Shown here in pieces: positions 1 to 47,566 of a stretch of 47,566 nt of DNA. The notes beneath the pieces are model-generated. The model was not told where the DNA came from, did no database searches, and worked only from the letters and a program-made list of their open reading frames with translations. Within the stretch, counting starts at the first letter, position 1. Each line of letters begins with the position of its first letter. Both the position numbers and the translations under genes were made by a program. Where the stretch lies: NCBI GenBank assembly GCA_017937385.1, contig JAGBDR010000074.1:1-47566 (forward strand), written 5' to 3'. The stretch comes from Parabacteroides sp. GTDB lineage: Bacteria > Bacteroidota > Bacteroidia > Bacteroidales > Tannerellaceae.

Positions 1-27
1 CGATAACGGAAAGAGATGGTTTCCCGC

Positions 28-149
28 TTTCTTGCCGGACTCGTTTTAGCCGTTGTTTCCCAATTCCCAAGAAAAAGAGCAAAATGTCAGATCCGAATCG
101 TCCAGGATTTCAGAACAAATAGAAAAACGCCCGATAAGGGGGTTATTGT
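28..149. repeat. Dispersed intergenic repeat, copy A
   Basis: No gene is seen in the first 230 bases. Positions 28-149 match a second stretch at 34893-35012 in the same orientation. Shared blocks include a CTTGCCG-rich start, an A-rich AAAGAGCAAAA-type block and an almost identical end, CAAATAGAAAAACGCCC followed by a GGGGTTATTGT arm. The AACGCCC/GGGGGTT part forms a short hairpin. It looks like a dispersed noncoding repeat family. Confidence 0.65.
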
Positions 150-233
150 AAATTTTGCCCATATCTTTACAAGACTTGCCAATCAAGCCATGACAGTCCG
201 TGAAGTAATAAGTTATTTTCACCAAACTATATG

Positions 234-276
234 AACAAAAACGTTCCGGCCATGACAGGGTCGGAACGTTTTTGTT
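234..276. terminator. Bidirectional terminator hairpin
   Basis: A 15-bp perfect inverted repeat (234-248 pairs with 262-276) closes a 13-base loop, with A and T runs at its outer ends. It lies just beyond the 3' end of the minus-strand esterase gene and could stop transcription from both sides. Confidence 0.8.
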
Positions 277-287
277 TTTATGTCCTT

Positions 288-2186
288 TTATCTGTTTACG
301 ACGAAATTCCGTATTTGGCATTCCGTACCGAGTGATGCGGGATTTTTGTCTTTCGAGATGCGAAGTACCAGTTTATGAGTAGTGTCATCCAATTCTGTTT
401 CCAACATATATACCCAAGGAATATACAGATATTTACTCCATTCGGTAAAAGTATCGAGTTTTTTAAATGGAGCACCGTCGATGCTGTACTCAAGGATGCC
501 GGCCGTCGGACCCGGTGTGCAGAAGATACCGATTGCTTTTCCTGTGAAGCCGAGTGTCAGTTTATCGCCCGGACGGGTAGCTTCCAACATGGGGACATCA
601 ACAAAACCTTTTCTCTTTTCGTATGTATTATCCGCACGCCAGGAAGGAACGTATTTCCAGCCCTTGTCCAGTTTCGCCTCTTTTAAGTCGATAAAATCAC
701 CCGCGAAATAACTGTATGCGTCAAGCGGTTGTGCCGGTATTTCATGGGCGACAACAGGCATGTCGGGCGTGATTCCTTTCCACATCGTATCAAACAGGTG
801 ATTGATAGCCGCAGCATAGAATTTATGACCGAATGGCAATGGATGAGTTCCACCGAACTGTTCCCATGTAAATTCGCCATCTTGCATCCGTTCACCGATC
901 TCTTGAACCAGATTGACAGACGGTATCAGATAATGATTGGCCACCCGTTCGTGGTTCAGTACTACGTCCGGTTGCTGCTTTTTTGCAACCATCGGGATAA
1001 ACGGATCGTAAATGAAGTGCAACATCACGATATCCATTTCCGGATTGCTCAATAAAGCATGACGCACTTCCCCTTCCATACCCCGAACCTGTTCTAACGG
1101 GGTGAAATAGTTTGTATGGTCATTCACGGCCGCCTCCACAAAAAGCAAGTCTATCTTCCCTTTTGAAAGAACATCATTTTGCAACCGGAAAGAACCCGGT
1201 GTCGTTCCGGTTGAACCGATACCGGCTTCTACAAATTCAAAATCCGTATAAGGAAAACGCTGTTGCAACTGTTTTTCAATCATATTCTTCCAGCCGTTCA
1301 TCTCAGTGATGGAACCTCCCAGGAAAGCGACACGTGCTTTACGCTCTTTCTCAAACTTAACGAATGAGTTTTGCAGACTGCCACGCACATTGTAATGCAG
1401 GTACTTTTCATATTCCGGCTGGTGGCGGAGAATAAAGTTCACGACCGGTTCCGGGTTTTCGAGGCTGTGCGGATGGTGGTCCACCCCCGGTTTGATGATC
1501 ACTTCAACCGGTCCTCCCAAAGCCAGGTAACGCGAACGCACGACATCCATGTTCTCTTTAAACGGAACTACTTTGTCAGCATCCCCGCAAACGCTAATGA
1601 TCGGAATACCGGCTTTTGCCAACGGCTCCAGGTTATCGATCGGATTACCTTTAAACGAATTCATCTCTTCGTCTGTCAGGTCCCATTCTTTCAGCAAGTC
1701 GTTCCACAGCTCGGCATTTTTTCTTCCCGGCCAACTGAACACGTTGCAAACCGGAGCATCGATATAGATACAGGCGATCTTGTCTGTATTTTTTGCAGCC
1801 CAATTCAACGCATACAGACCACCACGGCTGAAGCCCTCCAACGTCACTTTCGACGAAAGTCCGTAGGAATCTTTCATATAGTTATAGAAATCAGTGCCCA
1901 ATGCGACGGCACGCGGGTTACCGTAACAGTGTGTCACATCATAATAGACCACATGAAATCCTTTTTCCAACAAAGCTTTATCTACGCTGGGGAAAGCGTT
2001 GAAAAAAGCGGGGCGCCAAATCCACGGGTTCCCTTTGGCAGCATGTTTAGGCACGACGACAATCGCATCGCGTCCTTTAAACTGAAAGTCGTAACGGTCG
2101 CATCCGTTCCACTCAGTGACTTCCTGTGCCCAACCATTCAGACTGACGATTAAAATAAATACAAGTAGGTTGATTAATTTTTTCAT
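288..2186 (-). CDS. Secreted two-domain esterase: alpha/beta hydrolase plus SGNH hydrolase
   Basis: The 632-residue product is probably an exported ester hydrolase acting on acylated glycans; the substrate is not visible. A signal peptide covers residues 1-20. An alpha/beta-hydrolase domain (about 25-258) has the nucleophile elbow GFSRGG (S120), a GDADKVVPF acid segment (D202/D204) and GVDHHPH (H237/H238). An SGNH/GDSL domain (about 284-470) follows with GGSIT (S292), a VNDHTN block (N355) and THPLPFGH (H448). The aspartate usual just before the last histidine is absent. Residues 490-632 resemble a beta-sandwich accessory domain. It is last in a minus-strand run after the nitrilase gene (59-base gap). 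Two stacked esterase folds suggest polysaccharide deacetylation. The family call is firm, the substrate is inferred. Confidence 0.85.
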   Translation of the reverse strand: MKKLINLLVFILIVSLNGWAQEVTEWNGCDRYDFQFKGRDAIVVVPKHAAKGNPWIWRPAFFNAFPSVDKALLEKGFHVVYYDVTHCYGNPRAVALGTDFYNYMKDSYGLSSKVTLEGFSRGGLYALNWAAKNTDKIACIYIDAPVCNVFSWPGRKNAELWNDLLKEWDLTDEEMNSFKGNPIDNLEPLAKAGIPIISVCGDADKVVPFKENMDVVRSRYLALGGPVEVIIKPGVDHHPHSLENPEPVVNFILRHQPEYEKYLHYNVRGSLQNSFVKFEKERKARVAFLGGSITEMNGWKNMIEKQLQQRFPYTDFEFVEAGIGSTGTTPGSFRLQNDVLSKGKIDLLFVEAAVNDHTNYFTPLEQVRGMEGEVRHALLSNPEMDIVMLHFIYDPFIPMVAKKQQPDVVLNHERVANHYLIPSVNLVQEIGERMQDGEFTWEQFGGTHPLPFGHKFYAAAINHLFDTMWKGITPDMPVVAHEIPAQPLDAYSYFAGDFIDLKEAKLDKGWKYVPSWRADNTYEKRKGFVDVPMLEATRPGDKLTLGFTGKAIGIFCTPGPTAGILEYSIDGAPFKKLDTFTEWSKYLYIPWVYMLETELDDTTHKLVLRISKDKNPASLGTECQIRNFVVNR

Positions 2187-2245
2187 GACAATTTATCTCG
2201 ACTATCTAATAATTCAATGAAAGTAATCCCAGTTTTTAACAGATA

Positions 2246-3028
2246 TCACTTGACTTCAAAAACATCCGCATCTTTCCATGCCGGGAACTTTCCTCTTAAT
2301 TCTTCCAGATCCGCACGGGAAAGCGTGCAAGTACGGGTGACCTCTTCACGTTTGCCTGCATCCGCTAACTTCTTGCCTTTTGGAGAAAAGATCATGGAGT
2401 CACCCCGATACACAAAACCTTTGCCGTCGATCCCAACCCGATTCACGCCACAGACATACGCCATGTTCTCCATAGCACGTGCCTGAAGCAACGTTTTCCA
2501 AACTTTCTTACGCGCTTCGGGCCAATTGGCGACATAGATCAGCAAGTCGTATGCATTATCCACGTTCCGGCTCCAGACCGGGAAACGCAGGTCATAGCAA
2601 ACTTGCAAACAGATATTCCAATCCTTATACCGTACGATCGTCCGTTTATCTCCAGCCGTAAAAGACTGGTCCTCCCCCGCCATCCGGAATAAATGACGCT
2701 TGTCATACAAATAAGTTTCCCCCTCAGGAGTGACAAAAAAAGCACGGTTAAAGTAATGCCCGTCTTCTTTCACGATAAAACTGCCAGCCACGGCAAATTT
2801 ATACTTCTCCGCCCATCCCTTGATCGTGCGGATCGTTATTCCATCCATCGTGTCAGCCAGTTTTTCCACATCCAACGAGAAGCCTGTCGTAAATGTTTCC
2901 GGTAAAACCGCTATGTCAGTCTTACCGCTAACCCGTCGAAGCAATTCTCCATAATAACCCAGGTTTTCATCTCTGTCCTCCCAAATGATATGGGACTGGA
3001 CCATACTGATACGTAAATTATCTGCCAT
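2246..3028 (-). CDS. Nitrilase-superfamily amidohydrolase (omega-amidase, YafV-like)
   Basis: The 260-residue cytoplasmic enzyme carries the nitrilase Glu-Lys-Cys triad: E44 in LPETFTTGF, K110 in YDKRHLF and C144 in LQVCYDLRFPVWSRN. This pattern matches the omega-amidase branch, which hydrolyses alpha-ketoglutaramate or alpha-ketosuccinamate, so a role in metabolite repair or methionine salvage is likely. The ATG at 3028 is chosen because it starts at MADNLRIS, a normal N-terminus. A TTG at 3046 would add six residues and overlap the upstream gene. The acyltransferase stop lies 4 bases upstream, so the two are cotranscribed. Confidence 0.88.
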   Translation of the reverse strand: MADNLRISMVQSHIIWEDRDENLGYYGELLRRVSGKTDIAVLPETFTTGFSLDVEKLADTMDGITIRTIKGWAEKYKFAVAGSFIVKEDGHYFNRAFFVTPEGETYLYDKRHLFRMAGEDQSFTAGDKRTIVRYKDWNICLQVCYDLRFPVWSRNVDNAYDLLIYVANWPEARKKVWKTLLQARAMENMAYVCGVNRVGIDGKGFVYRGDSMIFSPKGKKLADAGKREEVTRTCTLSRADLEELRGKFPAWKDADVFEVK

Positions 3029-3032
3029 ATTA

Positions 3033-3578
3033 TTAAATTTGAACAAAGTTTTCCGGATGACAAGCAGTCACATCCCTGTAATGTTCACGGATCTCACGAA
3101 TATCTTTATCCGCATCACCCGTAGGATAGAATATTCCTTTGAAACCGGCTTCTTTCTTTTTGTAGTCGAAATAAGCCATCAGGATAGGTACATTAGCTTT
3201 CTGTGCGATATAGTAGAACCCCCTTTTCCAATCATCCACCCGTTTGCGTGTACCTTCTGGAGTCACGGCCAACTGAAATTCTTTCCGTTGATTGAACTGT
3301 GCCACCATCTGGTCCGTCACAGAAGTCCGTTTGCTACGATCTACAGGAACACCTCCCAACCAATTAAACAACAAGTTGAACGGGAAAAAGAACCATTCCT
3401 TTTTAATCAGGAAACTGGCGTTACGGCCGATCGAGGTATAAAACAACTTTCCTACAATGAAATCCCAATTACTGGTATGCGGAGCTACACAAATCACACA
3501 TTTAGGCACTTCATCGAACACAGGCCCCAGTTTCCAGCTGGCCAGACGAATCAGTGCCTTACTTATCGCTTTCTTCAT
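3033..3578 (-). CDS. 1-acyl-glycerol-phosphate acyltransferase-like protein (PlsC family)
   Basis: The 181-residue protein has the HX4D motif of glycerolipid acyltransferases (H34-D39 in APHTSNWDF) and the acceptor-binding TPEGTR motif (EGTR at 108-111). A hydrophobic stretch around 62-75 (EWFFFPFNLLFNWLGG) would touch the membrane. It most likely transfers an acyl chain to a lysophospholipid or ornithine-lipid-like acceptor; the acceptor is not visible. It is shorter than classic PlsC (about 240 residues), as in many Bacteroidetes homologues. A purine-rich AAGGAGAGA lies directly before the ATG, unusual here where Shine-Dalgarno sites are scarce. The gene follows the 96-residue hypothetical by 10 bases. 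Confidence 0.85.
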   Translation of the reverse strand: MKKAISKALIRLASWKLGPVFDEVPKCVICVAPHTSNWDFIVGKLFYTSIGRNASFLIKKEWFFFPFNLLFNWLGGVPVDRSKRTSVTDQMVAQFNQRKEFQLAVTPEGTRKRVDDWKRGFYYIAQKANVPILMAYFDYKKKEAGFKGIFYPTGDADKDIREIREHYRDVTACHPENFVQI

Positions 3579-3588
3579 TCTCTCCTTT

Positions 3589-3879
3589 CTATTTGCTCAA
3601 CTCTCCGATTTCAGTCGCGATTGCGTTTATTTCCGTCTGCAAGTCTGCCCGCAATTTACGATAATATTCTTTCACACGTTTTTTGTTTTCTTTCCCGTCC
3701 GGATGGTTGGCGCGACGAACAAACTCGTCTTGCATATCGAGTATTCGTGCCATCACTACATCAGCCTTTTCCGGATCAACACCCGGAATATACAACATGC
3801 AAACCAATGCTTCCGAAAACAAATCACCAGCCACATAGCTGATGTCTTTCTTTAAAATTCTTCTTTTAGCCATAATCAT
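3589..3879 (-). CDS. Conserved hypothetical protein, 96 residues
   Basis: I do not recognise a named family. The product is mostly helical and highly charged, with a basic N-terminus (AKRRILKKD) and a C-terminal helix rich in Lys, Arg and Glu. It has no signal peptide and no membrane segment. Two ATG starts are possible, at 3879 and 3873; both give nearly the same protein. It heads the minus-strand cluster with the acyltransferase, nitrilase and esterase genes. A TAGATTTG element on the minus strand at 3899-3906 fits a -7 box. Tight spacing to plsC suggests cotranscription, not a shared function. Confidence 0.75.
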   Translation of the reverse strand: MIMAKRRILKKDISYVAGDLFSEALVCMLYIPGVDPEKADVVMARILDMQDEFVRRANHPDGKENKKRVKEYYRKLRADLQTEINAIATEIGELSK

Positions 3880-3936
3880 CTATTTATTAAAATATCCACA
3901 AATCTACATAATTCATTCATTAAATAAACCCTATAG

Positions 3937-3966
3937 TTGAAAAAAAGATAAAAATTTGTATCTTTG
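3937..3966 (+). promoter_or_regulatory. Bacteroidetes promoter for glycogen synthase
   Basis: TTG at 3937-3939 and TATCTTTG at 3959-3966 are 19 bases apart, matching the TTTG / TAnnTTTG consensus. Transcription would begin near 3972, about 30 bases before the ATG. Confidence 0.8.
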
Positions 3967-4003
3967 CACCCTCAAAAATATCTGATTATAAACAAAATCG
4001 TTT

Positions 4004-5662
4004 ATGGATAATACAACAACAACGCCAGAATATCTTTTCGAGAGCAGTTGGGAAGTGTGTAACAAAGTAGGCGGAATCTATACCGTCCTTTCAACAAAAG
4101 CACGCACATTGCAACAGTCGTTTAAAGATAAGCTGATCTTTATAGGACCTGATGTGTGGGCCAACACAAACGCACCCGATTTCATTGAAGACGATACTCT
4201 GTTTACTGGCTGGAAAACGTATACGGAGACCACAGAAAAACTGAAAGTAAAAGTTGGCCGGTGGAATGTTCCGGGAACACCTCCTGTAATCCTGGTAGAT
4301 TTTAAACCCTTCTTCAAAGAAAAAGATTCTTTGTTCTATTCAATGTGGGAGAATTTCCGTGTGGACTCGATCCACGCATACGGCGACTACGACGAGTCCT
4401 GTATCTTCGCCTATGCAGTAGGTAGAGTCATTGAAAGTTTCTATCATTTTTACAAGTTAGAGAACAAAAAGGTTGCCGCTCTGTTCAATGAATGGATGTT
4501 AGGAATGGGTGCACTTTACATCCAAAAGCAAATTCCTGCCATCGCAACACTCTTCACGACACATGCAACGTCTATCGGTCGTTCTATCGCCGGAAACAAC
4601 AAAGCCCTGTATGCTTACATGGACGGCTACAATGGCGACCAGATGGCACAAGAGCTGAATATGGAAGCCAAACATTCGTTGGAAAAACAGACAGCCCTGC
4701 ATGTAGACTGTTTTACAACGGTGAGCGACATCACAGCTCGCGAGTGTAAACAATTGCTGGACAAAACACCGGACATCGTCACGCCGAACGGCTTCGAACC
4801 CAACTTCGTCCCGGAAGGCAAGGAGTACGACAAAAAGCGTACAACCGCCCGTCGCGACCTGCTCAATCTCGCAGAGAAACTGCTCGGATATCCCATCTCA
4901 CCGGACGCATTCTTAGTTTCCACCAGCGGCCGCTACGAATATCGGAACAAAGGCATCGATGTCTTTATCGAAGCGATGAACCGGGTTCGTACTTCCGGGA
5001 AGCTTCAGCGCGAAGTTGTCGCCTTCATCATGGTCCCGGCTTGGACACGCGATGCACGCGCAGACTTGAAAGAAGTCATCGACAAGAATATCCGCACAAC
5101 TTCTCCCATGCAAATACCATTCGTCACACATTGGCTAAACCAAATGGAACAAGACAGGGTACTGAACTATATTTTCCATGCCGGTTTCACCAATTCGGCA
5201 ACCGACAAACTGAAAATCATTTTCGTCCCTTGCTATTTAGACGGACGCGACGGCATACTGAACAAACCCTATTACGACCTGTTGATCGGTATGGATACAA
5301 CGGTCTATCCTTCCTATTACGAGCCTTGGGGATACACGCCGCTGGAAAGCATTGCATTCGGAATCCCGACCATCACCACTGACCTGGCCGGTTTCGGCTT
5401 ATGGGCAAAGAAACATGTGACGGGCAACAACATCAGTGAAGGTGTAGCGGTCGTGAACCGCGACGATTTCAATTATTTCGAAGTAGCCGATGCCATCACT
5501 TCCTCAATCCTGTCCCTTGCCGGAAAAGATAAAAAAGAAGTGGCTGAAATCCGGAAACGTAGTTTCAACCTGGCTGCTAAAGCGGAATGGAGCAAGTTCA
5601 TTGTTTACTATGAAGAAGCTTTCAGGATCGCTTTGGAACATGCGAGCAAAAGAAATAATTAA
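4004..5662 (+). CDS. Glycogen synthase, GT3 (eukaryote-like) type
   Basis: The 552-residue enzyme is predicted to extend alpha-1,4-glucan from a nucleotide-glucose donor in the cytoplasm. The N-terminus has the GT3 signature SSWEVCNKVGGIYTVLSTKA (11-30), with the KVGG donor loop. The C-terminal half has YYEPWGYTPLES followed by AFGIPTITTDLAGFG, the E-X7-E catalytic region of GT-B retaining enzymes. This is the fungal/animal GT3 arrangement, not the bacterial GlgA GT5 type, as is usual in Bacteroidetes. The alpha-glucan phosphorylase gene follows after 108 bases, so synthesis and breakdown genes are neighbours. No glgB or glgC is in the window. Confidence 0.92.
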   Translation: MDNTTTTPEYLFESSWEVCNKVGGIYTVLSTKARTLQQSFKDKLIFIGPDVWANTNAPDFIEDDTLFTGWKTYTETTEKLKVKVGRWNVPGTPPVILVDFKPFFKEKDSLFYSMWENFRVDSIHAYGDYDESCIFAYAVGRVIESFYHFYKLENKKVAALFNEWMLGMGALYIQKQIPAIATLFTTHATSIGRSIAGNNKALYAYMDGYNGDQMAQELNMEAKHSLEKQTALHVDCFTTVSDITARECKQLLDKTPDIVTPNGFEPNFVPEGKEYDKKRTTARRDLLNLAEKLLGYPISPDAFLVSTSGRYEYRNKGIDVFIEAMNRVRTSGKLQREVVAFIMVPAWTRDARADLKEVIDKNIRTTSPMQIPFVTHWLNQMEQDRVLNYIFHAGFTNSATDKLKIIFVPCYLDGRDGILNKPYYDLLIGMDTTVYPSYYEPWGYTPLESIAFGIPTITTDLAGFGLWAKKHVTGNNISEGVAVVNRDDFNYFEVADAITSSILSLAGKDKKEVAEIRKRSFNLAAKAEWSKFIVYYEEAFRIALEHASKRNN

Positions 5663-5691
5663 AATACGCTCATAATTAAACTGATAATCTC

Positions 5692-5699
5692 TATCTTTG
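5692..5699 (+). promoter_or_regulatory. Possible -7 box for glycogen phosphorylase
   Basis: TATCTTTG at 5692-5699 fits the Bacteroidetes -7 element, about 72 bases before the ATG. No good -33 TTTG is seen, so this is weaker than the promoter before glycogen synthase. It suggests the phosphorylase can be transcribed on its own. Confidence 0.5.
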
Positions 5700-5770
5700 C
5701 AACGTTTTTAGGCAAAATAAAGATTGTACAATATCAAAATGGAAATTGAAACTTTTTAAATTTCACGATA

Positions 5771-8341
5771 ATGAAAATCAAAGCGAATCACGCAAACAGC
5801 CCGATTTGGAAAGATGTTTATTCTCATTCTATGCTCCCTGAGCAACTACAGCCGTTGCATGAAATGGCAACAAACCTATGGTGGGTATGGAACCATGAAG
5901 GAGCCAAACTATTCGGCAAGATCGATCCTGAACTTTGGGCATCTACAGAAGGAAATCCCGTACTTTTACTGCAAAGCCTGTCCTACAAACGTATTGAGGA
6001 AATTCTGGCAGACAAAGCCCTGATGGCTGAGATCAAAGCTGTTTACTCAATATTCAAGGATTATGTCAATGCCAAACCGGATCAGACGAAACCGTCAGTT
6101 GCCTATTTCAGCATGGAGTATGGTTTGACAAACGTGTTGAAAATCTATTCCGGTGGTCTGGGTGTATTGGCAGGAGACTATCTGAAAGAGGCCAGTGACA
6201 GCAATATCGACTTGACGGCTGTCGGTTTCTTGTATCGTTACGGTTACTTTACACAATCTCTGTCTATGGATGGACAACAGATTGCCAACTACGAACCGCA
6301 AAACTTCAACGCACTGCCCCTTACGCAGGTCATGCAGGCTAACGGTGAACCGATGGTATTGGAAGTTCCCTACCCCGGCCGTACCGTATATGCGCACATC
6401 TGGAAAGTAAGCGTAGGACGTGTTCCTTTATACCTGATGGATACGGATATTCCTCAAAACAGCGAATGGGATCGTTCCATCACTCACCAGTTGTATGGCG
6501 GTGACTGGGAAAACCGTATGAAACAGGAATACTTGTTAGGTATTGGCGGTATCCTGATGTTGAACAAGTTGGGCATCAAGAAACAGATCTACCACTGCAA
6601 CGAAGGACACGCAGCGTTGATCAACGCGCAGCGCCTGGTTGACTATATCCAGAACGACGGTCTCTCATTCAACCAAGCTCTGGAAGTTGTACGTGCTTCT
6701 GCCTTGTATACCGTCCACACGCCGGTTCCGGCTGGCCACGACTACTTCGACGAAGGTCTGTTCGGCCGTTACATGGGTGAATTCCCCGGCAAGTTAGGAA
6801 TCAGTTGGCAGGAATTTATCGATATGGGACGTGAAAACCCAGGTTCCAACGAGAAGTTCTCCATGAGCGTATTCGCTTTGAACACATGCCAGGAAGCCAA
6901 TGGCGTAAGCTGGTTGCACGGAAAAGTATCCCAGCGTATGTTTGCTCCGGTATGGAAAGGGTATTTCCCCGACGAACTGCACGTAGGGTATGTTACTAAC
7001 GGCGTACACATGCCGACTTGGGCTTCAACCGAATGGAAACGTTTCTTCGCTGAACATTTCGACAAGAAATTCTTCGAAGACCAATCCAACAAGAAGTATT
7101 GGGAAGCTATCCAGAACGTTTCGGACGATGAGATCTGGCAGATCCGCAAAACTCTGAAGAACAAGCTGATCACATATATCAAGAATCAATATAAGACAAA
7201 CTGGCTGAAGAATCAGGGCGATCCGGCAAAGGTTGTTTCCATCTTGGACAAGATCAACCCGAACGCCTTGCTGATCGGTTTCGGCCGTCGTTTCGCCACC
7301 TACAAACGTGCTCACTTGTTGTTCACCGACTTGGACCGTCTGGCCAAGATCGTAAACAACGAACAATACCCGATCCAGTTCGTATTCACCGGTAAAGCCC
7401 ACCCGGCCGATGGTGGTGGACAGGGCTTGATCAAACACATTGTTGAAATCTCCCGCCGTCCGGAATTCTTAGGAAAGATCATCTTCCTGGAAAACTACGA
7501 TATGCGCCTGGCCCGTCACCTGATCGCAGGTGTCGATGTCTGGCTGAACACACCGACCCGTCCGTTGGAAGCATCCGGTACATCCGGTGAAAAAGCCGAA
7601 ATGAACGGTGTACTGAACTTCTCCGTATTGGACGGATGGTGGTACGAAGGTTACAAACCGGGTGCAGGTTGGGCATTGACCGACAAGCGCACTTACGAAA
7701 ACCAACAGTATCAAGACCAGTTGGATGCCGCTACCATCTACCATACGCTGGAAACAGAGATTATCCCGACCTATTATGCTAAAAACAGCAAGGGCTACTC
7801 TCCCGAATGGATTCAGTACATCAAGAACTCGATGTCTCAAATCGCTCCCGACTATACAATGAAACGTATGTTGGACGATTACATCGACCGCTTCTACAAC
7901 AAGTTGGCAACCCGTTCCGCTCATCTGAGCGAAAACAACTTTGCCGAAGCGAAAGCTATCGCTGCATGGAAAGAAGAAGTAGCTGAACATTGGGACAACT
8001 TCCAGGTGGAATCGTTCACAAGCTCGCTGGACTTGGCCAACGAAGGACAAGTGGTCGGCAAAGAATACACGTTCAACTTAGTGATCGACCGCCACGAACT
8101 GAAAGGTATGTTGGGTGCAGAAATGGTAGTCACCAAAGAAAACCCGGAAACTCACCAATTGGTATTGGTATCGACCGAACAGTTCACTTTAGTCAAAGAA
8201 GAAGGTTCCAAACTGTTCTTCGAACTGAAAACGACTCCAAGCGAAGCCGGTCTTCAGAAGATGGGCTTCCGCGTTTACCCGGCAAACAAAGAATTGCCTC
8301 ACCGCATGGACTTCGCTTTCGTCCGCTGGATCCAGTTGTAA
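5771..8341 (+). CDS. Alpha-glucan (glycogen) phosphorylase, GT35
   Basis: The 856-residue enzyme releases glucose-1-phosphate from alpha-1,4-glucan with pyridoxal phosphate as cofactor. The N-terminal 100 residues match the extra DUF3417-type domain of the short bacterial phosphorylase branch ([13 protein letters not shown]). The PLP site is the segment [14 protein letters not shown], with the Schiff-base lysine at about residue 608; this branch has GEK where the E. coli/animal type has NMK. Other conserved parts include the [16 protein letters not shown] loop and the HCNEGHAAL segment. The product would feed the phosphohexomutase encoded at 35163. The gene is complete and ends at a strong terminator hairpin. 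Confidence 0.93.
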
Positions 8342-8364
8342 TCGGAACTGACGAGAACAGACAT

Positions 8365-8400
8365 AAAAAAGGGAGGATACGTTATGTACCCTCCTTTTTT
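8365..8400. terminator. Bidirectional terminator
   Basis: An A-run, then GGAGGaTAC pairing with GTAcCCTCC across a GTTAT loop, then six T. It lies between the convergent phosphorylase and FadL-type genes and suits both. Confidence 0.85.
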
Positions 8401-8448
8401 ATATTCATACAGATAGTCGTTTAACGAACCTGATTTCCAAATTCAGGT

Positions 8449-9831
8449 TTAGAACGCATAATCCAAACTTACCCCAAACACCTTGTTGGTACGGCTATAG
8501 ACATTCTGGCCCGGAAGTCCTGTACCACAATAATTGTCCATTTTCTTGGTATAATCGTGGTAAGTGGTCCACATATATCCCACGTTCAAAGCCATTTTTT
8601 CGCTCAGCATCACTTTAGCACCAAGGCCCAACGAATACGAGTCGCACGAGAAACTGGTATCGCTCTGATACTTGTCCGACAAGCCGTAGTCTGTGATTTG
8701 GGCTCCGCCACTGATGGTCAACCTTTTGATGACATCCCATTCGAGACCCAACAAATATTCATGGGTTCCTCTTTCCAGGTCTTTCTGTTTTCCGCCGGCC
8801 ATCCTCGCTTTCTTATCATCGAAGAAGTGATACTCGACAGATGCTTTCAGCATGGGCAAGAACTGATAAGAAGCTGCAACCGAAAGCATCGAAGGAATAT
8901 CGTTCGGCGTATTCACACCATGCTTGTAGGCACCCACCAGGCTTTCCGCGCTTTCGGGATAATCCAACTTTTTGGTATCGTTCTCAATGTTCAGGTTTGT
9001 CTTGAATTCATATTTGGCACCAAAATTGAATTTGCCGTACTTCACATCAACACCCAGGACCGGTGTCAGTCCCCAACCCGTCTGGTCGCAATCCAAAGCC
9101 AACGCCATCAGTTCCGCTCCCCCCATATTCTGTTTGAGTTTTGCATTCAGATAACCGTCATAGTTTCCTGAAAAATAATTCATCCGGCCACCGGCAAAGG
9201 CAGAAAGCCAATCTGTAATCTTGTAGGAAAGCCCAAGTTGCAAAGAATAAATGAACTGTTTGCCGTCCATCGCACTGTTAATCGTGTACATATCCGGCGT
9301 GATGATAGGACTTTGGCCACCCGTCTGCATATACTTCACTAAGCTTTCCTGGTATATGCCTGCCATAGCCGCCGATTCGAACATAGGCAATCCGTCGTTG
9401 AACGAAGCTTTGCCACCACCACCCGTGATGGCGAAGAATCCGGAAATGGTCCAATCGCCCTTTTTGTAAGCTGCAAAAACGCTTGGAATCACAGGCGCGG
9501 CCGCCTTTCCTTTATAATACTTCTGATAAGGAACCTCTCCTACCACCGGTTTCTTATTGATCGGATCGAAACCGGCGTACGTACCAAAAGAGGCATCGAT
9601 ATCCCGAGTCTGGAAAGCGCTCTGGATGCTCAACCCTACCCGGAAACCATCTGTCGGCAAGAAAGAAAGACCTGCGGGATTTGACAAAGCGCCGTCTATA
9701 TCGATCGCCGCACCGCGGGAAAGTGACCTTAAAAAGGCTGCATGCTGATTCGTATTCGTCAAATACCCACCGGCAAAAGAAACCATAGGCATCATCATCA
9801 ATGCCATACCTAATACTACTTTTTTCTTCAT
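8449..9831 (-). CDS. OmpP1/FadL/TodX-family outer-membrane transporter
   Basis: The 460-residue protein is predicted to be a 14-strand outer-membrane barrel for hydrophobic compounds such as long-chain fatty acids. The signal peptide is residues 1-20 (ending VSFA). The mature N-terminus has the FadL hatch features, including the conserved NPAGLS segment around residue 51. The C-terminus ends in YAF, the aromatic end expected for barrel assembly. Alternating aromatic and polar residues run throughout. It stands alone on the minus strand, converging on the phosphorylase gene, with its own -7 box at 9872-9879. The transported compound cannot be read from sequence. Confidence 0.88.
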   Translation of the reverse strand: MKKKVVLGMALMMMPMVSFAGGYLTNTNQHAAFLRSLSRGAAIDIDGALSNPAGLSFLPTDGFRVGLSIQSAFQTRDIDASFGTYAGFDPINKKPVVGEVPYQKYYKGKAAAPVIPSVFAAYKKGDWTISGFFAITGGGGKASFNDGLPMFESAAMAGIYQESLVKYMQTGGQSPIITPDMYTINSAMDGKQFIYSLQLGLSYKITDWLSAFAGGRMNYFSGNYDGYLNAKLKQNMGGAELMALALDCDQTGWGLTPVLGVDVKYGKFNFGAKYEFKTNLNIENDTKKLDYPESAESLVGAYKHGVNTPNDIPSMLSVAASYQFLPMLKASVEYHFFDDKKARMAGGKQKDLERGTHEYLLGLEWDVIKRLTISGGAQITDYGLSDKYQSDTSFSCDSYSLGLGAKVMLSEKMALNVGYMWTTYHDYTKKMDNYCGTGLPGQNVYSRTNKVFGVSLDYAF

Positions 9832-9871
9832 TTTTCTTTATTTTTCCTTATTCTTCATTTCTAAACGGCGG

Positions 9872-9879
9872 CAAAGATA
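9872..9879 (-). promoter_or_regulatory. -7 box for the FadL-type gene
   Basis: TATCTTTG on the minus strand, about 40 bases before the ATG. A matching -33 element at normal spacing is not seen. Confidence 0.5.
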
Positions 9880-9958
9880 ATACTTTTTTCAATCATTGCA
9901 CACTTTCGACAAAAATGTGCCGCACAAAACCAAGCATATTGTGCAATCCCTCCTTCTC

Positions 9959-9994
9959 TTCAATTGTCAATTCTCAATTGTCAATTGTCAATTT
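9959..9994. repeat. Tandem CAATTGT repeat upstream of queC
   Basis: Several near-perfect copies of a CAATTGTCAATT unit run head to tail here, and the last copies overlap the queC -33 region. The same unit recurs as an inverted repeat at 12202-12280. The family looks like a low-complexity intergenic repeat. Confidence 0.7.
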
Positions 9995-10007
9995 TAAAGT
10001 ATCTTTG
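9978..10007 (+). promoter_or_regulatory. Promoter of queC-queF
   Basis: TTG at 9978-9980 and TATCTTTG at 10000-10007 are 19 bases apart. Transcription would start near 10013, so the leader begins almost exactly at the first hairpin of the structured region before queC. Confidence 0.75.
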
Positions 10008-10012
10008 CAGCC

Positions 10013-10066
10013 GAAAAGGAACGTCTCCTTTTCCGTGTGCTTGCTAAACCACGTATTAAAAACAAG
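10013..10066 (+). promoter_or_regulatory. Candidate preQ1-I-like riboswitch (hairpin plus H-type pseudoknot) in queC leader
   Basis: GAAAAGGA (10013-10020) pairs with TCCTTTTC (10026-10033). Directly after it, CGTG (10034-10037) pairs with CACG (10050-10053). CTTG (10040-10043) in that loop pairs with CAAG (10063-10066) after an A-rich linker (TATTAAAAA). The result is an H-type pseudoknot with loops of 2, 6 and 9 bases; loop 2 reads CTAAAC. This closely matches what I recall of the preQ1-I aptamer: short P1, UU loop, CUACAC-like loop with the ligand-binding C first, A-rich L3. The 3' strand ends 6 bases before the queC ATG, which suits translational control. The pairing is seen directly; ligand and class are inferred. 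Confidence 0.65.
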
Positions 10067-10072
10067 AAAGAT

Positions 10073-10738
10073 ATGAAACATCAAGAAGCCGCTTTGGTTT
10101 GCTTCTCCGGTGGACAAGATTCCACGACCTGCCTGTTTTGGGCCAAGAAGCACTTTTCCCGCGTAGAAGCCGTATGCTTTACATACGGGCAAAAACATTC
10201 CTTGGAAATAGAAGTTGCACGAAAGATCGCAACCGATGCTCACATTCCGTTCCAACTGTTGGACGTGTCGTTGATCGGCCAGCTCGACCCGAACTGTTCG
10301 CTGACGAACACCGACATCACCATGGACCAGGAAAAGCCGGCAGACAGCTATCCGAACACGTTTGTCCCGGGGCGTAATATGGTATTCCTGACCTTCGCCG
10401 CAATCCTGGCACGCAGCAAAGGGATCTTCAACTTAGTGACCGGCGTATCGGAAGCCGATTTCAGCGGTTATCCCGATTGCCGCGATACGTTTGTCCGTTC
10501 CCTCAACGTCACCCTGAACCTGGCGATGGACGAACAGTTCGTCATCCACACTCCCCTGATGAACCGGGACAAAAGCGAAGTATGGGAGTTGTCCGACGAA
10601 TTAGGGGTCTTCGACCTTGTACGGACCCAGACACTCACCTGTTACAACGGCATCCTGGCAGATGGCTGCGGCCATTGTCCAGCCTGCAAACTGCGTCGTG
10701 AAGGATTAGAAAAATACCTGAAGAGAAGAAACAGATAA
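10073..10738 (+). CDS. queC: 7-cyano-7-deazaguanine synthase
   Basis: The 221-residue enzyme converts 7-carboxy-7-deazaguanine to preQ0 with ATP and ammonia in queuosine synthesis. The PP-loop motif SGGQDSTT is at 12-19. The zinc-binding cysteines are at 190, 199, 202 and 205 (CYNG...CGHCPAC). FVPGRNM and YPDCRD segments are also typical. The ATG at 10073 is preferred over an upstream GTG at 10037, because [17 protein letters not shown] is the normal start and the GTG lies inside the structured leader. queF follows after 2 bases, so the two form an operon. No queD or queE is in the window. Confidence 0.95.
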
Positions 10739-10740
10739 TT

Positions 10741-11208
10741 ATGGATACAAGAAAAGAAGAAAACGAACTGCACTTGTTAGGCGGTTCAACCGTATACAAG
10801 CAAGATTATGCGCCGGAGGTGCTGGAGGCGTTTACAAACAAACACCAGGAGAATGATTACTGGGTACGTTTCAACTGCCCGGAGTTCACAAGCCTCTGCC
10901 CGATCACCGGGCAACCGGATTTTGCCACCATCTATATCGATTATATCCCTGATGTAAAAATGGTGGAGAGCAAGAGCCTGAAATTATATCTGTTCAGTTT
11001 CCGCAACCACGGGGCGTTCCATGAAGATTGCGTCAACATCATCATGAAAGACCTGATCCGTCTGATGGACCCCAAATATATCGAAGTGACCGGTATTTTC
11101 ACTCCGCGTGGCGGAATCAGCATTTACCCGTATTGCAATTACGGCCGTCCGGGTTCCCCATACGAACAGCTGGCGCAACAACGGCTCTTCAACCATCATA
11201 CGAAATAA
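10741..11208 (+). CDS. queF: NADPH-dependent 7-cyano-7-deazaguanine reductase
   Basis: The 155-residue unimodular QueF reduces the nitrile of preQ0 to preQ1. The catalytic cysteine is C53 in [13 protein letters not shown], with the partner aspartate D60. The NADPH-binding [15 protein letters not shown] stretch starts at E76. Length fits the short bacterial (Bacillus-like) type, not the long E. coli form. It begins 2 bases after the queC stop codon and would share any control by the queC leader. preQ1, the product, is the ligand expected for that leader. Confidence 0.95.
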
Positions 11209-11265
11209 AGAAAGCATACGCCGCTTTTACCGATCATCCAATCCTCATAAAAATCCCCCTTGCGG

Positions 11266-11301
11266 GGAACTGCCGTTTCCTGCCCAAGAAACGGCAGTTC
11301 C
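11266..11301. terminator. Strong 14-bp hairpin after queF
   Basis: GGAACTGCCGTTTC (11266-11279) pairs perfectly with 11288-11301 across an 8-base loop. It lies 58 bases after the queF stop. There is no clean T-run right behind it, so it may be a terminator or a palindromic repeat. The 3' arm and the next bases repeat a TTCC(T)TGCCC motif. The rest of 11209-11417 holds only this hairpin and a promoter element. Confidence 0.55.
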
Positions 11302-11368
11302 TTGCCCGGGAAACAGATTTTTATGCTTTAATTTCCTGTTTTCGATTTTATAGTCTTAATTAATCCAT

Positions 11369-11376
11369 TACCTTTG
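11369..11376 (+). promoter_or_regulatory. -7 box for the DUF1080 gene
   Basis: TACCTTTG fits TAnnTTTG, 41 bases before the ATG. No clear -33 element is present. Confidence 0.55.
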
Positions 11377-11417
11377 CAAGCAATAATCTCTAAACCTTTT
11401 ATAAAAACATTTAGACC

Positions 11418-12197
11418 ATGAACAAAAGCATTACAATGAAGGTTGCATTGGCAGCCTTGGCTTGTACAGCCTGCATCAGTGCGAATGCACAAAAACAGTA
11501 CCCCGAACAGGAAAAGATGAGACCGGGTATGTCCGAATACTGGACACCACAACCGAAAGTCGTCACCCCGGGTGACATCAAGACAAACAGCGCACCTTCC
11601 GACGCAATCGTTTTATTCGACGGGAAAGACCTTTCCGCCTGGCAGAACGACAAAGGCGAACCAGCCGGATGGATCGTAAAAAATGGCGTTTTCACCGTCG
11701 ACAAGAAGAAAGGTGACATCCTGACAAAACAAAAATTCGAGAACTTCCAGTTGCATATCGAATGGTGTGTGCCGAAAAACATAACCGGAACAAGCCAAGC
11801 CCGCGGAAACAGCGGTGTCTTCTTGCAGGATATGTATGAAATCCAAATATTGGACTGCTACAACAACGAAACATACGTGAACGGCCAGACCGGCAGTGTC
11901 TACAAACAGACACCTCCTTTGGCCAATGCCATGCGTAAACCGGGCGAATGGAATGTCTACGACATCATCTATTCCGCTCCTATCTTCAAGGAAGACGGTA
12001 CATACCGGGTTCCGCCGCGTGTTACGGTTATCCAGAACGGAGTCGTATTGCAGAACAACACGACCATCTTAGGTACAACGGAATATATCGGTTTCCCGAA
12101 AGTCAAAAAACATGGGGCTGGCCCGATCCGCTTGCAGTCACACGGCGACCCCAGCGAACCGATCAGTTTCCGCAATATTTGGATCAGAGAAATGTAA
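11418..12197 (+). CDS. Secreted DUF1080 protein (3-keto-disaccharide hydrolase domain)
   Basis: The 259-residue protein has a signal peptide (about 1-24, ending ISANA). The DUF1080 / 3-keto-glycoside hydrolase-like domain covers about 63-257: it opens with IVLFDGKDLSAWQ, carries the central GNSGVFLQDMYEIQILD segment and ends with PISFRNIWIREM. Members have a concanavalin-like beta-sandwich and act on or bind glycans; some cleave 3-keto-disaccharides. The substrate cannot be told here. It appears to be a single-gene unit with its own -7 box, converging on dnaX with a repeat-built hairpin between them. Confidence 0.88.
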   Translation: MNKSITMKVALAALACTACISANAQKQYPEQEKMRPGMSEYWTPQPKVVTPGDIKTNSAPSDAIVLFDGKDLSAWQNDKGEPAGWIVKNGVFTVDKKKGDILTKQKFENFQLHIEWCVPKNITGTSQARGNSGVFLQDMYEIQILDCYNNETYVNGQTGSVYKQTPPLANAMRKPGEWNVYDIIYSAPIFKEDGTYRVPPRVTVIQNGVVLQNNTTILGTTEYIGFPKVKKHGAGPIRLQSHGDPSEPISFRNIWIREM

Positions 12198-12201
12198 GCA
12201 A

Positions 12202-12280
12202 TTGACAATGGACGATTGACAATTGACAATTAAGAAGAATCTTCCCCCAATTGTCAATTGTCCATTGTCAATTGTCAATT
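12202..12280. repeat. Inverted CAATTGTC repeats forming a hairpin between convergent genes
   Basis: The short gap between the DUF1080 and dnaX stop codons is built almost entirely of TTGACAATT / AATTGTCAA units. A perfect 14-bp stem (12218-12231 with 12249-12262) encloses a loop that itself holds GAAGA/TCTTC. It probably ends transcription from both sides. The unit is the same as at 9959-9994. Confidence 0.75.
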
Positions 12281-12282
12281 CT

Positions 12283-14100
12283 TCAGTCTATCGTCAAATT
12301 AAACTCATCCCTCAACTTAGCCAAAATCGGATTGATGTTCAGCAAGTGCTCATACTTTTCGGCCGACGTATAGGCCAAATGTTTCTGATTCGTTTCATCT
12401 ATGCTGACCCGCATCTGAATACGGGTATTCTTCAATTGCGTCCGCAGATAGCTCAATATATCGATACAATTATTCGTCAACTCATCCTGTTGGCCCGGAT
12501 TATGCACACAGACATTAAAATAATAATTATCCTGCAAAACCGGCTTACAGTTGATCATCGTATTTTTCAGATAGACTTTCTTATCAATCGCAGCCGCATA
12601 AGCATCCCAGTAATGCACCAGCGCTTCCGGGCTGAAAGAGTTCTGCATTTCCTGTACCACGGTGGCAACCGGTGTCGCGACTTGCGCTTTCGGGCGTTCC
12701 ACTCCTATCTCCTTAATGGAAGTGCCGAACTGGGGCGGACGCGCTATTCTCTTGGGCGCAGATGCAGGAGGAGCCTGCGGAATCACTTTTGAAGAGGGAG
12801 GCACAGGAGTAGAAACAACCTGTTGGCGAGGAGTCGCCCCCGTCATTTCCTGTGAGGATTGGACCGGATGTTGCAAAGAGGGAGCCGACTGGACGGTATA
12901 AGTCTGATTTGTTACCGCCGGTCCGGAGTCAGCCGGCGCCTGAGTCGCTCCGGTCGAGGCGATCGGTTCAATCAGCCCTTTTTTTTTATCATCAGCCGGT
13001 TGTCCGGCACCGTTCAGCTGGCAAAGCTGGATAAGCGTAAGTTCCAACAACAGACGCTTATTCCGGCTGGCCCGATAATTCAGGTCGCAGGTATTGGCCA
13101 ATTCGATCGCCTTAAACAGCAAGCCGTCGGAACAACGCTTCGCCATCTCCTTATATCGTTCACGAATGGAAGCACCTACTTCAAACAAGATCAAGGTCGC
13201 CTCATCCTTGCATACCAGCAAATCGCGGAAGTGCGATGCCAGTCCGGTTATGATATTCTGTCCGTCAAAGCCTTTGCTCAAGATGTCGTTCAAGATCAAG
13301 ATGGCAGACCGGACATTACCGGCAAGCATGGCTTCCGTCAGCCGGAAATAATACTCATAATCCAGCACATTCAGGTTATCGATCACCGCCTGATAGGTGA
13401 TATTCCCATTGGTGAAGCTGACCACCTGGTCGAAGATGGACAACGCGTCGCGCATACCGCCATCCGCTTTCTGGGCAATCACGTTCAAGGCTTCCGGTTC
13501 AGCCGTCACCCCTTCGCAGGAAGAGACGTATTCCAGATGTTCCACCATATCGGCGATCGAAATACGCGAAAAGTCATAGATCTGGCAACGGGACAGGATG
13601 GTCGGCAACACCTTGTGTTTCTCCGTCGTGGCCAGGATGAACAAGGCATGATGGGGCGGTTCCTCCAACGTCTTCAGGAACGCATTGAAAGCCGCCGAAC
13701 TCAACATGTGGACCTCGTCGATAATAAAGACCTTGTATTTCCCGATGGGAGGCGGAATACGCACCTGGTCGATCAGGGCACGGATATCATCCACCGAGTT
13801 ATTGGAGGCAGCGTCGAGTTCGTGGATATTATAAGAACGCTGCTCATTGAAGGCCTTGCAGGATTCGCATTCGTTGCAGGCTTCCCCATCGGCAGTCGGA
13901 TTCAAGCAATTGATCGTCTTGGCGAAGATACGGGCACAAGAGGTCTTCCCCACTCCACGGGGACCGCAAAAAAGATAGGCATGAGCCAACTTGTTACTTT
14001 GTATTGCATTCTTGAGCGTAGTTGTCAGAGACTTCTGTCCTACCACACTGCGAAAGGTTGAAGGACGATATTTCCTTGCCGATACAATATAATTATCCAT
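12283..14100 (-). CDS. dnaX: DNA polymerase III subunit gamma/tau
   Basis: The 605-residue clamp-loader ATPase begins at the ATG at 14100 (MDNYIVSARKYRPSTF). A longer frame from 14136 has no homologous look. Walker A GPRGVGKT is at 46-53, zinc cysteines are C65, C75, C78 and C81, Walker B-type DEVH is at 128-131 and the sensor/arginine-finger SRC is at 170-172. Residues about 385-480 form a Pro/Gln/Ala-rich linker, followed by a tau-like C-terminal domain. It would load the sliding clamp at the replication fork. The upstream gap carries -7 boxes on both strands. Confidence 0.96.
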   Translation of the reverse strand: MDNYIVSARKYRPSTFRSVVGQKSLTTTLKNAIQSNKLAHAYLFCGPRGVGKTSCARIFAKTINCLNPTADGEACNECESCKAFNEQRSYNIHELDAASNNSVDDIRALIDQVRIPPPIGKYKVFIIDEVHMLSSAAFNAFLKTLEEPPHHALFILATTEKHKVLPTILSRCQIYDFSRISIADMVEHLEYVSSCEGVTAEPEALNVIAQKADGGMRDALSIFDQVVSFTNGNITYQAVIDNLNVLDYEYYFRLTEAMLAGNVRSAILILNDILSKGFDGQNIITGLASHFRDLLVCKDEATLILFEVGASIRERYKEMAKRCSDGLLFKAIELANTCDLNYRASRNKRLLLELTLIQLCQLNGAGQPADDKKKGLIEPIASTGATQAPADSGPAVTNQTYTVQSAPSLQHPVQSSQEMTGATPRQQVVSTPVPPSSKVIPQAPPASAPKRIARPPQFGTSIKEIGVERPKAQVATPVATVVQEMQNSFSPEALVHYWDAYAAAIDKKVYLKNTMINCKPVLQDNYYFNVCVHNPGQQDELTNNCIDILSYLRTQLKNTRIQMRVSIDETNQKHLAYTSAEKYEHLLNINPILAKLRDEFNLTID

Positions 14101-14123
14101 TCTCCGCTTTTTTATTGACAAGA

Positions 14124-14155
14124 CAAAGATAAACAAAATAATTCATTTACCTTTG
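14124..14155. promoter_or_regulatory. Divergent -7 boxes for dnaX and the FtsB-like gene
   Basis: TATCTTTG on the minus strand (14124-14131) faces dnaX, and TACCTTTG on the plus strand (14148-14155) faces the FtsB-like gene. Both lie in a 71-base gap, so the two promoters must overlap. -33 elements at ideal spacing are not evident. Confidence 0.55.
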
Positions 14156-14171
14156 CAAAAACGAAGTTCCG

Positions 14172-14477
14172 ATGTCACGCATAAAAGACTTTTACAACAA
14201 GTATCTATCGAAGATCAATGCCTACTGGCTGGTTACCATCGTGTTCTTCGCTCTGACATTTGTCATGGGCGACAGTAGCTTGTATAAGCGTTATACATAC
14301 GATGAAAAGATCCGAAGCTTAGAGAAAGAGATCAAGCATTACCAGAAAGAGATTGAAATCAACAGCAAGAAGTTGAATGATCTGCACACGGACAAGGAAG
14401 GCCTCGAGCGCTTTGCCCGTGAAGAATATTTCATGAAAAATCCGAACGAGGATGTATACATTATAAAGAAGAAGTAA
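14172..14477 (+). CDS. Septum formation initiator, FtsB/DivIC-like
   Basis: The 101-residue bitopic membrane protein has a short cytoplasmic N-terminus, one membrane helix (about 19-37) and a periplasmic coiled coil (about 45-80: EKIRSLEKEIKHYQKEIEI). The coiled coil is followed by the FAREEYFMKNPNEDVYI segment that is characteristic of FtsB/DivIC. It would join the FtsL-FtsQ divisome subcomplex. The next gene starts right after its stop codon, so the two are translated together. Confidence 0.88.
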   Translation: MSRIKDFYNKYLSKINAYWLVTIVFFALTFVMGDSSLYKRYTYDEKIRSLEKEIKHYQKEIEINSKKLNDLHTDKEGLERFAREEYFMKNPNEDVYIIKKK

Positions 14478-14801
14478 ATGAACGAAAAAACAAGAACCAT
14501 CATTTTCAACATTTCCGCTCTGCTGTTGCTCGCCGGTGCCGGATTATACCTGGCGTTGCCGGTCGCAGCTCCTTACCTGTTTGCCGTCGGAGCTGCCGGC
14601 ATAGCAATCAGCTACCTGACAATGTCCACCCGTGAAATGGATTTCCGCAAACGCAGGTTGCACCGTTACAATATATTGGCCGGATTGCTGTGCATATTCG
14701 CCTCCGCCCTGATGTTCAGCGGACGGAAAGAATGGGTGATTTGCCTGACCATCTCCGCACTGCTGCAACTGTACACAGCGTTCATGGCACCACGGGAGTG
14801 A
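14478..14801 (+). CDS. Small inner-membrane protein, unknown function
   Basis: The 107-residue protein has about four membrane helices (roughly 9-27, 31-49, 64-81, 85-103), with a basic loop (REMDFRKRRLHR) between helices 2 and 3. I do not recognise a named family. The start codon directly follows the FtsB-like stop codon, so expression is coupled. A role near the divisome is possible but only inferred from position. Confidence 0.75.
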   Translation: MNEKTRTIIFNISALLLLAGAGLYLALPVAAPYLFAVGAAGIAISYLTMSTREMDFRKRRLHRYNILAGLLCIFASALMFSGRKEWVICLTISALLQLYTAFMAPRE

Positions 14802-14810
14802 GGAGAAGAA

Positions 14811-15023
14811 TTACAAATACCGTTGTATTTCGTCCAATCTCCGGACAACAACATCGGGTGATACATCACAATCACACGCCTGTTGTTCCCATTGCCGTCC
14901 TTTAAGCCAAATTGTACGGCATCCTAAACGGCTGGCCGGTTTCATATCTTTCGACAGCGAATCGCCCACTACGGCAACTTGTTCCGCTTGAAGTCCAAGT
15001 GCTTGAACCCCTAACGAAAAGCT
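14811..15023 (-). pseudogene. 3' remnant of a HAD-family hydrolase
   Basis: The last 65 or so residues of a HAD phosphatase are recognisable. They begin at FSLGVQALGL and include AVVGDSLSKDM, the motif that carries the metal-binding aspartate, then a C-terminal tail ending in RRLDEIQRYL. The N-terminal part with the DxDxT nucleophile motif and the cap domain is missing. Upstream in frame, the sequence (AVELNILSCLTVFTS) no longer resembles the family. The break near 15023 coincides with the change to AT-rich island DNA, so the gene was probably cut when the island arrived or rearranged. Confidence 0.7.
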
Positions 15024-15108
15024 TGTAAAGACAGTCAGACAACTTAAAATATTCAACTCTACAGCAAAATACCCATGTATGAAAGTATGTTACATTACTA
15101 TTTATTTC

Positions 15109-15531
15109 TTAAGTATGCTCAATGATATTGTTGTATAGATTTCTTAAATTTTGTAGTGCAAATTTGGGTTTCAATTGGCATTGCCACACAACTATTACGT
15201 GATAGCCAAGTTTCTCTAATTCTTGCATTTTACGTTTGTCTCTTTCTAAATTATCCGTAATCTTCTTCTCCCAATATTTCAAATTTGTAGATGGTAAATG
15301 AGCATATTTACATCCCTGATGTCCATGCCAAAAACAACCATTCACGAATATTACAGTCTTGTACTTTTGAAGAACAATATCCGGAGTTCCCGGTAAACGT
15401 TTTACATTTTTTCGATATCGCAAACCTTGAGCAAACAGATATTTTCGGACGATTTTTTCCGGTTTGGTTTCTTTCCCTGTAACATGGGACATTATTTCCG
15501 AACGCTTTTCTTTACTAACTGTATCTGCCAT
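15109..15531 (-). CDS. vsr: Very-short-patch mismatch repair endonuclease
   Basis: The 140-residue enzyme nicks DNA 5' of a T:G mismatch made when 5-methylcytosine deaminates. Key residues line up with E. coli Vsr numbering: D51 in LPGTPDIVL, the zinc/active-site set C66, H69, H71 and C74 in VNGCFWHGHQGC, and C118 near VVWQCQ. The N-terminal RSEIMSHVTGKETKPE is also typical. It starts 2 bases after the GHKL-TIR stop codon and lies in the same transcript as a cytosine-5 methyltransferase, the expected partner. The nearest remaining gene to its left is the broken HAD gene. Confidence 0.94.
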   Translation of the reverse strand: MADTVSKEKRSEIMSHVTGKETKPEKIVRKYLFAQGLRYRKNVKRLPGTPDIVLQKYKTVIFVNGCFWHGHQGCKYAHLPSTNLKYWEKKITDNLERDKRKMQELEKLGYHVIVVWQCQLKPKFALQNLRNLYNNIIEHT

Positions 15532-15533
15532 AT

Positions 15534-17405
15534 CTACTTAATAATGATTCGTTCTTTAAGATGATCCAGATTTTCTTTACGGCTCTTCTTTACATAACCA
15601 AGCTTATCGCAAATTGCTTCTATTTTCTGACAAAAAATATCGGCATTTAATTTGGTCATACACAACTCTCCATTCTCATTCCGTTCTGTACAGTGCCATA
15701 ATGCTTCATCATTTAAGGGATGTTGCGGTTTGAATGGGGAAATATTGAAGATTCTATTATCTACTTGTGTAATCCAAGATGCTCCGATTTCAGTCATCGC
15801 ACCCCATGCACTCAGTGTGTTATCACTCGTAACGAATATGACGAATATTTTTTGATTAGAATAACTTTCTACAAAGAAATCCCGTAAATAGTTATATATT
15901 GAAGCAGTTCCTTCGGGAATACGGCTAACTTCATCATCGCAACTCGTATATAAGATATCTTCGGGCGGGATATTATTAAATACTAAAAATAAGTATATTA
16001 AATCTGCTAATGCTTTGTCTTTAGAAGCGTGGCTAATCAATATTTTCTTTTTCTGAGAATCCACTACAGTTTTTAATCCTAAAGCATTAGCATTATTATT
16101 AATCGCATCGGATATGACTCGTTCAATCGTTTTTCTCGGAGAGTCAGGTGCTAATCGTTCTATACTTTCAGCCGCATTTTCGCTCACTATATTTTTAAAT
16201 GCATCAACTGCTTCTCTAAATTTTGCTTCTGTATTTTTTTGTTCCTGCAATTTACGTTGTTTTTTCTCTCGGTTCTGTTCGTTAGAATACAAACTTCTTT
16301 TACGAAGAATATCTGGTAGTAGAACAGTTCGCACATATTTTATAACGGCTTCATATCGCGGATCATCGGACTTATAGCCTTGCCTATTGCTCAATGCCAT
16401 ATCTGGGAGTTCCGATAATTCGAATAAATCAACATATAGCTGTCCAACTACATAAACTTCATTCAATTTATTTTGACCGACTATCGGCAAAATATTGAAT
16501 TCCCCCATTTTTTTATTCGCATATAGAGATATGAAGTTGTCAGGGAAATCTGTAAGTGTTGCTTTACGTCCTCTTGTAGACGCATATGAACCGATCCATC
16601 CCATTATTTTGAGTGTATATTCATGATTTTCTCCTGCATTGTCTTTTAGACTGATCGGCTCTGTATATGGCACTCTTTGCTCAACTAGTTCAGCTCGTTT
16701 TACAGGATATTTGTCAGGGACATTTTTTGCTAATGCAGAAAATTCATCCCCTAAAGATATAAATGCACATAACTCTTTTGCTATATTTTCATCAAATGTC
16801 TCTATTGTAACTATTTCTTTCCCTCTGATTACGTGTATTTTGAAATCATCGTTGATTAATGGAAATATTTTTAACAGATTTCGTTTAACCGAATCCAAAG
16901 ACTTATTCAATCTGTATTGAGGATTCCTCATCACAATCGCTGTCCCATGATCTTGAATATATACGAATCTTATATCATCATCGACAATAGGTTGTAACTT
17001 ATTCCCCTCAATCGGTCTACGAGATAAAACGAAACCGGATTTCTCGTTATCGCAGATCGTCATTACATCAACGGATTCGGAAACTGACAATGCTGCCAAT
17101 TTACCAACGCCTTTTCGTCCCATTTTTCGTCTCTCTCCGGAACGTGTCATAGATTCTTCTTCTTTAACTCGAGAAACACCGGCTACATTTAAGAATTTCT
17201 TTACTTCACCATTCTTATAAGACATACCATGCCCATCATCCTCAATTCTTATATCGTCTTTATTAGAAATGATATATACATTATGGGCATCTGCATCATA
17301 CGCATTAGCGATAAGTTCGGCCAATACATAATAAATGTTCGTATAAAGATTCGGTCCCAATAACTCTAAAATTCGAGGATCGACATTAAGCTGATATTCT
17401 TTCAT
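15534..17405 (-). CDS. GHKL (MORC/Hsp90-like) ATPase with C-terminal TIR domain
   Basis: The 623-residue protein starts with a GHKL ATP-binding fold: ELIANAYDADA (E30, N34, D37), DDGHGM (56-61) and the lid GRKGVGKLA (96-104). This resembles the MORC-like ATPases described near restriction-modification genes. A coiled, Lys/Gln-rich stretch at about 375-400 leads to a TIR-like domain from about 454. It opens with KILISHASKDKALADLI and contains SAWGAMTEIGASW, where E539 sits where the catalytic glutamate of NAD-cleaving TIR domains is expected. ATP-driven sensing coupled to NAD depletion or signalling is a reasonable inference, not shown. It lies between vsr and the cytosine-5 methyltransferase in one apparent operon. 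Base composition is AT-rich relative to flanking genes. Confidence 0.82.
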   Translation of the reverse strand: MKEYQLNVDPRILELLGPNLYTNIYYVLAELIANAYDADAHNVYIISNKDDIRIEDDGHGMSYKNGEVKKFLNVAGVSRVKEEESMTRSGERRKMGRKGVGKLAALSVSESVDVMTICDNEKSGFVLSRRPIEGNKLQPIVDDDIRFVYIQDHGTAIVMRNPQYRLNKSLDSVKRNLLKIFPLINDDFKIHVIRGKEIVTIETFDENIAKELCAFISLGDEFSALAKNVPDKYPVKRAELVEQRVPYTEPISLKDNAGENHEYTLKIMGWIGSYASTRGRKATLTDFPDNFISLYANKKMGEFNILPIVGQNKLNEVYVVGQLYVDLFELSELPDMALSNRQGYKSDDPRYEAVIKYVRTVLLPDILRKRSLYSNEQNREKKQRKLQEQKNTEAKFREAVDAFKNIVSENAAESIERLAPDSPRKTIERVISDAINNNANALGLKTVVDSQKKKILISHASKDKALADLIYLFLVFNNIPPEDILYTSCDDEVSRIPEGTASIYNYLRDFFVESYSNQKIFVIFVTSDNTLSAWGAMTEIGASWITQVDNRIFNISPFKPQHPLNDEALWHCTERNENGELCMTKLNADIFCQKIEAICDKLGYVKKSRKENLDHLKERIIIK

Positions 17406-17421
17406 GTAAATATTTATGGAG

Positions 17422-18504
17422 TTAGTTGATAATTCGGTTCAAATGGCATATAATGCTCTCTGCTATGACTTCTCCCAATCTTGGCGGAACGGCATTGCCG
17501 ATATATCTCGAAGCCTTAGTTATAGCGACATACTCTTCGTTATCGAAAAATTTATACGTTTTTGGAAAAGTTTGTATCAGAGCCGCTTCTCTAATGGAAA
17601 TGGCACGATCTTGTATAGGATGTCCGAATCTGCCGTTACCTAAACCTGTACATTGGGTTGTCATAGTAGGGGCAGGTTTCTCCCAAACCATTCTACCGTA
17701 GACACTACCGAATGATCGTCCTTTATCGGTTTTATGACACCGTAATTGTAAATGATACGGCCAATCTTTCCAACTTCCTCCGTATGGAGTGTGATGAAGA
17801 CGTTCAAGATTTAATGACGATAATGCTTTGGCCCTATGCAACGGATCATTTTTATCGGTTTCTCCAGCTTTGAGTTCAGGTAAATCGCCGATCGTTTCTT
17901 TTACCGTCTTATATTCGTTAGGCTTATGCGTCGGGGCGATCAACTCGATATCTCCCAATCGCGATGCTAATAATACCAATCTTTTTCTAGTTTGCGGTAT
18001 TCCGTAATCAGGGCAATATACAGGCTTTACCCAGATATGATATCCTTCATTTTTCAAAAGATTCTCAAAATCGGATAAAACGGGCTTTTCTTTGAATGAT
18101 AAGATTTGAGCTACGTTTTCCATTGTAACGATGTCAGGGTGTACATCCTTAACCAATCGTCCGAATTCATATAATAAATCGTATTTATTCGGATCTTTCT
18201 TTTTGTTTTTGAATGCATACGACGAAAACGGTTGGCAAGGAGCACATCCTGCCAAAACTCGAATAGAGCCTTTACTATAGGCTGTACGAATTTCATCCGG
18301 AGATACCGTTTTAATATCCTTGTATATGAATTTCGCATCGTTATTCGTTTCATAAGCATATCGGCAGGTCGCGTCAAGATCATACCCTGCAAGAATATTG
18401 AATCCCTTGCTTTTCATCCCGAAGCTCAATCCGCCGATACCGCAAAATAGATCAATAACTTCTATAGATGGAAGCGAACTATTTTTAATATTTTTTTCTT
18501 TCAT
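17422..18504 (-). CDS. DNA (cytosine-5-)-methyltransferase
   Basis: The 360-residue m5C methyltransferase has motif I DLFCGIGGL (19-27), the catalytic cysteine C90 in GCAPCQPFS, ENV at 129-131, QTRKR at 171-175 and motif X GNAVPP (336-341). The target recognition region lies between about 230 and 300; the recognised sequence cannot be read from it. The neighbouring vsr gene fits, since Vsr repairs deaminated methylcytosine. Whether it belongs with the MjaI-type enzyme upstream or with the GHKL-TIR protein downstream is open. It is followed by GHKL-TIR after 16 bases. Confidence 0.95.
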   Translation of the reverse strand: MKEKNIKNSSLPSIEVIDLFCGIGGLSFGMKSKGFNILAGYDLDATCRYAYETNNDAKFIYKDIKTVSPDEIRTAYSKGSIRVLAGCAPCQPFSSYAFKNKKKDPNKYDLLYEFGRLVKDVHPDIVTMENVAQILSFKEKPVLSDFENLLKNEGYHIWVKPVYCPDYGIPQTRKRLVLLASRLGDIELIAPTHKPNEYKTVKETIGDLPELKAGETDKNDPLHRAKALSSLNLERLHHTPYGGSWKDWPYHLQLRCHKTDKGRSFGSVYGRMVWEKPAPTMTTQCTGLGNGRFGHPIQDRAISIREAALIQTFPKTYKFFDNEEYVAITKASRYIGNAVPPRLGEVIAESIICHLNRIIN

Positions 18505-18528
18505 AATCCGATTTCAAACAGAGTATGC

Positions 18529-19224
18529 TCAATTCGACAACCGATCTATTTCGGATTGAATATGGCTTATAACCTCTTTATTGGCAATTTCTCCATCTAA
18601 ACTGAATACTATAAATACATTACCGCCATATTGTTCTTTGAACGATTCGAAACTTGCTTTCATACGTTCGGTCAGCGAATAACTACCGAAATTGGCACTT
18701 GCTGTTATCGGTTTAATTTGTACCCCTATGGTTTTATCTCCGATTTTTGCGATATAATCTATATCTCCAGCATGATCCAATTCGGGATCGCTTTCTTCGA
18801 ATTTGATATTAGGAAATACTTTAGCCAATCCGTCATTGATTACAGACTTTTCTCGTATATAACCGTCATAAGTACGATTTATAGTCAAATTGTATATATA
18901 GTCAATACAATCCTGTTCTGTCAATTCACGAAACGCAGTTTCCCATTCAGGAATTACGACCTCTGTAATTTTTGCATATAATCGTTCTCCCAGTTCATGC
19001 AGACTCTCTATTGTGATTTTCGTCGGATTTTTACCTGTAGTATGAGCATTTTCGAAATACCATGACTGCCATTCCTCGAAAGAAGAAGGTTGGCAATCGC
19101 GAATAAGAGCCATAACAGCACCTACTTTATTGGGACGGGATAATTGATATGTCTGGCAAGCGTAGTTCAGTACGCGTTCTTTTTTTCCGAAATTCATCGA
19201 ATATTTATCCATAATTTTATGCAT
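18529..19224 (-). CDS. MjaI-family type II restriction endonuclease
   Basis: The 231-residue protein resembles the MjaI family, whose founder cuts at CTAG. The N-terminal YQLSRPNKVGAVMALIRDC is family-like. A PD-(D/E)xK-type core is visible as LDHAGDIDYIAKIGDKTIGVQIKP: D154/D156 for metal, then Q169-x-K171, with Gln in place of the usual Glu. The ATG at 19224 overlaps the methyltransferase stop by 8 bases; a second ATG at 19212 avoids the overlap. The close coupling to the methyltransferase gene supports an R-M pair. Specificity for CTAG is inferred from the family. Confidence 0.82.
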   Translation of the reverse strand: MHKIMDKYSMNFGKKERVLNYACQTYQLSRPNKVGAVMALIRDCQPSSFEEWQSWYFENAHTTGKNPTKITIESLHELGERLYAKITEVVIPEWETAFRELTEQDCIDYIYNLTINRTYDGYIREKSVINDGLAKVFPNIKFEESDPELDHAGDIDYIAKIGDKTIGVQIKPITASANFGSYSLTERMKASFESFKEQYGGNVFIVFSLDGEIANKEVISHIQSEIDRLSN

Positions 19225-20500
19225 TTATTAGTTTTTCGAATTTACTTTTATATTTGAAATCGAAAGAATAATCTACATCGACTAAACCGTTCTTCAACAT
19301 ATGCGCATTTATAAAGGTCTTGTTATCCAAGTATAAATAGCAAAGCAACATATCATTATCATCATATTTTATCGTATCGTAGCGCAAAAAAACTTTGTGC
19401 CTTTTGGTCTTCTCCAAAAGAAATTTCGTGGCATTACCGTTGACCGATGGCTTTTCTTTGATACCGAGCAATCGTATGGTAAGCCCGTTATTCAAAACGA
19501 TTGTATTCGGAGACAAAATCGCCTTGACCGAGAAATATTCTTCTCTTTCCTTTTTATCTTTGTCTATTCGAGATCCAAACTGCAAACGCTTGATGTCTAT
19601 CTTGTTTTCCATTTTATGAGGATCGCAGAAAAGATACGGTAAGATTTCCATCTTCTTTGCTATATCGAAAGCGTTTCCATCTGTTTTGTATCTATATTCT
19701 ACAGCCCCGAACGATATAGACGATGATACCTTTTCTTCATAAAACTTTCTGAAATCAGGATTTATTTCGTATCCTATGGAGTTGCGTTGTAGGTTACGTG
19801 CGGCTAAAGCCGTCGTTCCGCTGCCCATGAACGGATCAAATACCGTTTCTCCTGCAAAAGAGAACATTTTTATCAAACGACGTGGTAATTCTTCAGGAAA
19901 TACAGCAATATGCCCATCTTGTTTAGCTCCGCCGAAATTCCAATGAGAAGCAAAAAATGTATTCCATTCATCTTTGGTCATTTCCGAACATTGCTTTTGC
20001 GCTAAGGTAGGAACAGGAGCTTTACCTTGTTTCTTGAATATGAGGATAAACTCGTAATCTATTTTCAAAATACCGTTTCGAGGATAAGGAAAACTACCCA
20101 TGACAGCTCCTCCCCCAGTCGTATTCATAGTTGTCTGCTTTTGCCAAATTATTGCTCCCATATAATCCATACCGAGGGCTTCGCAAAAACGTATAATCTC
20201 GGTTCTTATAGGAATTACTTTATAACGTCCGTAATAGACGGAACGGGCGAATTGGTCTCCGATATTTATGCACAAACGGCAACCATCATGTAAAACTCGA
20301 TTACACTCTGCCCAGACCATATTCAGGTTATTAATATAGTTTTCGTAACTGTCATGAAATCCTATTTGTCCATCATTCCCATAGTCTTTCAATTGCCAAT
20401 ACGGGGGCGATGTAATGATCAAATGAACGGATTTGTCCAGCATAAGAGAAAGATTCCTACTGTCTCCGTTGATAAGTGTGTGTATTGTCTTTATTTCCAT
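19217..20500 (-). CDS. DNA methyltransferase (probable N4-cytosine type) with SNase-like C-terminal domain
   Basis: Residues 1-260 form an amino-methyltransferase with TSPPYW (30-35) ahead of the AdoMet motif DPFMGSGTT (222-230), a beta-class order. TSPPYW favours N4-cytosine methylation, as for the MjaI partner enzyme. Residues about 323-425 look like a staphylococcal-nuclease (OB/Tudor-like) fold: LNNGLTIRLLGIKEK, a short helix, a beta segment ending CYLYLDNKTF, then NAHMLKNGLVDVD. The arginine at the SNase R35-like place is present but the second catalytic arginine is replaced (NDMLLCYLYL), so it is probably a binding rather than cutting domain. The start overlaps the end of the degraded XRE gene. 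Confidence 0.85.
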   Translation of the reverse strand: MEIKTIHTLINGDSRNLSLMLDKSVHLIITSPPYWQLKDYGNDGQIGFHDSYENYINNLNMVWAECNRVLHDGCRLCINIGDQFARSVYYGRYKVIPIRTEIIRFCEALGMDYMGAIIWQKQTTMNTTGGGAVMGSFPYPRNGILKIDYEFILIFKKQGKAPVPTLAQKQCSEMTKDEWNTFFASHWNFGGAKQDGHIAVFPEELPRRLIKMFSFAGETVFDPFMGSGTTALAARNLQRNSIGYEINPDFRKFYEEKVSSSISFGAVEYRYKTDGNAFDIAKKMEILPYLFCDPHKMENKIDIKRLQFGSRIDKDKKEREEYFSVKAILSPNTIVLNNGLTIRLLGIKEKPSVNGNATKFLLEKTKRHKVFLRYDTIKYDDNDMLLCYLYLDNKTFINAHMLKNGLVDVDYSFDFKYKSKFEKLINA

Positions 20501-20777
20501 ATTCTATTGTCAATTATAGTCTTCAATGCTTTATCCGCAATGTTCTTATCATCTCCAATAATCGCATTTATCTTATCTGCAATCCAAAGGCTCAACAACT
20601 CTTCCCGTTCGATATTCAGATATCCGAAAGCAATACAACCTGCTCTCTTTTAGCCAAGCGGTCTCCGCGTTCTATTCGGCTGTACAGGGGAATATCTATA
20701 TTCAGAGCTAAGGCCAATTGTTTTTGCAACAATCCGCTTCAAACTCTAGCCGCTTTAATCTTTTGTACGAATAGCAT
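20491..20777 (-). pseudogene. Broken XRE-family control gene of the R-M system
   Basis: Reading on the minus strand from ATG at 20777 gives MLFVQKIKAARV, then an in-frame TGA (20739-20741). In the same frame follows GLLQKQLALALNIDI and LYSRIERGDRLAKRE, a clear helix-turn-helix with the SRIERG signature. Near 20622-20625 one base is missing; shifting frame gives YLNIEREELLSLWIADKI and a helical tail ending at TAA (20491-20493), overlapping the methyltransferase ATG. The restored protein would be about 95 residues, like the control proteins that precede methyltransferase genes. Two lesions make it a pseudogene unless the assembly is wrong. The reading frame is direct observation; the control role is inferred. 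Confidence 0.82.
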
Positions 20778-20804
20778 TTGATTTTTTAATTTGTTACTAT
20801 TTGG

Positions 20805-20812
20805 CAAATTTA
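20805..20812 (-). promoter_or_regulatory. -7 box of the restriction operon
   Basis: TAAATTTG on the minus strand, 28 bases before the ATG of the broken control gene. It is the likely start of the vsr to methyltransferase transcript. The -33 side is only GTG at an 18-base spacing. Confidence 0.4.
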
Positions 20813-20855
20813 CTACTTTTATTCTGTTTACACACTATAAAAGCCTATAATTTGA

Positions 20856-21026
20856 TCAGTGCAAGGTTTCCTGCTCAACGCCGATACCGAGATAGGTGTC
20901 TTTGAGCTTGGCGGCGGTGACATAATCGTTTGTCTGCATCAGTTCCTGATAGCGAAGGTTCACCTCAACGCGGATTTTATCCACTGCAAGGTTGATTCGC
21001 TGTGCCTCGACACTCTTACCCGAAGA
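20856..21026 (-). pseudogene. Tyrosine recombinase (integrase) N-terminal remnant
   Basis: One minus-strand frame reads SSGKSVEAQRINLAVDKIRV, then a helical stretch with YQELMQTND, then TAAKLKDTYLGIGVEQETLH and a TGA. This is the arm-binding/N-terminal region typical of Bacteroidales phage-type integrases (GKS-EA-IN, VTA-KLKD-YLG, GIGVEQETL). No start codon or catalytic domain is left. It is too short and start-less to be a gene. It marks the right part of the island as former mobile DNA. Confidence 0.7.
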
Positions 21027-21072
21027 AATCTACGCAAATCGCAGCAAAATACAGTTACGCTTTTATTTTAAC

Positions 21073-21208
21073 CAGGGCAACCGCATCAAAATTTCATCAA
21101 CTACTTAACTTGCTGATAATCAAATGTGACATTTTATAATATTGGATAAGATACAAAATAAACCAGTATTGATTATCAGATTGTTAAGAATTTGATGCGG
21201 TTGCCCTG
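21073..21208. mobile_element. MITE, 136 bp, with 18-bp inverted repeats and 9-bp target duplication
   Basis: CAGGGCAACCGCATCAAA at 21073-21090 is the exact reverse complement of 21191-21208. Further in, CTTAAC...CTGATAATCAA is also shared between the two ends. The 9-mer TATTTTAAC flanks it on both sides (21064-21072 and 21209-21217), a perfect target duplication. There is no coding capacity. It is therefore a non-autonomous element mobilised by a transposase elsewhere. The intact repeats and duplication suggest recent insertion. Confidence 0.9.
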
Positions 21209-21325
21209 TATTTTAACAATGCAACGCTCTTTGAGAATATTATTTCTTCTATATTAGGGACGCTCGCCCCTTATCCCGTATCAGACCGCAACCTACTCCC
21301 CATTCGCTCCTATCTTCACAACGGT

Positions 21326-21410
21326 ATGGCAAACTTTTGACACGGGCATGACAAACTCTTGCCATCGGCATGACAAAACTTTGACATCCAGATGGCAAGA
21401 CCGTTCTCAT
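21326..21410. repeat. Array of four palindromic units at 22-bp period
   Basis: Units start at 21326, 21348, 21370 and 21392. Each is about 18 bases of the form ATGnCAAAnnTTTGnCAT, separated by 4 bases; the fourth is the most diverged. Each unit is itself an imperfect palindrome. The array ends 6 bases before the DUF6078-like stop codon. The rest of 21218-21325 holds no gene. Confidence 0.75.
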
Positions 21411-21416
21411 GCCTAT

Positions 21417-21851
21417 CTACCAATCATACTCCTCGATATAAGCATCAAATTCTTGAGGCAACGAAACGCCGTGCCGCTTCAGTACATTCAACACACGCTG
21501 TTGCTCGACGGGCGAAAGCAAACGTTCGCCTTTGCGGACACGATAATAAGTGCGCTGGCCAAAAAGGGAGATCAGGCTCACGATAACCGACTTGGACTGG
21601 TTGACGGACATTCTTCCTAACATTTTCAAGAAGCCTTTGGCATAGATGACCTTACGGTTCGGACGATAATCAGGACAACGTCCCGACAAGGTCACTTGAT
21701 ACTTCGGACTGATGATGCTCCAATATTTTTCATCGCATGTCTTTGCCTCGCCTGCCAGCCAACGCAAGCAAGTTCCTTTCAAAGGACACGACTCGTTTAA
21801 ACACAAATAATACCCGAAAGGGATATTTTCAAGTGCCAATTCCTGTTCCAT
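21417..21851 (-). CDS. DUF6078-like protein, cysteine-rich N-terminus
   Basis: The 144-residue protein has an N-terminal cluster of cysteines (CLNESCPLKGTCLRW, then TCDEKYW and GRCPDYR) that could bind zinc or an iron-sulfur cluster. A basic C-terminal half follows with a helix (MLGRMSVNQSKSVIVSLISLFGQ) and YYRVRKGERLLSPVEQQRVL, resembling a DNA-binding segment. It appears related to the DUF6078 family known in Bacteroidales, but I am not certain of the number. Function is unknown. It sits between the island and the xus operon, divergent from xusA. Confidence 0.65.
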   Translation of the reverse strand: MEQELALENIPFGYYLCLNESCPLKGTCLRWLAGEAKTCDEKYWSIISPKYQVTLSGRCPDYRPNRKVIYAKGFLKMLGRMSVNQSKSVIVSLISLFGQRTYYRVRKGERLLSPVEQQRVLNVLKRHGVSLPQEFDAYIEEYDW

Positions 21852-21946
21852 ATTCTTTCTTATTAACTGTCCAAAGTTAAGAAAAAGTACCTACAAATAC
21901 CTACATATAGTTAGGCAACGCGATTCAAATTACCTAAAATACGTGA

Positions 21947-21977
21947 TTGATGCGTTTTTCGTTTATCGGGATCTTTG
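21947..21977 (+). promoter_or_regulatory. Promoter of the xus operon
   Basis: TTG at 21947-21949 and GATCTTTG at 21970-21977 are 20 bases apart. The first base of the -7 element deviates (G instead of T). I see no convincing Fur box, although iron control is expected for this system. Confidence 0.5.
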
Positions 21978-22012
21978 CAGCGTTTTACTAACGACATAAA
22001 ATTATTTACAAA

Positions 22013-24391
22013 TTGAAAACGATTATTCTTAACATCTTCGGTTTATTCGTATTCCTTTTAAACGCGACATCCGCTTCAGCCCAGGACAGAGCGATTCTAT
22101 CAGGGAAAATCTTGTCTACAGAGAAAGAAGTGGTCGATTTCGCTACGGTCTACCTGAAAGGGACCACGTATGGCGGAACGACTAACGAACAAGGCATTTA
22201 CCATCTGAAAGCCCCGGCGGGAGATTATACGTTGGTCGTATCTGCCATCGGCTACAAGACGGTCGAAAAACCGGTGAAGCTGGTCGATAGAGAGCGGACC
22301 AAGCAAAACATAACCATCACTCCGCAATCGATGGAACTGGACGAAGTGGTGGTCGTTTCAAACGGAATAAGCCGTCTGAAGCGGTCGGCATTCAATACCG
22401 TAGCACTCGACACGAAAGAGCTGCAAAACTCAACCCGCAGCCTGAGTGATGCGCTTGCCAAAGCACCGGGACTGAAAGTGCGTGAATCCGGCGGCGTCGG
22501 TTCGGATATGCAACTCACGTTGGACGGGTTCAGCGGCAAGCACGTGAAAATATTCATCGACGGGGTACCTCAGGAAGGTGTGGGAAGCTCGTTCGGGCTG
22601 AACAACATTCCGGTGAACTTTGCCGAGCGCATCGAGATCTACAAAGGCGTCGTCCCGGTCGGCTTCGGCACGGACGCTATCGGGGGCGTGATCAACATCA
22701 TCACCAAAAAGAAACGGAACAGGTGGTTTTCAGACGCCTCCTACTCGTACGGTTCGTTCAACACCCACAAATCGAACGTGAACTTCGGGCAGACATTCGA
22801 AAACGGTTTCACCTACGAAGTCAATGCTTTCCAGAACTATTCGGACAATGACTATCAGGTGGACGCTCCGGTCGAGAATTTTGAAACGGGAAGCATCGAC
22901 AGAAGCAAGAAAGAACGGGTGAAACGCTTCAACGACACATACCACAACGAAGCCGTCATCGGCAAACTGGGCCTCGTAGACAAGAAATGGGCGGACCGCC
23001 TGTTGTTCGGTTTCACCTACTCCAACATGTACCAGGACATACAGACCGGCGTGCGCCAGGAAATCGTGTACGGGCAGAAACATCGCAAAGGTCATTCCCT
23101 GATGCCCTCGTTGGAATACGGCAAACGCGATCTGCTCACCAAAGGGCTGGACTTCGTGCTGACCGCCAACTACAACCGGAACCTTACGACCAACGTCGAC
23201 ACCTCTTCATACGCATATAACTGGCGGGGAGAAAAACATCTGATGAATTCCGCCGGAGAACAGTCGAGGCAGTATTCACGGGCCGACAACGACAACTGGA
23301 ACGGGACCCTGACGCTCAATTACCGGATCAACAAAATACACCAGTTCACGTTCAACCACGTCTTGAACACGTTCCACCGCTCCAACGTCTCCCTGTTGGC
23401 GGCCGAAGAGATGGAAGATGCCATTGCCAAGGAAACCCGCAAAAACATTTCGGGCCTTTCCTACCGGCTGATGCCTTCCGAACACTGGAACGTGTCGGCA
23501 TTCGGGAAATACTACAACCAGTTCGTTGCAGGACCGATGGCCACATCAAGCGCGTTGGACGAATATGTACGCCAGACACGCTCCGTCCACTCGTTCGGAT
23601 ACGGGGCTGCCGGGACCTACTTCATCCTGACAGGCCTGCAAGCCAAGCTGTCTTACGAAAAGGCCTATCGCCTGCCGACTATCGAAGAGATGTTCGGCGA
23701 CGAAGACCTGGAAATGGGCGAACTGAGCATCCGGCCGGAAAACAGCGACAATGTGAACCTCAACTTGAGCTACAACAAGACATTCGGGAAACACACCTTC
23801 TATGTGGAAGGCGGAGTGGTTTACCGCAATACGAAAGATTACATCCAACGGAACATCACGGACTTGAGTGGCGGCAAGCAGGCGGCGACCTATATCAACT
23901 ACGGCAAAGTCGAGACGAAAGGATTCAATCTGTCCGCCCGCTACAATTTCGCCAACTGGGTGAGCGTAGGCGGCAACTTCACCCAGATGGATGTACGCGA
24001 CAGGATGAAAACCTCCATTACCGGCAACGCCGAAAACCTCGCCTACGGCGAACGGATGCCGAACCTCCCTTACCGGTTCGCCGATTCCGACATCACGTTC
24101 TACTGGCGTAACCTCTGGAAAAAGGGGAATGTGCTGACCATGACCTACGACAACCAGTATTTGCATAGTTTCACTTACTATTCGTCGGCCATCGGATCGA
24201 AAAACAACGACTATGTCGTGCCGGATCAGTTCTCCCACAACCTGTCTCTCTCGTACAGCCTGCAGAACGGACGGTACAACGTGTCGTTCGAGTGCCGTAA
24301 CTTCACGAATGAAGACCTGTATGACAACTTCAGCCTGCAGAAAGCGGGACGCGCTTTCTACGGCAAAGTAAGAGTTTGCTTCGGAAATTAA
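22013..24391 (+). CDS. xusA: TonB-dependent outer-membrane receptor, XusA-like
   Basis: The 792-residue receptor has a signal peptide (1-23, ending ASA), a carboxypeptidase-regulatory-like domain (about 28-110), a plug domain (about 120-225, with VFIDGVPQ-like and GVINIITKK segments) and a barrel to the C-terminus. The next genes encode a DUF4374 lipoprotein and a PepSY membrane protein, the arrangement of XusABC in Bacteroides thetaiotaomicron, which scavenges enterobactin-type siderophores. The start is TTG: no in-frame ATG exists upstream before a stop, and the next ATG would remove the signal peptide. The exact siderophore is unknown. Confidence 0.85.
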   Translation: MKTIILNIFGLFVFLLNATSASAQDRAILSGKILSTEKEVVDFATVYLKGTTYGGTTNEQGIYHLKAPAGDYTLVVSAIGYKTVEKPVKLVDRERTKQNITITPQSMELDEVVVVSNGISRLKRSAFNTVALDTKELQNSTRSLSDALAKAPGLKVRESGGVGSDMQLTLDGFSGKHVKIFIDGVPQEGVGSSFGLNNIPVNFAERIEIYKGVVPVGFGTDAIGGVINIITKKKRNRWFSDASYSYGSFNTHKSNVNFGQTFENGFTYEVNAFQNYSDNDYQVDAPVENFETGSIDRSKKERVKRFNDTYHNEAVIGKLGLVDKKWADRLLFGFTYSNMYQDIQTGVRQEIVYGQKHRKGHSLMPSLEYGKRDLLTKGLDFVLTANYNRNLTTNVDTSSYAYNWRGEKHLMNSAGEQSRQYSRADNDNWNGTLTLNYRINKIHQFTFNHVLNTFHRSNVSLLAAEEMEDAIAKETRKNISGLSYRLMPSEHWNVSAFGKYYNQFVAGPMATSSALDEYVRQTRSVHSFGYGAAGTYFILTGLQAKLSYEKAYRLPTIEEMFGDEDLEMGELSIRPENSDNVNLNLSYNKTFGKHTFYVEGGVVYRNTKDYIQRNITDLSGGKQAATYINYGKVETKGFNLSARYNFANWVSVGGNFTQMDVRDRMKTSITGNAENLAYGERMPNLPYRFADSDITFYWRNLWKKGNVLTMTYDNQYLHSFTYYSSAIGSKNNDYVVPDQFSHNLSLSYSLQNGRYNVSFECRNFTNEDLYDNFSLQKAGRAFYGKVRVCFGN

Positions 24392-24413
24392 ATTCAAATT
24401 ATAACTATAAAAC

Positions 24414-25841
24414 ATGTATTGCATGATGAAAAAGAATTATGTACTAACCGGCATTACCGCAGCTATGCTGACGGGCGGATTGTTTACTTCTTGTAGCGAC
24501 GATGAAATCCCGGCACCGGACGAAGGCGGGAAAGGCGATGCCGCAAGCACGTTCGTGATCCCGGCCTCCACGACAGCCTCGGGCAACACGACCCACGTGC
24601 TGCTCACGACCGAAAGCGTGGACGCAGGGACCATTACGACGCTGAACAACGGCCTCGTGAACGACGGTGCCACGCAATGGGTCTTCTACAAGGACCAATA
24701 CCTGTACGGCCTGACCTACAACCAGGGAAATGCCGGAGACACACGTTCGTATATCCTGAACGCGGACGGCGAACTGGAAACCCGCTCACAGAGCTATAAG
24801 GTTAAACGCTTCACGACGTATGGCGTTTACGACAAATATGTCATGACCGTTTCTACTGGAGACGGCCCGACGGAATGGGCGGATGAAAACGGCTACGTCC
24901 CGCAAACATTCCAGGTTTCCCTTCTGGATGTCGCCGCCGAGACCAAGACAGACAACGACACGAAGAACCCGGCCTATCTGTCTGAAAACTTCTTGGGCAA
25001 TGGCGAATACGTGACACTGGCCGGAATCCTGGAACAGCACAACAAAATCTACAGCGCGGCCGTCCCGATGGGGTTAAGCCAGTACGGGACAAAAGCCGAA
25101 AACGGGAAATGGGTCCTGCCGGGCAATGAAGACTTGGTGAAGACCGAATCGGGCGGCACGAACAGCGGCGCTTACGAGAAAGACGAGTTATTGGGAACCC
25201 AATACCCGGACTCCTGCTGGGTGGTCCTCTTCGACGATGAGACCTTTACAAACAGGAAAATCATCCGGACAGACAAGATCAGCTACGCCTGCGGACGTTT
25301 CAGATCCCAATATTACCAGATGATCTGGGCTGCCGACAACGGCGACGTTTACGTGTTCTCTCCGTCATACGCAAAAACCATGACCGACCCGCGCCAACAG
25401 ACCCACTTGCCTGCCGGTGTGGTACGTATCCCGAACGGAAGCGATGATTTCGACGATTACTATTGCAACCTCGAAGAGCTGAGCAACGGCAATTCTTTCC
25501 TGCGCAGCTGGCACATCACGGACGATTATTTCCTGTTGCTGATGTACGACCGTCCTTTCAGCCAGAAAGGATATACTGCAAACCAACTGGCAGTCTTCAA
25601 AGCCGACTCCCAAAAGCTGACCTACGTAACCGGCCTTCCGGAAACCGAGCAGATATCCGGTTTCGGCAACGCGATACACGTGGAAGAGGGTAAAGCCTAC
25701 ATCGCCCTGACAACGACCGAAGGCTATCCGGCCATCTACAAGATCGACCCCGCCAGTGCCGGCGCGACGAAAGGGGTGACAGTCGAAGCTACCCAGATTA
25801 CCGGTATCGGCAAACTGGCAACCGCCTCTTCACAGCATTAA
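24414..25841 (+). CDS. xusB: DUF4374 surface lipoprotein, XusB-like
   Basis: The 475-residue lipoprotein has lipobox LFTSC with Cys27, followed by SDDE. This acidic run fits the Bacteroidetes signal that sends lipoproteins to the cell surface. The mature part looks like a beta-propeller-type DUF4374 fold. In B. thetaiotaomicron, XusB binds siderophore at the surface and passes it to XusA. Starts at 24414, 24423 and 24426 are possible; all keep the signal peptide. It follows xusA by 22 bases. Confidence 0.85.
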
Positions 25842-25851
25842 TCATCCAAGC

Positions 25852-26001
25852 ATGACTCGGATCCAACTCCTTCTGATATTCCTCCTGCTCCCGCTATCCA
25901 TGCGGAGCCAGGAGGATTTGAAATCATTCCCCGAAGAAAATCACGGAACGGTTGCCATTCCGGGGATGTACGACGGGATCAAACAATTATTCGGAAAATG
26001 A
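25852..26001 (+). CDS. Small secreted peptide gene between xusB and xusC, 49 residues
   Basis: The reading frame MTRIQLLLIFLLLPLSMRSQ, then EDLKSFPEENHG, then a C-terminal part ending GIKQLFGK looks like a signal peptide (about 1-20) and a 29-residue mature peptide. The stop codon overlaps the xusC ATG as ATGA (25998-26001), a sign of translational coupling. It starts 10 bases after the xusB stop codon. The size is below usual annotation cutoffs. Its role is unknown; an accessory part in the iron-uptake complex is conceivable. Conservation would decide whether it is real. Confidence 0.55.
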   Translation: MTRIQLLLIFLLLPLSMRSQEDLKSFPEENHGTVAIPGMYDGIKQLFGK

Positions 26002-27224
26002 ACAAACTTTTTGCAAAAGCACATGTATGGCTATCGATACCATTCGGTATCATCCTGACGATTGTCTGCCTGACAGGGGCAATCCTGGTATTTGAAACGG
26101 AGATACAGGAACTCCGCTATCCTTCCCGCTATTTTGTCAAAGAGGTGAAAGGCACGCCTCTCCCGCCCGCCGCTTTGATGGAAGCCGCCCGGCAACAACT
26201 GCCCGACTCCATCCAGCTCAACGGCATACGGGTTTCGTCGGATCCCAAACGCACCTATCAGCTTGTCCTGCCGGGGAAAAAGGCGGCTTGCTTCATTGAC
26301 CCTTACACCGCCGAGATAACCGGGATAGACGACGGGAAAGGATTCTTCATAACAGTAATGCGCCTCCATCGCTGGCTGCTTGGCGAGTACAAACGGGACG
26401 GCAGCTTTTCCTGGGGCAAAACGATTGTCGGATATTCCACGCTGGCATTGGTGTTCATCCTCATCAGCGGGCTGGTCATCTGGTTCCCGCGAAATAAGAA
26501 CATGCTGAAGAACCGGCTGAAAATAAAGACCGGAGCGGGCGGTTTCCGTTTTCTCTATGACTTGCATGTCTCCGGAGGCTTCTATGCGGCCCTGTTCCTG
26601 CTTGCCCTATCACTGACCGGACTGACCTGGTCGTTCGGCTGGTACCGGAACGCTTTCTACACGCTGTTCGGAGTCCAGGCGGATCAACCGCAAGCCCATG
26701 TAGAAGCTGCAGCGCCGTCTTCCCGTACATCCGGGGAAAAGGGGTCACACCGCTCTTCCGGTTCCCACGAACATTCCGGTTCTCATGAGCATTCCGGTTC
26801 ATCCGAGCGAAACGGGAAACGGCAAAGAAAGACCGCCTATGCCCAATGGGCCGAAGTCCTGTCCGATTTGCAGAGCCGCTACCCGGAATATCAGTCCATC
26901 ACCATCCAGAACGGAACGGCTACCGTTTCCACCGCCAGCTACGGAAACACAAGAGGCAGCGACCGCTACTCGTTTGATCCGGAAACCGGAAAAATTACTG
27001 ATGTCCAGCTATACAAGGACCTTCCCGACTCCAGCAAAATCAGAGGCTGGATCTATTCTGTCCACACCGGGACATGGGGCGGCATGACCACCCGGATACT
27101 GAGCTGCCTTGCCTCTCTCTTAGGAGCGGTCTTTTCCCTGACCGGCTACTATTTCTGGATCAGGAAGAAGCTCAGAAAACGCATGAATCGGAACGACTCC
27201 ACCGATAAGACGAAGCGGCCATAG
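25998..27224 (+). CDS. xusC: PepSY-associated inner-membrane protein, XusC-like
   Basis: The 408-residue protein has four membrane helices (about 11-33, 143-163, 192-214, 367-388) and two PepSY-like regions. Conserved histidines H124 (LHRWLLG), H190 (YDLHVSGGF) and H356 (SVHTGTWGG) are likely heme or metal ligands. This fits the FoxB/PiuB-type reductases that release iron from siderophores in the periplasm. An unusual Ser/Gly/His-rich insert (GSHEHSGSHEHSGSSE, 255-270) arises from a short DNA repeat and could bind metal. It is the last gene of the operon, ending at a bidirectional terminator. Confidence 0.86.
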   Translation: MNKLFAKAHVWLSIPFGIILTIVCLTGAILVFETEIQELRYPSRYFVKEVKGTPLPPAALMEAARQQLPDSIQLNGIRVSSDPKRTYQLVLPGKKAACFIDPYTAEITGIDDGKGFFITVMRLHRWLLGEYKRDGSFSWGKTIVGYSTLALVFILISGLVIWFPRNKNMLKNRLKIKTGAGGFRFLYDLHVSGGFYAALFLLALSLTGLTWSFGWYRNAFYTLFGVQADQPQAHVEAAAPSSRTSGEKGSHRSSGSHEHSGSHEHSGSSERNGKRQRKTAYAQWAEVLSDLQSRYPEYQSITIQNGTATVSTASYGNTRGSDRYSFDPETGKITDVQLYKDLPDSSKIRGWIYSVHTGTWGGMTTRILSCLASLLGAVFSLTGYYFWIRKKLRKRMNRNDSTDKTKRP

Positions 27225-27253
27225 TACCGCTTTTCCATTTGCCAGGTAACAGA

Positions 27254-27300
27254 CAAAAAAGGGGCTGCCGGACGTATATCACAGGCAACCCCTTCTTTTT
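27254..27300. terminator. Bidirectional terminator after xusC
   Basis: An A-run (27254-27260), then AAGGGG plus TGCC (27259-27269) pairing with GGCA plus CCCCTT (27284-27294), then a T-rich run. It separates the convergent xusC and OmpH-like genes. Confidence 0.85.
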
Positions 27301-27321
27301 ATTCTGTTGGTTTATACTTCT

Positions 27322-27924
27322 TTATTTGCCGGAAGAATAGTTCTTGTTCAGCACTTCAAGAAATTCAGCTGTAATGTCGTATGCCGGATTAGACAACAGG
27401 ATGTTGTCACCCATCGTATTGCTGAAAATGATCTGATAGCCTTTTGCCTGATTGAAAACCTCCAATTGGGAAACGATCGTATCACGCAACTGTCCGTTCA
27501 GCTCCATCTGCTTGGCGGCCAATTCCTGCTCTTTCTTAGTCGCATAGTTCTGAAGTTCTTCCTGTTTTTTCTGCAAGCGGTTTCCTTCCTGCTGTGCTCT
27601 TTCCACTGTTAGGAAAGCATTGGCTTCATATTTACGTTGGAAATCGTTCAACTCGGTCTGCAAAGCCTTTGACCGCTGGGTCATATCCAAACGATAATCT
27701 TCCTGCATCTTGAGGATTTGTTCATTCAGATCTTTCGAATAGTTGTAATTCGCCAAAAGAGAGTCTACATTCACATAGGCCACGGGGAGTAGATTAGTCG
27801 AATCTCCCTCCGTCGTGAAAGCCGGAGCGACTGTGGATTCTTTTTTACTGGAAAGCTGCATAACAAACAAGATTACAACAGCAACCGCAAGCACACCATT
27901 AATAAGGTAGTTAATGTTCTTCAT
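27322..27924 (-). CDS. OmpH/Skp-family periplasmic chaperone
   Basis: The 200-residue protein has an N-terminal hydrophobic segment (about 8-24) that acts as a signal or anchor, then a VAYVNVDSLLANY strand typical of OmpH. A long charged coiled coil follows (about 65-150, e.g. RLQKKQEELQNYATKKEQEL), and the C-terminal GYQIIFSNTMGDNILLSN segment closes the body. The family holds unfolded outer-membrane proteins in the periplasm. It is probably cotranscribed from the small membrane gene just upstream (26-base gap). The hydrophobic segment lacks a clear cleavage site, so it may remain membrane-anchored. Confidence 0.88.
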   Translation of the reverse strand: MKNINYLINGVLAVAVVILFVMQLSSKKESTVAPAFTTEGDSTNLLPVAYVNVDSLLANYNYSKDLNEQILKMQEDYRLDMTQRSKALQTELNDFQRKYEANAFLTVERAQQEGNRLQKKQEELQNYATKKEQELAAKQMELNGQLRDTIVSQLEVFNQAKGYQIIFSNTMGDNILLSNPAYDITAEFLEVLNKNYSSGK

Positions 27925-27950
27925 AAAGTGAAAATTAAATCTTTATTTTA

Positions 27951-28169
27951 TTATTCTTCTATTTCCTTTATTCTGTCATATAGATTTTTCTGCATACTGT
28001 CCCGCCTATGCTGGGTCTTCGCGCAGCATATACCTTTTTTCCTAAGCGCCGCATTGCCCTCTATGTGCGTATTGGGGAACTTCCCCTCCTTCTTGAGAAG
28101 GACTTTTACACTGAGCAACACGACACAAATAACAAGAATTATGACGGTAATCAATAACGTTGTAAGCAT
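27951..28169 (-). CDS. Small single-pass membrane protein, 72 residues
   Basis: One membrane helix covers about residues 2-24, followed by a basic stretch and a conserved-looking motif HIEGNAALRKKGICCAKTQ with two adjacent cysteines. The tail is charged (RRDSMQKNLYDRIKEIEE). I do not know a function. A TATATTTG element on the minus strand (28190-28197) fits a -7 box only 20 bases before the ATG. It precedes the OmpH-like gene, likely in one transcript. Confidence 0.75.
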   Translation of the reverse strand: MLTTLLITVIILVICVVLLSVKVLLKKEGKFPNTHIEGNAALRKKGICCAKTQHRRDSMQKNLYDRIKEIEE

Positions 28170-28316
28170 TTTCTCTATATTTGTGGACGCAAATATAAGA
28201 GTTTAAGTGATTAGAAAGTATGTTTTTAATATTTAATTGTACTTTTTTTCATGCAAATCTTTGCTTGCTGTGATATTATTAACAATAGAGCAACATCTAT
28301 AATACATTATAACATT

Positions 28317-29774
28317 ATGAATATTACTGATTTAAAACCTGAAATCGTCTGGAAGTTCTTCCACCAGGTAACACAAGTGCCCCGTCCCTCCAAAAAGGAG
28401 GGAAAAATGATCGAGTTTCTTGAATCATTCGCCCGACAGTATAACATAGCCATCAAAAAAGATGCCGTAGGCAACATCCTGATGTCGAAACCGGCGACTC
28501 CCGGCAAAGAAAACCTGCCGACAGTCGTCCTGCAATCCCACATGGATATGGTTTGCGAAAAGAACAACGGAACCGCCCATGATTTCGACCAGGATCCGAT
28601 CGAAACAATCGTCGACGGGAACTGGCTCCGCGCCAACGGCACGACGTTGGGAGCCGACAATGGTATCGGGGTAGCCGCTGAACTGGCCATCCTCGCGTCC
28701 GACGATATCGAGCACGGGCCGATCGAATGCCTTTTCACCATCGACGAAGAGACCGGGCTGACCGGAGCCAAAGCACTCGAAAAAGGCTTCATGACGGGCG
28801 AGATCCTGTTGAACCTCGACAGCGAAGACGAGGGCGAAATCTTTATGGGCTGCGCAGGCGGCAAAGACACACAGGCGGTGTTCCATTACGAGCCCTGCGA
28901 CACCGATCCGAATAAACAATACTTCAAAATCGAAGTGAAAGGCTTGAACGGCGGGCACTCCGGCGGTGAGATCCACAAAGGACTGGGCAATGCCAACAAA
29001 GTATTGGTCCGCTACCTGTACCTCCTGAGCAACCAGGTTGACTTCAGCCTTTGCTCCATCCAAGGCGGCAACCTCCGCAACGCCATCGCACGCGAGGCCC
29101 AGGCGGTGATCGGCCTGTCACCGGCAGACAAGGAGACGGCACGCATCCTTTTGAACCATTATACGGCTGATATTGAAAACGAACTAAAGCACGTCGATCC
29201 GAACGTTCGGATTTCAATGGAATCGACAGACCGCCCGGACCAAGCCATAAGCGATGCTTGGGCCAAAAAAGTCATTTGGGCCCTGCACGCCTGTCCGCAC
29301 GGCGTCATCGGCATGAGCCACGACATCGAAGGCCTGGTCGAGACGTCCACCAATTTGGCTTCCGTCAAGATGGGACCGGACCATACGATCATCGTAGGTA
29401 CAAGCCAGCGCAGCTCCGTCGAATCATGCAAGAACATGATCGCCAACCAAGTTGCCTCCGTCTTCAAACTGGCCGACGCAACCGTCACACACGGCGACGG
29501 CTATCCCGGCTGGGCGCCCAACCCGGATTCGAAGATCCTGAAAGTGGCCCAGGATACTTACAGACGCCTGTTCAACAAAGAGGCTAAAATCATGGCGATC
29601 CATGCCGGACTGGAATGCGGCCTGTTCCTCGAAAAATATCCGAACTTGGATATGATTTCATTCGGACCGACACTCCGGGATGTCCATTCGCCCAATGAAC
29701 GCATACAGATCGATACCGTCGGACTCTGGTGGTCCCATTTGCTTGAACTGTTAAAGAGCATTCCGGCAAAATAA
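28317..29774 (+). CDS. pepD: Aminoacyl-histidine dipeptidase (M20C)
   Basis: The 485-residue zinc peptidase cleaves Xaa-His and other dipeptides in the cytoplasm. Metal and catalytic motifs are H75 and D77 (QSHMDMV), D114 (GADNGIG) and E144/E145 (TIDEETGLTGA). A GGHSGGEIHKG stretch is also typical of PepD. The ATG at 28317 (MNITDLKPEIVWKFFHQV) is the normal family start; a longer frame from 28251 has no homologous look. It is a single-gene unit ending at a hairpin terminator. Confidence 0.93.
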   Translation: MNITDLKPEIVWKFFHQVTQVPRPSKKEGKMIEFLESFARQYNIAIKKDAVGNILMSKPATPGKENLPTVVLQSHMDMVCEKNNGTAHDFDQDPIETIVDGNWLRANGTTLGADNGIGVAAELAILASDDIEHGPIECLFTIDEETGLTGAKALEKGFMTGEILLNLDSEDEGEIFMGCAGGKDTQAVFHYEPCDTDPNKQYFKIEVKGLNGGHSGGEIHKGLGNANKVLVRYLYLLSNQVDFSLCSIQGGNLRNAIAREAQAVIGLSPADKETARILLNHYTADIENELKHVDPNVRISMESTDRPDQAISDAWAKKVIWALHACPHGVIGMSHDIEGLVETSTNLASVKMGPDHTIIVGTSQRSSVESCKNMIANQVASVFKLADATVTHGDGYPGWAPNPDSKILKVAQDTYRRLFNKEAKIMAIHAGLECGLFLEKYPNLDMISFGPTLRDVHSPNERIQIDTVGLWWSHLLELLKSIPAK

Positions 29775-29818
29775 GAAGCATAGGATTGTCCGGCGCAAAG
29801 CAATGCTTTCGTCCAACT

Positions 29819-29859
29819 AACCCATAGGTTTAACCTCTCTAACCCTATGGGTTATTTTT
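29819..29859 (+). terminator. Terminator after pepD
   Basis: AACCCATAGG (29819-29828) pairs with CCTATGGGTT (29844-29853), followed by ATTTTTA. A short relative of the same sequence, AACCCATAGGGTT, occurs near 37518. Confidence 0.8.
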
Positions 29860-29927
29860 ATGCAATAAAATGGATTTCCTTCCGTTCTTATCAAGAAACG
29901 AAACCATATTCATATAGATTGTCAAGA

Positions 29928-31403
29928 ATGGATACAATAAAAAAATTAGCCGCTCCGCTACTCCTATTATGCCTCATGGCGCTTAACCTGTTGTCGTGCG
30001 ACGGGTTGGACGAGAACTATTCAAGCGATCCCAATCATCGGCTGAGCTTCTCGGTCGACACGCTTTCTTTCGATACGGTGTTCACCACGATCGGTTCCGC
30101 CACCAAAGAGTTCATGATCTACAACCGCAACGACCGCCCTTTGCTGATCAGTGAGATTCTGTTGGCAAGCGGTGAAGAGACCGGTTTCCGCATCAACGTG
30201 GACGGGCGCAAGGGCGACCATTTCCAAAATGTAAGGATACAGGCAAACGACAGCTTGTATGTATTCGTGGAAGTCACCGTCAACCCGAATGCCTCCAACC
30301 AGCCGCTGCTGGTTGACGATTCCATCCTCTTCACGACAAACGGGGTCAGACAGTCTGTCCGCCTTGAAGCATACGGGCAAAACGTGAACCTGTACAAGAA
30401 CGGACTGGTCTTGACGCAGGACACGCATTTTACAGCCGAACGGCCCTACCTGATCTACGACAGCTTGGTGATTTCTCCCAACGTCACGCTCCACATCGAT
30501 CCGGGCGTCACGCTCTATATGCACGACACCGCGAAAGTCATCGCCTACGGGACCCTGCTCGCCCAAGGGACACGCGAAGCCCCGATCGTCTTCCGCGGAG
30601 ACCGGCTCGATTTCATCCTGGACGACCTCCTGCCCTACGACCGGACCCCGTCGCAATGGGGCGGTATTTTCTTCCGGTCGGAAAGTTTCCATAATAAAAT
30701 GGACCACGTAATCGTGCGGAACGGGAAAACGGGGCTGACGTTCGAGAAGTCGTCGCCCGACGAATCCAAACTGCAACTGAGCAATTCGCAAATCACGAAT
30801 ATGGGGGAAAACCTCTTCTTCGCACTCAACTGCCAGATAGAGGTGACCAACACGGAACTGACGAATGCCGGCGGTGGCGTCGTCGTGCTGGTCGGCGGGG
30901 AATACCGTTTCGTCCATTGCACGCTTGCGAATTTCATGACCCTGGAAAAGCGGATCACGCCTTGCCTTACGATGGCAAACAACGCAAACCAAGAGTCCTA
31001 TCCGCTCAAGGCGGCATTCGACAATTGCATCATCGACGGCAGCTTCGATGCCGGCAAGGAGGAGTATAAAGGGGAATTCCATCTCTCCATCGGCGACGAC
31101 GCGCCATTCGAATACCGGTTCAACCATTGCGTGATCAAGACGAAAGGCAGCGACAACGACCACTTCAAAGAGGTATTGTTCACCAATGCCAGTCCGTCCT
31201 ACCGGTTGAAGGGAGGCGAAAAGAACAAGTACCGCTTCGACTTCCGCCCCGATTCACTGACGACGTTAGGAGTGGGAAAAGCCGATATCTCCGTCACACA
31301 GCACTATCCGGCGGACCGCTACGGCATCAACCGCCTGACGGACAACGGGCCCACCATCGGTGCATACGAGTTTGTGCCGAAAGAGGAAGAAGAAACCAAT
31401 TAA
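29928..31403 (+). CDS. Lipoprotein with probable beta-helix domain
   Basis: The 491-residue product has a lipoprotein signal peptide with Cys24 (LNLLSC). After an Ig-like or DUF-type N-terminal region (SVDTLSFDTVFTTIGSATKE), the central part alternates short strands, e.g. VTLHIDPGVTLYMHD and KVIAYGTLLAQGTREAPI, in the manner of right-handed parallel beta-helices. It may bind or process glycans; this is inferred from fold only. The ATG at 29928 is chosen because it begins the signal peptide. The next two genes follow closely (6 and 36 bases), forming an operon with the phosphatase-fold and M23 genes. Confidence 0.78.
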   Translation: MDTIKKLAAPLLLLCLMALNLLSCDGLDENYSSDPNHRLSFSVDTLSFDTVFTTIGSATKEFMIYNRNDRPLLISEILLASGEETGFRINVDGRKGDHFQNVRIQANDSLYVFVEVTVNPNASNQPLLVDDSILFTTNGVRQSVRLEAYGQNVNLYKNGLVLTQDTHFTAERPYLIYDSLVISPNVTLHIDPGVTLYMHDTAKVIAYGTLLAQGTREAPIVFRGDRLDFILDDLLPYDRTPSQWGGIFFRSESFHNKMDHVIVRNGKTGLTFEKSSPDESKLQLSNSQITNMGENLFFALNCQIEVTNTELTNAGGGVVVLVGGEYRFVHCTLANFMTLEKRITPCLTMANNANQESYPLKAAFDNCIIDGSFDAGKEEYKGEFHLSIGDDAPFEYRFNHCVIKTKGSDNDHFKEVLFTNASPSYRLKGGEKNKYRFDFRPDSLTTLGVGKADISVTQHYPADRYGINRLTDNGPTIGAYEFVPKEEEETN

Positions 31404-31409
31404 AGCGAT

Positions 31410-32483
31410 ATGGTCCGGATCTTGACTATGACGTTTTGTATGTGGGCGCTGCTGTCGTTGCCCACACAAGGGCAAACCGGTTTCCGCGTGATGAGCTACA
31501 ATGTCGAGAACCTGTTCGACACGGAAGACGATCCGCTGACTGCCGACAACGATTTCCTGCCCTCCGGTAACCGCCACTGGACGCCCGGACGGTTGTACCA
31601 CAAGTTGCAGCAACTGGCAAAGGTCATTACGGCTGCGGGCGAATGGAGCACTCCGGCGTTGATCGGACTTTGTGAAGTGGAAAACGACTCCGTGTTGGCT
31701 CGGCTCCTCCACGCCACACCGCTCCGCCGGCAACACTACCGCTACTGCATGACGCACGGACAGGACACGCGCGGCATCAACGTGGCATTGCTCTACCAAC
31801 GGGACCAGTTCCGCTACTTGGGACACGCGGAACACCCGGTCCGTTTCGCCCGCAAACAGCACAAACAGACCCGTAACATCCTGCACGTCTGGGGAGAAGT
31901 CATCACCGGCGACCGGCTCGATGTGTTGGTCTGCCACTTTCCCTCCCGCTACGGAGGAGAAAAGGAGAGCGAACCGGACCGCTTGGACGCGGCGCGTACC
32001 TTGCGCACGTTGTGCGACTCGCTCCACAGCCTCCGCCCCTCCCCGCACATCCTGATCATGGGCGATTTCAATGACACGCCGGACGACACGAGCATCCGGG
32101 AAATATTGGATGCCCGTCCGTTTCCCATTCCATGCCCATCCGATTCCAGTTCCATGCCCATCCGGTTCCAGACGGATGCCGGTCCGTCTCTCCGGCTGTA
32201 CAACCTGTTTGCCGGAAACAGGCCGACCCCGCCGGGCAGCCACAAATATCAAGGAGAATGGAGCCAGTTAGACCAGATCATCCTCTCGTCCTCGCTGGCC
32301 GACACCGCCTCGCGGATGCAACTCATCCCGGGCAGCGCCCGTATCTTTTCCCCGCCGTTCCTGTTGATAACAGACAAGACCTGGCGCGGCCAACGCCCCT
32401 TCCGCACCTACCACGGCTTCAAATACGAAGGCGGCTACAGCGACCATCTCCCTCTGATTGTCGACTTTCGATTATGGAAATAA
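31410..32483 (+). CDS. Secreted endonuclease/exonuclease/phosphatase-family protein
   Basis: The 357-residue protein has an N-terminal signal peptide (about 1-20) and EEP-fold motifs: MSYNVENLFDTEDD, the CEVEN metal glutamate, DFNDTP, and a C-terminal SDHLPLIVDF. The exported location suggests it attacks extracellular nucleic acid or phosphoesters. Near residues 234-254 a proline-rich insert is encoded by about three copies of a 22-bp tandem repeat. Since 22 is not a multiple of three, changes in copy number would shift frame. It lies 6 bases after the lipoprotein stop codon. Confidence 0.85.
   Translation: MVRILTMTFCMWALLSLPTQGQTGFRVMSYNVENLFDTEDDPLTADNDFLPSGNRHWTPGRLYHKLQQLAKVITAAGEWSTPALIGLCEVENDSVLARLLHATPLRRQHYRYCMTHGQDTRGINVALLYQRDQFRYLGHAEHPVRFARKQHKQTRNILHVWGEVITGDRLDVLVCHFPSRYGGEKESEPDRLDAARTLRTLCDSLHSLRPSPHILIMGDFNDTPDDTSIREILDARPFPIPCPSDSSSMPIRFQTDAGPSLRLYNLFAGNRPTPPGSHKYQGEWSQLDQIILSSSLADTASRMQLIPGSARIFSPPFLLITDKTWRGQRPFRTYHGFKYEGGYSDHLPLIVDFRLWK
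32111..32171 (+). repeat. 22-bp tandem repeat inside the EEP gene
   Basis: Two nearly identical 22-bp units (32128-32149 and 32150-32171, one mismatch) share the core TTCCATGCCCATCCG. A more diverged third copy precedes them from about 32111. The unit is not a multiple of three bases. Confidence 0.8.
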
Positions 32484-32519
32484 ATGATTACTTTTGTTTC
32501 CCTAAATACGCATAATAAC

Positions 32520-34190
32520 ATGTACAAACGATATATCGCCATACTGTGTCTCTGCATACAGGCAATAAACGCCCAACAACTCCGTCAACCCTTCGATTTC
32601 CCGATCTTGCTGAGCGGTAACTTCGGGGAACTGCGCAGCAATCATTTTCATTCCGGAATAGACTTCAAGACACAAGGAGTGGAAGGAAAACCCGTTCATG
32701 CCGTACAGGACGGGTATGTCTCACGCATATCCGTCAGCCCGTGGGGATACGGGAACGGCTTATACCTGACCCATCCGGACGGGACCACGACCGTCTACGG
32801 CCACCTGCAACGATTCGCTCCCGCCATCGCCCGATACCTCAAGGCGCAGCAATACGAACAGGAAAGCTTCAGCGTGAACCTGTTCCTCACCCCGGACCAA
32901 CTTCCGGTCAAAAAGGGAGAAGTAGTCGCCTACAGCGGAAACACCGGAAGTTCGGGCGGGCCGCATCTCCATTTTGAAGTGCGCGACACGGAAAGTGAAG
33001 AGGTCCTCGACCCGATCGACTATTTCAAGGAGAAGATAACCGACACCCGCGCCCCCAAGATACAGGGAATCCTGGTCTGCCCGCAACCTGGTAAAGGAGT
33101 GGTCAACGGCAGCAGCCGGAAACTGGAACTCAAACCGGCCACGGACCCGAACGGCAAACAGACGCTCACCGGCAAGATCGAGGCTTGGGGAGAAGTCGGA
33201 TTGGCGGTCAAAGCCTACGACTATATGGACAACACGACAAACATCTACGGAGTAAAAGAGATCACCCTTCGCCTGGACAGCCAGATCGTCTACCATAGCC
33301 ACCTGGACCGCTTTGCTTTCGACGAGACCCGCTACCTGAACAGCTACGTCGACTATGAGGAGTGGAAAGAGCACCGCTCCTTCTACATACGCAGTTTCGT
33401 GGAGCCCGGCAACCGCCTTCGTTTTCACGAAAGCGTCAACCGGGGTATCATTCATATAGAAGAAGAGAAAACCTATCATCTTACCTATACGCTCGCCGAC
33501 GCATTCGGCAACACGACGCGGCTCACCGTTTGCATCATGGGAAAAGAACAGGAAATCCCGGAAGTCGAGACCGAAGGTACAGAGCTGTTCCATTGGATGG
33601 CCGACAACCGGTTCGGAGCCAAAGGGATCCGGATGACGATTCCGAAAGGCAACCTCTATGACGATCTCCATTTCCGCTACTCGGTCAAGGAAGACAGTGC
33701 GGCATTGGCAGACACGCATGTGCTGCATAACCGTCCCGTCCCACTTCACACCTCGGCTCAACTGTCCTTGCGTGTACGGACCGACACGTTGGAAAACAAA
33801 CGGCAATACGGTATCGTCCGCATACAGAAAGGCCGTCAATCCTGGATCGGCGGCACTTACCGGAACGGCTGGATCGACGGCACAATCAAAGAATTGGGCA
33901 GCTATACGATCGGGCAAGACACGCAAGCACCGACAATCACCCCGCTGGGCGCCAACACCTGGCTCAGTAAACAGGCTTTCGCTTTCCGGCTGTCCGACAA
34001 CCTAAGTGGCGTACAAACCTACCGGGGAGAGATTGACGGGCAATATGTCCTGTTTGAAATGAACAACAAATCGGTCATTACCTACAAGTTCGACAAAGAA
34101 CGGCTCGAAAGGGGAAAACATACCCTCACACTGACCGTCACGGATGCTGCCGGGAACCGGTCGGGGTATAAGCATTCTTTTGTCTGGTAA
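32520..34190 (+). CDS. Secreted M23 (LytM-type) peptidase
   Basis: The 556-residue protein is predicted to be a periplasmic or exported murein endopeptidase. A signal peptide (1-18, ending INA) precedes the M23 domain at about 28-165. Zinc ligands are H44 and D48 (NHFHSGIDFKT) and the HLH pair H149/H151 (GPHLHFEV). A long C-terminal part of beta-rich repeats (about 180-556, ending in a DAAGNRSGYKHSFVW Ig-like tail) is of unknown function. The ATG at 32520 gives the signal peptide; an upstream start at 32484 does not look better. A TACTTTTG element at 32489-32496 may be its -7 box. Confidence 0.88.
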   Translation: MYKRYIAILCLCIQAINAQQLRQPFDFPILLSGNFGELRSNHFHSGIDFKTQGVEGKPVHAVQDGYVSRISVSPWGYGNGLYLTHPDGTTTVYGHLQRFAPAIARYLKAQQYEQESFSVNLFLTPDQLPVKKGEVVAYSGNTGSSGGPHLHFEVRDTESEEVLDPIDYFKEKITDTRAPKIQGILVCPQPGKGVVNGSSRKLELKPATDPNGKQTLTGKIEAWGEVGLAVKAYDYMDNTTNIYGVKEITLRLDSQIVYHSHLDRFAFDETRYLNSYVDYEEWKEHRSFYIRSFVEPGNRLRFHESVNRGIIHIEEEKTYHLTYTLADAFGNTTRLTVCIMGKEQEIPEVETEGTELFHWMADNRFGAKGIRMTIPKGNLYDDLHFRYSVKEDSAALADTHVLHNRPVPLHTSAQLSLRVRTDTLENKRQYGIVRIQKGRQSWIGGTYRNGWIDGTIKELGSYTIGQDTQAPTITPLGANTWLSKQAFAFRLSDNLSGVQTYRGEIDGQYVLFEMNNKSVITYKFDKERLERGKHTLTLTVTDAAGNRSGYKHSFVW

Positions 34191-34502
34191 GCATGCAGGT
34201 TTATCCGTTACTTTTCTCTTGAAAGAAAAGTAACCAAAAGTTCAAGGCCGAACCTGCCTCGCTACTCCGTTCCCTTCGGTTCGCTGTCGCGTCTGAAACT
34301 CGCTTCGCTCAAACAGCAGACGCTCCGGACGCTCACTCCGGTCACTGCGCTTCACGCTCACCAGCTTAGGCCGAAAATAGAGCCGAACGGCTCTTTAGGG
34401 ATGGCCGATTCCGGCACCTATAAAGCAGGAACTATCGGCAATTTCATAAGAGAGCTACATGCTCTTGGAAAAGGGGCAAGCAGACGGTCAAGCCTTGATT
34501 GA
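34191..34502 (+). other. Open 103-codon stretch after the M23 stop codon, no start codon
   Basis: Directly after the M23 TAA the same frame stays open for 103 codons to TGA (34500-34502). It passes RFIRYFSLERKVTKSSRPNL, a Leu/Thr-rich run (KLASLKQQTLRTLTPVTAL), then PNGSLGMADSGTYKAG and ends GASRRSSLD. The first possible ATG lies two-thirds along. The 5' part forms a hairpin (GTTACTTTTC with GAAAAGTAAC). It may be a protein-like dispersed repeat rather than a gene; readthrough from the M23 gene is less likely. Confidence 0.5.
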
Positions 34503-35097
34503 CTCTTTCAATTGCTCTTAAAAAGAGCACCTTATTGTATATTATTGTTTCATTAACAAGTGCATACTTTCTTTAAGAACGGCTGCAAAATCCGTTCCTT
34601 TCGGACGGAAAAAGGGTTTTCTGCAGTGAAGTGCCGAGTTTTTTGTCCCGAAGACGGTCTTCAGCGCCGTGAATTGCCGGGTTCCTGAACCACGAAGTCC
34701 GACCTCAAGGCGATGAAGACGGTCGTCAAGGCGATGAAGAGGGACTTCGTCGTGAAAAGGAAGCAACTTGCTTTTCGAATATTCAGGACTGCATCCGATT
34801 CGTTTTGCTACAAGCGATTCTCCGGGAGTTCAGCTTTTCCACAATGTCAGTTTTTTCCACTTTCCAACAACAAAAAAACAGGGCTTCCCGACTTCTTGCC
34901 GACCTCATTTTACCGACTGTTCCTTCATAGCACTAAAAAAAAGCAAAAAGTCAAACACAAACCATCCGAAATTCCACGCCAAATAGAAAAACGCCCCAAT
35001 AGGGGTTATTGTTGGTTTTAACAATTTGCCGAACAACTGCAACCAGAGGACAATCCGGTGTTGATGGTGGTGAAATAAAAATATCCGCCCCATCCAC
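34503..35097. other. Repeat-rich intergenic stretch
   Basis: No gene is supported here. A TGCTCTT/AAGAGCA hairpin lies at 34513-34529. ACGAAGTCC (34692-34700) pairs with GGACTTCGT (34742-34750), enclosing two direct copies of TCAAGGCGATGAAGA (34705-34719 and 34726-34740). Copy B of the dispersed repeat occupies 34893-35012. Confidence 0.6.
34893..35012. repeat. Dispersed intergenic repeat, copy B
   Basis: It matches the stretch at 28-149 in the same orientation; the end (AAATAGAAAAACGCCC, then GGGGTTATTGT) is nearly identical. The AACGCCCC / AGGGGTTATT part forms a hairpin. Confidence 0.65.
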
Positions 35098-35127
35098 TTG
35101 GATGTTTCTTAACTTTCTGTATCTTTG
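35098..35127 (+). promoter_or_regulatory. Promoter of the phosphohexomutase gene
   Basis: TTG at 35098-35100 and TATCTTTG at 35120-35127 are 19 bases apart, a good Bacteroidetes promoter 35 bases before the ATG. Confidence 0.8.
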
Positions 35128-35162
35128 TTCATTCTAAAAATTAAAAGCAAGACATATAGGTC

Positions 35163-36911
35163 ATGGAGAACAAGGAACTGTTAGAAATGGTAAGGAGCAA
35201 GGCACAAAGCTGGCTTACTAAAAGTTATGACGCTGAGACACGTGCACAGGTGCAGGCTCTGTTAGACAATGAAGATCCGACGGAACTGATCGAATCATTC
35301 TACAAAGACCTGGAATTTGGTACTGGCGGTTTGAGAGGCATCATGGGAGTCGGTTCGAACCGGATGAACATCTATACGGTGGGAGCAGCCACACAAGGCT
35401 TGTCCAACTATCTGAAAAAGGAATTTGCCGATCTGGAGCAGATCAAAGTCGTTATCGGCCATGACTGCCGCAACAACAGCCGCAAATTCGCTGAAATCTC
35501 GGCTGACATTTTCTCGGCAAACGGCATCAAGGTCTATCTGTTCGAGGACCTTCGCCCGACTCCTGAAATGTCATACACCATCCGCAAGTTGGGATGCCAG
35601 AGCGGTATTATCCTGACGGCTTCGCACAATCCGAAAGAATATAACGGATACAAGGCGTATTGGAACGATGGCGCCCAGATGATCGCGCCGCATGACAAGA
35701 ACACGATTGCCGAAGTAAACAAAATACGCAGTGCCAGTGAAATCAAGTTCGAAGGCAATAAGGAACTGATCGAAATCATCGGCAAAGAAATCGACGAACA
35801 ATATATCAACGACCTGAAGACTATTTCACTGTCACCGGAATCGATCGCACGCCACCACGACATGAAGATCGTTTACACGCCGATCCACGGAACTGGTGTG
35901 ACGGTTATCCCGCCGACACTGAAAGCTTTCGGCTTCACAAACATCATCCACGTGCCCGAACAGGACGTAGTCAGCGGTGACTTCCCGACCGTCGTCTCCC
36001 CCAACCCGGAAGAACCGGCCGCCTTGGCTTTGGCAGTAGAGAAAGCCAAAGAGACAGATGCCGAACTGGTATTGGCTTCCGACCCGGACGCAGACCGCGT
36101 AGGGGCAGCCGTGAAGAACAACGAAGGCGAATGGGTTTTGCTGAACGGCAACCAGACCGCCTTGATGTTCGTCTACTACCTCATCACCCGCTGGAAAGAG
36201 CTGGGCAAGGTCAACGGCAAGGAATATATCGTCAAGACTATCGTCACGACCGAACTGATCCGTACGATCGCCGAAAAGAACGGGGTCGAGCTGTACGATG
36301 TCTACACCGGTTTCAAATGGATTGCCGATGTCATGAAGAAGAACGAAGGCAAGAAAAACTATATCGGCGGTGGTGAAGAAAGCTACGGCTTCCTGTGTGA
36401 AGATTTCGTCCGCGACAAAGATGCCGTTTCCGCTTGTGCCATCTTGGCCGAAATCGCAGCCTGGGCCAAAGACCAGGGAATCACGATGTACCAGTTGTTG
36501 CAGAACATCTACGTCCAGTATGGTTTCTCCAAGGAAAAGGGTATCTCGGTCGTAAAGAAAGGCAAGAGCGGTGCTGAAGAGATCGAAGCGATGATGAAGC
36601 ACTTCCGCGAAAACCCGTTGCAGGAAATCGCAGGTTCCAAAGTAACCCTGTTCTACGACTATGCCTCCCTGAAAGGGAAAGATTGCGTAGCCGGCGAAAC
36701 GTTGATTTTAGATATGCCGACTACTTCCAATGTCCTGCAATATTTCACGGAAGACGGCACGAAAGTTTCCATCCGTCCTTCCGGTACAGAACCGAAGATC
36801 AAGTTCTATTGCGAAGTCCATTCCAAAGTGAAGAGCCTCGACGAACTGCCAGCTGCCGAAAAAGCAGGAGCAGAAAAAATCGAAGCGATCAAGGCTTCAT
36901 TGGGAATCTGA
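35163..36911 (+). CDS. Phosphoglucomutase/phosphomannomutase
   Basis: The 582-residue alpha-D-phosphohexomutase interconverts hexose 1- and 6-phosphates. The phosphoserine is S154 in TASHNPKEYNGYK. The magnesium loop is DPDADR (D307, D309, D311). The sugar-binding GGGEESYG and the phosphate-binding RPSGTEPKIKFY follow. The length places it with the long PGM2-like bacterial enzymes. It would connect glucose-1-phosphate from the glycogen phosphorylase to glycolysis. It is a single-gene unit with a strong promoter and terminator. Confidence 0.93.
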   Translation: MENKELLEMVRSKAQSWLTKSYDAETRAQVQALLDNEDPTELIESFYKDLEFGTGGLRGIMGVGSNRMNIYTVGAATQGLSNYLKKEFADLEQIKVVIGHDCRNNSRKFAEISADIFSANGIKVYLFEDLRPTPEMSYTIRKLGCQSGIILTASHNPKEYNGYKAYWNDGAQMIAPHDKNTIAEVNKIRSASEIKFEGNKELIEIIGKEIDEQYINDLKTISLSPESIARHHDMKIVYTPIHGTGVTVIPPTLKAFGFTNIIHVPEQDVVSGDFPTVVSPNPEEPAALALAVEKAKETDAELVLASDPDADRVGAAVKNNEGEWVLLNGNQTALMFVYYLITRWKELGKVNGKEYIVKTIVTTELIRTIAEKNGVELYDVYTGFKWIADVMKKNEGKKNYIGGGEESYGFLCEDFVRDKDAVSACAILAEIAAWAKDQGITMYQLLQNIYVQYGFSKEKGISVVKKGKSGAEEIEAMMKHFRENPLQEIAGSKVTLFYDYASLKGKDCVAGETLILDMPTTSNVLQYFTEDGTKVSIRPSGTEPKIKFYCEVHSKVKSLDELPAAEKAGAEKIEAIKASLGI

Positions 36912-36942
36912 TTCCAGACCGCAATCAATCGATTATAAAAGG

Positions 36943-36975
36943 AAGAGCGTCCTTGCAAAAGAGGGACGCTCTTTT
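36943..36975. terminator. Bidirectional terminator
   Basis: AAGAGCGTCC (36943-36952) pairs with GGACGCTCTT (36964-36973), with T-rich sequence after it. It lies between the convergent mutase and cytidine deaminase genes. Confidence 0.85.
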
Positions 36976-36980
36976 CTCTT

Positions 36981-37457
36981 TCAAGTCAAGTCTTTCGCTC
37001 CAAAACACAACGGCAACAACGATTCGGCACTTTCCGCCACGACCACTTCTTTTGCCCCGAAAAGCAAGATTTTCATCGGTTTGCCATACCGCTGTTCCGT
37101 CTCCAGCAACACCTGACGGCACGCTCCGCAAGGGGTAATGCTTTCGACCGGATGCCCATTCGTAACAGCTGCGATGGCAAGAGCGACAACGGGTATATCC
37201 GGATATTGATGGCCGGCATGAAACAACGCCACCCGTTCCGCACACAAACCGGAGGGATAGGCTGCATTTTCCTGGTTGCTACCAGTCACAACCAGGCCGT
37301 TTTCCAACAGAGCCGCTGCCCCGACATGAAACTTCGAATAAGGCGCATAGGACTGTCCGGTCGCTTTCAGAGCCGCTTCAGCCAACTCCCTTTCCCCTTC
37401 CGGCAATTCAGAAAAAGGATAAATCCGGACTTTTGTTTCCAACTTGATTTCTTTCAT
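36981..37457 (-). CDS. cdd: Cytidine deaminase
   Basis: The 158-residue enzyme deaminates cytidine and deoxycytidine to the uridine forms for pyrimidine salvage. Zinc and catalytic residues are C72 and E74 (GLCAERVAL) and C110/C113 (PCGACRQVL). The ATG at 37457 (MKEIKLETKV) is chosen; a longer frame from 37502 adds a hydrophobic run without homologous look. TATTTTTG on the minus strand (37483-37490) may be its -7 box. It is monocistronic. Confidence 0.93.
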   Translation of the reverse strand: MKEIKLETKVRIYPFSELPEGERELAEAALKATGQSYAPYSKFHVGAAALLENGLVVTGSNQENAAYPSGLCAERVALFHAGHQYPDIPVVALAIAAVTNGHPVESITPCGACRQVLLETEQRYGKPMKILLFGAKEVVVAESAESLLPLCFGAKDLT

Positions 37458-37621
37458 GAAATAACAGACTAAATGACACAAACAAAAATAAAGAAAAAGC
37501 ATAGCTTTACCTTTCCCAACCCATAGGGTTGCAGTTCTTACCCCATAGGATTCGGATACAGTCCAACGGCACGGTTGGAAGCCTCGGCAACAGACTATGG
37601 AAAGATGTAAAACAAATTAAT

Positions 37622-37629
37622 TATCTTTG
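37622..37629 (+). promoter_or_regulatory. -7 box for the glucosaminidase gene
   Basis: TATCTTTG lies 33 bases before the ATG at 37663. No clear -33 element is present. The gap 37458-37621 otherwise holds only the small AACCCATAGGGTT palindrome near 37518. Confidence 0.55.
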
Positions 37630-37662
37630 CCGCCAAATATAATCAAATACAACGAACCAGTC

Positions 37663-38574
37663 ATGCGATCAACACTACAAATTCTGTTCCTGCTGCTCCT
37701 GCTGTCCGTTGCCGGAGTTGCTTTCGGAGCCAACCAACGGAAAGTGCCGGCATACGAAAAGTATATCAAACAATATAGCGGCATAGCCATCCAACATCAA
37801 AAGAAATACCGTATTCCGGCAAGCATCACGCTCGCACAAGGATTATTGGAATCGGGAGCCGGGCAAAGCGAACTGGCGCGCAAGTCGAACAACCATTTCG
37901 GCATCAAATGCCATTCCGATTGGAGGGGAGGCCGTGTCTATCATGACGATGACCTACGCGGAGAATGTTTCCGCAAATACAAAAATCCGGAACAGTCCTA
38001 CGAAGACCATGCCCGTTTTCTGGTCGAACGCCCCCGTTACGCTTCCTTGTTCAAGTTGCGGACGACCGACTATAAAGGTTGGGCAAAAGGACTACAGAAA
38101 TGCGGATATGCAACCGACCGCGCATACGCGAACCGGTTGATCAAGTTGATCGAAGATTACGATTTATACAGATATGACACGGCAAAGAGCTATTCCAACA
38201 CGAATAAAAACAGGAAACGGCCGAGCCACATCTCCCGATACACCATCTACCGGACAAACGGCTTGCTATATGTCTATTCCAACGGCCGGGACAGCTTCGA
38301 CGACATAGCCGCCAGCTTGGGTTTCCGGGTGAAAGACTTGAAGAAATACAACGAAGTTCCGGAAGATTTCCCGCTCCAAAAAGGAGACATCGTTTACTTG
38401 GAAAAGAAGAAGAAGAGAGCCGACAAACCTAATTACGATTACGTCGTGAAAATAGGTGACTCCATGCACGGCATCGCACAAAAATTCGGAATACAGATCA
38501 AGAGCTTATATAAGATGAATAAAAAGCACAAAGATTATATTCCGGAAGAAGGAGATGTGCTAAAACTTAGATAA
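37663..38574 (+). CDS. Exported glucosaminidase-like murein hydrolase with LysM
   Basis: The 303-residue protein has a signal peptide (about 1-23). A mannosyl-glycoprotein endo-beta-N-acetylglucosaminidase-like (FlgJ-type) domain covers about 30-185, with the likely catalytic E63 in LLESGAGQSELA and the NNHFGIKCH segment. Two LysM-like modules follow (about 195-250 and 256-303, the second with KIGDSMHGIAQKFGI). It probably trims cell-wall glycan. The ATG at 37663 begins the signal peptide. Family call is firm; bond specificity is inferred. Confidence 0.88.
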   Translation: MRSTLQILFLLLLLSVAGVAFGANQRKVPAYEKYIKQYSGIAIQHQKKYRIPASITLAQGLLESGAGQSELARKSNNHFGIKCHSDWRGGRVYHDDDLRGECFRKYKNPEQSYEDHARFLVERPRYASLFKLRTTDYKGWAKGLQKCGYATDRAYANRLIKLIEDYDLYRYDTAKSYSNTNKNRKRPSHISRYTIYRTNGLLYVYSNGRDSFDDIAASLGFRVKDLKKYNEVPEDFPLQKGDIVYLEKKKKRADKPNYDYVVKIGDSMHGIAQKFGIQIKSLYKMNKKHKDYIPEEGDVLKLR

Positions 38575-38590
38575 GTAAGACAAAAAATAG

Positions 38591-38598
38591 TATCTTTG
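38591..38598 (+). promoter_or_regulatory. -7 box for purM
   Basis: TATCTTTG lies 20 bases before the purM ATG and 17 after the previous stop. The -33 position falls in the end of the upstream gene and is not recognisable. Confidence 0.6.
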
Positions 38599-38618
38599 CA
38601 GACAAATTTACAAAAACA

Positions 38619-39788
38619 ATGAGTGACCAACGTTATAATCTACGCGGTGTATCCGCTTCGAAAGAAGATGTTCACAACGCAATAAAGAACATCGACAAGG
38701 GAATCTTTCCCCAAGCATTCTGTAAGATCATCCCCGATATCTTAGGCGGAGATCCTGAATATTGCAACATCATGCACGCCGACGGAGCCGGAACCAAGTC
38801 ATCCCTGGCTTACCTGTACTGGAAAGAGACGGGGGACCTGTCCGTATGGAAAGGGATTGCGCAAGACGCTTTGATCATGAATATCGACGACCTGCTGTGC
38901 GTAGGTGCCGTAGACAATATATTGGTCTCCTCCACGATCGGCCGCAACAAACTGCTGGTTCCGGGTGAAGTGATCTCCGCTATCATCAACGGGACAGACG
39001 AACTGCTGGCCGAACTCCGAGAAATGGGAGTCGGCTGCTATGCGACAGGCGGTGAAACGGCTGATGTCGGCGATCTGGTTCGCACCATCATCGTAGACAG
39101 CACGGTTACCTGCCGCATGAAACGCGCCGACGTGATCGACAATGCGAACATTCGCCAGGGTGATGTGATCGTCGGGCTGGCCTCTTTCGGACAGGCTACT
39201 TACGAGAAAGAATATAACGGCGGCATGGGAAGCAACGGGCTGACCAGTGCACGTCATGATGTTTTTGCCAAATACCTGGCAGAGAAATATCCGGAAAGCT
39301 TCGACAAGGCTGTTCCCGACGAACTGGTCTATAGCGGCGGTTTGAAGCTGACCGATGCCATTGAAGGATCACCGTTGAACGCCGGCAAACTGGTACTCTC
39401 ACCTACCCGAACCTATGCTCCGGTAGTTAAAAAGCTATTGGATGCGTTGCGTCCGGAAATCCACGGCATGGTACACTGCTCAGGCGGTGCACAAACCAAG
39501 GTCATGCACTTCGTAGGTGACAATTGTCGCGTGGTCAAAGACAATATGTTCCCCGTTCCTCCGCTGTTCAAGACGATCAAAGAACAAAGCGGCACGGCTT
39601 GGGACGAGATGTACAAGGTGTTCAACATGGGACACCGGCTGGAAGTCTATCTGGCTCCGGAACATGCCGAAGAGGTGATTGCTATCAGCAAAAGTTTCAA
39701 CATCGACGCGCAAGTTGTCGGCCGCATAGAAAAAAGCGACAAGAAAGAGCTGATTATCAAGAGCGAGTTCGGAGAGTTCAGATATTAA
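38619..39788 (+). CDS. purM: Phosphoribosylformylglycinamidine cyclo-ligase (AIR synthase)
   Basis: The 389-residue enzyme closes the imidazole ring in purine synthesis, using ATP. It has the PurM-type N-terminal MHADGAGTKSSLAY with the ATP/formylglycinamidine loop, then DLLCVGAV and ATGGETADVGDLVR, and the glycine-rich GLASFGQATYEKEYNGGMGSN-like region split between the two halves. Length and sequence fit the Bacteroidales PurM form, which is longer than E. coli PurM (345). A small membrane gene follows by 8 bases, then prfA. Confidence 0.9.
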   Translation: MSDQRYNLRGVSASKEDVHNAIKNIDKGIFPQAFCKIIPDILGGDPEYCNIMHADGAGTKSSLAYLYWKETGDLSVWKGIAQDALIMNIDDLLCVGAVDNILVSSTIGRNKLLVPGEVISAIINGTDELLAELREMGVGCYATGGETADVGDLVRTIIVDSTVTCRMKRADVIDNANIRQGDVIVGLASFGQATYEKEYNGGMGSNGLTSARHDVFAKYLAEKYPESFDKAVPDELVYSGGLKLTDAIEGSPLNAGKLVLSPTRTYAPVVKKLLDALRPEIHGMVHCSGGAQTKVMHFVGDNCRVVKDNMFPVPPLFKTIKEQSGTAWDEMYKVFNMGHRLEVYLAPEHAEEVIAISKSFNIDAQVVGRIEKSDKKELIIKSEFGEFRY

Positions 39789-39796
39789 CAACTTGT

Positions 39797-40075
39797 ATGG
39801 AAAAGGAACGCGAAGGCTGTCTGATAGGCTTAGGCATGATGGGAATCTATGCGGTTCTTCTCATTGTGGCCTATTGGCTGGACATTCCTTTTCTTACGTA
39901 CATTTGCTACTTGTTCCCCGGACTGACAGGGGCCTACGTAGGCAGTATTTACTTCAGTCCCGCAGAAAAACGGAAGAAAAGCCGCTTCTCCCGTAGGACT
40001 TGGACAGGGCTGATTATCGCCTATCTCGCATTAGCGGCACTGTTAGCGTGGTGGCTGGAAGGCAGGTTGTGGTAG
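39797..40075 (+). CDS. Small membrane protein, 92 residues
   Basis: Starting at the ATG 39797 (MEKEREGCLIGLGMMGIYA), it has about three membrane segments (roughly 8-25, 30-48, 70-87) with a basic loop (AEKRKKSRFSRRTW) between the second and third. I recognise no family. It is spaced 8 bases after purM and 39 bases before prfA, so probably cotranscribed with purM. Confidence 0.7.
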   Translation: MEKEREGCLIGLGMMGIYAVLLIVAYWLDIPFLTYICYLFPGLTGAYVGSIYFSPAEKRKKSRFSRRTWTGLIIAYLALAALLAWWLEGRLW

Positions 40076-40114
40076 CTCTCAAAATATAAACAGATAAAAG
40101 TTGGCTGAATAGAT

Positions 40115-41221
40115 ATGGCAGAAAATACATTATTAGAAAAATTGGACGGTCTGGTAGCTCGTTTTGAAGAGGTATCGACGCTTATCACCGACCCCAATGT
40201 CATCGCCGACCAGAAAAGATACGTCAAACTCACGAAAGAATATAAGGACTTGGGTGACATCCTCAAGGCACGTAAAGAATACCTGCAATGCCTCAACGGC
40301 CTGGAAGAGGCACGCCAGATGATGTCCGAATCGGACCCGGAGATGAAGGAAATGGCTCGCGAAGAGGCCGCCGCCTGTGAAGCACGCATTCCGGAACTAG
40401 AAGAGAATATCAAGTTGCTTTTGGTTCCTGCCGACCCGCAAGACGACAAGAATGCGATTGTTGAGATACGAGGCGGAACGGGTGGCGACGAGGCGGCACT
40501 TTTTGCCGGTGACCTCTACCGTATGTACGTCAAGTATTGTGAGGCGAAAGGTTGGAAAGTCGCCGTTTCCAGTTATAGCGAAGGGGCAGCCGGCGGTTTT
40601 AAGGAAATCATCTTTACCGTAAGTGGAGAGAAAGTGTACGGGACCCTCAAATATGAGTCGGGCGTGCATCGTGTGCAACGTGTGCCGGCAACCGAAACAC
40701 AGGGGCGTGTACATACATCGGCGGCCACCGTTGCCGTACTTCCCGAAGCGGACGAGTTTGACGTGGAAATCAATGAAGGCGAAATCAAATGGGACACGTT
40801 CCGTTCGGGTGGAGCCGGAGGACAGAACGTAAACAAAGTCGAGTCGGGTGTCCGCCTGCGCTATGTCTGGAAGAATCCGAATACCGGCGTAAGCGAAGAA
40901 ATCCTGATCGAATGTACCGAGACACGCGACCAGCCGAAGAACAAGGAACGTGCGCTTACACGCCTGCGTTCGTTTATATATGACAAGGAACACCAGAAAT
41001 ATCTGGATGACATTGCTAACAAACGTAAGACGATGGTTTCCACCGGCGACCGTTCGGCAAAGATCCGTACCTACAATTATCCGCAGGGACGCATCACCGA
41101 CCATCGTATCAACTACACGATTTACAATCTCTCAGCCTTTATGAATGGGGATATACAAGGATGCCTCGATCAGCTGATCGTGGCCGAGAATGCTGAACGA
41201 CTGAAAGAGTCTGAACTATAA
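40115..41221 (+). CDS. prfA: Peptide chain release factor 1
   Basis: The 368-residue factor ends translation at UAA and UAG. The GGQ motif that triggers peptide release is in SGGAGGQNVNKVESG. The stop-codon-reading PAT tripeptide is in RVPATETQGRVHTS. The N-terminal helical hairpin and the GGTGGDEAALFAGDL stretch are typical of RF1. The motif set favours RF1 over RF2, and no frameshift site is present. pyrF follows after 36 bases. Confidence 0.95.
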   Translation: MAENTLLEKLDGLVARFEEVSTLITDPNVIADQKRYVKLTKEYKDLGDILKARKEYLQCLNGLEEARQMMSESDPEMKEMAREEAAACEARIPELEENIKLLLVPADPQDDKNAIVEIRGGTGGDEAALFAGDLYRMYVKYCEAKGWKVAVSSYSEGAAGGFKEIIFTVSGEKVYGTLKYESGVHRVQRVPATETQGRVHTSAATVAVLPEADEFDVEINEGEIKWDTFRSGGAGGQNVNKVESGVRLRYVWKNPNTGVSEEILIECTETRDQPKNKERALTRLRSFIYDKEHQKYLDDIANKRKTMVSTGDRSAKIRTYNYPQGRITDHRINYTIYNLSAFMNGDIQGCLDQLIVAENAERLKESEL

Positions 41222-41257
41222 CATTGATTTTTAGACTAATTTTTTACACGTAACAAC

Positions 41258-42100
41258 ATGAACAAACAGCAATTATTTGAAAACATCAAGAAAAAACAGT
41301 CCTTTCTTTGCGTAGGGCTCGACACCGATATAAAGAAGATCCCGCAGCATCTGCTGTCTGAAGAAGATCCGATCTTCGCATTCAACAAAGCGATTATCGA
41401 CGCAACAGCCGACTATTGCGTGGCTTATAAGCCGAACTTGGCTTTCTATGAAAGTTTAGGCGTAAAAGGGATGCTGTCATTCGAAAAGACAGTCGCTTAT
41501 TTGCGTGAAAACTATCCTGACCAGTTTATTATCGCCGATGCAAAGCGTGGGGATATCGGAAATACATCCGAAATGTATGCACGTTCTTTCTTCGACCATA
41601 TCAAGGTGGATGCCGTAACAGTCGCTCCGTATATGGGTGAAGACAGTGTAAAGCCGTTCCTGATCTATCCGGAAGCCTGGGTAATCCTGTTGGCGTTGAC
41701 CTCCAACAAAGGTTCGCACGATTTTCAGTTGACAGAAGATGCCAATGGCGAACGGTTGTTCGAGAAAGTATTGAAAAAGTCTCAGGAATGGGCTACCGAC
41801 GAACAGATGATGTATGTGGTAGGTGCAACCCAGGGAAAAATGTTTTTGGATATCCGCAAGCACGCACCCAACCACTTCCTGTTGGTACCGGGCATAGGCG
41901 CACAGGGTGGAAGCCTCGCTGAAGTAGCCCAGTACGGCATGAACGACCAGTGCGGATTGCTGGTAAACTCTTCCCGTGCCATCATATATGCAGACAAAAC
42001 AGAGAATTTTGCTCATGTAGCGCGTGAAGCTGCCCAGGCGGTACAGCAAGAAATGGCAGGATATCTGCATGATAAAGGAATTATTCCCTGCAAAGCATAG
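41258..42100 (+). CDS. pyrF: Orotidine 5'-phosphate decarboxylase
   Basis: The 280-residue enzyme makes UMP in the last step of pyrimidine synthesis. The catalytic Asp-Lys-x-x-Asp set is in [24 protein letters not shown] near the N-terminus and [10 protein letters not shown] (phosphate loop) near the C-terminus are typical. The length indicates the type 2 (larger) family found in Bacteroidetes and mycobacteria. It lies in one direction with prfA and lpxD. Confidence 0.93.
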
Positions 42101-42188
42101 GCTATCCCAATTATTTTCACCATTTTTGCAAACTGCTTGGAAGTAAATTCGGGCAGTTGCATTTGAAATACATATAATAAATTAAGTA

Positions 42189-43253
42189 ATGGAGTTTTCA
42201 GCCCAACAAATAGCGAGCGTTTTAGGAGGAACCATCGAAGGCAACCCTGAAGTGAAAGTTCACAACTTCTCAAAGATAGAAGAAGGTAAACCGGGGACAT
42301 TGACGTTCTTGGCAAATCCCAAATATGAACATTTTATCTACACAACGGAAGCAAGCATTGTTTTAGTAAACAACGATTTCACCCCCTCCGAACCGGTAAA
42401 AGCCACCTTAGTCAAGGTAGCCAATGCCTATGCATCGCTCGCCATCCTGTTGAATATGGTAGAACAAACGAAAACCAAGAAAGCCGGTATAGAGGCTACG
42501 GCATTCATCGCTGGTTCGGCTATGGTCGGCGAAGGATGCTATGTCGGTAACTTCGCCTACATCGGCGAAGGCGTGAAGATCGGCAAGAACAGCCGTATCT
42601 ACCCATACGCCTATATCGGCGATCATGTGACCGTCGGCGATAACTGTACGATCTATCCGCACGTAACCATCTACAACGACTGCATAGTTGGTAACAATTG
42701 CATCCTGCATGCCGGAAGCGTGATCGGGTCGGATGGTTTCGGTTTCGCTCCTGAAGGCGAAAACTACAAGAAGATTCCCCAGTTGGGAAATGTCATATTG
42801 GAAGACGATGTCGAAATCGGCGCCAATACTACGATAGACCGTGCCGTTATGGATTCGACCATCATCCACCGAGGTGTCAAACTAGACAACCTGGTACAGA
42901 TTGCACACAATGTGGAAGTCGGTGAAAACACGGTAATGGCAGCCCAAGTCGGTATCGCCGGCTCCGTAAAGATCGGCAGTCATTGTATGTTTGGAGGCCA
43001 AGCCGGATTATCCGGCCATATCCATGTGGCAGACCATGTGGTATTCGGTGCGCAATGCGGTGTGATCAGCGATGTGAAAGAACCGACAACCCTGTTAGGA
43101 GCCCCGGCTATCAACGCGAAATCGTTTATGCGTTCCAGTGCCATCTTCAACCGTCTGCCGGATATGTATCGCCAGATGGGACAAATGCAACGTGAGATAG
43201 AACAACTTAAATCGGCAATTGACAAGGCTCAACTGACGACGAATAAATCATAA
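42189..43253 (+). CDS. lpxD: UDP-3-O-acyl-glucosamine N-acyltransferase
   Basis: The 354-residue enzyme adds the second acyl chain in lipid A synthesis. An N-terminal LpxD domain (about 1-95, ending near TKKAG) is followed by hexapeptide repeats forming a left-handed beta-helix (about 105-300; e.g. [20 protein letters not shown]). The catalytic histidine region is QIAHNVEVG, in a conserved stretch. The C-terminal helix (about 315-350) is charged. lpxC-fabZ and lpxA follow, so three lipid A genes are contiguous. Confidence 0.95.
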
Positions 43254-43275
43254 ATTATAAATCATAAATCATATA
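43244..43275. repeat. ATAAATC repeats before lpxC-fabZ
   Basis: Near-tandem ATAAATCATAAAT units lie at the end of lpxD and before lpxC-fabZ. The same family recurs at 44678-44731, 45541-45594 and at the window's right end (47550-47566). Confidence 0.65.
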
Positions 43276-43281
43276 GATCGT

Positions 43282-44667
43282 ATGCAGAAACAGAAGACGC
43301 TTGCCACGAGTTTCTCTATGCAAGGAAAAGGATTGCATACAGGTTTGGATATTCAAATAACATTCCATCCTGCACCCGAAAATCATGGATACAAAATCAA
43401 ACGTATTGACCTGGAAGGAGAACCTGTAATCGATGCCGTTGCTGAAAATGTAGCCGGAACCCAAAGAGGGACTGTACTTTCTAAAAACGGAATCCAAGTA
43501 AGTACCATTGAACATGCGATGGCAGCTTTATATGCCTACGAAATAGACAACTGCCTGATAGAGGTGAATGCTCCTGAATTCCCAATACTTGATGGTAGTT
43601 CCCGTTTTTTCAGTGAAGAGATTCAGAAAGCCGGTGTCGTAGAACAAAACGCACCGAAAGATTACTATATCGTCAAACACAAGATCGAAGTCAAGGATGA
43701 AGAAACAGGGTCTTCCCTCATCATTCTGCCGGATGACAAGTTCAGTGTCAATGTCCTGATTTCTTTCAACTCACCTGTACTGTCCAACCAATTCGCCACC
43801 CTGAACGACTTGAGCGAATTTCCGACAGAGCTGGCCACTTCCCGCACATTCGTTTTTGTCCGCGAAGTGGAGATGTTGTTGCAGAACAACCTGATCAAAG
43901 GCGGAGACCTCGACAATGCGATCGTGATCTATGACCAGAAAGTATCCCAGGAAGTGCTTGACAACCTCGCAGACAAATTGTCCATTCCTCATAAAGATGT
44001 ACAAGAGTTAGGATACATCAACAATAAACCGTTGGTATTCGACAACGAACCGGCACGTCACAAGCTGATAGACGTTATCGGCGATTTGGCATTGATCGGC
44101 AAACCGATCCGCGGCCGTGTCATCGCAACCCGTCCGGGCCATAAGATCAACAACCAGTTGGCACGCATGATCCGCAAAGATATCAAACAGAACGAAGTTC
44201 AAGCACCCGTCTACGATCCGAACCGCACTCCGGTTATGGACATCAACCGTATCCGCGAATTGCTTCCGCATCGTTATCCGTTCCTGCTGGTCGACAAGAT
44301 CATCGAAATCGGTGGCAACTACATCGTGGGGGTAAAAAACATCACAACAAACGAACCCTTCTTTACGGGCCATTTCCCACAGGAACCGGTTATGCCAGGT
44401 GTACTGCAAGTCGAGGCGATGGCTCAGACAGGCGGACTGCTCGTACTGAATTCGGTAGACGAACCGGAACGCTATTCCACTTATTTCATGAAAATCGACG
44501 GCGTCAAATTCCGCCAGAAAGTTGTTCCGGGCGATACGTTGATCCTCCGTCTGGAGTTGCTGGCTCCCATCCGTCGTGGTATCTCAACCATGAAAGGATA
44601 TGTATTCGTTGGCGACAAGTTGGTCAGCGAAGCTGAGTTTATGGCACAGATCGTAAAGAACAAGTAA
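43282..44667 (+). CDS. lpxC/fabZ: Bifunctional LpxC-FabZ fusion
   Basis: The 461-residue protein joins UDP-3-O-acyl-GlcNAc deacetylase (about 1-300), the committed step of lipid A synthesis, to 3-hydroxyacyl-ACP dehydratase (about 315-461) of fatty-acid synthesis. LpxC zinc histidines are in STIEHAMAAL and HKLIDVIGD (H-x-x-x-D), and a catalytic histidine is in RPGHKINNQ. FabZ has LPHRYPFLLVD (catalytic His) and PGVLQVEAMAQ (catalytic Glu). The fusion is known in Bacteroidetes. It ties lipid A formation to the hydroxyacyl-ACP branch point. Confidence 0.96.
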   Translation: MQKQKTLATSFSMQGKGLHTGLDIQITFHPAPENHGYKIKRIDLEGEPVIDAVAENVAGTQRGTVLSKNGIQVSTIEHAMAALYAYEIDNCLIEVNAPEFPILDGSSRFFSEEIQKAGVVEQNAPKDYYIVKHKIEVKDEETGSSLIILPDDKFSVNVLISFNSPVLSNQFATLNDLSEFPTELATSRTFVFVREVEMLLQNNLIKGGDLDNAIVIYDQKVSQEVLDNLADKLSIPHKDVQELGYINNKPLVFDNEPARHKLIDVIGDLALIGKPIRGRVIATRPGHKINNQLARMIRKDIKQNEVQAPVYDPNRTPVMDINRIRELLPHRYPFLLVDKIIEIGGNYIVGVKNITTNEPFFTGHFPQEPVMPGVLQVEAMAQTGGLLVLNSVDEPERYSTYFMKIDGVKFRQKVVPGDTLILRLELLAPIRRGISTMKGYVFVGDKLVSEAEFMAQIVKNK

Positions 44668-44677
44668 AAAAAATTAC

Positions 44678-44731
44678 GATTTATGATTTATGATTTATTT
44701 TATCGTCTCTATAAATCATAAATCATAAATC
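44678..44731. repeat. 21-bp perfect inverted repeat of ATAAATC units
   Basis: Three GATTTAT units (44678-44698) are followed by a 12-base spacer and three ATAAATC units (44711-44731), an exact 21-bp inverted repeat. It lies between lpxC-fabZ and lpxA and could fold into a long RNA hairpin or cruciform. Confidence 0.85.
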
Positions 44732-44755
44732 TCAAATCATAAAACAAAAAGAGAC

Positions 44756-45541
44756 ATGAACATATCCCCTTTAGCAGTCGTTCATCCCGAAGCTAAAATC
44801 GGCCAGAATACAACGGTCGATCCTTTTGCTGTCATCGAGAAAGATGTCGTAATCGGCGACAATTGCCGGATCTATTCGCATGCGACAATCTTAGACGGTG
44901 CCCGGATCGGCAACAATTGTCAGGTATTTCCCGGAGCCGTCATTGCCGGTATCCCGCAAGATCTAAAATTCAAAGGAGAGATTACTACCGCCGAAATCGG
45001 TAACAACACCGTTCTCCGCGAATGCGTGACCGTCAACCGTGGGACAACCTCCAAAGGTAAAACCGTCGTCGGGAACAATTGCTTGATTATGGCTTATTCC
45101 CATATTGCTCATGATTGCGTACTGAAAGATAATATCATTATCGGCAATGCCTCTCAGATAGCCGGAGAAGTAGAGATCGACGATTTTGCAATTGTTAGCG
45201 GCGGAAGCCTGGTTCACCAATTCTCCCGGATATCCAAGCACGTCATGATACAGGGCGGTTCCCGGATCGGCAAAGATATTCCTCCTTATACGCTGATCGG
45301 ACGTGACCCGATCGTATATTGCGGTATCAACATCGTAGGACTGCGCCGTCGTGGGTTTACCAACAACCAGGTATTCCAGATCCAGGACATCTACCGTACA
45401 CTTTATACGCGCGGACTTAACAATACGGAAGCTTTAAAAGCTATCGAAACCGAATACGAACCCAGCGAAGAACGGGATCTGATCCTGAACTTCATCAAAT
45501 CATCCCAGCGCGGTATCGTCAGAGGTTCGATCGATGAATAA
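44756..45541 (+). CDS. lpxA: UDP-N-acetylglucosamine O-acyltransferase
   Basis: The 261-residue enzyme starts lipid A synthesis by adding a 3-hydroxyacyl chain to UDP-GlcNAc. Hexapeptide repeats (about 3-185) form the left-handed beta-helix. The catalytic histidine sits in MAYSHIAHDCVLKDN. The C-terminal helical part (about 190-261) includes the IVGLRRRGFTNNQVF segment that binds UDP. It follows lpxC-fabZ after a repeat-built hairpin, so its expression could be tuned separately. Confidence 0.95.
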   Translation: MNISPLAVVHPEAKIGQNTTVDPFAVIEKDVVIGDNCRIYSHATILDGARIGNNCQVFPGAVIAGIPQDLKFKGEITTAEIGNNTVLRECVTVNRGTTSKGKTVVGNNCLIMAYSHIAHDCVLKDNIIIGNASQIAGEVEIDDFAIVSGGSLVHQFSRISKHVMIQGGSRIGKDIPPYTLIGRDPIVYCGINIVGLRRRGFTNNQVFQIQDIYRTLYTRGLNNTEALKAIETEYEPSEERDLILNFIKSSQRGIVRGSIDE

Positions 45542-45594
45542 AAAAGATTTATGATTTCAGATTTATGCGTTAATAACAAATCATAAATCTTTTT
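45541..45594 (+). terminator. 17-bp hairpin after lpxA
   Basis: AAAAAGATTTATGATTT (45541-45557) pairs perfectly with 45578-45594, ending in a T-run. It overlaps the last base of the lpxA stop and is built from the ATAAATC repeat family. A terminator is likely. Confidence 0.7.
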
Positions 45595-45596
45595 AC

Positions 45597-45604
45597 TACT
45601 TTTG
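45597..45604 (+). promoter_or_regulatory. -7 box for the pRiA4b-type gene
   Basis: TACTTTTG fits TAnnTTTG, 29 bases before the ATG. No -33 element is visible; the region upstream is the hairpin. Confidence 0.5.
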
Positions 45605-45633
45605 CCCCAACATAAAAACTAATAATAACAACT

Positions 45634-46197
45634 ATGGTATTTAGATTCTTAGTTTTATCTGATGAAGTTGACAACTTCAAACGCGAGATCAAGATCGACT
45701 CGGAAGCGACATTCCTGGATTTGTATGATGCCATTATGGATTCTGTCGGATATACAAAAGACCAGATGTGCTCTTTCTTTATCTGCGATGACGACTGGAG
45801 CAAGAATACAGAAATCACACTGGTTGAAATGGACACCTCTTCCGAAGTAGACAACTACATAATGGAAGACACACGTCTGGAAGAGCTTCTCGAAGATGAA
45901 CACCAAAAGCTACTTTTCGTCTTCGATTATATGACCGAACGTGCTTTCTTCATGGAACTTCGCGAAATCATCCCAGGTAAAGATCTGGACAAACCCGTAT
46001 GCAGCAAATCGATCGGTGAAGCACCTGTCCAAATCATGTCGTTCGACGAAATGGAGACGAAAACAAACAGTAGCACCGATATAGACGAAGATTTCTACGG
46101 TGATTCCGAATACGACATGGACGAACTCGATAAAGATGGTTTCGACGGTTTCGGAGATGGACCGATGGAGAATCCGTATGACGACGAGTTCAATTGA
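45634..46197 (+). CDS. pRiA4b ORF-3-like protein
   Basis: The 187-residue protein opens with [21 protein letters not shown] and continues with [24 protein letters not shown], the pattern of the plasmid pRiA4b ORF-3-like family. Function is unknown. The C-terminal 50 residues are strongly acidic ([20 protein letters not shown]). Length is typical. The miaA ATG follows 2 bases after its stop, so the two genes are cotranscribed in one unit starting from the -7 box before this gene. Confidence 0.82.
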
Positions 46198-46199
46198 CA

Positions 46200-47105
46200 A
46201 TGAACAATTCCCTAATCATACTATTGGGGCCGACAGGAGTCGGAAAGACAGAACTAAGCCTACGTGTGGCAGAGCACTTCGGCTCTCCGATCATTTCCTC
46301 CGACTCCCGTCAGCTCTATAAAGATCTTCCGATAGGTACAGCTGCTCCAACAGCTGAACAAATGGCGCGTGTACGTCACTATATGGTCGGGACATTGTCA
46401 CTCGCTGACTATTACAGTGCAAGTAGTTTCGAAGAAGATGTGATGTCTTTGCTAAAGGAACTTCATCAGACACATTCCACCGTCGTTATGACAGGTGGCA
46501 GTATGATGTATATCGATGCTGTCACGAAAGGGATCGATGACATCCCTACCGTCACTCCTGAAATCCGAACTGCCATCTACAAACAATTTGAAGAAAAGGG
46601 GCTGGCTCCTATCCTCGCCGAATTGAAAGAAGGCGATCCTTTGCATTACGAAGAGGTGGACCGGAACAACTACAAGCGTGTGATCCACGCCGTAGAAATC
46701 TGTCGCATGACTGGCAAACCCTACTCTGCTTTCCGGACCAACACCCGCAAAAAACGCCCTTTCCGAATCATCCAGATAGGACTTACCCGTGAACGTGAAG
46801 AACTCTACGACCGCATTAACCGCCGTGTAGATCAAATGATGTCCGATGGTTTGCTGGAAGAAGCACGACGCGTCTATCCTTTCCGCGAATTGAACTCCCT
46901 CAACACAGTAGGCTACAAAGAATTGTTCAAGTATCTGGATGGCGAATGGACATTAGATTTCGCTATAGAAAAAATAAAACGTAACTCCCGCGTGTACGCC
47001 CGAAAACAAATGACCTGGTTCAAACGGAATCCCGACATCCGATGGTTTCATCCGGACGATGAAAAGGCCCTATTGGACTATTTGGACCAACAAAATTTGC
47101 TGTAA
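46200..47105 (+). CDS. miaA: tRNA dimethylallyltransferase
   Basis: The 301-residue enzyme isopentenylates A37 in tRNAs reading UNN codons. The P-loop is GPTGVGKT (10-17), followed by [21 protein letters not shown] with the conserved DSRQ. Other typical stretches are [19 protein letters not shown] and [19 protein letters not shown]. The ATG at 46200 is chosen; a TTG at 46194 overlaps the previous stop. It is slightly shorter than E. coli MiaA (316). Confidence 0.94.
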
Positions 47106-47173
47106 CCAGCTGCGTTGAAATCAAGTGCTCCATACCAGGACCGTCACCCAATCAAATGGAAGCGGCAAGAAAA

Positions 47174-47545
47174 CTACTTTTTGAATACCAGATAAACCGC
47201 CGCCACCAGAAACAGGAAAGCCAGTGCATGGTTCCACTTCAACGACTCCCCTTTGAAAGCAACCGAACTGAAACCGACAAAGACAACCAACGTAATCACC
47301 TCTTGAATCACTTTCAACTGGATCAGGCTAAACGGTCCGCCATTATCTCGAAAGCCCATCCGGTTAGCGGGGACCTGAAAACAATATTCAAAAAACGCCA
47401 AAATCCAACTAAACAAGACAACGCCGATTAACGGCAAATGTTCGAACCAATTGAACTGTTGTTTCATTTTCAAGTGCCCATACCAGGCACACGTCATAAA
47501 GATATTGGAAATGACCAATAACAGAATAGTATAAAATCCTTGCAT
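47174..47545 (-). CDS. DUF486-family small membrane protein
   Basis: The 123-residue protein has about four membrane helices (roughly 3-21, 34-52, 76-96, 104-121) and the family-like segments FMTCAWYGHLK, WILAFFEYCFQVPANR and FSLIQLKVIQEVITL. These resemble DUF486, a drug/metabolite-transporter-like group of unknown substrate. The gene is complete: the ATG at 47545 lies 21 bases from the window end. It converges on miaA. ATAAATC-type repeats follow at 47550-47566. Confidence 0.85.
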   Translation of the reverse strand: MQGFYTILLLVISNIFMTCAWYGHLKMKQQFNWFEHLPLIGVVLFSWILAFFEYCFQVPANRMGFRDNGGPFSLIQLKVIQEVITLVVFVGFSSVAFKGESLKWNHALAFLFLVAAVYLVFKK

Positions 47546-47566
47546 AATGAAATTTATGATTTATGA

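Follow-up and report, generated by a model that had tools for sequence, protein, structure and literature searches.

A GHKL-TIR protein as a candidate restriction partner of an m5C methyltransferase in Parabacteroides sp.

The window analyzed here, a stretch of 47,566 nucleotides from Parabacteroides sp., encodes a 623 amino acid protein (P0001) in which a GHKL ATPase is joined to a C-terminal TIR domain. On balance we favor the reading, made from sequence comparisons, that this protein is the restriction partner of the m5C DNA methyltransferase encoded beside it, with a predicted NADase replacing the nuclease of related restriction enzymes. Its gene occupies the fourth place in an operon of five same-strand genes with intergenic gaps of no more than 24 bp:

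19217..20500, minus strand: N4/N6-type DNA methyltransferase (P0005), first gene of the operon and modification half of an MjaI-type system
18529..19224, minus strand: MjaI-type restriction endonuclease (P0004)
17422..18504, minus strand: m5C DNA methyltransferase (P0003), the conserved partner of GHKL-TIR
15534..17405, minus strand: GHKL-TIR (P0001), 623 aa, with the E539 codon at 15789-15791
15109..15531, minus strand: Vsr mismatch endonuclease (P0002), an optional part

Domain architecture of the GHKL-TIR protein

The P0005 protein matches Pfam N6_N4_Mtase (1.1e-43) and PADLOC MTase_II PDLC03259 (557 bits, residues 5-423 of 427), and P0004 matches Pfam RE_MjaI (9.2e-29) and PADLOC REase_II PDLC03450 (315 bits). 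Since P0005 and P0004 resemble a self-contained R-M system, GHKL-TIR together with its m5C partner (P0003; Pfam DNA_methylase, 6.5e-62) appears to be stacked behind a classical one, and the identical five genes in identical order are found in Hoylesella marshii (L002). The last gene, P0002, matches Pfam Vsr (6.5e-33) and TIGR00632 (146.8 bits, cut-off 97.85). P0005 also has a C-terminal SNase-like domain (Pfam SNase, 6.5e-5), a fusion that is an existing type, with the PADLOC model covering nearly the full length. Just upstream of the operon, positions 20510-20810 of the minus strand hold, as judged by eye, an XRE-like regulator remnant with stops, possibly a decayed controller gene, and at 21070-21212 there is a MITE-like element of 143 bp with inverted ends, of which the host assembly has four copies, this one included, at 99% identity or higher.

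An earlier note on this DNA had described a GHKL ATPase fused to a TIR-like domain within a vsr/methyltransferase operon, and domain searches confirm that description. The P0001 protein consists of an ATPase region (residues ~1-350), a mostly helical linker (351-450, with helices at 349-442 in the predicted structure) and a TIR domain (451-623). Residues 26-133 match Pfam HATPase_c_3 (1.4e-16), the GHKL ATP-binding motifs are intact, and in an alignment of 34 sequences the GHKL residues E30, N34, D57, G58, G60, G99 and G101 are invariant, as are K281 and K299. This alignment comprises the window protein and homologues from 33 of the 38 loci described below, with L008 (a near copy), L032 (gene split over two frames), and L021, L033 and L038 (cut by contig ends) left aside. 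As to an S5-fold domain behind the GHKL domain, the full P0001 model (pLDDT 75, pTM 0.55) matches the ATPase regions of MutL, GyrB and MORC2, but with an rmsd of about 8 to 14, and since it is too weak for domain arrangement the TIR domain was modelled alone. The protein is not a MORC proper, for the S5 motif GhXhhpXXRhl occurs in none of 36 sequences.

The TIR assignment comes from PADLOC SpbK, which matches the C-terminal half of P0001 (1e-20), and from structure; Pfam gave no TIR match in P0001. SpbK ranks first in the structure comparison of a model of residues 445-623 (pLDDT 79.3, pTM 0.78), in PDB sequence searches and in PADLOC, which bears out the proposed fold. The glutamate that had been placed at the catalytic position, E539, pairs with SpbK chain residue 216, which is E192 (an offset of 24, derived from S121/S122), a match made by sequence alignments rather than by coordinate overlay. 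E539 is invariant in 34/34 sequences; because 35 of the 173 TIR columns are invariant, this supports catalysis and does not prove it. In the accessible text of PMC12847820 a model puts nine SpbK residues at NAD+, and six of these are identical in P0001 (S122, T148, I155, I161, L165 and E192), with F162 replaced by Y504, S121 by A460 and Y188 by G535, though the S122 position is conserved in only 5/34 family members and is tyrosine in 24. The same source reports that mutating SpbK G194 or W197 abolishes defence, and the P0001 residues that pair with them, G541 and W544, are each present in 34/34 sequences. It reports further that the BB-loop substitution D158R kills SpbK activity; D158 falls on T500 in P0001 and on a gap in 27/34 family members. 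After the first TIR strand P0001 has an Hx[ST]xD motif (HASKD, 459-463), which is strict in 4/36 members, with six rows missed by the pattern and read by eye as non-strict, and the histidine is glutamine in 26/34 sequences. Taken as a homologue of SpbK, the TIR domain probably destroys NAD.

What the TIR domain replaces is indicated by the other half of the protein. Residues 4-408 of P0001 match NCBIfam NF050001 (BbrUII/HgiDII restriction enzyme) at 213.5 bits against a cut-off of 550, so far below it that the homology covers only half of the protein, while seven full-length members of that family (L042, L043, L044, L077, L079, L080 and L081; six plasmid-borne and one phage-borne) score 751 to 830 bits. 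All seven share a C-terminal D-x13-(D/E)xK block in which, by L043 numbering, D536 and K552 are invariant and position 550 is E or D, and we read these residues as a putative D-(D/E)xK nuclease; a Pfam scan of three nuclease-type members named no nuclease domain. An eighth match, L078 on a Burkholderia plasmid, was excluded from the C-terminal alignment because its annotated gene is just 437 codons long with transposases downstream. The phage member is annotated paraMORC3, which fits the RE-fold domain assigned to paraMORC3 in the available part of PMC2292703. In P0001 the TIR domain occupies the place of this nuclease, and the GHKL-TIR protein thus has an ATPase half in common with restriction enzymes and a different output domain.

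Homologues, methyltransferase linkage and gene neighbourhoods

A genome scan found 38 loci with long homologues, 55 to 92% identical, and one short fragment (L040, a 62-residue match that is not counted among the 38); since the queries were peptides of the window protein, distant members were missed. The hosts belong to Bacteroidota, Pseudomonadota, Verrucomicrobiota, Planctomycetota, Spirochaetota, Bacillota, an archaeal bin and others, many of them metagenome bins whose names may be wrong, and a Listeria homologue (L041, 48% identity) comes from a different collection. GHKL-TIR did not prove to be common: at E<=1e-60 it was found in 2/395 Bacteroidota genomes (that of the window and one more) and in 1/369 genomes of the class of the seed genome G004, namely G004 itself. 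Two phage records match, in the ATPase half only, and viral contigs gave one confirmed locus, L062, with Vsr and m5C genes downstream. Directly upstream of GHKL-TIR in that locus is a DUF4917 gene (L062:4850-5941) whose start looks SIR2-like by eye.

The search of these neighbourhoods upheld the proposed link with methyltransferases, an m5C gene being linked to GHKL-TIR in 33/38 loci. The m5C match lies inside the locus in 27 of the 38, mostly directly upstream on the same strand (on the opposite strand in L024, L031 and L032), and on the same contig but slightly outside the retrieved stretch in L010, L011 (opposite strand), L016, L019, L036 and L039, the L016 linkage being inferred via shared contig G004:C8. 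Contig ends truncate four of the remaining five loci (L021, L022, L034 and L038); L026 is the sole uncut locus that lacks a close m5C gene, having one ~11.5 kb off on the opposite strand. The metagenome bins behind L038 and L022 gave no m5C match and a weak one only (4.4e-8), respectively. Downstream of GHKL-TIR in L026 is a separate TIR_2 and TPR-S protein (L026:10517-11824). Chance linkage is unlikely, because a search of the 3.73 Mb host assembly with P0003 gives a single match at E<=0.001. Pairwise identities of GHKL-TIR and of m5C correlate over 32 pairs, 29 from the 38 loci plus those of the window, L041 and L062 (Mantel r 0.474, with 0/5000 permutations as high), a correlation to which shared ancestry could contribute.

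Residues 196-266 of P0003 we take, by motif order, to be its target-recognition region. Between 34 TIR-linked and three nuclease-linked methyltransferases the mean identity in this region is 0.51 (0.39 to 0.65), against 0.52 in the rest of the protein. Two controls were compared in all: an HpaII-type methyltransferase gave 0.17 in the region, with only 43 of 71 columns aligned, and a second, L056, gave 0.46. No GHKL gene was found in the 2783 bases of L056, and since it shares the region, the region has a wider spread and is not special to GHKL-linked enzymes. M.HgiDII, which lies outside the methyltransferase comparison, methylates GTCGAC (PMC5867850, accessible part), and the conservation suggests that TIR-linked and nuclease-linked methyltransferases share one target, which by family inference would be GTCGAC.

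The other neighbours vary. Vsr was detected in at least 13/38 loci (contig ends truncate some of the loci), and four of the 13 carry it as a fusion with a methyltransferase of another, HpaII type; the earlier note had placed GHKL-TIR between vsr and the methyltransferase gene, and Vsr is present in the window operon without being core, the 13/38 count ruling it out as a required nuclease partner in general. Upstream of GHKL-TIR lies an MjaI-type R-M pair in the window and in L002, and an HpaII-type pair in L004, L005, L006 and L008, the latter assigned by Pfam scan in L005 and by near-identical neighbours in the other three. L005:3873-5705, upstream of the m5C and GHKL-TIR pair, encodes a Vsr-m5C methyltransferase fusion beside an HpaII-type restriction enzyme.

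In three loci the m5C and GHKL-TIR genes stand alone among unrelated genes and look like two-gene cassettes: L041 in Listeria, with thiamine genes on one side and a glycosidase gene on the other; L014, where RNase R and rRNA methylase genes precede the pair; and L028, where a vitamin-kinase-type gene does. Ten neighbour proteins of these loci gave no PADLOC match and no R-M nuclease, and tblastn found no Vsr in them, so that GHKL-TIR is there the only candidate restriction effector. A MazF-like toxin gene lies ~1 kb downstream of the L014 cassette. Further cassette candidates, L013 and L025, were judged by their neighbours' first residues only, and L023 and likewise L018 were rejected because Vsr sits between their m5C and GHKL-TIR genes.

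Finally, in 10/38 loci (L010, L011, L015, L016, L019, L022, L034, L036, L038 and L039) GHKL-TIR lies among class 1 DISARM genes. The direct order is drmMI, GHKL-TIR, drmA in six of them (L010, L015, L016, L019, L022 and L039); the order includes one or two further genes in L011, L034 and L036, and L038 is truncated on its upstream side. PADLOC matched five flanking proteins, taken from L010, L011 and L016, to DrmD, DrmMI, DrmA, DrmB and DrmC, and the other DISARM loci were assigned by phmmer to these five. The top model for the L011 DrmD-like protein is DrmA (1957 bits, ahead of DrmD at 1506), but we retain the DrmD label, since a distinct DrmA-like protein is encoded after it and DrmD accounts for most of the models ranked next; for the L016 DrmMI-like protein REase_MTase_IIG (2140) precedes DrmMI (1973). 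The m5C gene is on the same contig in seven of the ten, the other three being cut by contig ends. On a maximum-likelihood tree of 37 sequences (L008, L021, L026 and L032 omitted, L041 and L062 included) the DISARM label takes five changes, of which well-supported branches force at least three, so that the association has been gained or lost several times. A regular place in DISARM is ruled out by L064, a DISARM operon that lacks GHKL-TIR and in which drmMI adjoins drmA, and by the 12 DrmMI-positive genomes among 369 (three above 1400 bits), where GHKL-TIR is found in seed genome G004 only; the 369-genome counts come from two draws, with the same genomes where listed. On a Deinococcus plasmid (L077) a nuclease-type BbrUII-family protein lies with m5C and Vsr genes beside DISARM genes, so nuclease and TIR forms both reach this niche. 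In the window, tblastn at 1e-3 found no match to drmA, drmB, drmD or drmMI.

Proposed mechanism and alternatives

In the mechanism that we propose, the methyltransferase would mark a short target wherever it occurs in the host's DNA, and its family points to GTCGAC or something near it. The GHKL(-S5) half would bind ATP and dimerize, a behaviour established for the MutL and MORC families. The dimer, acting as an ATP-driven clamp that senses methylation, would engage unmethylated target DNA of a phage or plasmid, and several engaged dimers might gather their TIR domains into a two-subunit TIR active site around E539. The assembled site would then cleave NAD+ and the infected cell would stop, an abortive outcome, while Vsr, where present, would repair T:G mismatches arising from deaminated m5C. 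The strongest argument for this account of a sensor with an NADase output is provided by the two-gene cassettes of L041, L028 and L014.

The earlier note had suggested a backup arm of the R-M system, and this persists as one possible reading, in which the TIR protein would be silent while the neighbouring R-M or DISARM system works and would fire if that first line of defence failed or a phage blocked it. Such a guard would be at home behind the MjaI-type pair of the window and L002, behind the HpaII-type pair of L004, L005, L006 and L008, and with DISARM in 10/38 loci, but we consider it improbable, given the cassettes with unrelated flanks and the retention of the m5C gene on the same contig even beside DISARM, in 7/10 loci.

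Other alternatives concern the TIR domain itself. That it is a nuclease or a nucleic-acid-binding domain, making GHKL-TIR an ordinary DNA-cutting enzyme with an unusual catalytic domain, was the 2008 guess of Iyer et al. (PMC2292703, available part) and agrees with its location where the relatives have a D-(D/E)xK nuclease; this appears quite unlikely, as SpbK, its closest relative of known structure, is an NADase, and the histidine of the proposed site is mostly glutamine (26/34, with the strict motif in 4/36) against 34/34 for E539. It could also be a signalling enzyme whose product, a cyclic ADP-ribose messenger, acts on a separate effector, as some bacterial TIR domains do in the parts of the Thoeris literature at hand, or a non-enzymatic scaffold that recruits a nuclease such as Vsr, for which the allosteric site allowed by Iyer et al. 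in the same part of their text leaves room. We regard these roles as unlikely: no effector gene recurs beside the cassette (neighbourhoods read by eye, with ten neighbours in three loci scanned), Vsr is found in just 13/38 loci, and a pure scaffold would not need E539.

The restriction-partner reading may be carried one step further, and it is quite possible, if a little short of probable, that GHKL-TIR is a portable module that restricts without cutting, in which a methylation-sensitive sensor has had its nuclease swapped for an SpbK-class NADase while keeping the DNA target of its cousins, and which is used alone with m5C, behind R-M systems, or repeatedly joined to class 1 DISARM, mostly in the drmMI-drmA gap, where it would give DISARM a suicide output. 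If this is true, one family would offer a matched pair that shows the change from cutting the invader to killing the cell with the same kind of sensor and self-mark, and because the nuclease and TIR types have homologous ATPase halves and methyltransferases whose target-recognition region is conserved, the exchange is directly testable. It would also explain the role of the paraMORC4 TIR, left open in 2008, and would mean that an NADase output has been added to some DISARM operons.

Comparison with known systems

The architecture is not new. The earlier note knew of no named system with this exact order, yet Iyer et al. had described the architecture and its R-M setting in 2008 (PMC2292703). 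They give the name paraMORC4 to GHKL-S5-TIR proteins encoded near R-M genes, among them methylases and Vsr, and in the accessible text propose the TIR as a nuclease or allosteric site and not as an NADase. The P0001 protein resembles paraMORC4 in having a GHKL ATPase followed by a C-terminal TIR, in its R-M neighbourhood with DNA methylases and Vsr, and in the Hx[ST]xD motif, but this motif is strict in only 4/36 sequences here, and the likeness is to the published description rather than to the 2008 sequences. Our literature search, most subscription papers and preprints being outside it, recognized by title or abstract no experimental study of GHKL-TIR or paraMORC4, and found neither the exchange of nuclease for TIR with a conserved methyltransferase, nor the SpbK match, nor the DISARM association. 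One source concerns other paraMORC-linked proteins and mentions no TIR in its accessible part (PMC8011034).

Class 1 DISARM (drmD, drmMI, drmA, drmB and drmC) accompanies ten of the 38 homologues, while the window itself gave no match to drmA, drmB, drmD or drmMI. The accessible paraMORC4 account does not mention DISARM, the available portion of PMC9142583 does not name GHKL-TIR as a DISARM part, and the search found no link between DISARM and GHKL-TIR, the one paper with DISARM, TIR and GHKL (PMC13373217) being concerned, in the part available, with another kinase.

The antiphage TIR NADase SpbK (PMC12847820) shares with P0001 the TIR fold, the aligned glutamate, and the glycine and tryptophan whose mutation inactivates it. 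It differs in that it senses the phage portal protein via its own N-terminal domain, and no GHKL ATPase or methyltransferase is mentioned for SpbK in the accessible text of that paper. The BbrUII/HgiDII enzymes (NF050001) are alike in their homologous N-terminal 400 residues and in pairing with an m5C enzyme of the same type whose target-recognition region is conserved, with Vsr nearby in L043, L077 and L081; they differ from P0001, apart from its score of 213 against 550, in carrying a putative D-(D/E)xK nuclease at the C terminus where P0001 has the TIR domain.
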